This document shows positions 1 to 64,000 of a DNA stretch of 64,000 nucleotides, piece by piece; position 1 is the first letter of the stretch; each line of letters starts with the position of its first letter. Location: the NCBI GenBank assembly GCA_030295235.1, contig AP026123.1, forward strand, positions 1,984,001 to 2,048,000, in the 5' to 3' direction. Source of the DNA: Fistulifera solaris. Its lineage: Eukaryota; Bacillariophyta; Bacillariophyceae; Naviculales; Stauroneidaceae. Position numbers and translations under genes: made by a program. The notes under the pieces are model-generated. The model was not told the DNA's origin, made no database searches, and saw only the letters and a list, made by a program, of their open reading frames with translations.

Positions 1-160
1 AATTTATGAGAAGGCCAATCGATACAACAATCAAAGACTAAGCATCGGTTGTCCTGATACAGTAATGATAACGTTATCAAAGAAAGGTTTAAAAAAGCAG
101 TTTTTTATTCAAAGAATGCAAGTAGGTCTTGTATGCTAGATTGGTTCTAATTTACAGTTC

Positions 161-1273
161 TCACTGTTTGTATTCTCCTCTCCATCCGGGTGAAATCCAA
201 TCGATGACGCCACCTTCTCCGATAACTAGATCCAACCAGTCAGAGGCAGAGGTGCCCGTTCCAGCTTGCGCATCGTTAAGAGGATTACCGACGGGACAAG
301 TATTGTCAATGCGTGTAAATTGACCAAAGTCCAATCCGGCTTTGGCAGCCGCCTCCCGCACAGCCGGAACGGCAGCAGCCGGTAATATAGGTTCTTTGGC
401 GTAGACAAAAGCACCTTCGTAATTTCCTTGTAATGTATGACCTTTGTAAGCGACTAACTTGAAAGGCGGGACATCTTTGCTTCCATCCGACTCTCCCAGA
501 ATATACCAGTTTTCACTAAAGGAAAGACCGTACATTTTCCCTTCCGTGTGCATGGTAGGTGCGTCTTTCGACTTGGTGTCCTCCAAAACCATATGCTCGG
601 TCAACGAGTTTTCCCAAAACCCTCCTTCCGGCCGTCGGACGCGGAAGAAAATTCCCATACCTAGTTCTTTGTCATTGACTCTCTCAAACGTGTTGGTTTG
701 ACAGTCAAACAAATCGTAATTCGGATTCAACCCATCCGTTTTGTACCACGATCCCACCAGTGACCTCGGATCAAATGTTTCCACTTTGTATGGAAATCCC
801 ACTGTTTCAGCCGAATTGTCGACATTTTTCGGCACTTTGACACATTCGTTTTCTTCGATCGTACACGACAGCCAGTCGTTCAGTGCCTCGGAACCAAATT
901 CGGCAAAACATTGTGTTGCACAAGCCTGTTCGCCTTTACAGCGTCCCAGGCACGTGACACCTTTGATTCCTCGAGGATTCTGAAAGAGAGCCTTCGTTTG
1001 ATCGCCACATTTTTGGACGAAACAAGACACATCGGATTTTTCCATTTGATTTTCTTTGGCGTACTCGGCAAAGCCGTCGTATGCAACAGACGGTGATGAT
1101 GTGACGAGAGCAAAGGCCAGTGCGATGGAAGCAGCCGTTGGTTGCCAACTATTTCTTTGTGCTTCGAGCTGTGTGCCGATGTGTCGCGTAGGTTTTGGGT
1201 GGTTCCGAGGAGCGAACGACTCCACAGAGTAGTGATGCAGTGCGAGTATCCCAAAAACAAGTAGCGATTTCAT
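161..1273 (-). CDS. Violaxanthin de-epoxidase-like protein (VDE/VDL family), plastid lumen
   Basis: A 370-aa intact frame from ATG at 1273. It opens with a signal peptide and an FAP-type site (SVESFAPRN, about residue 20), the diatom plastid presequence. A second hydrophobic stretch ends near SPSVAYDGF (about 65), suggesting export to the thylakoid lumen. A Cys-rich domain (about 80-145: CFVQKCGD, CLGRCKGEQACATQC, CTIEENEC) is followed by the lipocalin-like catalytic domain with GSWYKTDGLNPNYDLFDCQ (about 175), NWYILGES and the conserved FTRIDNTC (about 325). The family acts on xanthophyll epoxides, using ascorbate in true VDE. The Glu-rich C-terminal domain of plant VDE is absent; the protein ends in WISPGWRGEYKQ, which favours a VDE-like paralogue (VDL, involved in fucoxanthin formation) over canonical VDE. 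I cannot settle the paralogue by reading. It is divergent from the RCCR-like gene. Confidence 0.93.
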   Translation of the reverse strand: MKSLLVFGILALHHYSVESFAPRNHPKPTRHIGTQLEAQRNSWQPTAASIALAFALVTSSPSVAYDGFAEYAKENQMEKSDVSCFVQKCGDQTKALFQNPRGIKGVTCLGRCKGEQACATQCFAEFGSEALNDWLSCTIEENECVKVPKNVDNSAETVGFPYKVETFDPRSLVGSWYKTDGLNPNYDLFDCQTNTFERVNDKELGMGIFFRVRRPEGGFWENSLTEHMVLEDTKSKDAPTMHTEGKMYGLSFSENWYILGESDGSKDVPPFKLVAYKGHTLQGNYEGAFVYAKEPILPAAAVPAVREAAAKAGLDFGQFTRIDNTCPVGNPLNDAQAGTGTSASDWLDLVIGEGGVIDWISPGWRGEYKQ

Positions 1274-1720
1274 TTTAATGAGTCCAATAAAGACTGAATG
1301 CTGGTGTCTTTGTAAAGGTATGTTCCAGGATAAGTTGTTATTGATATTTCACTTTGACGCTTTGACGGGGCTCCTTGAAGATCGGTGCAATAGGTTTCTT
1401 CGTCGTCCCTTTTCGTTTCATTTTTTTTCAGTCGCGATGAATTCGTGACCCAATCTCTCGCAACGGCACATAGTACACTGCAATAAGGTGTAGAGTTTGA
1501 ATGCAACGTTTTGTGGCGTTGGTACGTCGTACGGTCGTGCGTCATTCAAGTTGACGAAGGTCGGACGCCCAAACGTCACCGTGAAACGACGTAGCACAAA
1601 AATTGGACATCAACGACATCGGCGCGAAAGATCCACAACGACACTTGCATCCATAACAATTCTTTTCACTATTCTGAATCCTTGCGACTCAATTATCAGT
1701 TTCTTGGTTGCTAGAGTCCG
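1274..1720. promoter_or_regulatory. Shared intergenic region between two divergent plastid-pigment genes
   Basis: About 450 bp separate the start of the VDE-like gene (minus) from the ATG of the RCCR-like gene (plus). No gene is visible in it. By position it must hold both promoters. No convincing TATA box or known operator was recognised, so this is a positional inference only. Confidence 0.5.
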
Positions 1721-2594
1721 ATGAGAGTCTCGTCCGCACTTCTCGTGGCACTGGCAGGGTGTCCGTTGGGGCTGCCTTTGCGCCCCCTCTCATCTCCACA
1801 TCATCGTCTCGTTCCACATCGTCTCACTGCATGAGTCTGCGTCCCGTTTACGATGAACTATGTCAGAAAGTAGGATCCCAATTTGATCTCAAATACACTG
1901 ATTTCACGAATGTCATTGGAGGACAGTCTTGGCAATGCCCGACAGCTTCCGGAACAGCGGAATGGCTGGATGAATCGAGTCCTCGATTTTTGACGGGCGT
2001 CTCCTTTTGACACGCGAAAACGACCCCGCCGTAGGATTGGTGGAAGAATTGACGATCAATGTCTGGATGGGTCCCAGTTACGATACGCCCCACATGCTAT
2101 TGACGTTCGGAGAAGCCGGAGACGGGCAATATTACGTCACAGCGGATTACGTTCCCCGCGGACCCAATGTGTTGGGCAGCGATCCGCAGTATTTGGACAT
2201 GTACTATGGACCAGATGTTCAGCGGGCGTGGTCGGATGCCTATCCGCCTCCGGGACAAGCGAGTGATTCCTTTCCGCTGCGACCGGCGTACGAGTTCGAG
2301 GCGCGTTTGTTGGATTCGCCGTGCCGTATTTCGGTAGTAGGAATGGATGCTTCGAAAGCTTCGGCACTCGCAACTCAGCATGTAGAGCGATTCCTGGCGT
2401 GGGTGGACCAGGCGGAACCTATACCAGCACGATCTCGTGGTGCCTTTAACATGCGAGATGATAAATTGCGTCAGTACTTTTTTCGCGCGCAATTTCAACT
2501 GCAAGCACGCTTGCTGGGTGAAGAAGTGGGATCTGTCGTTGCGGCGGCCAACACTGGACCTACAGCGGAAGCTTATGTAGGCGGGGGAAGCTAA
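1721..2594 (+). CDS. Red chlorophyll catabolite reductase-like protein, plastid, frame interrupted twice
   Basis: The protein of about 290 aa is spread over three frames. A signal-peptide start (MRVSSALLVALAG) begins at 1721 in frame 2. The plastid cleavage motif GAAFAPP and the N-terminal domain (MSLRPVYDELCQ) lie in frame 1 (about 1765-2007). The main domain lies in frame 3 (about 2007-2594). The last part matches the RCCR pattern by eye: SDPQYLDMYYGPDVQRAW, then FRAQFQLQARLLGEEVGS, which resembles the C-terminal GEEVSS segment of plant RCCR (ACD2). RCCR reduces red chlorophyll catabolite in chlorophyll breakdown. Both changes are equivalent to one missing base, the second at the T run 2005-2008, and the frames agree with one ancestral protein. 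Sequence error is as likely as decay, since other genes here show the same. An unrecognised intron is less likely. Confidence 0.72.
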
Positions 2595-3046
2595 ATTATG
2601 TGAAGCAGCTAAGGAATAAACTCCAGCGATTGTAGTTACTGATTGATCATGACTCTCGCGACCTACGCGCTTATTTTATGTAGTGATTCTTCTCACACCA
2701 ATTATTATCTGCAATATCGAGAATTGGCTCAAGGCGTGACGAAAACTGGCTAGACGCCAAACGCGAGCTTCGAGACATTAGCCTTCCTGTGTCGCAGCGA
2801 CATGACATTTCGCTATAAAAAATACCGTACTGTAAATCTAGAACCTCGGAGCCGTTGTAGGATCAATTTCTGATAGATGAGTGTACAACGCTCCCCGCTG
2901 AATCGTGTTAATTGTAGAATACTTTTAAAATGTTAGATTGTACATAGATAATACGGGCCATCGCTCACGCCAACCACGCCGCCGACGTTCCTCCATCCTT
3001 GGCGGCAGCAACCACAACAAAATCCAAAGCCGAACAATCATCTGTG
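2595..3046. other. Intergenic, no gene seen
   Basis: No convincing coding frame or RNA gene. It presumably holds the 3' end of the RCCR-like gene and the promoter of the LRR gene. A short frame-2 stretch just before 3047 (about 2945-3046) is open but has no ATG after its upstream stop. Confidence 0.5.
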
Positions 3047-6000
3047 ATGTCGTCTGTTTCATCGTATATCATGGTCATTCTCTGAACGTATCCTGCTTGG
3101 ACTTAACGACGCAGAAATATGGAAACCGATCAATCGGGGGGATCAAGGGGACAATTTTCGGCAACAACTGCAACATTTCGATGACCTGCTGGAGGAACAA
3201 CAGAGTGCTTTGCGCGATTTGTTGGCTTCACCGCTCGGCACCAAAGATGAAGATGACGATTTAGCGGACGAGCTGGAAGATCTGGCGCGATCGGAAGAAC
3301 TGTTACGTCAAGAACTGACCAAGCTGCCGAATAAGGCCGATCCTGTCGAGCCAAGCAATTCACAACCAATCCGGTCACAATTTCCAGAGATCAGCCATCG
3401 ACCACTTGATGTCAAGGAAACGAATGCAGCAATACCGAAACAAAACACCGGTTCGAGTTATGAAGAACACGGAATCATCTTTTACCGAGACAACTGGGAT
3501 GACGAGTTATTCAGGTATATTAAGGGAAATGATCATCATGATGGTGATTATGACAATGTTGAGGAATTGACATGGAACGTTGGTAATTTTGTTTCTGGGC
3601 CTGGTAAAGGTAGCCCCGACAAGAGTTTAGCGGAGTTGGATATGATGTTGTCATTTGATCAACCCACTTTGTCCATTACGGACGAGGAGCATGGACGAGT
3701 CGAAAAGAGACAGAAGAGGAGACAAATAACTAGTGATGTCGAAGAGGCTGCGATAATTCCTCTCTCGGCTACAATTTACCAGTCAACGGCGGGTCCGACA
3801 GTGACACCTCAAAAAGAACTGCAGGATCTAAACGTGAACAATGAACTTTCATTTACGAAACCATTTCTTGCGAAGACGCCATCACCCTCAAAAGAATCTT
3901 CCATGTCCATCACACCACAATCCACTGATGCACCGACGCCAACGAGAGCGCCTTCTCCGCTTAAAAACAAAGTAGCGAAGCTCTGGTTTGGCAAACCCGC
4001 TGCCAAGAAAGACCATTTTCCGTCACCAGCTTCTATGAGTGGAAAGAGGCCCTGGTTTTCGAGAACACCGCCGCCTGCGGCTGCAAAGTCGGGAGAGCGT
4101 GCCGCGTTGCCGCCCGCCAAAACTCCACCATACAATGCGAGCTCGAGAGTTCGCCTTCCACAAGATCCAGCTTATTCTGTTGAAAGAATATCAACAAACT
4201 CAGAATCGCCATCTACTCCAACGCTTGTTAGTATTCTTCAAGATACGATGGCCTTTAATCCCTTGGAAGAGCACCATGAGCAGGTGCTTGGGTCCTTAAT
4301 GCTTAGTCCAGAAAACATCGTCTTCGAGTCGTCCTCAGATGACGATACATACGACAAATCAATAGAGCATGCCAGGAAAAACTTAGATTATGCTCTTGAG
4401 GGCAAACTTGCTGCTGAGGAGGGGGCTTCGAGCCTCGCTGCTGGGTCTTTTCCAGATGAATCAGAAATATCTCCTGCCCTGGCTGGACATCCTGGTCATG
4501 TTCGAAGGCCAAGTTTGGGGGATCGAGAACCACCGCAACGCTGGTCTCCGGCAAGCTCATCGGGTGGATCGAGAAGTGCTAGTTCAAATGGAGTGAAATG
4601 GAATAATCCCGAAATTGATTATGCGCGTGCTACACCCAAGGATTTGTATCCAGAGTTTCATTTTTATGCGCTCAAATCAGAGGACACAGCAAGGGTCCCT
4701 TCTTCTGGCGTGGAGCAATTACAACCGGAGAACGCGTTAAATTTATCTCCGGTTCGTTCCCTAAACACATCATCGGATAGTGCTTCTTTTGAATCGGCTC
4801 TAGAAGTCCCAGCTACGAGTGCGTCGATTGGGACATCGTCTGGTAATGACGCACTTTCGAGTAATGAGGCTCGCTCTTTAAAAAGCGTTGAAGAGCCATT
4901 TACTAAAGGCTCTTCTACTGCGTCCCAATCATTTGTTACGGCCATGGACGATATTCCATTCTCCGGTAGTGTCTCCGTGAAAACAATATCTTCTGGTGAT
5001 GCGTCACACATTACTTACGCAACTGCACGAGAACAAGAGGAAGAAAGTTCCTCGCTCGTAAATGGTCGGATAACTTCCGGAGACAGTCTAGATGATGGTC
5101 TGAGTAATATGGAAGCTGGAAATGCAACGGTAGAGACAGTAGCTGCTCCGGCTAAGGATTTAACGACCTACCGTAACAGCGACAGCGACTCAGAGACCTC
5201 GCAGTCTAGAACTTCTCGTGAACAAACCTCCTCTTGCTTGCATGCAGTCAAACAGGGCATAGCGAGTCCACTCCCGATTCTTCTAATGCTTGTGATCTTG
5301 ATGGCTGCTGTTGGAATATCCATACGCTTGATTATTGAGTCGTCGAGGAATGAAAACGCTACTATATTAGTACCAGAGGAAAACTTTTCTATGCCCTCGT
5401 TGAGTCCTAGTACGGACCAACTATCATCTGAGCCACTCTTTCCAACATCGAAACCGACAATGACGCCAAATATCCCCTCTCGTGCACCAAGTATAACTCC
5501 GTCTGAACCTGTACCTTTTTTAGGTCCTACGTTGACACCAACTCTAGCGACGACTCTAAGCACCGCACCGTCGACGACCCCCACTGCTCAGTCCACTGTT
5601 CCTTCAATAATACGATCAACATCGGCGTCTCCTACGGGAGAAACGCTTCTTCCTACTCGCTCAACGACATCTGCGGCTCCTTCGGATGTTCGATCGGACT
5701 TGTTCAAGTTGCTTAGTTCTGTGTCGTTTGACGCCGGCGTTGCGCTGCGGAATGCAAGCACTCCACAATATGCTGCCTATACGTGGCTATCAGGGGACGA
5801 ATCATTGCCTAATTACTCTGATGATCGATTGATTCAGCGATACGCCTTAGCAACAATTTACTTTAGCACCGATGGTGATGGTTGGGCCCGGAAAACAGGG
5901 TGGTTGGGCGATGGTTATGAGTGCAAATGGTACATGCGGTCTAGCATCGGTTCTTGCGATTTGGTAGGCCGTATCGTGTCACTGAATTTAGATTTCAACG

Positions 6001-6974
6001 ACATTGGCGGTACTATTCCTCCAGAGATAGGGCTATTGGCACATTTGAAACAACTGGATCTGGGTGGTGGCCCGGGTCGGCAACTATCTGGCTCTTTGCC
6101 AAAAGAAGTTGGTCAACTGAAGATGCTCAAGAGACTCGTTCTTACCGGCAATCGATTGACGGGAACGATACCAACAGAAATAGGCTCACTTTTGGATGTT
6201 GAAGAGATTCGGATAAACGGAAACCTTCTCCGGGGTACTGTTCCGACAGAAATCAGCAACTTGCGCAACGTCAGAATAATTGATTTGAGCGATAACAAAT
6301 TGACGGGAAGTATTGCATCTAGTGTTCGAAACTTGACTGGTTTACAGTCGCTTCTTCTAGATAACAATACTTTCGTAGGAGAACTCCCAAGCGAGATAGG
6401 CAACTTACTCGGCCTTCAAACGCTGAGTTTGGCTGGCAACCGGATCTCTGGAATACCGAAAGAGATTGGCTCTCTGGTAAACTTGACATCTTTTCATTTG
6501 GACCGCAATGAAGTATCGTCAAGCTTGCCGTCAACTCTGCAGCAGCTTACGAATCTTCGGTATCTTACGCTGTCGCAAAACAAGTTCAATTCTACCATCC
6601 CTTCCACGTTGGGGTCTTTGATAAATCTCAACGAATTGGACTTGTCTCTAAACCGGTTCACTGGAACCATACCAGGTGAAATTGGCGAAATCAATAGTCG
6701 CTTGCGTGTGCTGAAGTTAAATGGCAACAAGCTGACCGGTTCCATCCCCGACAAATTCAGCCATCTCGATCGGATCAACATGCTTGCACTCCATGATAAT
6801 TTGCTGATTGGTGCGGTACCATACACAGTTTGCCGTGTTTTTGAATGGATCATCCCTTCCTTCAGTGTCGATTGTAACGAAGTGGATTGTCCCTGCTGTA
6901 CTTTTTGCTGCGATGAACAAAGTGGGTGCACATGTCAGTACAAAGATACGGAAGAAGAATGGCGATGTTACTAA
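3047..6974 (+). CDS. Single-pass membrane leucine-rich-repeat protein with PTS stalk
   Basis: The main frame is open to the stop at 6974. It extends upstream of 3210 without ATG as coherent protein (SERILLGLNDAEIWKPINRG, from about 3081). The best start is ATG 3047 in frame 2, with one frame change near 3060-3085, giving about 1,300 aa. A long acidic, Ser-rich cytosolic-type region is followed by one transmembrane helix (PLPILLMLVILMAAVGISI, nt about 5268-5335), a Ser/Thr/Pro stalk (PSITPSEP and similar), and plant-type LRRs (nt about 5960-6830; LxxNxLTGxIPxEIGxL). It ends in a Cys-rich tail (CPCCTFCCDEQSGCTC). There is no N-terminal signal peptide, so the topology is probably type II with LRRs outside. 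Such LRR proteins are common in diatoms; the ligand is unknown. No kinase domain was seen. Confidence 0.85.
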
Positions 6975-7639
6975 TAGATACAAGTTCCATCTCATCAGGA
7001 TACACCTCAGGTAGAGGACCGCCTCTCCATTTGCGTCAATCTCTCGTTATTCGGAAGAAGACAATGTTGAACACTTTTTGGTTAACGAGTTCTTAGACCC
7101 AGGACCTAAACTCTGACACCCCGCGAATCAGGAAGTCAGCAGTCAGCACCCCGTAAAACAGAAACGCAGTGAAACTGCGACGAGTGAGTCGTCGTCGAGC
7201 GTGGGAGCAGTGCGGTAAATTATGATTGCTTGTAACATAGAAGAATTCTAGTTATTTAGCTGCCTTGTTACAGCATGTTAAAGATATATCCAACTGCAAG
7301 TTTGCCCGAACGAGAAGCCATGGCAATGTTCCGATTGAGTATAAGCAACTGCTCAAGCCAAGTATAGTCAAATATCGAAAGTTCGTACACATTGGATCCC
7401 AAAGCCTCTTCGCCAGAATAATGCTCCCTCACGGAGCCTTGAGCAACAAAGAAATACAGTAACTTGTCAACGGTTTGTAACAAAAGAGAACGAAAAGCGA
7501 TGGGACGAATTTCAAGAAACGGATCCAACAAATTCTTGAGTTGGAACATCCTCTGTCGGCAGTCCGCTCCATTCTTCCCCGAAGAGTGACTCCTCTGTCC
7601 CTCGTTGTTTCGAAATCGTGACGCGTCCAAAAGCTCATG
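6975..7639. other. Intergenic, 3' region of LRR gene and of the rhomboid relic
   Basis: No recognised gene. On the minus strand 7268-7630 stays open for 120 codons (LLDPFLEIRPIAFRSLLL, LGSNVYELSIFDYTWLEQLL). It could be a 3' continuation of the rhomboid-like gene upstream or an unrelated relic. Short direct repeats (cagcagtcagcacccc-like) lie near 7135-7155. Confidence 0.35.
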
Positions 7640-8420
7640 ATGGCTTCTACCGCAGAAGAAATCGATGAACCCAAAGTTGTCGCTAATGCCGGGCTACAGG
7701 TCAAATTGCTCACGAAGGGCCCACTCTTCCACACTTTGGAGGCGACGTTCGTCGGTAATGTGTATGCCATTGAAACATCCCGCGCTGTGGAGGAACTTCG
7801 TCAGACTACCCGACAAATGACCACAGGGGGGAAATGTTGGGCAAGATCACTCGCAGTACCAACCAGTCGGTGGATGCTCCGGTGGTGCGAGATACAATCA
7901 GGGGAAGCACAAAACATGCCACAACTCTGCTTACATTGCAAAGGGATAGAACAACGGTGGAACCTCAACCATTTTGAACAAAAAACGAGATTGTGAGCTG
8001 CTGGTCACGTCTAGCATCAGCATGTGAAACAGAACTCCCGAAACGCCGACCGAGTGTTGCAAATACAGATCTTTGCTACTGATTGCCAAAAACAGCAAGG
8101 ATATTCCGAAATAAACCATGGACACCAAAACAACCGACAGAAAGTTCCCACTCGATTCTCGATCGCGGAGCCAAAGCGGAACGCGTATGCAGCGCAATGT
8201 GCGAAAAGTTCGCTTGGAAGAATGCGTGTGTTCGGATGCGATCGACCTCCCCGTGGTTCACAATCCGTTGGGGACCAAGGTTTGCAGCGGTATATCCAAG
8301 ACGGTTTGGCAGCCGTACACGACGACGCTATCACTGTCCACGTAAAGGGTGGTATTTCTTCATTCAATCGCGACATGATGACAATGATTGTACGGTTGAC
8401 CGGCTGGACACCTCACTTTG
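7640..8420 (-). pseudogene. Rhomboid-family intramembrane protease (RHBDD1/RBL-like), frame-broken
   Basis: Pieces of a rhomboid are scattered over three minus-strand frames in the right order. They are YGCQTVLDIPLQTL (about 8320-8280); the VNHGEVDRIRTHAFFQANFS segment with HIALH after it (about 8250-8190); hydrophobic helices LSVVLVSMVYFGISLLFLAI (about 8135-8075); the serine motif HSVGVSGVLFHML (about 8050-8012); VPPLFYPFA; and the histidine motif ILPNIS then CGHLSGSL (about 7830-7795). These match the RHBDD1/plant RBL13-14 pattern (GxSG serine, GHLxG histidine). At least four frame changes occur in about 700 nt. One coincides with a G6 run (plus strand about 7826-7831) and is compatible with sequence error. 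The density is higher than in neighbouring genes, so true decay or a missed intron is also possible. Confidence 0.6.
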
Positions 8421-9246
8421 TTTTGCGGCCATGGTCATGACAAGGGCCGCTTCCAAACCATCTCTACCCGGCGTCGTACGAATTGGAAAAGGGTCACATT
8501 TGCGATTTTCATTCTCGGTATGGCTCATACACCAACCGTCCAGATGGAAATGATGGGGATCCAAGAGGCGGAACAGTGGAACGATCGCTGGGTGGTCGTG
8601 ATCCGTGCCAACATTCTCCCGACACGCATGATTTCGGTGGCGGTGGTCCTATTGCGGACAAGCTACGACTTGAACAAGGCAATCTTTGGAAAGATAGAAG
8701 TGATCGTTGCCAGTTCTGTGCTTGGTTCGGTGGTGCCCGAATCGTCGGGCGTGCCACCATGACAGATCTGAGTCGTCGCCGGTTGGAACCAAACGGATAC
8801 TTTAACAACAAGCCAACGACCATTGAAAATTCGGATGCCTTTTCGTGTGCCTAAGCGTTACCACAAAGGGTGGCCAAATTCGCATGATGGACCACTCCTG
8901 GCAATGGCTCGAAAACCTTGATGGTCAAGGTGATGAATCATGATAGTTTAATGATTGCTTTGTAGCAAATATGAAGCGTTCGTTGTATGGAGTATCCTCT
9001 TGGAGCACCTTGGAGCACCTTGGATTGCGTTGCAACACGCAACTCGCGCGATCAACAAAAAACCTCTGGGAATCGGACCGGTACCGGCACTCGTCCCCAC
9101 TTCTTGGATCCGCTTTCTTGGATCCGCGGATCCGGCGCGCACTTGGACCATGAACAGAACCAAACGAACGATCCGGTGCCATTCACCTTGATCATTTACT
9201 CTAACTTGTAACACCATTGTAGTTAGTTTGTTTGCTTTTTTCGTTC
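8421..9246. other. Unresolved region with overlapping open frames
   Basis: Plus-strand frame 2 is open from about 8015 to 8854 except for one TGA at 8438. The translation (LEKGHICDFHSRYGSYTNRP, MTDLSRRRLEPNGYFNNKP) resembles nothing I recognise, and the other frames are also fairly open, so coding is not established. At 9000-9025 a 12-bp word (ttggagcacctt) is tandemly repeated, and at 9105-9135 ggatccgc-type words recur. No RNA gene was seen. Confidence 0.3.
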
Positions 9247-9735
9247 ATGCGATTGGGTCGACTTCCAGTGATCCTTCAAGCGGCGTTCGCGAGCAATATG
9301 ACGTTCCAGAATTCGGATGTCACCATTCGCAAAATTCTCACACAAACCAAAACGATTGCTTTGGTGGGGGCGTCGCCAAAACCAGAACGTCCCAGCCACG
9401 AAGTCATGGGTATCCTGTTACAAGCCGGCTATAACGTGATTCCGGTCAATCCGGGTCAAGCCGGAAAGGAAATTTGGGGACAAAAAGTGTTTGCGACGTT
9501 GCAGGATATTTCGGAACAAATTGACATGGTGGATATTTTTCGTCGCAGCGAAGATGCCGGTGCGGTGGTGGATGAAGCGATTGCGTTGGGTGCCAAGAGT
9601 GTCTGGCTGCAAATCGGAGTCATTGACGAAGCGGCGGCAGCTCGCGCCGCGTCGGCTGGATTGCTGGTGGCGATGAACAAATGCCCGGCGATTGAATTGC
9701 CTCGACTCGGGCTCTCGAATGTTCGTCATGATTGA
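9247..9735 (+). CDS. CoA-binding domain protein (YccU family)
   Basis: This intact frame gives 162 aa from ATG 9247, or 145 aa from the in-frame ATG at 9298, which matches bacterial YccU length better. The Rossmann fold is visible: [20 protein letters not shown] (nucleotide-binding first strand), [20 protein letters not shown], then [19 protein letters not shown] and the end [14 protein letters not shown]. It resembles the CoA-binding domain of succinyl-CoA synthetase alpha without the ligase part; the physiological ligand and role are unknown. The short N-terminal extension ([16 protein letters not shown]) is basic and hydrophobic and could be a mitochondrial presequence. It is convergent with the PP2C gene. 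Confidence 0.88.
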
Positions 9736-9857
9736 TGATCAGTTCCGAAAACATGAACACAAAATAACAACAGTCGGGAATTGATGCCGGTATGTCGGCT
9801 ATCTATAAATTATTGTTTAGTTTCACTCATTATTGCACCAACGATACGCCAGAGGCG

Positions 9858-12203
9858 TCATACTATCACACTTATTTTTTTCTTGCCAGCAGTCATGGAA
9901 CCGCCTTGCAAAAGCGGTCCCATGGTCTGTTTCAAAAGATTGCTGTCCAGCTGCCAGCATGTTGTTGTAGAGAGAGATACAATGGTATTCATGTACTTCC
10001 CTTTTCCAGAAAAGATCTCATCACCAAAGTGGCTTCCGGCCTTGAGATTGCTTCGCCTTGTCTCGCCGTTGGACGACATGTGCACCGAGTAGCATGTCCC
10101 GCTCTGAATTACGAACATGCTGTCTCCTGGTTTTCCTTGCTCGCAAATAGTTTCACCGCGACCGAACGTGATTTCGTCCATGATGGCGGCAAGCTTGTTG
10201 ATGCCGTCCGAATCCAAATACTGGAAGTACGGAATTTCACCGAGAACCTTCTTCAACTCCTTGCGATGATCTTGTGCTTGCATCAAGACTTGACGAAAGG
10301 CGGCGCGATGTAGTGCCCACAGATGACCGTCCGTTTGGGCCACAATCGAAGCGGAACGAGGCGCTGAGTACATGAGAGCCAGTTCTCCGAAAGCAGGGTG
10401 GGCGTGTCTTTCACGGGAACCTTCATAGACGTGTACAATGTGACCTCCCTCACCCGTGGCATCTTCTTCTCCGTCCGGTACAATGCGCACCTCAAATCGA
10501 CCTTCATCAATGATGTAAAAGCGATCTCCTGTGGTACCTTGTCGAATAACCCAAGACCCTGCCTTGACTTTGACGGATTCCATGCAGGCAAAAATCATTT
10601 CACGTTGCTCGTCATTAATATTTCGGAACATGATAGATGCTTTAATAGCGTCAGCAATGCGAGCCTTCTCTTCCGCTGTCTTTTCGGTTGCGTGCTTCTT
10701 CCAGTCAAAGTCAGCGTCTTCGGCGTCTTCCTTTCCACGCATCGATTTTCCCATCTCTCGGAGTTTTTGAATTTCCTTGGACTTTTCCTTGGAGACATTC
10801 TTGCGCACCGGACGTAAGCCTTCGGTTGTCATGACCATGTTTTCGACCGTGTCCTCGAGCTCGCCCACTTCCGATTCCGATGGCTCGTCTCTCGCACTCG
10901 AACGCAAATCTGCGGACACTCCGTCGATAAAGATACAAATCATAGTGATATCGTCGGTTCGTGACTCGTATTGCAACCACAACTCATATGCTTCAGCTAC
11001 AACCGCACGGCAAGCCTCCAGCGGATCTTGAAACTTCGCGCAGATATCAACGACACTCTGGTTGGTCAAGAACTCAAAGACACCATCACTCGCAAGAACA
11101 ATAATCTTGTCTTCCGGCGTGATTTCACGTGTGAGCATCTCTGGTTCCGCAAACACGCCTAGTTCTTCGGCCATCGCATCTCCCAAAGACCGTGTGAAGG
11201 CAGTACCAGGATAATCTCCGGTGGGGTGCCACACACGTGGGGGGTCGCCACCTTCATCCAATTCTTCACCGAGCTCAAAATCTTCGTTCTCCGATGCATC
11301 CACAATTGGTTCGAGTCCTTCCAACTGGTCTAAAGACAAGATTCTCGCACCAGTTGCCCGGATACGTGCACGCTCGTCCTTTCGATACGGTGTTTGATCT
11401 CGACTGAGGGGAAGAGCCTTCAGGGCTGGACGTCCATTCTTACCCTTCGATTCCTGTCCTAACACAGCACGGCTGTCGCCGACGTTGGAAATGGTAATGC
11501 GATTGCGTCGACCGTGCATGTACATGGACACAGCCGTCGTACCTGACAGAGAATCGTCAATGGTAGGGTTACGATGCAGACCTTTGTTGGTCTCTACGTG
11601 CGCACGGAGAAGAGATGTTTGTACGGCTTCTTTCGTTAACTCTTGAGTACCCGTCTGCTTGCGGGCTTTTTCTAAATGTGCCGACACCTGTTTGTATAGA
11701 TTCTTCTTGGTGTAGATGGCGCAGCCGTCACCTGTAGCACCATGACCATCAAAAACACCAAAGAACGCGTCTTGTTTTCCTGGTGTCAATGACTCCTCCA
11801 CGCAGTAGGCATCTTGATTCGCTTTCATTGGATCATCTGGATAGTGGCCACGCTGACTCAGGTAGGCGTAACGCATTCGAACACCATTTCGTTCAACCTT
11901 GCGAGATTCTTTAATTGCATCAATTCGATCACGAGCTCGGTTGACTGGTGTCGCAGTAGAAGGAAGTTTTGATTTCGGTTCTTCTGGTTTCGCCGGGGAA
12001 GGAGGTGGCTGCAGTTTCGGCGGCAGCTGAGCTTGTTTCGGTTGCGGAGGTTTTGATTTGCTATTATTATCGTATTCTTGTGATAACTGGTTAATGTTCG
12101 CCTTTCCAACCGCTGACAAAGTACTCATCCGCATTTTACCTTCATCTTGGTCGAGGAGTCCCTGTGAGTCTCCAGCCGCGGCTTTTGAAGGTCCACAACC
12201 CAT
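9858..12203 (-). CDS. PP2C phosphatase with two cyclic-nucleotide-binding domains, N-acylated
   Basis: An intact 781-aa frame. The start MGCGPSKAA carries an N-myristoylation glycine and a palmitoylatable Cys, so membrane attachment is likely. After a Pro-rich linker comes a PPM-type phosphatase domain (about 110-415) with the metal motifs FGVFDGHGATGDG, SGTTAVSMYM, NVGDSRAVLG, FTRSLGD, VLASDGVFEF and DDITMICIFI. A charged linker (about 415-530) leads to two CNB domains. The first (about 535-660) keeps a good phosphate-binding cassette (FGELALMYSAPRSASI). The second (about 665-781) has HFGDEIFSGKGKYMN, without the PRSA arginine. Plants and apicomplexans have PP2C-CNB-kinase fusions; here no kinase domain is present. 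The expected role is a phosphatase controlled by a cyclic nucleotide, probably through the first CNB. Confidence 0.93.
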   Translation of the reverse strand: MGCGPSKAAAGDSQGLLDQDEGKMRMSTLSAVGKANINQLSQEYDNNSKSKPPQPKQAQLPPKLQPPPSPAKPEEPKSKLPSTATPVNRARDRIDAIKESRKVERNGVRMRYAYLSQRGHYPDDPMKANQDAYCVEESLTPGKQDAFFGVFDGHGATGDGCAIYTKKNLYKQVSAHLEKARKQTGTQELTKEAVQTSLLRAHVETNKGLHRNPTIDDSLSGTTAVSMYMHGRRNRITISNVGDSRAVLGQESKGKNGRPALKALPLSRDQTPYRKDERARIRATGARILSLDQLEGLEPIVDASENEDFELGEELDEGGDPPRVWHPTGDYPGTAFTRSLGDAMAEELGVFAEPEMLTREITPEDKIIVLASDGVFEFLTNQSVVDICAKFQDPLEACRAVVAEAYELWLQYESRTDDITMICIFIDGVSADLRSSARDEPSESEVGELEDTVENMVMTTEGLRPVRKNVSKEKSKEIQKLREMGKSMRGKEDAEDADFDWKKHATEKTAEEKARIADAIKASIMFRNINDEQREMIFACMESVKVKAGSWVIRQGTTGDRFYIIDEGRFEVRIVPDGEEDATGEGGHIVHVYEGSRERHAHPAFGELALMYSAPRSASIVAQTDGHLWALHRAAFRQVLMQAQDHRKELKKVLGEIPYFQYLDSDGINKLAAIMDEITFGRGETICEQGKPGDSMFVIQSGTCYSVHMSSNGETRRSNLKAGSHFGDEIFSGKGKYMNTIVSLSTTTCWQLDSNLLKQTMGPLLQGGSMTAGKKKISVIV

Positions 12204-12932
12204 CCGTCCGCTATTGATCTAAGTCAAATCTCACACGTAGACAGATTCTTACTTGCTAATCGATTACAGCTCACTCAGCAATTGCGAAGGAATTATCCGA
12301 AAGACACAACTTGATAAAGAAGCTGATGAGGGTGCCTAAAAGGTAGCCTCGTCGTCGCGTCTTCGCTCTTCATGATGCTCTGCGCTCTGCATTCGCCGTT
12401 GCAGTCATGGTCATTCCGCATCAATGTCGAAACGAGTTCAAGTGCTTTTCGTGAGATAGTGGGTAAGGTTTTCGGTCATTTTTGGCTATCTTTTTCGGCG
12501 ACCAAAGAACGAGCGATGAACAGACCAAATGTCTTCCTTTACATAGACCTGGTCCTTTACAGTAAGGTTACTCGTTAAATAAATAGTCTCGCTACCGGTA
12601 CGGTATGCCGCACAGACGATCTAAAGGTACTTTATACCTTATACTTCTACAATACCAGCGATGATTAATACGGAGTAGGTTTTTATTTTCTTCACAAGAA
12701 TAACACAAATTAAATATTTAATTCCTAATTTTCCTAAAATGCGGATGCATTTTTGACATTCAAGTGAATTTTCCACTGGTTTTTCTCTTTTGTCACAAAT
12801 CACTTTTTTCTTTTCTTTTTTTCTTTCTTTCAGAAACGATCATTCGCAAGTCGCAAGGGAACACTTTTCCGCGAAGATCGTCTTGGTTAAAGAACAAACA
12901 CCATCCATTGATCCTCTGCTGTCAATAAAAGC
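12204..12932. promoter_or_regulatory. Divergent promoter region with candidate 5'-UTR splice acceptor of the MEMO gene
   Basis: This region lies between the starts of the PP2C (minus) and MEMO (plus) genes. A 30-base pyrimidine-rich tract at about 12802-12831 ends in CAG at 12831-12833, a textbook 3' splice site 100 bp before the MEMO ATG. A 5'-UTR intron is therefore plausible; its donor was not identified. No other gene was seen. Confidence 0.4.
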
Positions 12933-13853
12933 ATGGGTAGTTCCACGAGTCAAAGCTTCAAATCAGCGTACGAACGGAGCGCCCTTCACGCTGGATCTTG
13001 GTATGACGCCGATCCGAGAAGCTTGAGAACTACATTGGATGAGAACTTGGCGCGGGCAGAAGTCGAATCATTTGACAACGTTCGCGCTTTGATTGTTCCA
13101 CATGCAGGTTATCGATACTCTGGGCCAACGGCTGCATTCTCTTACAAGATACTGCAACAGTTTTTGAGTCGCCAGGCAATTCGAACCATTTTAGTCTTGC
13201 ACCCCGCACATCATGTTTACTTGCAGGGATGCGCTGTGTCAGGGGCAAGTCGTCTACAAACCCCTTTGGGGGATTTAGTAGTGGACGAAGATCTTCGACA
13301 GCAAATTCTGTTAGTAGAAGATCCGGCTTTTAGTGTCATGGAGAAAAGCGTAGATGAAGATGAACACTCGGGTGAAATGCAGTATCCATACTTGGCACAC
13401 GTTATAGCCGGTCGAGACATCAAAGTCTTGCCCATTATGTGCGGTTCATTAGAAACTGTAAAGGAGAAGCTGTTTGGAGAAAATCTGAGGGCAATCATAG
13501 CTCGCCCGGAAATTTGCACAATTATATCATCTGATTTCTGTCACTGGGGAAGTCGTTTCTCGTATCAGCCGACGGGCAACTCGATACCCATTCACCAGTT
13601 CATTGAAGAAATGGATAGAAAAGGTATGGATTTGATTCAATTGAAAGACCCTGGGGCATTTGCTTCGTATTTGAAAGAAACACGGAACACGATTTGTGGA
13701 CAACATGCGATAGCAGTTTGGTTAAATGCTGTCTCCGCTACTACCGACAGCAATCTCGAAGTGCGTTTTGTTAATTATGCACAGAGTTCAGCTGTCACTT
13801 CTCGAAAGGAGTCCAGCGTTAGCTACGCGGCAGCCGTGGCGTTTGTGAAATAA
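12933..13853 (+). CDS. MEMO1: MEMO1-family protein
   Basis: An intact 306-aa frame, about the length of human MEMO1 (297 aa), and alignable by eye along its length. Seen are HAGSWYDAD (residue about 19), IVPHAGYRYSGPTAAFSYK (about 50), LVLHPAHHVYL (about 88), EDEHSGEMQYPYLAHVI, ISSDFCHWGSRFSY, RNTICGQHAIAVWLNAV and the ending NYAQSSAV then SSVSYAAAVAFV. The histidines and cysteine that form the dioxygenase-like metal pocket of MEMO1 (in PHAGY, PAHH and TICGQH) are present. MEMO binds redox-active metal (iron or copper) and affects cytoskeleton and redox signalling in animals; the algal role is unknown. It is convergent with the coiled-coil gene, with about 100 bp between stops. Confidence 0.95.
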   Translation: MGSSTSQSFKSAYERSALHAGSWYDADPRSLRTTLDENLARAEVESFDNVRALIVPHAGYRYSGPTAAFSYKILQQFLSRQAIRTILVLHPAHHVYLQGCAVSGASRLQTPLGDLVVDEDLRQQILLVEDPAFSVMEKSVDEDEHSGEMQYPYLAHVIAGRDIKVLPIMCGSLETVKEKLFGENLRAIIARPEICTIISSDFCHWGSRFSYQPTGNSIPIHQFIEEMDRKGMDLIQLKDPGAFASYLKETRNTICGQHAIAVWLNAVSATTDSNLEVRFVNYAQSSAVTSRKESSVSYAAAVAFVK

Positions 13854-13954
13854 AGTTAATTGTAGCATTTGCGGAGGTCGCGCCGTCTAGTTTTTCGCTG
13901 AATAAATATAAAATTATCTACACCTCATTGTATTGCTTAGTGGTCGCTTGCGAA

Positions 13955-16900
13955 TCATGTCTGCCCTTCATTTCGATCAGTATCAGCGTCACCGTTATCT
14001 TCAGGACTCTCGCCTCCTGGTTTTTCGCTCGTCATATCACTCGTTTCTTTAGCTGTTACCTCTTCGTTGTCTCCAGAGTTTTCTGTAGCTACGTGGCTTG
14101 GTTCTTCGTTGCTTTCTTCAGCATTATCGGCTGGTTGTTCGAAGGAAGTTTCGTCTCCTCCGTCTGCCGGCAGTTTTTCGCTGCTTGGTGGCAACGCAAG
14201 TGCTACCTCCATTTCCTCTTCACTTAAATTTAAAGTGCCTAGTTTCAGCAGCAAGCTTTGCATATTCTCCTCATACTCCGCCGCTGCATCAAAGTCTTCA
14301 CTAGCTACTGCAACTTCAATCTTTTCTTCAATTTCCCTTAGCTGTGTAGTCAATTCTTGAAACTGGCGGTAGACAATTTCTTTTGCAAGTGGAGATTTCG
14401 TACAATCAATATGAACATCCGCGCTACGCCCCGCTGAAGCATTAGCTTCCGCTGTCGGAAGGCTTTCCGGATCAGTTTTGTCCGAAGAACTAGCACTAGA
14501 ATCTACGCATTGGCTTTGTGCTTTCGCGGAATCAGGCTGATCTGGATGAAACTCACCGATCAGATCATCCCACCCTCCATACTTCTCATCATATGCTTTT
14601 CCTTCCATGACGAGAAGCTTGATTTGTCCGTCTAATACGTATGCACCGACTCCCCTAATACTATTTGCATCTGCATCTCCACAAACTTGACTTTTTAGTG
14701 GCGATGAATCTTTTGACATTCTCTGCAAGCCGTCGCATCGCCGCCATACCCGATTCCTTTTCTTTCTCATGTGCAATCGCCTTCATTTCTTCAAGTTCGC
14801 TCTGGCATCTACGTACATCTTCTTCGGCACTCTCTTTGCGGAATCGTGCTTCTCCCGAAAGTTCTTCTTCGCAGTCTTTCAGTCGTGAAACAGCGTCTTT
14901 TGCGTCTTTAGAGGCTTTACCTGCCGCTTTGAAGTCTCGCCGAGCTGCCGCTTCTTTCTTCTGCTCTTCGTACTGCGGAATTAGGTGCTTCAGGGACAGT
15001 ATTTCCTCCTCCAAACTCAACATTTGAGAGTTTGATGCGGCTAGGGTTTCTTTGCGTTCAGTGAGTCGGGCTTCGGCATCCACAACTGCGGCCTGGAGCT
15101 GCATCAATTCGCCGTCAATCTTCTCTTCTTCCTCTTCTGAGACTCCAAAGTTCATTTCTTTGGCTACAATAGAGCCAAAAGTGTCTGCCATGTCGATCTC
15201 TGAACTGAGAGAGGTCATTAGCTTATCATGAGCAAGAAGTTCCTCGGAGTGAGCTTTGACTTTGCGATCATGCTCTTCCTTTTGCTTGTCATTCGCTCGC
15301 TTCTCCATTTCCCATTCCTCTCTATTGTCTTTAATAGTATTCTTCTTTTTTGTTACTCTGTCAAGCTGGCGTTGAAATTTTACCCGTACCATCAAAATCG
15401 ATTCATCGTGTCCCGCTATTTCTGTTCGTAGCTCAGCCGCTATTGCTTGTTTAGCAGTTAATAGCTTTCGCAATTCTTCGATTTCCTTCTCCGTTTCACC
15501 AAGTTTGTCTTTAGCAGCGTCGCGTTGCTTCTCGTATTCTCCTGTCTGCTCAGAAATAGATTTTTCAAGCTCCTTACTCTCTTCGTCAACAAGTTTCTCA
15601 TCGCGTTCCATGTGCTTCAAATCTTGGTCGAGACGCTCCTGTTCTGCGGATATTTTCTTTGAAATGGTTTCAAATCTTTTCAACGTTTCACTCGCATCTT
15701 CTCTATCGAGCAATTCTTGCTTTTCTTTGAAGCTTTGCAAATCTTTTTTAATGTCCAAGAAGCATTTCGATACTTCATCAACAACTTGCTGCTTTTGAAA
15801 GTCCAGCTGACGGATTGCTTCTCCTATACTATTTAAAACAGAAGCATGTTCTTTGCACTCATGCTCACGAATTGTAATGATGCTTTGCATTCGATCGGCC
15901 AGCTCAAAATCTTCGGCTTCCGCTGCCTCCGTTTGTTGTGCTTCCGCCTGCTCTTTCTCTTGAATGGCTAGTCTTTCCTTCGCAAGTGTCACAAAGCGCT
16001 GATCAGTTAACATTGCGCGCTGTTTGCGGAGGTTCGTAACTTCTTCCATAGAAGCAACGACTTTGCTTCGAAAATTTTTCATCATATCGTTGAACATGCT
16101 TGTCGGTGTCTGTTTCATTGAGAGCGCAGTAGAAGATGCGACGATAGGCGGCTTTTTCATTAAAGACGACACTGGAAAACCTTCAACCGGCCTACTACTT
16201 GACTCCAGATGACTGATGACCGAATCTTCAATTTTGGTGCTTCGCATCATGTTCAGTTGTCGTTCAGCGATGGCGCGCTGCACCTCTTCTTGTTCACGCT
16301 GCAGTAATTCCGCTGGAGTCATTTCAGTATGATCCGTTGAAGGTGCATTATCAATAGAGACAGACCGAGAAGCAGTTAGCATTGTCTGCTGAGTTGGAGT
16401 GGGGCTGCGTGCGGAAGGGCGGTGACTACTACTCCGACTCAGTTGTAACGAAACAGCACTGGAAGAAGAGTCTGAATTTCGTGGACGGAACAGCCCGCCA
16501 AGAGCTCCTCCGAATGAACGATGAGTTTTCTCTAATTGCTTTGCTTCGGCCACTGCAGCCTTGGCAGCTTGAACCATCTCATCCTGACTATCAACGCTTC
16601 TACTTGCCCCGATAGTGTTGCTGAACGATTCAGAACCCAGCGATCCTCCATCCGGTGGGTTGTTACTGGTTTCTTGAATCATCTTTGAGTGAATAAACTG
16701 TTCTGCTTTTCTTGATGCTTCCGATGCCGCGGCGAGATCGACGGGTGGTGCTGTCGGTGCCGGTGCAGGTACAGGGATGATTTCTGGTATAGAAGGACGA
16801 GAGTACGACTCATCCATCGTAGCCGCTGCCACTCCAACTTTAGCTGTTCGCGCTCGGGTCGTTCTCTTTTTCTTTACTACAGGAGCCACTGTGGCTTTTC

Positions 16901-17425
16901 CAAATGCCACACCCGCCCCTGCTAGGCTGCTCTGTCCACTAGTGTTCATAGATCCAAGAATATCTTCATCCCCCGCAACAGTCGGGGTCAATTCAACGTC
17001 GGTCGACCCAATTACTGAAAACGTCGATGGTGAAGGCAAGGAGGCACCTTCACTTATGCTGCGATCAGTGGTTTTATCATCTTGGGTGGTAGGTCTCTGA
17101 AGGAACGAAAACGATGACGTTGCAGCAACATGTTCTAGTGCCTCATTGGTTTCTGGTGTTGGCGGTTGTGGTTGCGAAAGGAAGTTGAAAGCACTGACAG
17201 TTTGTGTCGACGATGATTCGATATTCGCTGGTGCGGGTGATGATTTTTCCGTTGAACTGAGGAAAGGAAATGGGGAAGGTTGTGGAGCCGAAGATGTGGG
17301 CTGCGACGACGAGCTGTTCAAAAATGAAAATGCGCTGCTACTTGTAGATGCAGTGTGCGCGAGACCATCGGATGAGCTCTCTTTTTGTCGCTTTCCTTTC
17401 CTTTTAAATCCAGTCCGCCAAACAT
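13955..17425 (-). CDS. Long coiled-coil protein with UVR-like segments and repeated FxFL motifs
   Basis: The best start is ATG at 17425 (MFGGLDLKGKESDKK). The frame then changes at a T5 run (plus 17382-17386) into the long frame that continues to 14661. A second change near 14692-14711 joins it to the C-terminal frame (GAYVLDGQIKLLVMEGKAYD), ending at 13955. The whole is about 1,150 aa. The N-terminal 200 residues are Ser/Pro-rich with the recurring motif AFSFLN, PFPFLS, AFNFLS, SFSFLQ, which looks like a short linear binding motif. From about residue 480 there are long Glu/Lys-rich coiled coils. UVR-like helices are visible (AEDFELADRMQSII; ASEDFDAAAEYEENMQSLL). No family was recognised. A scaffolding or trafficking role would be a guess. 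Confidence 0.8.
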
Positions 17426-18887
17426 GATTGATTGTTTTGCCAACTTCGTATCCTAGTCCGTATCTGTGTAAAGCTTGCTTGAAGCAGCTCTCGCGGTCAG
17501 CACACGCTGGTGATGAGATTGATTGAAAGCAACAGGTGCTGCTTTTACTGCGCAACGCCAAGCGAGAAGCGATTGCGCTGCGCGTTTTGCGTTTTGAGTT
17601 TTGAGTGTTTGAGCAATGCACGGAATCTCGAACCTTAATAAGATCTTATCTCTCGGGAGATCAGATTTCAGACTGCCGCTCACTTTCAATCTCCGATCTC
17701 GCAGTCCAGCTCGTTGTTTCAATAGTAGACTCTTAAGAGACTCTAAGAATAGCATTCCATTGTTATTTTTATAAACAAATCAACTGGGATGTCCTGCTGT
17801 TCTATAGTCGCTTGCCCGCTTCAGACTTCAGAAGAAGCACCTAAGCTGTGACCTAAGCTGCAAGATGACGCCGAACTACACATCTACAAGTAATCGTCTA
17901 CCTTAGCATCCCAGCTCCTCACTAAGGTAATGGCGCATGAGACCGCACATTCCGTATTCCATTTTGACCATTTTGTTTTCCCGATCCCAGGCAAAGACTA
18001 ATGATTTTTTTTTTAAAAATATATAAACTGGATTCCCGGGCTCCAGATTCCGGATTCTCGATCAGGGACCTCTTGCGAATGCCAAGAATGCGATGAGCGA
18101 TGAGCGATGAGGCGATGAGCGATGACCGATGACCCTTCTCCTCTGAACTGAACCTATCTATCTCTGAATTCTGGATGATTGGAGACTGGAGACTGGAGAC
18201 TGGAGACTGGATACCCGACGATGACCTTTTTACTTTGTAGTGTAGAGTTAAGGAGATATGGTTAACAGTTATAACAGTTAACGCTAAAAGCTAAAAGCAA
18301 ACAGCCAATAGTTTTATTAAAGTCTAAGAAGCTGACAGTAATCGTCTAATGTCTAATCGTATTGGGAGCTTGGGAGCATTTCTTGAACATTGAAGCAACT
18401 GCATTTTCTAGAGTGCCACAAAACTGAGTAGGGAATAGTGTACAGTATTTATACCGGTGAATCTTTACCCAGTATAAACAATTTTGTATAATTATTCATT
18501 ATTCCGATAAATACCAATTGCTTTGTCTTTGGGCCTTTAAATGGTTTTAGTAAGGGGAATTGTAGTGTCTGGGAAAAGTAGAACCAATAATGCAGAAGGT
18601 ACTAAAATTTTCGGGGTAAGTTTTAGGTAATGATGTGTATAAGACTTGGAAGTACCCCATATTCCCAAATTACGACTAGAGATAGGCCCAAAGACCCAAA
18701 AGAACAGTGAGCGGCCGAAAAACGCGAATGACCCCAAACCGACGCCGATGAGCCGATGAGGTCTTCAGGTGTAGCGTGCAACATCCACCGCCAACGCGCT
18801 TTTTCGAAGGCGTTCACCCATCCCTCATACTTCTAACAGAATCAGGAGAGAGAAGTATCCTATCTTAAAAATCGATTGTTCATAACA
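17426..18887. other. Intergenic with short simple repeats
   Basis: About 1.46 kb with no supported gene. It contains a tandem gatgagc/gatgacc word array at about 18091-18133, a ggagact array (four copies) at about 18181-18208, an A/T-rich stretch at 18008-18030 and gttaacagtt-type words near 18259-18282. The upstream part is the 5' region of the coiled-coil gene; the last part must hold the promoter of the giant gene. Confidence 0.5.
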
Positions 18888-21800
18888 ATGAAAGTCTTTA
18901 AAGCAAACATCAGCATTCTTTTCATCGCTCTCGTTCCCCTTGTGGCCGCGGAAGCTTCCTCCAAGGAAGCCGCGAACGCTCAATCTACTCAGGAAGGTTG
19001 GTTCGCGAGGTTTTTGGAGGTTCTCCCGCATGTTTACATGAGGAAAGAGATTTCGTTCTTTTCCCACTTCGGCGAGAAGTTGAACCGCAACAAGAAGCCA
19101 GGTCGCTTGGATTGTGACTGGGATGACCCAGTGAAGTCCAAGCACTGTCCTCCTTCTGCGGTTTCGCCGTTCGTTGGAGGTGGTTCTGCCCCGGTGTTGA
19201 AGGGCATACTTGAAGAGGAGCTCAATTGTCTTCATACTCCGACCCACGAAGATTGTCGCAGTCTGCAAGCTGCTACAAACGTAGGAGGGTCGTCTGCGGA
19301 GAGCAACGTGGTTTTGAGTGCCCCCAAGCCGGAGCCGGAGCCGGAAACGGAGGCAAGTGTTCAGAAGGTCAACGTGACGAAGGTCAAGAAGAAGGGAGAT
19401 GAGGAAGAGGAGGCAGACGATGGGGATGTCCCCAATTCGTTCGTCACTGATTTCCCCATCGCGACTGTCGCTACTGAGGCTCCTACTCGTGATGACTGTT
19501 ACGGTAACATGTTTGACGGGCGTTTCTGCGCGTCTTCCATGCCTTCCGTGACGGAGGAACCCACGAAGGAACCCAAGGTGAACCCGTCCACTGGCAAGCT
19601 TAACACTCCTACGAAGATGGAGCTCAACACGGATAGCGGTGGAGGGCGGGTTCCGTCGGCGAAGGATTCGAAGACCGACTCGGGCGGTGCCAAGGTGCCG
19701 CCGGGTCAGCTGGACAAGGATACTGGCGGCGCTAAGGTTCCATCGTACACGGTCCCGAAACCTAGCGTCAGTCCTAGTGGCCAAGTGAAGGGAGAAAGGG
19801 GGCGCAAAGTTGCCGACTTTTGCCGTCCCTGAGCCCAGTGCCAGTCCCAGTTCCAGCCCGACTGGTGAGGTGAAGGAAGACGGCGGTGCCAAGGTGCCGA
19901 CGTTCACCGTTCCTGAGCCGAGTGCCAGTCCTAGCGAAGAGATTGTCAAAGTAGGTGGTGCCAAGTTGCCGACTTTTTCCGTCTCTGAACCAAGTGCCAG
20001 TCCCAGCGGCCAGGTTCAGGAGAAGGGCGGAGCCAAGCTGCCGACTTTTACCGTCTCTGAACCGAGCGCCAGTCCCAGCGGCGAGGTTCAGGAGAAGGGC
20101 GGTGCCAAGCTGCCGACGTTTGCTGCTTCTGAACCTAGCGCTAGTCCAAGCGGAAAGGAGAAGGAAGAAGGTGGTGCCAAGCTGCCGACGTTTGCTGCTT
20201 CTGAACCTAGCGCCAGTCCGAGCGCCAGTCCAAGCGGTAAGGAGAAGGAAGAAGGTGGTGCGAAGCTACCGACTTTTGCTGCTTCGGAACCTAGCGCCAG
20301 TCCAAGCGGAAAGGAGAAGGAAGAAGGTGGTGCCAAGCTGCCGACGTTTGCTGCTTCTGAACCTAGCGCCAGTCCGAGCGCCAGTCCAAGCGGTAAGGAG
20401 AAGGAAGAAGGTGGTGCGAAGCTACCGACTTTTGCTGCTTCGGAACCGAGCGCCAGTCCAAGTGGAAAGGAAAAGGAAGAAGGTGGTGCGAAGCTACCGA
20501 CTTTTGCTGCTTCGGAACCGAGCGCCAGTCCAAGTGGAAAGGAAAAGGAAGAAGGCGGTGCGAAGCTACCGACTTTTGCTGCTTCGGAACCGAGCGCCAG
20601 TCCAAGTGGAAAGGAAAAGGAAGAAGGTGGTGCGAAGCTACCGACTTTTGCCGCTTCGGAACCGAGTGCCAGTCCTAGTGGAAAGGAGGAGGAAAGTGGC
20701 GCGAAGTTGCCGACATTTGTTGCTTCGGAACCGAGTGCCAGTCCCATTTCCTCTCCTACTTCAAGTCCTACTTCCGCTCCCACTCGTTGTGAAGATCGCG
20801 TTGCTGGTCCGCTCGAGCGCCAAGCTGGAAGCGAGCTTTGCGTGGAGTCTGATGGAGCTGTTACGATTGTTTCCCACACCCAAGAGTCCGTTTCGTTCAC
20901 TGTGAACCAGCAATTTACTGAGACGTCCGCGACGTGGGTCTCGACACAGTACGTTGGTGTCGACGGAGTTCCAGTTTGTGATATTCAACAAAATCTTCCC
21001 GTTGGACAGTCCGTGACGTATACGGCTATGTGCGATGACAACTTGTGGGCGTCGATCAATATCTACGTTCACGATGAATCTTTGAAGGGTGCTGCTTTTG
21101 TCCCAAGTGACTGTTCGGCGGACTTGTCTACAGGTGGTACTTGCGCGTACACCATTCAGTTGCCCTGTGACTGTACTGGTGTTACTCTCCCGACACCCCC
21201 GCCCACATTCGCTCCTACCACGGCACCTTCTGAAGAACCCACGGGCAAGCCCAGTCCTTACCCCACAACTGTTCCCACGAGTGTTCCGAGTTCGAGTCCA
21301 TCTGCAGGTCCTATCGGTGAACCATCGTCTTCCCCTAGTGCCAAGCCTAGCCCCGATCCTCGGTCAAGCCCTCCGGTGTTCCCACCACTTCTCCAAGTGT
21401 TCTTCCCTCCGGAGGTCCTAGCCCAAGTCCTACTCACGGTCCAACTTCCGGGCCGACACCAGTCCCCAGTTCTCAGCCGAGTCCGGAACCATCAGACGAA
21501 CCCACTGGCAAACCTAGTCCTTACCCGACCAACAAACCAGTGATCCCTGAAGGATCGCCCACTCCTTGCCCAGTTCATCGCCCTCCCGAGCTCCTGTTAC
21601 CCCGAGTGCTCAGCCCAGTTCTTTGCCCACGGATATCCCTTCAGACTCTCCAACGGTATCTCCTTCTGGTGGACCGTCAGGCGAGCCAACAGCATCGCCT
21701 TCTAAAGGACCAACTGGTGAGCCAAGCGCTTCGCCGACGACAGTTCTTTCGAACGAGCCCACTGCGAAGCCCAGTTCTTACCCGACGGCTGGCCCTTCGA

Positions 21801-24800
21801 GCGCGCCCGTGGCCAGTCCCAGCGCTTCGCCTTCTGGTTCCCCCTCGGCATCACCAACGGACTCCGACATTCCCGATGTCATAACGATGCCACCGGTACC
21901 TGTGCCATCAAATGCTCCTACTGACCAGCCTTCGGCGTCTCCCTCCGGCAAGCCTACCACAATCCCTAGTCAAAATCCCAGTGGGATTCCATCCGTGTCT
22001 CCAACTGCCAGTCCAACTGGCGGACCTACTGAAGCCCAACCGGTGTTCCCACCGGTATCCCTTCGGCTACTCCGTCGGGAAATCCCTCTGATTCCCCAAG
22101 CGCAGTGCCGACATCCCTGCCATCGGGCAGCCCCAGCAAAGGACCAACTGCCGAACCAAGCTCATCTCCTTCAGTCAGCCCGACTGCTTCCCCGTCAAGC
22201 ACACCAACAGGCCAGCCGTCTGTGAAAGCAAGTGAGAATCCATCGTCAGGTCCCACTTTGTCGCCAACAGGATCTCCAAGTGGCAACCCGACAAGCGTGC
22301 CTTCAGGAAAACCTTCCATTAGCGGCTCTATGACTCCTTCGGTCGAACATAGTCTCACTCCGACGGTAGAAGAAAGTGCTAACCCAACTGTTGTAGCGTC
22401 AGAGTCTCCCAGCGGAAAACCGACAAGCGGCCCGACAGCCAGTCCAAGCGGCAGTCCTTCTTCAATGCCTACGTCTGGTCCTTCCTCGAAGCCTAGCGGA
22501 GCACCCAGCGATTCGCCAAGTGCCGTTCCCACCAGTCTGCCTTCAGCTGACCCTTCCGTTTCGCCCTCGAAAACACCGACCGGTTCCCCCAGTGCCGTTC
22601 CAAGTCATACACCATCTGGTCTACCGTCCCTTGTTCCAAGCCAAGAACCTTCATTAGGGCCTTCAGGACAACCCTCTAGTACCCCTAGCATGTTGCCTAC
22701 TGGAACACCAAGTGCTCTGCCAAGTATGATGCCAACTCCATCCCCTACCGGACGGCCTAGCGGTGTACCCAGCAGCGAGCCGACATCACCGCCCAGTTTG
22801 ACACCAAGTCAGGTACCCAGTGTGGCTCCTTCTGCCGGTCCAAGCTTCGAGCCTACCAATTCACCTTCTGGTACCCCAACTGGAAGTCCAAGCGGCGAAC
22901 CGTCTTCAGGTCCAACTTCCCCACCTACTGCTGAGCCAAGTTCTAACCCAAGTTCGGTCCCTAGTATCACTCCGTCGGCGGTGCCGTCATCGGTTCCTAC
23001 CGTCACACCCAGTTCAGGACCAAGCTCGGTTCCTAGCTCTACGCCTACGACGACTCCAAGTGGAGAGCCCAGCAGTTCTCCAACGGGCACTCCCAGCGTT
23101 ATCCCGTCTGCCGGACCAACAGCAAGTCCGTCGGTGCAGCCTTCTGGATCCCCTAGCGAGACTCCTACATTCAGGCCTACTGCTGAAGGCGAGAAGTCTC
23201 CAAGTGAAGTTCCAAGTTCGTCCCCGACCGAAAGTCCGGCTCCTAGTGGAACCCCGACTGTTTCTCCCAGTGGATCCCCGTCTGGTGTACCGACTGGTTC
23301 ACCAACCTCGGGCCCATCTGGCACGCCTAGCGTCGTTCCGAGCTCGACGCCTTCTTCTTCGCCAAGTTCGCTTCCAACTGTGGAACCCAGCAGCGAACCG
23401 AGTGTCACGCCGAGTATTGTCCCGTCTTCTACACCCAGTATTGTGCCATCCGGATCGCCAAGTGCTGTTCCGAGCACCACACCGAGCGTAACTCCGTCAG
23501 CTGTACCAACTTCAGTTCCAAGTGGCACGCCGTCGGGAACTCCGAGCTCTACACCGAGCAGCACTCCAAGTGCCGTGCCGTCTTCTACTCCCAGCGGAGT
23601 TCCCAGCACCACACCGAGTGTGACTCCCAGCTCCTCACCAAGTGACTCACCGTCATCAGTTCCCTCTGCTAGCCCAAGTTCGGATCCGAGCGTTGCGCCT
23701 AGCGGAACACCGACCACGTCCCCAAGTTCGAAGCCCAGTTCGGTGCCGACGTCAGTTCCGAGCGGAACCCCCAGTTCGTCGCCCAGCGCTATCCCTTCAT
23801 CGGTTCCAACGACGACTCCAAGCGGAACCCCGACTTCGACACCCTCGACCACGCCCAGTATCATTCCGTCGGCGGTGCCATCATCGGTTCCTACCGTCAC
23901 ACCCAGTTCTGGACCAAGCTCGGTTCCTAGCTCTACGCCTACGACGACTCCAAGTGGAGAGCCCAGCAGTTCTCCAACGGGCACTCCCAGCGTTATCCCG
24001 TCTGCCGGACCAACAGCAAGTCCGTCGGTGCAGCCTTCTGGATCCCCTAGCGAGACTCCTACATTCAAGCCTACTGCTGAAGGCGAGAAGTCTCCAAGTG
24101 AAGTTCCAAGTTCGTCCCCGACCGAAAGTCCGGCTCCTAGTGGAACCCCGACTGTTTCTCCCAGTGGATCCCCGTCTGGTGTACCGACTGGTTCACCAAC
24201 CTCGGGCCCATCTGGCACGCCTAGCGTCGTTCCGAGCTCGACGCCTTCTTCTTCGCCAAGTTCGCTTCCAACTGTGGAACCCAGCAGCAAACCGAGTGTC
24301 ACGCCGAGTGCTGTCCCGTCTTCTACACCCAGTACTTTGCCATCCGGATCGCCAAGTGCTGTTCCGAGCACCACACCGAGCGTAACTCCGTCAGCTGTAC
24401 CAACTTCAGTTCCAAGTGGCACGCCGTCGGGAACTCCGAGCTCTACACCGAGCAGCACTCCAAGTGCCGTGCCGTCTTCTACTCCCAGCGGAGTTCCCAG
24501 CACCACACCGAGTGTGACTCCCAGCTCCTCGCCAAGTGTGACTCCCAGCTCCTCACCAAGTGACTCACCGTCATCAGTTCCCTCTGCTAGCCCAAGTTCG
24601 GATCCGAGCGTTGCGCCTAGCGGAACACCGACCACGTCCCCAAGTTCGAAGCCCAGTTCGGTGCCGACGTCAGTTCCGAGCGGAACCCCCAGTTCGTCGC
24701 CCAGCGCTATCCCTTCATCGGTTCCAACGACGACTCCAAGCGGAACCCCGACTTCGACACCCTCGACCACGCCCAGTATCATTCCGTCGGCGGTGCCATC

Positions 24801-27800
24801 ATCGGTTCCTACCGTCACACCCAGTTCTGGACCAAGCTCGGTTCCTAGCTCTACGCCTACGACGACTCCAAGTGGAGAGCCCAGCAGTTCTCCAACGGGC
24901 ACTCCCAGCGTTATCCCGTCTGCCGGACCAACAGCAAGTCCGTCGGTGCAGCCTTCTGGCTCCCCTAGCGAGAACCCCACGGCATCCCCCCACTGCTGAA
25001 GGCGAGAAGTCTCCAAGTGAAGTTCCAAGTTCGTCTCCGACCGAAAGTCCGGCTCCTAGTGGAACCCCGACTGCTTCTCCCAGTGGATCCCCGTCTGGTG
25101 TACCGACTGGTTCCCCGTCGTTGGTTCCTTCTGGCTCGCCGAGTATCAATCCCAGTTCGTCGCCTTCCGCGTCGCCCAGCTCTATTCCTAGTACTGGACC
25201 GAGCAGTGCACCGAGCGTCACACCTAGTGCTGTCCCGTCTTCTACACCCAGTATTGTGCCATCCGGATCGCCAAGTGCTGTTCCGAGCACCACACCGAGC
25301 GTAACTCCGTCAGCTGTACCAACTTCAGTTCCAAGTGGCACGCCGTCGGGAACTCCGAGCTCTACACCGAGCAGCACTCCAAGTGCCGTGCCGTCTTCAA
25401 CTCCCAGCGGAGTTCCCAGCTCCTCGCCAAGTGTGACTCCCAGCTCCTCGCCAAGTGACTCACCGTCATCAGTTCCCTCTGCTAGCCCAAGTTCGGATCC
25501 GAGCGTTGCGCCTAGCGGAACACCGACCACGTCCCCAAGTTCGAAGCCCAGTTCGGTGCCGACGTCAGTTCCGAGCGGAACCCCCAGTTCGTCGCCCAGC
25601 GCTATCCCTTCATCGGTTCCAACGACGACTCCAAGCGGAACCCCGACTTCGACACCATCGACCACGCCCAGTATCATTCCGTCGGCGGTGCCATCATCGG
25701 TTCCTACCGTCACACCCAGTTCTGGACCAAGCTCGGTTCCTAGCTCTACGCCTACGACGACTCCAAGTGGAGAGCCCAGCAGCTCTCCAACGGGCACTCC
25801 CAGCGTTATCCCGTCTGCCGGACCAACAGCAAGTCCGTCGGTGCAGCCTACTGGCTCACCCTCGGTGAGTCCAAGCTCAGTTCCGTCTTCCCTGCCTACA
25901 TTCCTCTCGGAAAGCATTTGCGTGCAAGAAGCCAGACTTGACAGTAACGTCACCGCGCCGAATGGAAGTGGCATGTATACCGAAAATCCGATCAGTCTTG
26001 TCTCGCAACGCGGCTCGACTGTTTCGTTTGTTGTGAATCAGAACTGGGGTACAGATTCGATTCATCAAATCACAGTCATGTATAAATCCGCACATGATGG
26101 AATGACTTGCTCGGAAAATTGGGGAGTCTCTTCCGAGACTTCGGAGTACACAGCACGCTGTGTTGATGGAGTTACTGAAGTCGCCGTTTTTGTTAGCGAC
26201 AATTCTTTCTCAGGAATTCCTGACATTTCTACTCAGCTTCCTGAGATATGCAATGTGCATTCTCCCGTGGGCTTCCAGGTATCAATGTTCGTCTTTACTC
26301 TCCCGTGCGACACGTCATTGGAAGACTTCTGTGTAGTGCTGTGCCCTGACAGCGAAATGCCCAGTGTTCAGCCGAGTTCCATTCCTTCTGCGTCTCCCAC
26401 TGCTCAAGGCGAAAAGGCTCCCAGCGAGGTCCCAAGCACAACGCCTACTGAGAGCCCTGCTCCAAGTGGTTCGCCGACTGTTGCTCCCAGTGGGTCCCCG
26501 TCTGGTGTGCCCACTGTTTCCCCGTCTTCTGGACCGTCTGGTGTGCCAAGTGTTACCCCCACTTCGAGCCCCTCTGGTCTACCCAGTTCAATTCCTACTG
26601 CTGGACCCAGCGGTGCACCCAGTGTCACACCTAGTGCTATCCCGTCTTCTACACCCAGTATTGTGCCGTCTGGAGCTCCCAGCTCGTCACCAAGCTCTGT
26701 CCCTAGCTCCACCCCCAGCGCTGTACCATCAGCCGTCCCAAGCTCAGGTCCCAGTTCATCTCCAAGTGCTAGTCCGTCGGTCTCGCCTTCCACAGGCCCT
26801 TCAGCGACACCCACCGTTTCTCCTAGTGGATCACCTTCGTCGTCTCCCAGTGTTTCGCCAAGTGGAATCCCCTCCTCTAGCCCAAGCGGGGTACCGAGTG
26901 GATCTCCAAGCTCGGAGCCCAGTTCTTCGCCGTCTTCGGTACCCAGCGCTGGTCCTTCCAGCTCACCAAGTGGGTCGCCGAGTTCCAGCCCAAGTTCTGT
27001 TCCAAGCTCAATCCCCTCTGGTGTCCCAAGTGGAGTTCCGAGTTCGACGCCTAGCACGATGCCAAGCTCAAATCCAAGTGGATCCCCAAGCTCTACACCG
27101 TCTGGTATTCCCAGCTCGACTCCAAGCAGTAGTCCAAGTGTCACTCCATCAGCGGTGCCATCACCAGTTCCTACCGTCACACCCAGTTCAGGACCAAGCT
27201 CGGTTCCTAGCTCTACGCCTACGACGACTCCAAGTGGAGAGCCCAGCAGTTCTCCAACGGGCACTCCCAGCGTTATCCCGTCTGCCGGACCAACAGCAAG
27301 TCCGTCGGTGCAGCCTTCTGGCTCCCCTAGCGAGAACCCCACGGCATCCCCCCACTGCTGAAGGCGAGAAGTCTCCAAGTGAAGTTCCAAGTTCGTCTCC
27401 GACCGAAAGTCCGGCTCCTAGTGGAACCCCGACTGCTTCTCCCAGTGGATCCCCGTCTGGTGTACCGACTGGTTCCCCGTCGTTGGTTCCTTCTGGCTCG
27501 CCGAGTATCAATCCCAGTTCGTCGCCTTCCGCGTCGCCCAGCTCTATTCCTAGTACTGGACCGAGCAGTGCACCGAGCGTCACACCTAGTGCTGTCCCGT
27601 CTTCTACACCCAGTATTGTGCCATCCGGATCGCCAAGTGCTGTTCCGAGCACCACACCGAGCGTAACTCCGTCCGCTGTACCAACAGCCGTACCGAGCTC
27701 GAGACCCAGCGCATCTCCAAGTGCTTCTCCGTCGGCATCGCCCTCTACAACGCCTTCGTCGTCTCCCAGTGTTTCGCCAAGTGGAATCCCCTCCTCTAGC

Positions 27801-30800
27801 CCAAGCGGGGTCCCGAGTGGATCTCCAAGCTCGGAGCCCAGTTCTTCGCCGTCTTCGGTACCCAGCGCTGGTCCTTCCAGCTCACCAAGTGGGTCGCCGA
27901 GTTCCAGCCCAAGTTCTGTTCCAAGCTCAATCCCCTCTGGTGTCCCAAGTGGAGTTCCGAGTTCGACGCCTAGCACGATGCCAAGCTCAAATCCAAGTGG
28001 ATCCCCAAGCTCTACACCGTCTGGTATTCCCAGCTCGACTCCAAGCTCAAGTCCAAGCGGTGAACCCAGTTCTGCTCCGAGCGAACAACCCAGCATCACT
28101 CCTAGTGAATTTCCAAGCGCGTACCCAAGCGAGGTTCCTAGTGTTGAGCCCTCGGGCGCCCCGTCGATCAAGATTTGCGAGGAGTATGAGCGAATAACTT
28201 TCAACGAGGATGGTTACGGTAATCCAGTTAGCGCAGGATCATTCGTCTCGCTTCAATGGAAAAATCACGGATTCAGACTCTACGCCAAAGAATTATCTGA
28301 AGGTACAGGCGGATACATGGAAAATGGCTGGCCTCGGCTATTCGACACGCTCCAGCCTGGTAACGCTGTTGCTGGTACTCCCGGACTTGCTGGTGATTTT
28401 GGCAATGTCTTGATTGTGCAACATCAGAACCCTAAAGGTCCTAAAAACTGGCAGGCAAATGAAAATGGAGGAGTGATTGTCTTCGACTTCGCTTTGGCCC
28501 CTCGAGGAGAGATTGAGGATATTGGATTGCACAACGTCGTCAAGGATGTCAAGATTCGCGTCACGGACGCAAAGGGTTTGACCACCGATTTCATTGTTGC
28601 TGCTCAAGGAGAGAACAAATCAGTTACCCAGAGACTCAATGCATTTGATGTAAGCAAAATCGAAGTTTTCATGGAGGGACCGAGTGCGGTTACAGCCCTT
28701 GGAATATGCTATGACCTCGATGGAGCTCCGAGCACCAAGGTCCCCGAAAATTTATGGCCCACTGAACAGCCTAGTGTCCAACCGAGTCAGAGCCCCGCTC
28801 CAAGCTCTCAACCCTCTAGAAGTTCTCAGCCGAGTGCCTTTCCATCTGCTAGTCCCACTGCGGAAGGCGAGAAGTCTCCGAGTGAAGTTCCCAGTTCTTC
28901 CCCGACGGAGAGTCCGGCACCAAGCAGTTCTCCAAGCACTACACCCAGTACTAAACCAAGCACGTCTCCGAGTGTATCCCCGAGTGGATCTCCGAGCTCT
29001 GTCCCGAGTCAACACCCTAGTTCGGATCCCAGTTCTGCTCCGAGTGTAACGCCCAGTACTGCTCCTTCTTCAGTCCCATCTGTAGCACCGAGTGGAGAAC
29101 CAAGCTCTAGCCCGAGTTCTGTTCCCAGCTCCAGTCCCAGCTCAACACCAAGTTCTGCCCCTAGCTCCTTGCCAAGTTCCACACCAAGCTCAAGTCCAAG
29201 CGGAACCCCGAGCTCTTCACCCAGCTCTGCTCCGTCTTCGAGTCCCAGCTCTACGCCGAGCTCAGTGCCTAGCTCTGCTCCGAGCAGTTCACCGAGCGCA
29301 ACACCGAGCTCTTCGCCGAGTTCCAGCCCAAGTTCGGCACCCAGCTCCAGCCCGAGTTCCAGTCCTAGTTCGGCTCCAAGCTCTGAGCCAAGTGCGAGTC
29401 CGAGTGTAACTCCTTCTTCGGCACCGAGTGTTCAACCGTCTTCTGCTCCCAGCGTTGAGCCGAGCAGCACGCCGAGTGTGACCCCAAGCTCAACACCAAG
29501 CAGTGTTCCGAGCGTGACACCAAGCGCTTCGCCATCTTCGACTCCTTCGTCGACTCCAAGTGTAAGCCCGTCGACTGAACCTAGTGCTTCTCCTTCGACT
29601 ACTCCAAGTGGAAGTCCAAGCATTGCGCCGTCGGCTACACCGAGTCAAGAACCGAGCTCGTCGCCAAGTGCTACACCATCGGTTGCTCCTAGCGCGGGTC
29701 CGTCGTCGAGTCCCAGTGTCAGTCCATCTGCTGCTCCAAGCGTGTCTCCTAGTGCCGGACCCACTCCGGAAGGCGAGAAGGCTCCGAGTGAAGTTCCCAG
29801 TTCTTCTCCCACGGATAGTCCTGCACCGAGTGGAGCGCCCAGCTCGAAACCCAGTGGCAGTCCAAGCTCTACACCAAGCGTCAGCCCCAGCGTTGAGCCA
29901 AGTTCAACTCCAAGCGTTTCGCCAAGCAGCAAACCCAGTTCTACTCCTAGTTCAAACCCCAGCGAGGTGCCAAGTACCAACCCAAGCGTAAGCCCAAGCA
30001 GCAGTCCAAGTTCTTCGCCGAGTTCCGTCCCTAGTAATGAGCCAAGCTCCAGTCCGAGTTCGTCACCAAGCTCCACACCAAGTGTCGTACCGAGCTCCTC
30101 CCCGAGTTCAACACCGAGTACAAGCCCTAGTGCGGTCCCCAGTACCTCACCGAGTTCCACACCGAGCTCAAGTCCAAGCGTGGCTCCAAGCTCTTCACCC
30201 AGCTCTGCTCCGTCTTCGAGTCCCAGCTCTACGCCGAGCTCAATGCCTAGCTCTGCTCCAAGCAGTTCACCGAGCGCAGCACCGAGCTCTTCGCCGAGTT
30301 CCAGCCCAAGTTCGGCACCCAGCTCCGGCCCGAGTTCCAGTCCTAGTTCGGCTCCAAGCTCTGAGCCAAGTGCGAGTCCGAGTGTAACTCCTTCTTCGGC
30401 ACCGAGTGTTCAGCCGTCTTCTGCTCCCAGCGTTGAGCCGAGCAGCACGCCGAGTGTGACCCCAAGCTCAACACCAAGCAGTGTTCCGAGCGTGACACCA
30501 AGCGCTTCGCCATCTTCGACTCCTTCGTCGACTCCAAGTGTAAGCCCGTCGACTGAACCTAGTGCTTCTCCTTCGACTACTCCAAGTGGAAGTCCAAGCA
30601 TTGCGCCGTCGGCTACACCGAGTCAAGCACCGAGCTCGTCGCCAAGTGCTACACCATCGGTTGCTCCTAGCGCGGGTCCGTCGTCGAGTCCCAGTATCAG
30701 TCCATCTGCTGCGCCAAGCGTGTCTCCCAGTGCTGTTCCAACACCTGAAGGCGAGAAGGCTCCGAGTGAAGTTCCCAGTTCTTCTCCCACGGATAGTCCT

Positions 30801-33800
30801 GCACCGAGTGGAGCGCCCAGCTCGAAACCCAGTGGCAGTCCAAGCTCTACACCAAGCGTCAGCCCCAGCGTTGAGCCAAGTTCAACTCCAAGCGTTTCGC
30901 CAAGCAGCAAACCCAGTTCTACTCCTAGTTCAAACCCCAGCGAGGTGCCAAGTACCAACCCAAGCGTAAGCCCAAGCAGCAGTCCAAGTTCTTCGCCGAG
31001 TTCCGTCCCTAGTAATGAGCCAAGCTCCAGTCCGAGTTCGTCACCAAGCTCCACACCAAGTGTCGTACCGAGCTCCTCCCCGAGTTCAACACCGAGTACA
31101 AGCCCTAGTGCGGTCCCCAGTACCTCACCGAGTTCCACACCGAGCTCAAGTCCAAGCGTGGCTCCAAGCTCTTCACCCAGCTCTGCTCCGTCTTCGAGTC
31201 CCAGCTCTACGCCGAGCTCAATGCCTAGCTCTGCTCCAAGCAGTTCACCGAGCGCAGCACCGAGCTCTTCGCCGAGTTCCAGCCCAAGTTCGGCACCCAG
31301 CTCCGGCCCGAGTTCCAGTCCTAGTTCGGCTCCAAGCTCTGAGCCAAGTGCAAGTCCGAGTGTAACTCCTTCTTCGGCACCGAGTGTTCAGCCGTCTTCT
31401 GCTCCCAGCGTTGAGCCGAGCAGCACGCCGAGTGTGACCCCAAGCTCAACACCAAGCAGTGTTCCGAGCGTGACACCAAGCGCTTCGCCATCTTCGACTC
31501 CTTCGTCGACTCCAAGTGTAAGCCCGTCGACTGAACCCAGTGCTTCTCCTTCGACTACTCCAAGTGGAAGTCCAAGCATTGCGCCGTCGGCTACACCGAG
31601 TCAAGAACCGAGCTCGTCGCCAAGTGCTACACCATCGGTTGCTCCTAGCGCGGGTCCGTCGTCGAGTCCCAGTGTCAGTCCATCTGCTGCGCCAAGCGTG
31701 TCTCCCAGTGCTGTTCCAACACCTGAAGGCGAGAAGGCTCCGAGTGAAGTTCCCAGTTCTTCTCCCACGGATAGTCCTGCACCGAGTGGAGCGCCCAGCT
31801 CGAAACCCAGTGGCAGTCCAAGCTCTACACCAAGCGTCAGCCCCAGCGTTGAGCCAAGTTCAACTCCAAGCGTTTCGCCAAGCAGCAAACCCAGCTCGAA
31901 TCCTAGCGAAGAGCCAAGCTCCGAGCCAAGTTCTGCTCCGAGTGTAACACCCAGTACTGCTCCTTCTTCGGTCCCATCTGTGGCACCGAGTGGAGAACCA
32001 AGCTCTAGCCCGAGTTCTGCTCCTAGCTCCAGTCCAAGTGAAACACCAAGTTCTTCTCCTAGTTCCACGCCCAGCTCTTCGCCCAGCTCAAGTCCAAGCG
32101 TGGCTCCAAGCTCTTCACCCAGCTCTGCTCCGTCTTCGAGTCCCAGCTCTACGCCGAGCTCAATGCCTAGCTCTGCTCCAAGCAGTTCACCGAGCGCAGC
32201 ACCGAGCTCTTCGCCGAGTTCCAGCCCAAGTTCGGCACCCAGCTCCGGCCCGAGTTCCAGTCCTAGTTCGGCTCCAAGCTCTGAGCCAAGTGCGAGTCCG
32301 AGTGTAACTCCTTCTTCGGCACCGAGTGTTCAACCGTCTTCTGCTCCCAGCGTTGAGCCGAGCAGCACGCCGAGTGTGACCCCAAGCTCAACACCAAGCA
32401 GTGTTCCGAGCGTGACACCAAGCGCTTCGCCATCTTCGACTCCTTCGTCGACTCCAAGTGTAAGCCCGTCGACTGAACCTAGTGCTTCTCCTTCGACTAC
32501 TCCAAGTGGAAGTCCAAGCATTGCGCCGTCGGCTACACCGAGTCAAGCACCGAGCTCGTCGCCAAGTGCTACACCATCGGTTGCTCCTAGCGCGGGTCCG
32601 TCGTCGAGTCCCAGTATCAGTCCATCTGCTGCGCCAAGCGTGTCTCCCAGTGCTGTTCCAACACCTGAAGGCGAGAAGGCTCCGAGTGAAGTTCCCAGTT
32701 CTTCTCCCACGGATAGTCCTGCACCGAGTGGAGCTCCAAGCGAAGCACCAAGCAGTGCCCCTAGCGAGTCCCCTAGTGTAGCTCCAAGTGAATCACCTAG
32801 TGAAATGCCGAGCTCAATGCCAAGTGAAGTTCCAAGCAGTTCGCCAAGTGAATCACCGAGTGTTTCGCCGAGTATTGCCCCGAGCACGGAGCCTAGTTAT
32901 GTTCCAAGCACTGAGCCAAGTGCAAAACCAAGTTCAGCTCCATCCTTGACCCCAAGTTCTTCACCTAGCTCATATCCTAGTGCGACACCAAGCTCTTCGC
33001 CGAGCTCATCACCGAGCTCTTCTCCTAGTTCAGAGCCCAGCTCTGCTCCGTCTTCTAGCCCAAGTTCTTCCCCTTCTTCGAGCCCCAGCTCGGCTCCTAG
33101 TGCGGGACCAAGTTCTACTCCAAGCTCTTCTCCGAGCGTGGCTCCGAGCTCTTCTCCGAGTTCCAGTCCAAGTTCGGCACCCAGCTCCTCACCGAGTTCC
33201 AGTCCAAGTTCGGCCCCGAGCTCTGAACCGAGTTCCAGTCCTAGCACGTCTCCTTCGTCGGCTCCTAGTGTTGAGCCATCTTCTGCACCCAGTGTTGAGC
33301 CAAGCAGCGCACCGAGTGTGACACCTAGTTCGATGCCAAGCGGTGCGCCCAGCGTGACACCAAGCGCTTCTCCTTCTTCGACTCCTTCGTCGAGTCCCAG
33401 TTCCTCGCCGTCGTCTGAACCCAGTTCTTCTCCTTCGTCTACTCCAAGTGGAAGTCCAAGCATTGCGCCGTCGGCTACACCGAGTCAGGAACCGAGCTCT
33501 TCGCCGAGTGCTACACCATCTGTGTCTCCCAGTTCCAAACCGTCGTCGAGTCCCAGTGTCAGTCCGTCTGCTGCTCCAAGCGTGTCTCCTAGTGCCGGAC
33601 CCACTCCGGAAGGCGAGAAGGCTCCGAGTGAAGTTCCCAGTTCTTCTCCCACGGATAGTCCTGCACCGAGTGGAGCTCCAAGCTCTTCCCCAAGTGTTGG
33701 ACCGAGCGCGTCTCCTAGCTCTGTACCCAGTCTAATGCCGAGCGCCTCACCAAGCGCCACTCCAAGCGGATCTCCCAGCTCGACTCCGAGCGAAGAGCCA

Positions 33801-36800
33801 AGCTCTGAGCCTAGTTCTGCTCCGAGTGTAACACCCAGTGCAGCTCCTTCTTCGGTACCATCGGTCACACCAAGCGTTGAGCCGAGTTCGAGTCCCAGCT
33901 CTGCTCCTAGCTCCAGTCCAAGTGAAACACCAAGTTCTTCTCCTAGTTCCATGCCCAGCTCAGCGCCAAGTTTAAGTCCAAGCGTAGCTCCAAGCTCTTC
34001 GCCCAGCTCTGCTCCGTCTTCGAGCCCAAGCTCCGCCCCGAGCTCGATGCCTAGCTCTGCTCCAAGCAGTTCACCGAGCGCGGCACCGAGCTCTTCGCCG
34101 AGTTCCAGCCCAAGTTCGGCACCCAGCTCCGGCCCGAGTTCCAGTCCTAGTTCGGCTCCAAGCTCTGAACCGAGTTCTAGTCCTAGCGCATCTCCTTCGT
34201 TGGCTCCTAGTGGCGAGCCTTCGTCGGCACCCAGCGTCGAGCCAAGCAGTGCACCCAGCGTGACACCAAGCGCTTCTCCTTCTTCGACTCCTTCGTCGAC
34301 TCCAAGTGTAAGCCCGTCGACTGAACCCAGTTCTTCTCCTTCGTCTACTCCAAGTGGAAGTCCAAGCATTGCGCCGTCGGCTACACCGAGTCAGGAACCC
34401 AGCTCGTCGCCGAGTGCTACACCATCGGTTGCTCCTAGCGCGGGTCCGTCGTCGAGTCCCAGTGTCAGTCCATCTGCTGCGCCAAGCGTGTCTCCTAGCG
34501 CCGGACCCACTCCGGAAGGCGAGAAGGCTCCGAGTGAAGTTCCCAGTTCTTCTCCCACGGATAGTCCTGCACCGAGTGGAGCTCCAAGCGAAGCACCAAG
34601 CAGTGCCCCTAGCGAGTCCCCTAGTGTAGCTCCAAGTGAATCACCTAGTGAAATGCCGAGCTCAATGCCAAGTGAAGTTCCAAGCAGTTCGCCAAGTGAA
34701 TCACCGAGTGTTTCGCCGAGTATTGCCCCGAGCACGGAGCCTAGTTATGTTCCAAGCACTGAGCCAAGTGCAAAACCAAGTTCAGCTCCATCCTTGACCC
34801 CAAGTTCTTCACCTAGCTCATATCCTAGTGCGACACCAAGCTCTTCGCCGAGCTCATCGCCGAGCTCTGCTCCTAGTTCAGAGCCCAGCTCTGCTCCGTC
34901 TTCTAGCCCAAGTTCTTCCCCTTCTTCGAGCCCCAGCTCGGCTCCTAGTGCGGGACCAAGTTCTACTCCAAGCTCTTCTCCGAGCGTGGCTCCGAGCTCT
35001 TCTCCGAGTTCCAGTCCAAGTTCCACTCCAAGCTCGTCGCCAAGTGTCGAACCGTCTTCTGCACCCAGTGTTGAGCCGAGCAACATGCCGAGTGTGACAC
35101 CAAGTTCGTCACCGAGCAGTGCACCCAGCGTGACACCAAGCGCTTCTCCTTCTTCGACTCCTTCGTCGAGTCCCAGTTCCTCGCCGTCGTCTGAACCCAG
35201 TTCTTCTCCTTCGTCTACTCCAAGTGGAAGTCCAAGCATTGCGCCGTCGGCTACACCGAGTCAGGAACCCAGCTCGTCGCCGAGTGCTACACCATCGGTT
35301 GCTCCTAGCGCGGGTCCGTCGTCGAGTCCCAGTGTCAGTCCATCTGCTGCGCCAAGCGTGTCTCCTAGCGCCGGACCCACTCCGGAAGGCGAGAAGGCTC
35401 CGAGTGAAGTTCCCAGTTCTTCTCCCACGGATAGTCCTGCACCTAGCGGAGCTCCCAGCTCGAAACCCAGTGGCAGTCCCAGCTCTTCACCAAGCATTAG
35501 CCCCAGCGTTGAGCCAAGCTCATCTCCAAGCATCTCACCAAGTGGATCTCCCAGCTCGACTCCGAGCGAAGAGCCGAGCTCTGAGCCCAGTTCTGCTCCG
35601 AGTGTAACACCCAGTTCTGTACCATCTTCGGTCCCATCTGTGGCACCGAGTGGAGAACCAAGCTCTAGCCCGAGTTCTGCTCCTAGCTCCAGTCCAAGTG
35701 AGTCACCGAGCTCTGGTCCAAGCTCCTCCCCCAGCGAGACACCTAGTCTAGCTCCTTCTTCCAGTCCAAGTTCGGGACCCAGCTCAGAACCGAGTTCTAG
35801 TCCCAGCACGTCTCCTTCGTCGGCTCCTAGTGTTGAGCCATCTTCTGCACCCAGTGTTGAGCCAAGCAGCGCACCGAGTGTGACACCTAGTTCGATGCCA
35901 AGCGGTGCGCCCAGCGTGACACCAAGCGCTTCTCCTTCTTCGACTCCTTCGTCGAGTCCCAGTTCCTCGCCGTCGTCTGAACCCAGTTCTTCTCCTTCGT
36001 CTACTCCAAGTGGAAGTCCAAGCATTGCGCCGTCGGCTTCACCGAGTCAAGAACCGAGCTCGTCACCAAGTGCTACACCATCAGTTCCTCCAAGCGCGGG
36101 TCCGTCGTCGAGTCCAAGTGTCAGTCCGTCTGCTTCTCCAAGCGTGTCTCCTAGTGCCGGACCCACTCCGGAAGGTGAGAAGGCTCCGAGTGAAGTACCC
36201 AGTTCCTCCCCCACGGATAGTCCTGCACCGAGCGGAGCTCCTAGCTCCTCACCCAGTTCAAATCCTAGTTTGGAACCCAGCTCGGAACCAAGCTCTAGCC
36301 CGAGCTCTTCTCCGTCATCGGCACCAAGTGAAGCGCCAAGCGAGTCACCTAGCGAAGGTCCTAGCGCATCGCCGAGCGAGATGCCGAGTGAAATGCCCAG
36401 TTCTGCACCAAGCAGTTCCCCGAGCGAGTCACCAAGCGCAGCGCCAAGTCAAGAACCAAGCTCAGAACCCAGTTCCACTCCAAGCTCTTCTCCGAGCGCG
36501 GTGCCCTCTTCGGTCCCATCTGTGACACCAAGTGCTGAACCGAGTTCGAGCCCCAGTGCGGCGCCTAGTTCAACTCCAAGCGCAACACCAAGTTCCGCTC
36601 CAAGCTCGTCGCCAAGTGTCGAACCGTCTTCTGCACCCAGTGTAGAGCCGAGCAACATGCCGAGTGTGACACCAAGTTCGTCACCGAGCAGTGCACCCAG
36701 CGTGACACCAAGCGCTTCTCCTTCTTCGACTCCTTCGTCGAGTCCCAGTTCCTCGCCGTCGTCTGAACCCAGTTCTTCTCCTTCGTCTACTCCAAGTGGA

Positions 36801-39800
36801 AGTCCAAGCATTGCGCCGTCGGCTACACCGAGTCAAGAACCGAGCTCTTCGCCGAGTGCTACACCATCTGTGTCTCCCAGTTCCAAACCGTCGTCGAGTC
36901 CCAGTGTCAGTCCGTCTGCTGCTCCAAGCGTGTCTCCTAGTGCCGGACCCACTCCGGAAGGCGAGAAGGCTCCGAGTGAAGTTCCCAGTTCTTCTCCCAC
37001 GGATAGTCCTGCACCGAGTGGAGCTCCAAGCTCTTCCCCAAGTGTTGGACCGAGCGCGTCTCCTAGCTCTGTACCCAGTCTAATGCCGAGCGCCTCACCA
37101 AGCGCCACTCCAAGCGGATCTCCCAGCTCGACTCCGAGCGAAGAGCCAAGCTCTGAGCCTAGTTCTGCTCCGAGTGTAACACCCAGTGCAGCTCCTTCTT
37201 CGGTACCATCGGTCACACCAAGCGTTGAGCCGAGTTCGAGTCCCAGCTCTGCTCCTAGCTCCAGTCCAAGTGAAACACCAAGCTCCGGCCCAAGCTCTTC
37301 CCCGAGTGAAACACCTAGCTTAGCTCCTTCTTCCAGTCCAAGTTCGGGACCCAGCTCAGAACCGAGTTCTAGTCCCAGCACTTCTCCGTCGTCGGCTCCT
37401 AGTGTTGAGCCATCTTCTGCACCCACTGTTGAACCAAGCAGTGTTCCGAGCGTGACACCAAGCGCTTCTCCTTCTTCGACTCCTTCGTCGAGTCCCAGTT
37501 CCTCGCCGTCGTCTGAACCCAGTTCTTCTCCTTCGTCTACTCCAAGTGGAAGTCCAAGCATTGCTCCGTCGGCTACACCGAGTCAGGAACCGAGCTCGTC
37601 ACCAAGTGCTACACCATCTGTGTCTCCCAGTTCCAAACCGTCGTCGAGTCCAAGTGTCAGTCCGTCTGCTGCTCCAAGCGTGTCTCCTAGCGCCGGACCC
37701 ACTCCGGAAGGCGAGAAGGCTCCAAGTGAAGTTCCCAGTTCTTCTCCCACGGATAGTCCTGCACCAAGTGGAGCTCCTAGCGAGTCTCCGAGTGAAGGTC
37801 CTAGTTCCTCACCCAGTGAAGTTCCTAGCGTGATGCCAAGCTCTTCTCCAAGTGTTTCACCAAGTGGCGCCCCCAGCTCTGCCCCGAGTCAAGAACCTAG
37901 CTCGGAACCCAGTTCTGCTCCTAGTTTGAGTCCAAGTTCCGTTCCAAGCTCGACTCCTAGTGTAACGCCAAGCTCCACGCCAAGCGTCTCACCTAGTGCA
38001 GCACCGAGTGGAGTGCCTAGCTCTTCGCCCAGCTCTGTTCCCAGTTCCACACCGAGCGTAGCACCGAGTGGCTCGCCTTCTTCGGTACCCAGCACCGAGC
38101 CCTCATCTTCGCCCAGTTTGGAACCTAGCAGTGTTCCAAGTGTGACACCAAGTGCTGCACCTTCGTCGGTACCTTCGGCGATCCCTAGCTCAGTTCCTTC
38201 TTCAGTTCCAAGCATTTCGCCTTCCTCTGAACCAAGTGTAGAACCTAGCGTTGCACCGTCGTCTACACCGAGTCAGGAACCCAGCTTGTCACCAAGTGCA
38301 ACCCCATCAGTTGCTCCAAGCGCCAGGCCTTCTTCCAGCCCTAGTGTGAGTCCGTCTGCTGCTCCAAGCGTGTCTCCTAGTGCCGGACCCACTCCGGAAG
38401 GCGAGAAGGCTCCGAGTGAAGTTCCCAGTTCTTCTCCCACGGATAGTCCTGCACCGAGTGGAGCTCCGAGCGAGTCTCCGAGTGAAGGTCCTAGTTCCTC
38501 ACCCAGTTCCGGTCCTAGTTCAATGCCAAGCGCATCGCCTAGCATTTCGCCAAGTGTTTCTCCCAGCTCGACTCCTAGTCAAGAACCTAGCTCGGAACCC
38601 ACTACTTCGCCTAGCGTAGCACCCACTACTTCACCGTCTGCCGTTCCGTCATTGGCACCAACTGGTGAACCAAGTTCTTCTCCGACGTCTTCACCAACCT
38701 CGTCTCCAAGTACGTCCCCCAGTGACACGCCATCAGGTGTCCCCAGCAGTGCACCGTCTGCTGTCCCAACACTTTCACCGACGAACAAGCCATCATCACA
38801 GCCATCCGATGAACCTAGCTCAACGCCCACGAATGCGCCAACAAGTTCGCCTACAGCATCTCCGTCAATTGACAGTGATGCGCCAAGTGAAGCACCGAGT
38901 GAATCGCCGAGTGAAGCTCCAAGTTCTGCTCCTAGCGAGTTTGACGAAGACGCCACTAACTTCCCAACGGAGCTTCCCAGCGAAGCGCCAGTTCTGTCGT
39001 TCGAATCTGGTGGACTGTCTGGTAACCAAGGAGCTCCATCTGCTGAGCCGTCCGCGTCTCCAAGCGCCACTCCCTGGACAGCAGCTGAACCTATTTGCGA
39101 GATGAAACCTAAGCTGGAAGATAGTTCGTTAGGACTTGACGGGCCCGGTCACCCAGACGATGACGCCGTGCCGGCCCGTGTCGTTTCCATGAGTTCCACC
39201 GCGGCTCAAGTTCGTTTCGCCATTGACAACGTCTGGAAAGCCACGGCAGGCAATATTGACAGCATCCGCGTGTTGTACTCCTCCGCGGACCAAGGAATGG
39301 TTTGCTCGAAATATTCAGGTATCCAGAGCTCTACCCCTGAAATGGAGGCCGTGTGTATCGACGGCAAAGCTGAGGTTGCCGTTTTCGTGAGCGATTCCTC
39401 ATTTGCTGGAGTTCAGGATGTTTCCAGCCTCGTGCCAAATGCATGCATCGATACCGATGGGGGAGTAGCGGGAATGAGTGGAAATACCGTCATGTTCGTA
39501 TTCTACGTACCGTGTGATGCTAATGATGAGTCGTGGTGTGTACCAGGCACGATGTGCCCGGATTCCCAAGCTCCCTCTGCCGGCCCATCCCCGATTCCCT
39601 CTGCTGCGCCTTCCCCGTCGCCGTCCGCAGGCCCAACGTGGACCGCTGCTGAGTCGATTTGCGTCATGCAGGCCAAAATGGATGAAAGCTCATTGAGTTC
39701 CGACGGTCCGGGCCACCCTGAAGATAACGCAGTCCCAGCCCGTGTGATTAGCATGAGTTCAGCTGCAGATGAAGTGAAGTTTGCAATCGATAATGTGTGG

Positions 39801-41939
39801 GGAAGCTCCTCAATTGACAAAGTCCGCGTCGTGTACGAGTCCACAAGCAAGGGAATGGTTTGCTCAAGGTACTCGAACGTCGAGAACTCGACTCCTGAGA
39901 TTTCGGCCAAATGCACGAATGGAATTGCCGAAGTTGCTGCTTTTGTCAGTGATTCTTCTTTCATTGGTGTACAGGACGTATCCAATCTCTTACCAAGTGC
40001 TTGTTCCAAGATCGTCGCCGACGGTGACGTTAGCGACTGGGATTTGGATGGAAGTCATTCGGCCCCTATCTACAACAGCGGCAACCCGAACCCGTCCTTT
40101 AGCGGCTTCCTCGAAGCTGGTAAGGCTTACACCGAGTACGACTGTCATACTCAAACTCTTTGTGTGTTGGTGATGGTCAAGGATGGCCTTGTCATTGATA
40201 GATCCATGGACAATATCTGGATCAAGGATTACAAATCAGGTTTGACAGGAAATAAATACCCAACCAAAGGTGGAGGAATCCAATTCGTAGAAAACGCCAA
40301 CGGCGCAGCCGTTGGTTGGGAAGGCTTGTTTCGATGTGTCGGGTGTCTCTACTGGTGGATTGCGTGACTCAATCGAGATCCACACGAACTCGCAAGGAAG
40401 AACACTTTCAACAGGCAAACAAGGAACAGCTCCACTTTTGTCTCTTGACCTTCAGTGTTCCAACCAATCGAATCAGAACATGATCATGTTTGTATTCAAG
40501 GTTCCTTGCGATCAAGATGATACGTCTTGGTGTGTCCCTGGCACGTTGTGCCCTGATTCCAGTGTTGCCGGTGCTATTAGCACCGGATCTGCTTCTTTGG
40601 TTGCTTCCACGGAGTCTACTGCCTGCAAACAGGAAGCTCGCCTTGACAGTGATTCAACGGAAGATGGAAAGGGGGTATGTACCGATCAAACCCCATTGTC
40701 ATCACTGAACAACAGGGCACAAGCGTTACTTTCCAAGTTGACCAAACCTGGGATATCTCGGAAGACGATTCGCTAGACTCGTTAGAAGTATACTACGAAA
40801 CGATCAGTGAAACAATGGAGTGTGTTCAAAGTTCTTCATCCTCTGTACCCACCTTTACTGCCAAATGTTCTAGCGATGTTGCCGAGGTCGCTCTTTTCGT
40901 TCGCGACAGCTCTTTCAAAGGTCTCTCCGACGTTTCTTCTACAGTTCCAACAGCATGCTCAGGTGCATTGAGCCCCGGTGCAACAACAGGAGATCTCGTT
41001 ATGTTCTTCTTCACTATCCCTTGCAATCCAACTGATACAAGCTTCTGCAACGCAGCCGCTGAGTCAACCAATGAAGTAACTACCCTTCAGGCTCAAGACG
41101 ATAAAGAAGATGAAATTATTATCACAACGAATGAAATCACTTGTGGATCTATTCACGAAGAAACTTTCGAGAAGCCAGGTGATGCTTTGTCCTGGGAAGG
41201 TGGTTTTGATTCTAATATGGACGTTTTCGGTAACTTCCTTGGTCGTTTTGGAAGCATGAATCCGGAAGCGCAGAAAATATTCCAGATGCCGGCAGGTGCC
41301 AGCTCAGCTACAATCAGCTTCAAGCTTTACGATATCAATGGCGACACAGCTGGCGACAACCTTCAATTAGGATTCCAGAATTCATGGGTCGACATCGATC
41401 TCAGCAATGCAGCCGAGCAATATCACCAAGATGAATCAGTTACCCTCAGGGACCGCAGTTACGATAGAGTTGCTTTTGTTGTTACGCCCATTGAAAACGT
41501 CTACGTAATCGAGATCGAGATTCCGAAGCGTTGGTGGGCGAACAATGATAACAAGCTACCCTTCGGATTCAGAGTGAAGTCTTCAAATGATATCAATGAC
41601 GATAGCTATGGTATCGATGACTTCACTGTACAGGTTGACTGCGGCAGTCAGAGACGCGCGATGGATGGTTCTGAACAGCCCCCTGCTTCTGAACCAAGCG
41701 AAGAGGGCGAAGACGGCTCGTACTATTGCAAAGCCTCGGATTACCCGTGCGGTGACGGCATGGACATGGTTCATGTTTGTCATTACTCAACTCGCCTGGG
41801 ATATCAGACATTCTGTATTCCTGAAGAAGATTCTGAAGTCCTTCGCTTCTACGGCAATGATTACTGTGGACCATGCGCAGGGGGGTTTCAAAGGGTCTAT
41901 GGACTAAGAAAGTTGATGATAGCAGATTATAAAAAGTAA
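18888..41939 (+). CDS. Giant secreted mucin-like PTS-rich protein (about 7,680 codons)
   Basis: ATG 18888 begins a clear signal peptide (MKVFKANISILFIALVPLVA). The order is: a Cys-containing N-terminal region (to about 19790); KLPTFxxSEPSASPSG repeats (19800-20745); a first Cys module (about 20785-21180); then PSxx tetrapeptide tracts (S/T/V/G/A/E in xx) over about 17 kb, broken by a second Cys module, a beta-sandwich-type domain (28165-28725) and, at the end, three more Cys modules, a DGDxxDW domain and a C-terminal beta domain plus Cys-rich tail ending YKK. The marker EGEK(S/A)PSEVPSSSPT recurs 17 times. The frame changes near 19800, 21360, 21555, 22030, 24988, 27350, 40320 and 40673; several are at G or C runs, and the protein pattern continues across each, so I treat it as one gene. 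Dense Ser/Thr predicts heavy O-glycosylation. It resembles diatom cell-surface and adhesive mucin-like proteins by architecture; the function is inferred. Confidence 0.85.
19800..20745 (+). repeat. Tandem 24-28-residue repeats (GGAKLPTFAASEPSASPSG type)
   Basis: About 12-13 copies of a 72- or 84-nt unit, each encoding GGAKLPTFAASEPSASPSG followed by KEKEE or a variant. Longer units carry an extra SASPSG. The central copies are nearly identical at the DNA level (about 20150-20640), indicating recent tandem expansion. The first copies are more diverged (KVPTFTVPEPSASP). Unlike the rest of the giant protein this tract is rich in lysine and glutamate. Confidence 0.9.
20785..21180 (+). other. Cys module 1 of the giant protein
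   Basis: A globular stretch within the PTS tracts, from CEDRVAG to PCDC. It shows the pattern shared by the later modules: SVSFTVNQQF, then a middle cysteine (VCDIQ), YTAMCDD with ASINIYVHDESLKG, CAYTIQLPCDC at the end. It is the most diverged of the five copies. No known domain was recognised; predicted all-beta. Confidence 0.75.
22970..27370 (+). repeat. Near-identical 0.9-kb coding blocks (PTS tract, first array)
   Basis: A segment beginning near the word cggttcctac recurs at 22991, 23885, 24803 and 25698, with a shorter copy from about 27166. The copies are almost identical in DNA for hundreds of bases, so they are recent duplicates or homogenised by gene conversion. Spacings are 894, 918 and 895 nt. 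The 918-nt copy carries extra PSxx units near 24536. Part of the array (25001-25400) is also repeated at 27363-27680. Confidence 0.88.
25915..26360 (+). other. Cys module 2 of the giant protein
   Basis: From CVQEARLDSN to CPDS. Key features are GMYTENPISLVSQRGSTVSF, VVNQNWG, MTCSENWG, YTARCVDGVTEVAVFVSDNS, MFVFTLPCD and FCVVLCPD. It is the same fold pattern as modules 3-5 at the C-terminus, although it sits between two PTS arrays. Confidence 0.82.
28165..28725 (+). other. Beta-sandwich (choice-of-anchor-like) domain of the giant protein
   Basis: About 185 residues starting KICEEYERITFNEDGYGNP and ending VTALGICYD. Segments FRLYAKELSE, GNVLIVQHQNP, GGVIVFDFAL, VTDAKGLTTDFIV and SAVTALGICYD follow the pattern of bacterial extracellular domains in which GNVLII, TFDF and a final SGAVTALDFC occur (choice-of-anchor/PEP-CTERM neighbours). 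The role is probably extracellular binding; this is family resemblance seen by eye. Confidence 0.6.
29772..38990 (+). repeat. EGEK-marked PSxx blocks (second array)
   Basis: Eleven copies of the marker GEKAPSEVPSSSPTDSPAPS start (ggcgagaag or ggtgagaag) at 29772, 30750, 31728, 32670, 33612, 34518, 35388, 36174, 36960, 37710 and 38400. Between markers lie only PSxx tetrapeptides. Block lengths fall from 978 to 690 nt and every one equals a multiple of 12 plus 6. The blocks at 29.8-32.7 kb are nearly identical in DNA; the later ones are mosaics of shared segments. Confidence 0.9.
39094..39570 (+). other. Cys module 3 of the giant protein
   Basis: From CEMKPKLEDSS to CPDSQAPS. It contains DGPGHPDDDAVPARVVSMSS, VRFAIDNVWK, MVCSKYSG, AVCIDGKAEVAVFVSDSS, VMFVFYVPCD and SWCVPGTMCPDS. 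It is very similar to module 4, which follows after a short Pro/Ser linker. Confidence 0.85.
39655..40560 (+). other. Cys module 4, split by an inserted domain
   Basis: The first part (39655-40017, CVMQAKMDESS to NLLPSAC) matches module 3. The expected last part (MFVFKVPCDQDDTSWCVPG then CPDS) appears only at about 40480-40560. Between them lies a different domain (about 40010-40430) starting ADGDVSDWDLDGSHSAPIYN. The frame changes once near 40320. Confidence 0.8.
40010..40430 (+). other. DGDxxDW-type domain nested in Cys module 4
   Basis: About 135 residues: VADGDVSDWDLDGS, FSGFLEAGKAYTEYDCHTQT, LCVLVMVKDGLVIDRSMDNI, WIKDYKSG, ACFDVSG then DSIEIHTNSQGRTL. An N-terminal DGxxxDW followed by a beta-rich body with a VMVKDG-like strand is reminiscent of CBM9-like extracellular domains, but I cannot confirm the family. 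Confidence 0.55.
40618..41060 (+). other. Cys module 5 of the giant protein
   Basis: From ACKQEARLDSDSTEDGKG to TSFCNAA. It includes GMYRSNPIVITEQQGTSVTF, QVDQTWD, MECVQSSS, TAKCSSDVAEVALFVRDSS and VMFFFTIPCNPTDTSFC. It is closest to module 2 (GMYTENPI...). A G5 run at 40671-40675 breaks the frame; three Gs would restore the module-2-like reading. Confidence 0.82.
41135..41890 (+). other. C-terminal beta domain and Cys-rich tail of the giant protein
   Basis: From CGSIHEETFEKPGDALSWEG: NFLGRFGSMNPEAQKIF, ATISFKLYDINGDTAGDNLQ, VDIDLSN, VYVIEIEIPKRWW and DSYGIDDFTVQVDC form a jelly-roll-like domain of a type found in bacterial and diatom surface proteins. A Cys-rich tail follows (YCKASDYPCGDGMDMVHVCH, FCIPEEDSEVLRFY, DYCGPC). 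No GPI signal or membrane helix follows, so the protein appears to be secreted. Confidence 0.65.
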
Positions 41940-42105
41940 CAAAGTAAAGTCATTTGTTATTTTTTTTAAAAATTCAAAACACCACTGAAATATCGTCTTG
42001 CATTTTTAGTCCCAACTTGTGAGAGAGCGTGGCTTGAAAAACAACCAGAAGAAATGAGCGATACTGTAGTTTATTACAATCGAACATAAGTTTGTTCTTA
42101 GGAAA

Positions 42106-45100
42106 TTATTTATTCAAGGCTGTTCCAGCGTTTAAAGGTAATCCGTATTTGCCAGATTGGCCGAAGGGATCACTAGCCTGACGAAACTCCCCAGGTACAG
42201 TTGGTCCCCGAAGTCGACCGTCACTAGACGGATCGCTGGTTTCAAGTAGAACTATCGGCTCACTGTTATCGACTGAATCATTTTTCTTCGAAACATCATG
42301 TTGCCCGATACTTGATCCCATCATACCGGACATATCGGATATTGTCTTTTCCTTGATCTGCGACCCCGCCCTCCACGACGATTAGCTTTTTTCAACAAGA
42401 GCTTGCTGCTGTGCTTGGTTTTCCAGGAGCAGCGTACGGATGGCTTCTGACGACACCTGCTTCTTGTGCCCATGTCTCATCACAAGACCAGCTTGTATCA
42501 TAACATGACCATGCTCGTTATTTCCTTCGGCTTCTCGCTGGGCAAGAATTAAGTCCCGTGCGTGGGCAGTTTGCTGCTCCTCGAAACGCTTGGACGCCTC
42601 GAGGACAGCTAGGCGCATTTGACGATGAGCCCTATACAATTGCCTATTGACGACAAGAGCCGACTTCGTGCTATCGTGGAGAACTGCTTCGATATCAGTT
42701 CTCTGCTGCCGAGTTTCGGGAAGGACCATGTCACGTACTACATCAGCGACCTCATGCAAGTCGGCGCTTTCCTTTTCTTCCACCTTAGTGTCTTTGTCAT
42801 CAACAGATCTAGAACGACGACGCGTGTAGGGAGACGGACGGAGAGAAAGACCAGGAAGAAGAAGATTTGGTGATATTTTGTCTTCGGATTCCAAATTCGA
42901 CGTCCGCCGGGCTCCCAGAGGCGTACAATAATCTTGAGCTCCCCTCTGTGGAGATGACGGAGGTGTTAGAGAAGCCGCACACCCAGGAACGCCAGGTCCA
43001 GAAGATAATATGTCATGATCATCATCGTCCATTGTTAATGGGCCATCATGATCCGAAAAATCAAGTTCCAAGCCTAGAAGGTGCTTTGGTTGCTCAGAAA
43101 GTATTCCTGACTCGGATGCTTGCGTTGGCAAAAACAAGAGCTTATATTTTTCGCATCTTGACCAGTTGGGGCATCCACTACAGTACCGAGGCCCTCGACT
43201 GGATATCTCTCTAAAGAGAGAACGTTTACTGGTAATTCATCAGGATGATCCAGGACCTCGTTTTCGCTGACTATGTTGAGTTGTGATTTGTTCAATAGAA
43301 AATTTATCCCCGGATCGCTCTCGTCTGTGACGGAAGGGTTTTCTTTAGATTGACCCTTCATCAACAAAAGAAAATCATCATAGGTTATGCGCGCGTGTTG
43401 GCACTTCACGGCCTTCATACTGTCCCCCCACATCTCTCGCATGGCCTCCTCACTTTGAAGCGCGTCACTGCCCATCACATCCATTATGTCATCCAAAGTG
43501 ATATACTACAAAAAGAACACGGAGTCAGTAGAGAATGCGACCAATCCAATTCGAAAATACACACTTACTCCTTTGTGATCAGAGTCTAAGCGATCGAAAG
43601 CAAGACGCAGATTGCGGTCATCAACACTACACTGTGAAAGCCCAGCAGCAATAAATTCATGCCAATGAATTCGAGTCTCCGATTTTCGAACCCTCATGGC
43701 GTTAAAAATATCTTCGACTTCTTCTTCCGTGAGAGCACCAAGCGAGCCTGCTCCAGCATTCGTCATCAGTACCTGTTTTAGTGCAGATAAGGAAATTTCT
43801 CCGGATCCGTCCGTGTCCATCTTCTCAAATTCGCGACGAAGATCTTTGATCTGATCTGGTAGCAAAGTGAATGATAGAACCTCACAAAGCAATTTCCGCA
43901 TGTCAGAGTACTCTTTGAAATTTACTAGAGCTTTTACGACATTCGGGTTTAGAGCGTGATCATCTCCCGTTCGTGATCGGCTAGCCCATTCCTGTAACCA
44001 CGGATGTTTCTGCGCTGACCGAGCTGTAGGACGCTTCTGTGGATCAGTAACAAGAAGTTCGCGGATGAAATCCCGCGCTGATTTACTAACTTGAGACCAG
44101 ATGTCCGGAGGCGAAAACTGATAAGACCCACTGAGAATATTGGCGCGAACTGTCATCAAAGGTTCTGGTCCACCACATCCACCAAATGGAGGTTCTCCCG
44201 AAAGCAACAAGAACGCAATAACACCAATTGCCCATATATCGCATCTTTCATCGTAGCGACCTCTGATAACTTCAGGTGCCACTGTATAAGGAGTGCCGAC
44301 AGCTTCGTGCTGCTCTTCGCCAAAGTGAAAGTGCTTAGATAGACCGAAATCAATCATCTTCAGCTCGGAGTCGGTGGCATCTGTGCTGGAGAACAAAAAT
44401 TCTCGAGTTTCAAGTCGCGATGAATTATTCCGCGCGAATGTAAGTAGCGCACTGCAGAAAGCATCTGTTTGACCAAACGCGCGCACTCGGCTTCCGTATA
44501 GTGATAATCAGGCTGCTCATCGAGTCGATCAAAAGTTCGCCTCCTAAGCATAGCTCTTGAACCAAGTAAATTTCCGAGTGGCTCTCGTATACTTCCTCTA
44601 GCCGAACAATGTTTGGGTGATCCAACTGAGAAACAGAAACGGGTGAGGTACCGTACCGCATCAATGCAATCCAATCGACCTAACCTTTTCATTGACGAAC
44701 CTGACACATAATAAATATCTCTTCACGCAGCTGTCTCAATCCTTCTGCCGTTTCAACTAGAGCTAGATCCAAGACCTTCACAGCATATTTTAATCCGGTT
44801 TTCTTGTGAGTGACGAGACGCACCAAGCCCGATATACCTGAGCCTAACACCGGTCCATTGTGAATGCCATCGTAAACTTCTTCAATGGGCTTCCCGAAAG
44901 GCACCTCAATGTGAACAACATTTTGACGAAGATCCCCTACTTCTCTACGATCTTCAATCATCGTGTCCAACCCGATGGCTGATGTGCTGTGCGAAAGTGC
45001 CTTGGGGTTGGAGAGTTGTCGACGATGGCGTTCTTTATTACCGCCTGACTTGCCGGATTGCGTTGACGAATCATCGTCACTACTGTGTAATTCCGGAGTA

Positions 45101-45463
45101 GAAGCACCAGAAGCATACGAAGCAAAGCGTCCGCGCATGTTGTCATCGATCGAAACGCTTTCCGATTGAGTGTTCGTGCCCGGAATGAGCGGGGGTCTTG
45201 CACCCGGTAGCTTTTCGGGTGCAGCTCCCTTGTCCGGCTGCTGCTTGAGTGGTTCTAAGACCTTTCTAGCGTTTGACGGAACACTCTTGCTAGTTTCTGG
45301 ACGAGTCGAAACCACAGACTTGGAAGAACCTTGTAGGATAAGAAACGAAACAGTTAAGGTCTACGGCAGTTCGCATGCTGCACGGAAACCGAACGTACAA
45401 AATTAACCTACCATTCGGTGCCGACGACACAGCCGCAGCTTCGCTACTTTGACAGCCTCCCAT
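42106..45463 (-). CDS. Calcium-dependent protein kinase, N-acylated, with long extensions
   Basis: Exon 1 starts MGGCQSSEAAAVSSAPNG (45463; myristoylation and palmitoylation signal). Introns by GT-AG and frame: 45411-45330, 44700-44626 and 43568-43506. The kinase domain begins near VLGSGISGLVRLVTHKKTG and YAVKVLDLALVE, then HPNIVRLEEVYE, SRGIIHRDLKLENF, KMIDFGLSKHF, GTPYTVAPEVI and CDIWAIGVIAFLLLSGEPPF. A junction region leads to EF-hands: FEKMDTDGSGEISLSALKQV is canonical, MRVRKSETRIHWHEFIA is degenerate, and LDSDHKGYITLDDIMDV is spliced across intron 3. A long C-terminal extension is Ser-rich, then charged and helical. The frame slips at A/T runs near 44531, 44395, 43147 and 42387; each is fixed by one extra base, so sequence error is likely. 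Stop at 42106 if all are errors, otherwise earlier. Confidence 0.88.
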
Positions 45464-46372
45464 TGTTAATGTTACGGCAGGAATAAGCTGATTGATGTTA
45501 ACTTTGCGTTTGTCGAACTGCAATGGTAAAAAAAGCAGAGTTGGTTCACACCGCGAGAGCGAGCAAGAAGAAAGTCACGCTCTTTCTTCGCCACTCAAGA
45601 GACGCGCCTGTTTTTTGGCGTTTTGCCTTGGCACACCGAGGAACTCGCGCCCTCACGTAGCATTTCGTGTAGAAAGCTACGAGCTCGTTTGTTATGTTTT
45701 GTTCGAGCTTCTTTTTTCACCGTAGGTCGAAAGGACGAAGCAGCGTACATTATCTACGAGGGACTTCCGCCGTAGATTTCACGCAGCCGAGAAAGAGACT
45801 ACATCTAAAGTGTAGGCAACGATTTTTTTGTTGCAAACGTCACGGGGGCACGACGTACGCCGAAATTCTACAATGCACTATACCGGTTTATGTACCAGGT
45901 ACTTGTACCTTTTTTGAGGATGTTGATGCTTTCTTGGTTGATGCCGCCATGGCCCATGGTCGCAATCGAAAAGAAATGAAACAATGATTACTTCTTAATG
46001 ATGGATGATGGATGCATGACAATGGTGATTAACAATTTGCCTTTGACAATGAAATCAAGATGAACGAGATGAAGCACCGCCGGCAATTCCATTGCTGACT
46101 ACCTGTCATTTGTCCAACCTTCGTCCACTTACTGTGTGGGTGCGTTCTTCTATGGTTTCTTTTGTTTTCGATGATTCACGACACGAAGAAAATCCCGCTG
46201 CCTGGCAAATAATTGCTATCTACGTGTCAGGTTCAATCATAGCAACAATCAACCGTTTCTCGGTTGGGGTTTCAAAGGCGAGCGGTGTGGCGGATCGATG
46301 TGTTCCGTTAAAATGGCGTCAAAAGTAAGTAAGATTCATTTTAATTTGACATAGACTTCTCACGCGATCACA
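45464..46372. other. Intergenic between kinase 5' end and lysyl-oxidase 3' end
   Basis: No convincing gene. Open frames (for example 45694-45987 plus) show no protein-like pattern. It holds the kinase promoter on the left and the 3' region of the lysyl-oxidase-like gene on the right. Confidence 0.5.
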
Positions 46373-49300
46373 TCATTCAAGTGACAAATTTAACAAGAAA
46401 GAGAGGATACATGCAATCAGCGCACCGTTGTGCTTATGAGGAAAGGCACTGGACTCTACGGCTGATCCAATCGGTGCACCTTGCAAAGCATTGGGGTTAT
46501 TTGCTTCCTGCACGTCAGACGCATTGAACCGACTTGTCAACAACTTTAAAGGGTGGCTAACGCGGCCGGATACTTTCGGAATAGTCACGTGAATTCGAAC
46601 CACATTGTTGTCGAACGAAATTTCGGGGAAGACGCGTCCGGGATTGACTTGAACCTCCAAAACGTAATCGCCGGCGTCCAGATCCGTTACATCGATCCAA
46701 AAGCAATCGAGCGACCACCCGTACCTATCGAGCCAGCCCTTTTGAATACCTTGGAAACCACAATCGTACTTCTTGTCACAGGCAACATTCACTCCATCAA
46801 AATGGCGCGCCGTGTCTTCCATACAGTATGCATATTTTCCGCCATGAAGAGCAACCTTTTTCCGTCGGATTGAAAGAGTGTGTATTCAGCAAAGTTTCTG
46901 AAATGGTAGTGCTGATGGCAGGGACCGTACTCAAAGAGATCTGGGCGCTCCTTGGGTTCGGGGAAAGAAATATCAGCTTTGCCTTGATTCAGCACCGAAG
47001 ATGTGAAGCGCAACAAGCGTCGCAAACCTGGTTTTTAAACGCATCCTTCCATCAGAGAGCAACTACTTTCAGGGATCATGACGTCCTGCAGAAATGTCTC
47101 TTCGAGCATGTGCTCAACGACGATCACTAAATCACCCAGGTTTTCAAGGGAGTCGTAGCACTGACAGTCCGAAGCGCAAATCTGAGAGTTTCCACAGCCT
47201 TCACAGACCGGGTTCATGTGATCGCAAATTTCGAACTTCTCACAGCTGGACATGGGTATGGATCCTGTGATTTTGTCGGGTGCGATAGATGCGCCAAGAC
47301 AGAAGAGGCCGTCATTGCACGTTCCGCAAGAACCGCCACACCCATCCTCACCGCATTCACGATCTTTACATTGAGGCTGGCAGTTTGCGGGAAAGCAGCG
47401 ATTGTAGCTGACATGGCATTCTTCGTTCTCCGCACACGATCCGCAGCTACCACCGCAACCATCAGGTCCACAAAATTGCCATCGCACAGCGGGATGCCAT
47501 TGTTGACAAATGTCGCGCTCAAATCAAATTGGCCGCTGTCGGTAGTAGAATAGCCATCCACCATCAAAAAGTCAATGCCTTCGTCGACTTCGCCTGTGAT
47601 ACGTGAGCCCATGTCTCCTGGAGGAGTACCGTCGTCATTGCAGTTGACGATGTGATCTTCCGGGTGCTCGTCGGGAAGGCCCTTACTCTCGCAAGTGCCC
47701 TATTGAAACGAATAATGAGTGATGTTTTGCCGTGGCACATTCTTGAGACAATATACTCTTACCTTCATGAGCTGCAAGACAGTGTCGTACCCGGCAACAC
47801 GAATATCATATCTTTATCAAAATATAAATTCCAAAGATTAGCATGCATTTGAGACGTGCGTTTATCAGGAAACAGCATCCGCCTTCCTACGTACCCATAA
47901 CGCACACCAACTGCCACTTCAAAAGTAAAAACCACTTCGGGACTAGAAGTGAGCGTGTTGCAAGAAGGAGTGTCAAAATGAATCGACTGTGATGTATCAC
48001 CAAAGGACGTGATCGTCACGCGTTCAGATGCATTAATCACAGGAACTACGTCTCCGTTTCCAAGATTGAAGGGATCCGTGCAAGACCCGGAAGCAACTCC
48101 CATGACACAGCTATACATTGAACATCCCGTTCCGCTGCTGCAAGTACCACAAAAGCCGCCGCAACCGTCTTCCCCGCATTCCTTACCCCCCGCAATTCGG
48201 AACACACTCCTTTAAACACACCGGGGCGTTTTCTGGATCCCTCGCAACGTGCGAGCATCGAAACGAGCTGTGCTCACAACTGGACTCAGTGGTTTCGTCA
48301 CCATCGTCACAAATGTTTATTCCCAAAGAGCATTCGCCCACAACCGTCGCAACTTGCCACGCGGAACAGAAGTCGTTGTTTCCGCACAAAAACTCTGCCC
48401 GAACATTTTGCCTAAAAGCGAGAAAAATGAATAAGGGCCTTTATTATCGGGCAGAATTACCGTCCATTAGAGCGTCCATTAGGATTTTTCGTCTGTTCTC
48501 GTCCGGATAATAATTTTCGAGCGTTCACGTGAACAGGCCCAACGTTCACGTGAACGAATTCGTTCATTTCGTTTTTTGATGTCCATTATGACGTTTTGGC
48601 GCCCAAAGGCGAAAAAACTCCACCCCTTCGCATTTTGTCGCGGTAACAAACATTTGTTTCACACTTCTTCTTTCGCACAAATACAAGTGAAACTATTCAA
48701 ATACAAGTCTAATTCATTCCATTATGACAGATAGTAACAAAGAAAACAGCGACTGTGACAGCGTGAACACCGCAATCCTCGAAGCGATTGCGAATGGCGA
48801 TATAATCATGTCGACAAAAGGCAACGTGTCGTCTGTTACCGCGACATCTCCCGTTGAAGTCGCGCTTCCTGCTCCAGCACCCCCGCGCCTCTTGCAACAA
48901 CCATTTCCGGCGGAATGTAAAGCATCGGGTCGCCAGTTGAATTGAAAGATTTCGTTTCGTCAATGACGATATTCTCTCCAAGAAGATGTACCAGATATTG
49001 AAATGACGAGTACGTCATATGATATCTGTTCGCGAAGCCAGAATCACGACATTCGTAAAGGTGTGTATTGAATATCTTTCGGGCGATGTGACGCTTTGGG
49101 TCTCGCCTCTTTGGTTGTCGCTGACGTCGTCGACGAAGTCTCCGCACCGCCAAAACATTCATTTGGATCTGCAGTTGAACTATTTGCAACAACACTAAGT
49201 CTTCCATTGTTTCAACAGGATGAGATATCAAGAAACAAATGAATGACCTGTTCTGGGCGACGAATGATTGATGAAATGATATAACGAATGAATGCTTTCG

Positions 49301-49532
49301 ATTGCAAAAAATGATGCCATTTTTCAAGGCATTGGTAAGGGAAAAAGAAGATTTATACTTAGCATCCTTTGATGTCGTAGAGATATTGCTCTAATGAACA
49401 CGTAACCAAAATGGACGCAACACCTTTCGGTAATATTGTCCGTTCATTTGGGTGTGTCCATTTTGAAATGAACGCTCTAATGGACAGTAAAAATTTCGAT
49501 AATATGAGGCCTAAGGCAATCGTTATCTTCAT
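46373..49532 (-). CDS. Lysyl-oxidase-like secreted protein, interrupted by a transposon in its signal peptide
   Basis: Codons 1-7 (ATG at 49532) lie on one side of a transposon and the rest at 48431 and below; together they read MKITIALFIFLAFRQNVRA, a signal peptide. Then come FLCGNNDFCSAW, Cys repeats (CGEDGCGGFCGTC, CGPDGCGGSCGSC, CGEDGCGGSCGTC), introns 47894-47812 and 47762-47700, and the catalytic domain. Visible there are RRLLRFTSSVLNQGKADI, the copper ligands in CHQHYH, the lysine in GGKYAYCMED and the tyrosine in DRYGWSLDCFW that form the LTQ cofactor in animal LOX, and NNVVRIHV. The C-terminus (HNGALIACILSFLLNLSLE) looks like a GPI signal. LOX oxidises lysine side chains for cross-linking. 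Frames slip at homopolymers near 48186, 47472 and 46857, and there is one in-frame TAA at 47035-47037. About 640 aa without the insertion. Confidence 0.85.
48435..48480 (+). repeat. Left terminal inverted repeat of the Harbinger-like element
   Basis: Begins GGGCCTTTATTATCG and ends AGCGTCCATT. It pairs with 49466-49511 on the opposite strand with a few mismatches and small gaps. Confidence 0.85.
48724..48945 (+). CDS. Small open frame inside the transposon
   Basis: ATG 48724 opens 73 codons (MTDSNKENSDCDSVNTAILE ... ASGRQLN). It partly overlaps the transposase remnant on the other strand. It may be the start of the element's second, accessory gene or a chance frame. No family was recognised. 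Confidence 0.25.
   Translation: MTDSNKENSDCDSVNTAILEAIANGDIIMSTKGNVSSVTATSPVEVALPAPAPPRLLQQPFPAECKASGRQLN
48836..49207 (-). CDS. Truncated Harbinger-like transposase N-terminus
   Basis: From ATG 49207 the frame reads 123 aa: a basic region (RRLRRRRQRQPKRRDPKRHI), then FANRYHMTYSSFQYLVHLL and YIPPEMVV. The F-x-x-R-Y/F-x-M-S/T-x-x-S-F-x-x-L pattern is typical of the helix-turn-helix region at the start of Harbinger transposases. The DDE catalytic domain is missing; after PPEMVV the sequence changes to RGAGVLEQEARLQREM, consistent with an internal deletion. No function is expected on its own. Confidence 0.6.
   Translation of the reverse strand: MEDLVLLQIVQLQIQMNVLAVRRLRRRRQRQPKRRDPKRHIARKIFNTHLYECRDSGFANRYHMTYSSFQYLVHLLGENIVIDETKSFNSTGDPMLYIPPEMVVARGAGVLEQEARLQREMSR
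49466..49511 (-). repeat. Right terminal inverted repeat of the Harbinger-like element
   Basis: Reverse complement begins GGCCTCATATTATCG and continues TTACTGTCCATTAGAGCG. It matches the left end; the TAA duplication follows directly. Confidence 0.85.
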
Positions 49533-50346
49533 GGTCTTTGGATGTCAACGAGATTGAATCTCCAAGGAGTCTCAGTTAATGAAAGAAGTTGAATGAAGCA
49601 GTCAATAAAACACTCGAAGATGTGGGAGAAACTTTGAAAGAAAAACGAGAAACGAAAAAAGAAAAAAAGAGTGTGGTTAGGGAAGTAGTCTACAGTATTT
49701 TTGACTGTTCGTTGTCCTCGCCTTCCAGATGCGATTTCTTTTGTAACCTTACTTCCTTTCGGAAAGTTGAAAGTTAGTCACCTCTACTTTAATGGCTACA
49801 GTGTAAATAGACGTAAATAAAGAGCTTTGTACTTTCTCTACAACACTAGAGAAGACTGACAATTCTGAAAAGAACTTTCTTCGCTGATTTCAATATTTTT
49901 ATCCAATAGAAAAGGAGGAGGAGGTCATTGCAGGGAAAAGGTGAAGAGATGACAGATGATGTTCGCCAAGTACCTAAGTTGCTTGTTGCTCTCTCTAGTT
50001 GATCTCTAGTCCATGGTTTTTGTCTCTCATCAGACTCATCTAAACGGTTTACCGTTTAGATTTATGTCAGTCTGATCATTTTTTAAAAAAAGCTCATCCG
50101 AACGGCCATTATCTGTCAGCAACAAGCAAAAACACTCTTGCTGATGGCACATCAAAGGACCTAACAAAATTGTCGCACGTTGCAATGCATTATCAGTGAT
50201 CATCAAATTCATCCTTAGCATGCGACCCCCACCGAAGTATCTTTCGCTCTAGTATTCGTAATTCATATTTGAGTGTTTTCGTCTAAAAGAAATTCTTGCA
50301 TTCGACTTTCGACACATGTATTGCAATAAGAGCTAATAAACAATTA
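49533..50346. other. Intergenic with a hairpin-forming inverted repeat
   Basis: No gene supported. At 50038-50061 a 10-bp perfect inverted repeat (ATCTAAACGG / CCGTTTAGAT, 4-base loop) is flanked by cagact/agtctg at 50031 and about 50069, so a longer imperfect hairpin can form. It could be a small inverted-repeat element or a structured 3' end. The left part must hold the promoter of the lysyl-oxidase-like gene. Confidence 0.4.
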
Positions 50347-51579
50347 TTACTGCAGTCCCATGCCCTGCGCTATCGACGGATACGCATATTCAATCAACCA
50401 TCCCAACGTGGCTGATGGAATGATATCGGTCAAAGGAAGGATTTCCTCGAAAAACGACAGATATTTGAGGTTCGGACTGGTGGCATCGTACATCGCCATG
50501 ATCAAAATGGTTTGAATGGGTGCCCAAGCAATATCGAATCCTTCGCCCACCAGTGGTAACAAGTAGCTTGCACTTCCGCAAGCATCAATAATCAAACTAA
50601 CAATAAGCTTGCCCCAAATGTGTTCCGGTAGAATGGCCACGGCGACGTTGACTGGTGTGGGACGAGGACCCGTAACGTAAATCAGTCTCTGACCCCAGGA
50701 TGTGAATATAATCGCCTGTACGACGGGATGGAACAGTGCTTGGACTTGCGATCGTCCGCTTGACGTGCTGCAATAGAGACCCGAGGCGATTACCGCGACA
50801 CACAGCAAAACAGTCCCGACCACTACCAGCAGTGGAAGAAACATGGGCAGCCCCACCAAAAGCACGCCCAGAAGAATGGGAAGTGAAACCACCAAGAGGG
50901 ATAGAATCGGGGCAGCGGGTATCAAAAAGTACTTGGAGTCCGGCAAGGAAACCTTGGGGCATTTGGCAAGCAGTTCCTTGATATTGTCCTCAATCGCGTC
51001 GACGAGTCCAAACCAGGCATTGCTTACTTGCAATAGCGCAGCGATTTCGGTCCGGTAAGGGCCTTCCAGTACCAGCTGGAGTCGAATCGTTGGAGGTGCA
51101 GTATCGTCGTCGTCGTCGTCCTTCACGTGAGATTCACCGCTGGTCTCCGGAGCACCCGACAACGGAAGGATCAACCACGTCTTTTCGTGAATTTTGAGTT
51201 GTTTCAGCTCATATGTCGTCGTCAACGTTTGAGAAGGTTGGTTGGAGTAAACGAGTTGAATGACGGCCGTTTGTTCGTAGAGTTCGGCGAGAGGCAAGGT
51301 TATGGAAACATGATTTCCCGAGTGTTCGGATACACCCGAGCCGGCCGCAAACTTGAACGCATTGCGGTCTTTATGTCGCTGTACCGGTGGACCCGTGCAA
51401 ACGACCGTGTTACCTACGGAGATGGAAACATGCGAGGGAGGATCCCGCAAAGGAAGATCGTAGGCGGAAAGAACCGCAGCTCGCAAGCAACCTCGTGCAG
51501 CGAACGCATTTTGCGGCTCGGATCGAGTGACAGGTTGAAGTTGAGAATTTCTATTGTTGAGTGGTACCACAGCGCTCAT
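50347..51579 (-). CDS. C2-like domain plus membrane segment protein, unknown function
   Basis: An intact 410-aa frame from ATG 51579. Residues about 30-175 look like a C2-type beta sandwich (CLRAAVLSAYDLPLRDPPSH, VSISVGNTVVCTGPP, FKFAAGSGVSE, IRLQLVLEGPY), followed by an acidic run DDDDDD. A linker helix (NAWFGLVDAIEDNIKELLAK) precedes two adjacent hydrophobic segments (SLLVVSLPILLGVLLVGLPM and LLVVVGTVLLCVAVIASGL), and the C-terminal third is moderately hydrophobic (LIVSLIIDACGSASYLLPLV). I do not recognise the family. The layout suggests a protein bound to a membrane that also contacts phospholipid through the C2-like domain; that is inference. Confidence 0.8.
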   Translation of the reverse strand: MSAVVPLNNRNSQLQPVTRSEPQNAFAARGCLRAAVLSAYDLPLRDPPSHVSISVGNTVVCTGPPVQRHKDRNAFKFAAGSGVSEHSGNHVSITLPLAELYEQTAVIQLVYSNQPSQTLTTTYELKQLKIHEKTWLILPLSGAPETSGESHVKDDDDDDTAPPTIRLQLVLEGPYRTEIAALLQVSNAWFGLVDAIEDNIKELLAKCPKVSLPDSKYFLIPAAPILSLLVVSLPILLGVLLVGLPMFLPLLVVVGTVLLCVAVIASGLYCSTSSGRSQVQALFHPVVQAIIFTSWGQRLIYVTGPRPTPVNVAVAILPEHIWGKLIVSLIIDACGSASYLLPLVGEGFDIAWAPIQTILIMAMYDATSPNLKYLSFFEEILPLTDIIPSATLGWLIEYAYPSIAQGMGLQ

Positions 51580-52266
51580 TGCATCGTATATTCAATGTTG
51601 TGATATTGTAGGTTGATCTTCACTCAATGAAAGATTTCAAAGTTGTTGCGTGACAAACATCACTTGTTCATCGCAACAGAACGCTCTCGAAACGACGAAG
51701 GAAAGCAAAGGCTTCGCTCCTTTCTGCATGCATTCGTCATAGAAACTGTGCCATCATCAGCAAGCTCATGATGTCACACCGAAAATCGCAACGGCGAGCA
51801 ATGCGAATGCGCGGGAAAAAATGAATGAGGCTGATCCGTGACTCAACCGGCACTGAAGTACACTTTGCAAGAGAGTAAGTCTCTGTTTTGTTTGTCCTCA
51901 TTTAAGACTTATGACTTTTGAATTTCGATTGTTTCTGAGATTGAAAGTAGACCCGTTTGATTTCTCGTAACAACTATAGCTTATAGTGTACCTTGCCACG
52001 TTGCGCTTCGCCCTATTTCGTTTATTCGGCCACCTCATACTTTTTTACGCTACAGTGTTTTGCAACGTCTCCCATCGAAAACCGGCGCATCGACAAAATT
52101 CACGACAGCCAGCCGCTGACATCTCTTCATCGCTTCCAAACAACGAGAGACCCGAGGCAGTTTGCATGTTGACATCATCCAGAGTTCGGACCGTGACAAC
52201 CAGAATTGCACTCTCATTCTAAAATACTTGTTGTTGTAATCTAATATCTTCATTCGTTGCGATACA
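51580..52266. other. Intergenic, divergent promoters
   Basis: No gene supported between the C2/membrane gene (minus) and the small two-exon gene (plus). A short open frame at 51986-52222 shows no protein-like features. Confidence 0.45.
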
Positions 52267-52856
52267 ATGAGATTGCAAACTCTCCGCCGCATCAGTGCAC
52301 TGGCGACGAAGCGTGTCACCCGAATACCGATCCGCTGCGCCTCGGTCAACCTGCAAGATTACAGCAAAGCGGAACATGAGAAGCTCATGGTTCGTATGTC
52401 GATACAAAAACTTCTCGAAGTGGCCAATGATGATGAATCACCCAATGAAGAAAAGTTGTACGAATTGGAGCGTTCGCTTCTAGCGGTGCAGGTGAGTTGA
52501 TAGTGACCCAACAGCTGCAGAGTAAGAGTCGTGTCCATCGCATCGATCGTCTGACTCTTCGTGTTGCACTTCGGATCATTCGACTGCAGTCCCGACTCGA
52601 AGAAGCCCAGCTTTGTATTTGCGACTGCCAGGATGTTGCGAACATTGATTCCATTGATGAGGAGCTACGAACGGCGGATATGGCTCTGGAAGCCGTGGGT
52701 GCTGCCATGGTCGATTTTTTGGAAGCCTCGCGGGACATGGACGAAACACAACGGCTGAAAGACGTTCGAAAAGAGTATGTCACTCGATTCAAAGGCTTGC
52801 GCAATCAACTGGAAGAATTGGTACGGCAACATCGCTGCGAGGAAGTGGCACGATGA
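52267..52856 (+). CDS. Small two-exon protein, probably mitochondrial, unknown function
   Basis: Exon 1 is 52267-52491, intron 52492-52589 (CAG|GTGAGT donor; CTGCAG acceptor, 98 nt), exon 2 is 52590-52856. The splice joins LLAVQ to SRLEEAQLCI in frame, giving 163 aa. The N-terminus (MRLQTLRRISALATKRVTRI) is basic, Ser/Thr-rich and without acidic residues, typical of a mitochondrial presequence. The rest is helical and charged (SIQKLLEVANDDESPNEEKL; DETQRLKDVRKEYVTRFKGL), likely a short coiled coil. Without splicing the frame stops at once at 52498, so the intron is needed. No family recognised. Confidence 0.75.
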
Positions 52857-52983
52857 GTGGGAGAAGTTGTTGCTGGTCGGTGGTGCGTTTCCTCCATCAC
52901 AAAACGCACGCTTGGAAATAATGTAAAGGAAATAACATAAGTGTCGGTGCTGTTGCTATAATCTTCTGTTATAAAAACATCAG

Positions 52984-54797
52984 TTACAAACTGGCGTTAG
53001 CATTGTTTTGCAGTGACCTTCTTCCAATCGAATTCCGACTTTTCATCGGGTCCGCTCCTAGAATAGAAAGCTTCGAAGTTCCTATTTCAAACGAGATGCG
53101 AGGGAAGCTTTCGGCTACCACCCCGCGAAAAAGAGCTTCCATTGGCAGGGTAATCGACCCCGATGCCAGGCACAGCGTATGGACTGATTGGAGCTTGTCG
53201 CCGTCGACAGGAGTCAAAATATAGAAAAGACCTTTCCCAACATCCACAGAGCGCACAATGCCCAAACCAACACATGCGGTGAAGTCGGATCCTCTGGATT
53301 CCTCCGATGATTTGGTACATAGACCGACAATGGAACCGTTGAACAAGTTCATTATGGATTCCATTGCCGTTTCTGGGTGGACCTTGGACCAACGTTCAAA
53401 ATCGGTCTGTTGCTCCAACGATGCAAATGTACAATGAACCATTTCGAACGGAACCATGTAGGGCAAAGAAGACGCCAACCGTTTGGCCCATTCGCAATGT
53501 GTGTCTTGTAAGAAACCTTCTTGTTTGTTCTGCCCAATACCTATTGAATCCCAAACTTCACCTGGATCTTCACCTTCCGCCGTGTCTAAAAAGTATGCCA
53601 GAAGACGAAGGTTGCGCAAAGAAGACGGCGGTAGCGACATGGATGGACCTGAAACAAGGTCGGAACAGTTTATTGGATTATTTTGTACTTGCGCCTCTGG
53701 CAATGACTCGTTGTCTGACGCTGTTGGAATATCAACCGCTTTCTCCAAAGCGCCAGAATCGAATGCAAGACAAGAGTGTAGAATGTACTCTACTTTTCCC
53801 GTCCCTAACTCAGATGGTTTCAATTTTCTCTCAATTTGGATAACATGCCAAGGGCGTAGCACGTCGTGAATCAACGTTTGTAAAATTTCCAACCCCAGAC
53901 CTTGTACCCAACCATCCAAATTGATCAAGAGAGGAATCTGATCATCCACAAGCGTATGAAAAGCCTCAAGAAGATACCGAACACAGTGAATGTACCGTTC
54001 CGGATTGGTTTGGGAGGTGATGGAGCCATAAAAACAAGCGTCCACGTATTCCGGACGTTTCTTCGTCAACAAATGCGAATACGGGTGCTTTAACAGTGGT
54101 TCCGTTCGTATGGATAACGTAAGCATCCCAGGAGGTCCCAGCTCGGGCTGCCCAACATCCGCGTCTAGCACGGCCACTTTGGGAGTTAACTCTGGGTTGG
54201 ACAATAAACGATTCAGACAGTAGCGTAGACACGTTGATTTCCCCACGCCTTTCGTTCCAGTGAACGCCACTTTATATGTTTGCTTGCTTGAATGTTCCGT
54301 CGTCAAGGGATCATCCAGAGAAGTTGATTCATACAAAAGAGTCGATTCTCGAGTCCGTCGCTGTAAAAGTTCCGCCAATCGTCCTCGATTTCCTGAACGG
54401 CCGTCTGCCAAGACAAGGGAATGACCGTGGGACGAGCTTCGGCATCGTGAGCGGATAAAATACGAACCCTGTTGGGTGTGGAGGATATTTCTAACACGGC
54501 TCCGTCCGGCATCTCTACGGTGAGAGCGCTCGCCCAAGCTGGGCAATCAAAGTCCAGGAATTTCGTTGACGATGATATTCGACTCTCGTCGTCCGTCTCA
54601 ACATGTGGCGGCAAACTGTAACCGTTGGCTATTATCGTAATGGCTTTAGGAGATAAGGAACGTATTCTCCCTCGCCCTTCGAGAGCAATAATGCATTTGC
54701 TACGAGAGTGTATGCTGTATTGACCGGCATTTTCTTGTTCGACAAACCAAGGCTGCTCGTCGTCTGGGTGGGGCCGCTTCTGCCCCGCCTTCAGCAT
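52984..54797 (-). CDS. NOL9: NOL9/GRC3-family polynucleotide 5'-hydroxyl kinase
   Basis: ATG at 54797 (MLKAGQKRPHPDDEQPW). The first frame runs to about 54303 and the second carries the rest to 52984; the switch fits one missing base in the run at plus 54365-54368. The whole is about 600 aa. An N-terminal beta domain (GYSLPPHV, VLEISSTPNRVRILSA) precedes the P-loop kinase core: VAFTGTKGVGKSTCLRYCLN (Walker A), VAVLDADVGQPELGPPGML (the DxDxGQ/E region), ACFYGSITSQTNPERYI, then LLINLDGWVQGLGLEILQTL (Walker B-like). GRC3/NOL9 phosphorylates 5'-OH RNA ends during ITS2 processing of pre-rRNA in the nucleolus. The C-terminus keeps the GLCTKSSE and GIVRSVDVGKGLFYILTPV segments expected for the family. 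Confidence 0.9.
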
Positions 54798-55074
54798 TGA
54801 CGATGTATTATACTGAAACAAAGGAAAGGATATTTATCCAATTGAGCAACGAGAGATCCCTTCTTTTTACCCTCGGAAGAAATTTGTCGACAAAATAAAC
54901 GGCGCGGTGAGGCGTTATCGTCGAGTCACGAGTACCAGGTATAGAGTCCCGCGCATCGATGAACGACCAACGAAAGCATTCAACTCTAATCCAAGATGCA
55001 CTTTAAATTTAAAGCATTATTTTCTAGAAATTCGTTTAAAGCTTTAAAAAATAAGAAAGTGTCCGACCTGTACG

Positions 55075-57288
55075 TTAAAGGTTAGGATTGGGGAAATTCG
55101 ACGGGAACTCGGATGGCATTTTGGCGATATCCGAAAATTCGCATGAATCTCCTTCACCGGTTCCCACGCGGAGCTTCTTATCGTGGAAAGCGATAAGAGA
55201 TGGTCGATGTCCGACACTGACATAGGTTAATCCAGGGCGGGACAAACCATTTTGATGAGAAAGTTCACAGCGTGCTAAATTTTGAAGCAGATTGTACATC
55301 CGAGCTTCCGATGCCACATCGAGAGCGGACGTCGCTTCGTCTAAAATAACCAGTGTAGGTCGATTCACTAGAACACGACCAAAGGCCAGTCGCTGTTGCT
55401 CTCCCAAAGAAAGTCGGTTGCTCCAATCTAGTACAGCGTACAAACCTCGAACAGGATCCCCATCTCCTGCATTTCTCGCAACCTCGAGCAAGTTCACTTG
55501 TTCCAGAATATCAAGCAAATCTTTGTCTTTCAAAGACTCGACCAGTAAATGAGACTTTGGAACAATCTTGTTCTCGAATGTACTACCATTCGTTGTATTT
55601 ACGTCCACAGACGGATATAGCAACTGATCCTTGAGGCTGCCCAGAGTGCAATAGGGTCTCTGAGGCAAGAAGTATACACTGTCGTCCGGAGGACGATAAA
55701 TCGACCCATTGCCTTTTGTCCAAAGGCCGGCAATTGCCCGTAGCAGACTGCTTTTCCCCGCCCCCGAATTTCCTACAATCAGCAAGTTTTGTCCCTCTTG
55801 CAGTTCAAAGGAGAGATTGCGAATTAGCATGCGCTTCTGATCCGGTGTGCATAAATCAAGGTTGACAGCTTGCAGGACCGGCCGATTAAATGGCGTCGAA
55901 GATTTCCCACTATACTGCACGTCATTCCATGCATTTAGCGCAATAGTCCCAAACGTCGGCATAAAATCGGCAGATGCACCGTGGTTGAACGGCACAGTGG
56001 CATTTCTATCGTCATGTGTCAGCATCACCGAAAGTGACGTTTGATTTCCAAGCTTCAGAAGACCACTATCAGTCGAGGCACGTTCTGGGTCGGATGCTCG
56101 CATAGCATCATAGAAAGAAGCGAGACGGTCTATACCGGCCGAGAACGTACTCAATTGCTCGAATTGATTGATAATGATTGATAGGTCCGAGAGAATGTGA
56201 TTGAAGGCTCCAACCGATTGACTGATTACACCTAATCCAATATCACCGGCAAAGTACTTGGGAGCCACCACCGCTACGGGCACAATTTGAATAAGGTAGC
56301 GATACGCCGTGGTGAAGAATTCTAGATTACGTTCCACCTCGATCAAGGCTCGACGATTGCCCGTGACACGTTCTAGTCGATCTTCCACGGCCTGTCCTTC
56401 TAGATCTTCTCCCCCGTAAAAGGCAATCGATTCCGCATTGTCGCGAAGCCGTACTAAGGAATAACGCAAATCGGCTTCGCGCTGCAACTGTTTAAAATTC
56501 AAGTGCACCAAGGGTCGACCTAAGAAAGTGGTCACCACGGTACCAAAAGTAGCGTAAGCAATGATAGCAACAAACAATTGCGGATAGATACCCCACAAAA
56601 TCAAACTGAAAGACACCAGATCAATCAAAGAAGTAATGATCGTGATCACGAGCTGCAGTGAGTAAGACGTGAAGGATTTCACGTCTTCTGTAATGCGCTG
56701 ATCCGGGTTGTCAATGACGGAGGGATCCAGATTGTAATAAACGCGATTGCTGGTGTAAAGTTCAAAGGTTCGTGCGGTCATCCATTCCCGCCAATGAATC
56801 GCTAATCGCTGTCGTTGATATCGGTATAAGGTAATGACGGGTGCACCGACAATTAAAGCCCCCAAGTACTTTTGCAGAACTTCATAAAAGACGGGAATAT
56901 CCTTGGCGGAGAGCGCATTCCAGAAATCTTTGCCCAAATAACTAAACAAGACGGATACACCCGAATTTAACAAAGTCAAAGCGAGCAGTCCCGCAAGCAA
57001 CCACCGTCCGCGGATGGATTCTTCGTAATACGGAAAGGCCATGTCTTGAAATAACCCAAATTGCCTACCAATCACATTCCAGTCGAATTGATTTGTGGCC
57101 TCTTCATCATCGTCTTTCTGTGCTAGACGATGAAAGATACCACGAGTTCTACTATTCTTGTCATAGCGTGGAGTTACTTGTTGAGTAGGTTGTCGATGGA
57201 GAGCATGGGAAGGCGCGAATCCGCGTGCAGCACGAAATGAAACGCAGAGGCAGGTGGCGATCACGACGCGCAATAGTCGGCAGGTCAT
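55075..57288 (-). CDS. ABC transporter, ABCD (SbmA/YddA-like) half-transporter, plastid-targeted
   Basis: An intact 737-aa frame from ATG 57288. The N-terminus is a signal peptide plus AARGFAPSHA, a diatom plastid cleavage motif. The membrane domain (about 75-360) has the family features FGLFQDMAFPYYEE, LGKDFWNAL, RYQRQRLAIHWREWMT, NLDPSVIDNPDQRITEDV and DLSIIINQFEQLS. The ATPase domain shows Walker A (VGNSGAGKSSLLRAIAG), signature LSLGEQQRL, Walker B (PTLVILDEATSALD) and H-loop (YVSVGHRPSL). The closest types are the cyanobacterial and chloroplast ABCD half-transporters (plant ABCD2). It should work as a dimer in a plastid membrane; the substrate cannot be read from sequence. Confidence 0.92.
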   Translation of the reverse strand: MTCRLLRVVIATCLCVSFRAARGFAPSHALHRQPTQQVTPRYDKNSRTRGIFHRLAQKDDDEEATNQFDWNVIGRQFGLFQDMAFPYYEESIRGRWLLAGLLALTLLNSGVSVLFSYLGKDFWNALSAKDIPVFYEVLQKYLGALIVGAPVITLYRYQRQRLAIHWREWMTARTFELYTSNRVYYNLDPSVIDNPDQRITEDVKSFTSYSLQLVITIITSLIDLVSFSLILWGIYPQLFVAIIAYATFGTVVTTFLGRPLVHLNFKQLQREADLRYSLVRLRDNAESIAFYGGEDLEGQAVEDRLERVTGNRRALIEVERNLEFFTTAYRYLIQIVPVAVVAPKYFAGDIGLGVISQSVGAFNHILSDLSIIINQFEQLSTFSAGIDRLASFYDAMRASDPERASTDSGLLKLGNQTSLSVMLTHDDRNATVPFNHGASADFMPTFGTIALNAWNDVQYSGKSSTPFNRPVLQAVNLDLCTPDQKRMLIRNLSFELQEGQNLLIVGNSGAGKSSLLRAIAGLWTKGNGSIYRPPDDSVYFLPQRPYCTLGSLKDQLLYPSVDVNTTNGSTFENKIVPKSHLLVESLKDKDLLDILEQVNLLEVARNAGDGDPVRGLYAVLDWSNRLSLGEQQRLAFGRVLVNRPTLVILDEATSALDVASEARMYNLLQNLARCELSHQNGLSRPGLTYVSVGHRPSLIAFHDKKLRVGTGEGDSCEFSDIAKMPSEFPSNFPNPNL

Positions 57289-57696
57289 GGCCAATTATGG
57301 AACTGAAAATAAAATATAATGATCGATTGGTGTTCAGCAGCGAAGTGCAGCAATCGATACCGAAAAGGCATCGAAAGAGCATTTGAGGCTTCTATTGTCT
57401 GCTTGATCTATTTACTATTCTCATTTCCTCACAAACAAGAAAGGTGGATCGAGACTTCACCAAAAGAAACCGCGCCTGTTGCGAACAGCGCAGATATTTT
57501 GCGCTTCTAAAGGTCACGTGCCGGTTATGGTTCGAGATATCTCAACAAGTCACGCATAAACATGAGTCGTCGTCATCACATACATGCTCTTATTATCACG
57601 ACATTTTGCGTCCGCTCGCCTCTTCGACACCACAAACACAATATAAAAGCATATCCAATTTCATTCTCACGTAAGAATTCACAAAAAACGCGTAAA

Positions 57697-57964
57697 ATGA
57701 ATCATTCAGCATCACCGGAGAAGCAAACTGCGAAAATGGCTCCGGGAATGATGAGAATGGAGGATCCGGTGATCATGATGCGTGGCGGGTCCAGCTCGGC
57801 CCCGTACTCCAAGATTCAGCATACCAACGCCGTGGTCGGTACGTTTTGTCTGCATCCGATAAGTTACGATTTGTTCTGGCCTCAATAATTATGCTCTCCC
57901 CTATATTCCAGTCCTACCCGATGATTTTGATCTTCAGGAAACAAAGAAAGTCCGCGAAGAATGA
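57697..57964 (+). CDS. Small two-exon gene, 64 aa, unknown
   Basis: ATG 57697 opens MNHSASPEKQTAKMAPGMMR then Met-rich MEDPVIMMRGGSSSAPYSK and HTNAVV. An intron from 57839 (G|GTACGT) to 57911 (TTCCAG, 73 nt) joins in frame to LPDDFDLQETKKVREE and a stop at 57964. The splice signals, intron length typical for this window and protein-like continuation make it credible. No domain was recognised. Confidence 0.55.
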
Positions 57965-58642
57965 TGTACATGACACGGGAGAACAAAAATACATTTTACA
58001 TTTTGCATTAGTTTTGATAGAAAACAGACACAGATAAGTTAATGGTGTTATTCTTGATATAAAGGAACCCGCCTTTTATTCCACAATGTATACTCCGTAG
58101 AGCAATGTATGTCGATGACGCGGGGAGCGCGTTGAATAACGGAACGAAGGTGGTGGCTTCCTTGTCCCTAGACCCTACTAACCAAGAAAGATTCAAGATT
58201 CAAGCAGAACGTTGGACTAGTCCATGCAGTGAAGTTACCGACGAGCTCTCTTAGTCTAAAGCAGCTAGGTCGGATAGATCGCCGAATAAACGATACTAGT
58301 AATCAGATCGCATAGGTACTGAAACAGATAACAAACACAGACATAAGAAGTGACGAAGCGACTTAAATTTTTGTGGAATACTGTACGTTCCTTTCGATTG
58401 CTTCGAAGAGCGCAAAATACAATAAATACTTGCAAGGTTACCATAGGTATGAAAAAAAAGTATAATAATAGAATTCATCTCTGATTCTTATTATCTTCAC
58501 TCTACTGGTATCGACGGTTTGCATGCACTAGACCCAAGCAACGCCAAACAAAAGAAGACTAAGAAATTTATCACTACTGGAACCTTCCCAACCAAAAGGC
58601 AACGTTGCGTCATTAGCCCAGAGCGTCATCAGTCATATCATC
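57965..58642. other. Intergenic, no gene seen
   Basis: A/T-rich, with only short open frames of no protein-like character. It holds the 3' end of the small gene and the promoter of the CNNM gene. Confidence 0.5.
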
Positions 58643-60335
58643 ATGGCACTCCGTTGCTTGCCTTGGATCCTCTTCATCCACATAATTACTTTACCAGGAT
58701 ACTGGTGTCAGTCCGTAGCTTCCGCGAATAGCGAAACACAAGCAGCCATACGTTTGCTTCAAGACGAAGGCTTTCACATCTGCTCTCACGCACTAAATCC
58801 AAATGTTGATCTATGTGACTTTGCATTCCATCTTCGACGACCTTCACCTTCCCGACGCTTAGAAGAAACTACGGTCGACGAGGCTCCTTGGTATTTAAAC
58901 TTACTCGCAGCCGGATTTTGCGTGTCCTTAGCCGCAGTGGCGGCAGGTCTGACACTTGGTATGTTAGCCATGGATCCCTTGATGTTACTCATCAAAGAAA
59001 GGGCTGGTGAAACAGAAGAAGAACGAAAAATGGCTAGTACACTCTTACCCATTGTGAATCAACATCATCGACTGCTAGTGACGCTCTTGCTCATGAATTC
59101 CATTGCGAATGAAGCTTTGCCCATTTTTTTGGAAGCTTTGGTCCCTCCTTCCGTGGCGATTCTCTTGTCAGTCACGATGGTATTGTTCTTTGGGGAAATT
59201 ATTCCATCGGCCATTTTTACTGGACCAAACCAGTTGAAATTGGCGCATCGCCTGGTTCCCCTGGTGCAAGCGGCTTTGTTTTTGCTGTACCCCATCGCCG
59301 GACCAATCGCAAAAATTCTTGATCATGTTCTACACGACGAAGACGGAGATACCAATGGATACAATCGAGGCGAACTTGCTGCACTCATTCGCATCAACTA
59401 CGAACAAAGGCTTGCGCAGAAACGCATGAAGCGAAATCAACGTGACAGTATGGCTATGGTGGTACAAGGAGAGCGCGTGGGTGCTTTAGATTTTACTTCA
59501 ACTCGTAGCTTGACATCTTTCGACGTTTCCAAAAGTATGCGTGCGACCACGAGTCAATTGACACGCACCGAAGGCAGCGATGAGGTGTTCGCCCCAGTGA
59601 AAAGCTCCAGTGAGCCCATCCTTATGACAAGATCACCTAGTTTTCATCTAGATGAGGTTCTCATGGCCGAAGGCGCGTTGCAAATGAAGACCAAGGTTGC
59701 CTATGATGTTTTCACTCCTCTTCGCAAGGTGTTTTCGGTTCCAATTGACATGATACTATCAGAACGAAATCTTGTCAAAATATATGCATCAGGTTACACT
59801 CGAGTCCCTGTTCACGCTGCGGATAATAAATCAGCGATAATTGGATTCATGCTGACAAAGCAACTCATTGTAGTTGATGGAAAAGACAAAAGGCCACTTA
59901 GTACATTACCATTACGCACTCCATATTGTGTGAGTCCTACCATGCCGTTAGTTAATCTACTTAACCTGTTGCAAATGGGAGGCGAAAAAGGGAGAGAGCG
60001 GTCACATGGCTCTAATTTGCGCGAGACCCGACGTTGGAAATCGGGCCCTTTCTTCAGGACAGGAAGTGCCCGAGACTGCAGGTTTAATGGGCATCGTCAC
60101 TTTAGAAGATATTTTGGAGGCCTTATTGCAAGAGCAAATTTACGACGAAATGGACGCAAGAGAACGAGCAGCTTCGCGACTTGCCAGAATGGTGGTAAAA
60201 AAGTGGCGGCAATATGTTCGTTCGAAAAAATCCAAGTCGCTGATACAGTCAAGAAACGATCCCGCTCTCGTATCGGTGGTACAAACAGTAATTGCAAAGA
60301 GACCGCGGACGAGAGAACAGCGCTCTTGTAGATAG
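58643..60335 (+). CDS. CNNM/CorC-family membrane protein (DUF21 + CBS)
   Basis: ATG 58643 with an N-terminal hydrophobic signal (LPWILFIHIITLPGYW). A luminal segment is followed by the DUF21 membrane domain: SLAAVAAGLTLGMLAMDPLM, RLLVTLLLMNSIANEALPIF, LVPPSVAILLSVTMVLFFGE, IIPSAIFTGPNQL and AALFLLYPIAGPIAKILDHV, then the CBS pair (YDVFTPLRKVFSVPID, YTRVPVHAADN, GIVTLEDILEALLQEQIYDE). The CBS region changes frame at the G run 59990-59992; with one G fewer it reads on as GESGHMALICARPDVG to the stop at 60335, about 563 aa. Family members transport or sense Mg2+ (animal CNNM, yeast Mam3, bacterial CorC). Confidence 0.9.
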
Positions 60336-60383
60336 TACTGTTCCTCTAGTAGTTCTCGATTGCCTCTTCAGAAATAACAAACT

Positions 60384-62013
60384 TTAAGACGGCGGAGCTT
60401 TACGTTGTCGCCCTGGAGCCTTCCGTTTAGGCGGCGCAGTAGAGTCCTCATCTCCATCGCTCCCTTTTTGATAGGCGGCCCCAGCTTTTCGTCCTGAACC
60501 AGGTTTGTCACTCAACGCTCTATATTTCCCGTCCGTTGCACTAAACGCTGGCATTCCTACGTAGTTCCGCATCTCGCCGGTGAAAAATGGGTCCGCCCAA
60601 TCACTACGACACTCCCCCTCATCGAAATCGTCGTCTTCCGAGAGCCACATATCCAATTTAGCCGAAATGTCGCCCGATGCAACCTTCTTCTGACTATTTC
60701 GTTCAGCCAAAACATTAGCTTCTGCTTCTGAAATGTTGTAACCACCACTTATGCCACGCTCACAAAGAAGATTGACCATCTCCTGGTTCAGCTCATCATC
60801 CATGGTCTCTTCCTCGCCTACTAACATAACTAAGGCATCGCATCCGAATTGCTTCACATTCAGTCGCCATTCTTCATCATTTATACCCCAAGCATTGCCC
60901 GACTGATATGATTTTTGATGGAACATCATGTACTCGCGGTTGTCTAGGAAGTCGTGCTCTACTGCTTCAGTCGTTAAACCAGCAATCTTTTCATCCTTAC
61001 TCGAACCAGAAGATACTAAATGAAGGTCGGTAACCTCAAAGGTTAGTGGTTCCCAAAGGGCACGCAGTTTTCTGGCCGTGTCCATGGCACTCGTTACGGT
61101 ATGAAAGGCAGCAATAGGAACGAGAGGTCGGAAAACATCTTCATCCAAACTTTGTAGCACCGATTTTGGCAGTCTCAATGCATCCGAGACTGTGCTACTG
61201 GGAGAATATGCACCGGTAAAAAAAGACCGCTCATCCTTGTTTCGAAAAAGTCCTTCGATTATCTTTCTGCGAAGGTCGTTGAGTTTCTTTTGCTTTCTGG
61301 ATCTGGCTCCAAAACAACCACAGTCGGCCCGTTGAACTCTTCGTACATTTGCTTCTGCTTCTGTAACAAGGCTTTCATATTGTTTTTCTTGGATTTTGTG
61401 TCGTTACCATTCTCGGTTTCTACAACTGTTTTGCCATTTCCGGCCATCTTTTTCCTTTTTTCACGCCCAATCCTTTCTTCTCTCGCGATCAATTCTTGGA
61501 TGGCTCGATCTTCTTCACTCATTTGAGGTTCACTAGACTCACTGTCATCACCATGATCGGGTAGTTTGCGCATCGCCTCCCAATCCATTTCCAGCGCTTC
61601 GACGTGCGGTATAATACTCCATTGATTCAGCTGGATAGTAAAAGGCTCTATGTTCTCTTTTCAATAATCTCAGCTATTTTCAAGGCCGCTTCGTGCGTGT
61701 CTTGTACAAAAGGATGTAACAATCGTATTGCGGGCGGCCATCGCGTATACGATCCATCCCGAGCCACGTGTCGCGCTCGTTGCAAGCGATCCCATGCATC
61801 ATCCGGAGGGACCACAGCGAGGCACGTTTCCATCGAAGCTAATGTTTCAAGATCTTTGTTCTTGCGCAATCCGAATAATCCGAAATGTTTGCTTTCATGA
61901 GATTGTGAACTCAGCCATCCTTCTGTAATGTGCGAGGATAGCAGGAAGAAGAGCGTGACGCCGACCCGGAAAACCAAAACAGCGCAAAGATGTCTCAGCT
62001 TTCGCGTCCGCAT
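60384..62013 (-). CDS. LigT-fold (2'-5' RNA ligase/CPDase superfamily) protein without catalytic histidines
   Basis: ATG 62013 opens a membrane anchor or signal (LVFRVGVTLFFLLSSHI). The first half of the LigT fold follows: ETCLAVVPPDDAWDRLQRAR, TRWPPAIRLLHPFVQD, EPFTIQLNQWSIIP. Next comes a long charged insert (SEEDRAIQELIAREERIGRE, MKALLQKQKQMYEEF), then VVVLEPDPESK, LRRKIIEGLF and the second half FRPLVPIAAFHTV with LWEPLTFEVTDLHLVS. A C-terminal extension ends in a basic tail. The frame changes near 61648 and at the run 61288-61291, each fixed by one base; total about 540 aa. Plant relatives (2_5_RNA_ligase2) have two HxT motifs (PHITLLYPF, PHLTV). Here the equivalent positions read PAIRLLHPF and PLVPIAAF, so catalysis is not expected. 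Confidence 0.75.
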
Positions 62014-62561
62014 TTATTCGTTAATAACGCTTTCAACTTTGATTGAAAATTTGTACAACAAGCTGTCTTTACAATCGTAAGGGCTTCAAAGTATCAATGA
62101 AATGAAGATGATTTCGTTCTGGATGCTTTGCAATGCGTACATTTCGCATCAACGCGGTCGGTTTCTTCTTTTCGGAGGAATAATTCGCGTCGTGACTCGA
62201 CTCGTGACAAGACTAAGAGTATGCCTTGGATGTCGCATAGGCTACGTATCCAGCGTCAGTCAGTCCTTGGCGTCAGTAGAATTAGCTTTCGACCGCTAAG
62301 AACAATATCATCCGTTCTGCGAAAATTCCTTTGATTTGAATTGGAGCAGAAAGTGAAGTAATCCTGTTAAGAGACAAGCCACAAGAAAGGTTTGCATGAA
62401 TATTCAAATAGTATGAGGGATGGCATAATCTTAATTTTTATGAATTTTTACGCTTTCGCGTCATTATGCTACGCATGTAATCGGCAAAGATTACGGAATG
62501 ATGATAACTCTGTCATTCTGCATTATGAAGGTATGTTGTTTGATGTCCATCTTTTGGAAAG
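62014..62561. other. Intergenic, no gene seen
   Basis: A/T-rich between the LigT-like gene 5' end and the membrane protein 3' end. Short frames (62102-62334) show no coding character. Confidence 0.45.
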
Positions 62562-63206
62562 TTACACATCGTATGGTCCGTTGCGATATCTGGAGCCGCC
62601 CGTCGACCGAATGTGGCACTCCTCTTCGTCGTCGTCTTCCGAAACGTCCTTGGAGAGATCCGAAACAAGCCCTAATAGTAGGTACACAGAGAGAATGACA
62701 TTGAGGGGTAGAAGGACGAAAAACATTTTGGAATTGGTGCCCATGAGAAGATCGACCACCAACCAGAGGAAGCCTGCGCCGAAAACGGCCCCCAACACGA
62801 AATGACCCTCAAATTGCGCAAGGTTCGCTTTGAAATGTTTATCGTCCTCTGAATCTTCATCTTGTTTGTTTGATAGGCGACCGATGCGGTTAGCCGATTG
62901 CAGAACAGTCCTTAGGATGGCGAGAGTAGCCCAAATAAAAATGAGAGTCACGGCGTTGTAAATGATGGGTAATCCAACGAGACTGAAATGGGTCTGCTGC
63001 AACATATCAGTTCCAAAGATTGTGATAGTCAAAGTGGTAACACCCACGGTAGCCAGTTGAACGGCAACTCCAATCAACAAACCCATCAGGAGAGCCGGAC
63101 CGCGCCAGCTGGTCCGACTTTCGCTATTTCTGCCGGCATCGAGCAAGGGAAGAGCCGAGTCTTCGAAGTTAATTGTCTTCGTTTCATTGATTTGTTGCGT
63201 CGACAT
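62562..63206 (-). CDS. Four-helix membrane protein, unknown function
   Basis: An intact 214-aa frame from ATG 63206 (MSTQQINETKTINF). Four hydrophobic helices: LLMGLLIGVAVQLATVGVTT, VGLPIIYNAVTLIFIWATLA, HFVLGAVFGAGFLWLVVDLL and MFFVLLPLNVILSVYLLLGL. An acidic loop (NKQDEDSEDDKHFK) separates helices 2 and 3, and the C-terminal tail is acidic (DVSEDDDEEE). I do not recognise the family. Both termini are probably cytosolic. Confidence 0.72.
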   Translation of the reverse strand: MSTQQINETKTINFEDSALPLLDAGRNSESRTSWRGPALLMGLLIGVAVQLATVGVTTLTITIFGTDMLQQTHFSLVGLPIIYNAVTLIFIWATLAILRTVLQSANRIGRLSNKQDEDSEDDKHFKANLAQFEGHFVLGAVFGAGFLWLVVDLLMGTNSKMFFVLLPLNVILSVYLLLGLVSDLSKDVSEDDDEEECHIRSTGGSRYRNGPYDV

Positions 63207-64000
63207 TGTTTTTAAAATATCAGCTCTGTTGCAATTGGTTTGCAACTTGCAAAGTGTCGATAGTTAGGTTTGATGCTGTTGAGGAAGTATGACAACGAAA
63301 GAATTTGATTGTTCATGTTTTGCCCGTCTCATCGAGAACAACATCGACTGGTTTGGCCGCCTTCGGCATTTGGTGGCGAGCGTCCCTTGAAGATTTTATA
63401 AATTTCAATGTGACCCATAGTGAAACAGTAAAACGAAGTGAATGGATGGGAATTTTACTTATTAGTTCTACGACCAAGATTTAAAAGCCAGTCATACCCA
63501 AAGAACATGACTGATGATTTGTGACTTATGACTTATGACCGATGACCCAGATATCCAGTCCCGGGTCCCCAACCTCTCCAGTTCTCGATCAATCATCAAT
63601 CATCAATCAATAAACTTCAATTATTACTCCAGCGCCACGAGCCGAGACCAAGGTCTGAGCTCTGAGCTAGGGAGAGGGGCCAAGTAGTAGGCTCATGTTC
63701 AACTGTTGGACACACAGCCAACATCAAGGCAAAATGATACGGAGTACAGAGCAACGACAAACAGCAAGGAGTCAAACAAGCGCAACACGCATTCCTGGTA
63801 ACAATAACCTGTGACACCAAACTGCAAACAAACTTCAGAAGAACAAAGGTTAAATGGGTCTTGGAAATTATTTTGTGACCTGCAAACCGAAAATCCTACT
63901 CATTGCGAATTGCGAAGTAGGGTGCCGCCCTCATTCACGATCAAGATGCGGTTGCGGACTTACGAGCGTCCGATCCAAAGTTACAGTAACAAACAAAAAG
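63207..64000. other. Intergenic with short repeats, window edge
   Basis: No gene supported. Near 63521-63550 there is a tandem of gacttatgac/gaccgatgaccc words, and near 63590-63612 a run of caatcatcaat words, similar in style to those at about 18091-18133. Confidence 0.45.

Follow-up and report, generated by a model that had tools for sequence, protein, structure and literature searches.

A non-autonomous PIF/Harbinger-type element in the signal-peptide codons of one homoeolog of a lysyl-oxidase-like gene in Fistulifera solaris

In the stretch of Fistulifera solaris DNA analysed here (the window, 64,000 nucleotides of the contig labelled C3), a lysyl-oxidase-like gene is interrupted within its signal-peptide codons by a short DNA transposon. 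Very probably, a deletion derivative mobilised in trans inserted at codon 7 and broke this homoeolog, with its counterpart on contig C4 presumably compensating. The element, its target site duplication, its relatives elsewhere in the genome, the empty site on C4 and the reading frames on both sides were all seen directly. The case is an ordinary, well-resolved transposon disruption of one duplicate gene.

In the proposed course of events, a short, internally deleted PIF/Harbinger element would have been moved in trans by a related transposase encoded in the genome. By cut-and-paste it would have entered the sole lysyl-oxidase-like gene of Fistulifera solaris, in one of the two homoeologs, at codon 7, which reads TTA on the coding strand and TAA on the other, and would have duplicated this TAA. 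The start codon, with the first seven codons of the signal peptide, would thereby be cut off from the region encoding the bulk of this secreted lysyl-oxidase-like enzyme, and the window copy would then be unable to make the secreted protein. On C4 the homoeolog retains the empty site and presumably supplies the function.

The coordinates of the features are listed in Table 1. The original prediction of a Harbinger-like transposon with inverted ends of about 46 bp between TAA duplications was borne out: the borders are as predicted and the duplication is perfect (TAA/TAA). The terminal inverted repeats (TIRs) are imperfect, about 46 bp each, and local alignment of the two 60-base ends of the element scores 39, whereas 2,887 control segments, equal in length and taken from the window, score 24 at most (0/2,887 reach 39). 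Inside the element, positions 263-396 match a longer relative on contig C28 at 74% at the DNA level, while the DDE_Tnp_4 part of the transposase (residues 235-392 of the C28 protein) is gone. As the first ORF and the transposase are represented only by their beginnings, the window element is a non-autonomous, internally deleted PIF/Harbinger-type derivative.

Table 1. Features of the interrupted lysyl-oxidase-like gene and of the element, in window positions
Feature	Position	Strand	Remark
Non-autonomous PIF/Harbinger-type element	48435..49511	.	1,077 bp
TAA target site duplication, left copy	48432..48434	.	
TAA target site duplication, right copy	49512..49514	.	present once in the C4 homoeolog
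5' terminal inverted repeat (GGGCC...)	48435..48480	+	4 genome matches to its first 36 bases
3' terminal inverted repeat (...GGCC)	49467..49511	-	4 genome matches within 3 mismatches
Remnant open frame (MTDSNKENSDCDSVNTA...)	48724..48945	+	looks by eye like the beginning of the first ORF in the C28 relative
Transposase N-terminal remnant	48872..49333	-	residues 10-165 of the 469-aa C28 transposase, 62% identity
Codons 1-7 of the lysyl-oxidase-like gene (MKITIAL), severed from the rest	49512..49532	-	
TAA stop from the element end	48441..48443	-	in frame with the gene body, two codons short of the far junction
Body of the lysyl-oxidase-like gene (FisN_20Hh279)	46376..48434	-	Cys-rich modules, LOX domain
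In-frame TAA early in the LOX region	47035..47037	-	lysine codon in the homoeolog

A search of the genome (51.7 Mb, 61 contigs) with the element as query gave 8 matches: the element itself, two full copies about 99% identical (on C11 and C38), and pieces on C10, C28 and C9. The first 36 bases of its 5' end occur exactly on C3, C10, C11 and C38. The C10 relative is 2,069 bp long, has the same TIRs and is the sole same-TIR relative carrying a transposase, which is split over two frames. All four elements with these TIRs are flanked by perfect 3-bp duplications (TAA, TAA, TTA and TTA). The C28 relative (L018:1856-5197) is 3,342 bp long, is flanked by TGA/TGA and contains an open 469-aa transposase; open frames for a second protein lie on the opposite strand to it, in which no Pfam domain, Myb-type or other, was found at an E-value of 0.01. 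Pfam PF13359 (DDE_Tnp_4) matches the C28 protein with an E-value of 2.5e-28, and the C10 and C9 frames, which are broken or shortened, with 7.9e-28 and 3.7e-24. The Harbinger-like assignment is supported by the 3-bp duplications, the TIRs and the DDE_Tnp_4 domain of the longer relatives, and can be refined to a non-autonomous member. The C28 Harbinger-like element is a candidate source of transposase. Since its intact transposase sits in an element whose TIRs differ from those of the window element, mobilisation by it is something we infer.

For the PIF/Harbinger superfamily, one paper (PMC2836001) describes a 3-bp duplication, a requirement for two proteins, precise excision and cross-mobilisation of related elements. 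The Fistulifera solaris family resembles Ping/mPing of rice, as portrayed in the same paper, in its TAA/TTA duplications, its TIRs, short copies that are internal deletions, and a longer relative with a DDE_Tnp_4 transposase and a second ORF. Unlike Ping/mPing, it is low-copy, with three short elements and one longer one found with these TIRs, and in the second ORF of the C28 relative no Myb domain was detected at the threshold given above; a second protein with a Myb-like domain is a feature of the superfamily. Class II Harbinger-like elements are also mentioned for the diatom Thalassiosira pseudonana in another paper (PMC2806351), a likeness at the level of element class. The present case documents a PIF/Harbinger family with recent mobility in Fistulifera solaris.

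The flanks of the element align to C4, the left one at 89% identity and the right one at 70-87%. C4 runs straight through the insertion site with a single TAA and without the element, and its gene reads MKITITLFLAFAFKRNVRAQLLCGNNDFC, with the signal peptide in frame. This agrees with the prediction that the insertion lies in signal-peptide codons. Likewise, when the element and one TAA are removed from the window, the minus strand reads MKITIALFIFLAFRQNVRAEFLCGNNDFC in frame from the ATG at 49532, as had been anticipated. A relative from Nitzschia inconspicua (P0003) also begins with a hydrophobic leader. The precise empty site on C4 is strong proof of insertion. An empty site had been proposed as a check in other strains and in a second haplotype; one was found, precise and with one TAA, but its carrier is the diverged homoeolog and not a demonstrated second allele. 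C12 and C39 contain regions corresponding to the flanks of the C11 and C38 copies, and no element was found there; all three short copies thus lack a counterpart at the homoeologous position. As the C11 and C38 flanks are diverged, what is seen at C12 and C39 is absence of the element, not a base-for-base empty site.

Among the three short copies, the window element carries 0 private substitutions, and the C11 and C38 copies carry 9 each, of which 3 and 2, respectively, recur in the C10 relative and may therefore be ancestral; these counts omit one-base gaps, and at four positions, three of which fall at A/T runs, a base is missing from the window copy. Equal clocks would give similar counts on all three branches, so the tally provides no date. 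The claim that the insertion is recent is nevertheless supported by the identical duplications, the lack of private substitutions and a coding sequence still under constraint, and the event is left undated. The same data bear on the idea that C4 carries an excision scar instead of a never-occupied site. In its favour, PIF/Harbinger elements usually excise precisely (PMC2836001). The idea needs an ancient insertion shared by both homoeologs, yet the window element has no private substitution while dS between the homoeologous genes is 0.36, and we regard it as extremely improbable.

With the element present, the start codon opens a chimeric frame of 57 codons that stops inside the element, and the gene body is preceded by an in-frame stop contributed by the element end (Table 1). 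The published protein FisN_20Hh279 starts at the first Met of the body downstream of the insertion, which suggests that the published assembly has the element too. An assembly artefact as the source of the element was rejected: three other same-TIR elements have perfect duplications of their own, and the published protein fits an interrupted gene. The FisN_20Hh279 model appears to be N-terminally truncated, as well as missing 27 residues of the conserved oxidase region.

It was also considered that the element might be spliced out as an intron, with an exonised TIR, so that the start codon and TIR sequence would form a new leader (MKITIALGLILSKFLLSIRA...), joined to the body at an AG near the far junction. 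Such a chimeric N-terminus retains a hydrophobic look, the junction is closely followed by a pyrimidine-rich AG, and 11 donor/acceptor combinations are in phase, with a second exon beginning at 48438, 48411, 48392 or 48390. Against this, all 11 donors score at most 4/8 against the consensus AGGTAAGT. The two introns modelled in the lysyl-oxidase-like gene are 83 and 63 bp long, less than a tenth of the element, the published protein begins downstream of it, and the spliced product would still be truncated by the TAA in the LOX region. Splicing of this kind is very unlikely.

A second candidate lesion is the in-frame TAA at 47035-47037, early in the LOX region. FisN_20Hh279 lacks the 27 residues around it, as if the predictor had put an intron around the stop, and the TAA is thus taken as real. 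The window copy is probably disabled twice, by the element and by a stop inside the oxidase domain. The claim that the element costs this allele its start and signal peptide therefore stands as far as the frames go, with the qualification that the stop is another likely cause of inactivation. A reversible switch can also be imagined: given the precise excision of PIF/Harbinger elements, cells within a single culture might hold both states of the signal-peptide site, with excision toggling secretion of this homoeolog. Hardly any weight can be given to it, and it would matter only in cells that lack or bypass the downstream TAA.

Three other frame breaks are found in the window gene: in a run of six C at 48186-48191, near 47472, and at 46857-46861. 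The first shifts the window frame relative to the homoeolog and precedes the start of the published protein; the other two are contradicted by that protein. The C4 gene as assembled has one frameshift in the LOX domain, at the short A run that also breaks the frame of the window copy (46857-46861); it is most likely an assembly error, on the basis that the published window-copy protein reads through there. The best 120 of 793 matches listed, and 14 listed separately, did not include a published protein for the C4 homoeolog. The other frameshifts of the window gene are doubtful as lesions and are at least partly assembly errors. Elsewhere in the region, too, the homoeologs differ in length by single bases within long open frames (4675, 15749 and 59995 are examples), which suggests indel errors in the assembly, and claims about frame made from it need care. 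Differences of this kind were seen at many places between window positions 4181-63403 and C4. The extra frameshifts as a sign of long decay were partly rejected, given the similar indels across the region and the two breaks contradicted by the published protein.

These lesions raise the alternative that the window copy was already a pseudogene and that the element landed in dead sequence. The in-frame TAA with its missing residues, the frame shift at the six-C run, and a dN/dS of 0.52 over the first 90 codons all speak for it. The overall dN/dS between the homoeologs is 0.15 (641 codons, 2 skipped). Window-specific and C4-specific replacements number 20:15 against P0002, 14:15 against P0003, 15:9 against P0005, 5:11 against P0006 and 10:14 against P0004, excluding sites where all three sequences differ (6, 37, 15, 20 and 24, respectively). 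No consistent excess of window-specific replacements was found against these five proteins. Together with the low overall dN/dS, this means that any decay of the window copy is recent, and the contradiction of two frame breaks by the published protein also counts against a gene dead beforehand. Insertion into an already dead copy is thus rather unlikely, though it has more in its favour than the other alternatives. About 120 bp of the LOX domain (46703-46822) are identical between C3 and C4, while the genes overall differ by more than 10%; homoeolog gene conversion or strong constraint are possible reasons.

The lysyl-oxidase-like identity of the gene, also predicted, is upheld by a match to Pfam PF01186 and by similarity to the human LOXL2 entry 5ze3 (E-value 1.6e-12). 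As in lysyl oxidases, a CHQHYH motif is present in both homoeologs, a Lys and a Tyr line up with the Lys of GHK and the Tyr of CWDMY in the 5ze3 sequence, and a WIDVTD block is shared. We take the CHQHYH histidines and the aligned Lys and Tyr to be the copper-binding and cofactor residues of lysyl oxidase. Unlike in animal lysyl oxidases, the LOX domain of this gene lies behind Cys-rich modules; animal lysyl-oxidase-like enzymes carry SRCR domains instead. The top protein match is FisN_20Hh279 itself, 100% identical over reading-frame blocks of 167 and 162 residues. A PF01186 search of the genome gave 4 matches, two halves each on C3 and C4, and thus found a single lysyl-oxidase gene in each subgenome. 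Fistulifera solaris is described as an allopolyploid with 42 homoeologous chromosome pairs (PMC5935921). One homoeolog of a once-per-subgenome gene has here been caught being lost, and the sister chromosome preserves the empty site.

The best 120 of the 793 matches listed include LOX homologs that cover most of the query: Nitzschia inconspicua has one (59% over 96%), as do myxobacteria, for example Stigmatella (42% over 91%). The Nitzschia inconspicua homolog contrasts with the absence of lysyl oxidase from diatoms stated in a 2018 paper (PMC6508830). Elsewhere in the window, positions 26337-40364 contain a 4,676-codon open frame of repeats, which aligns to the homoeolog in many registers.
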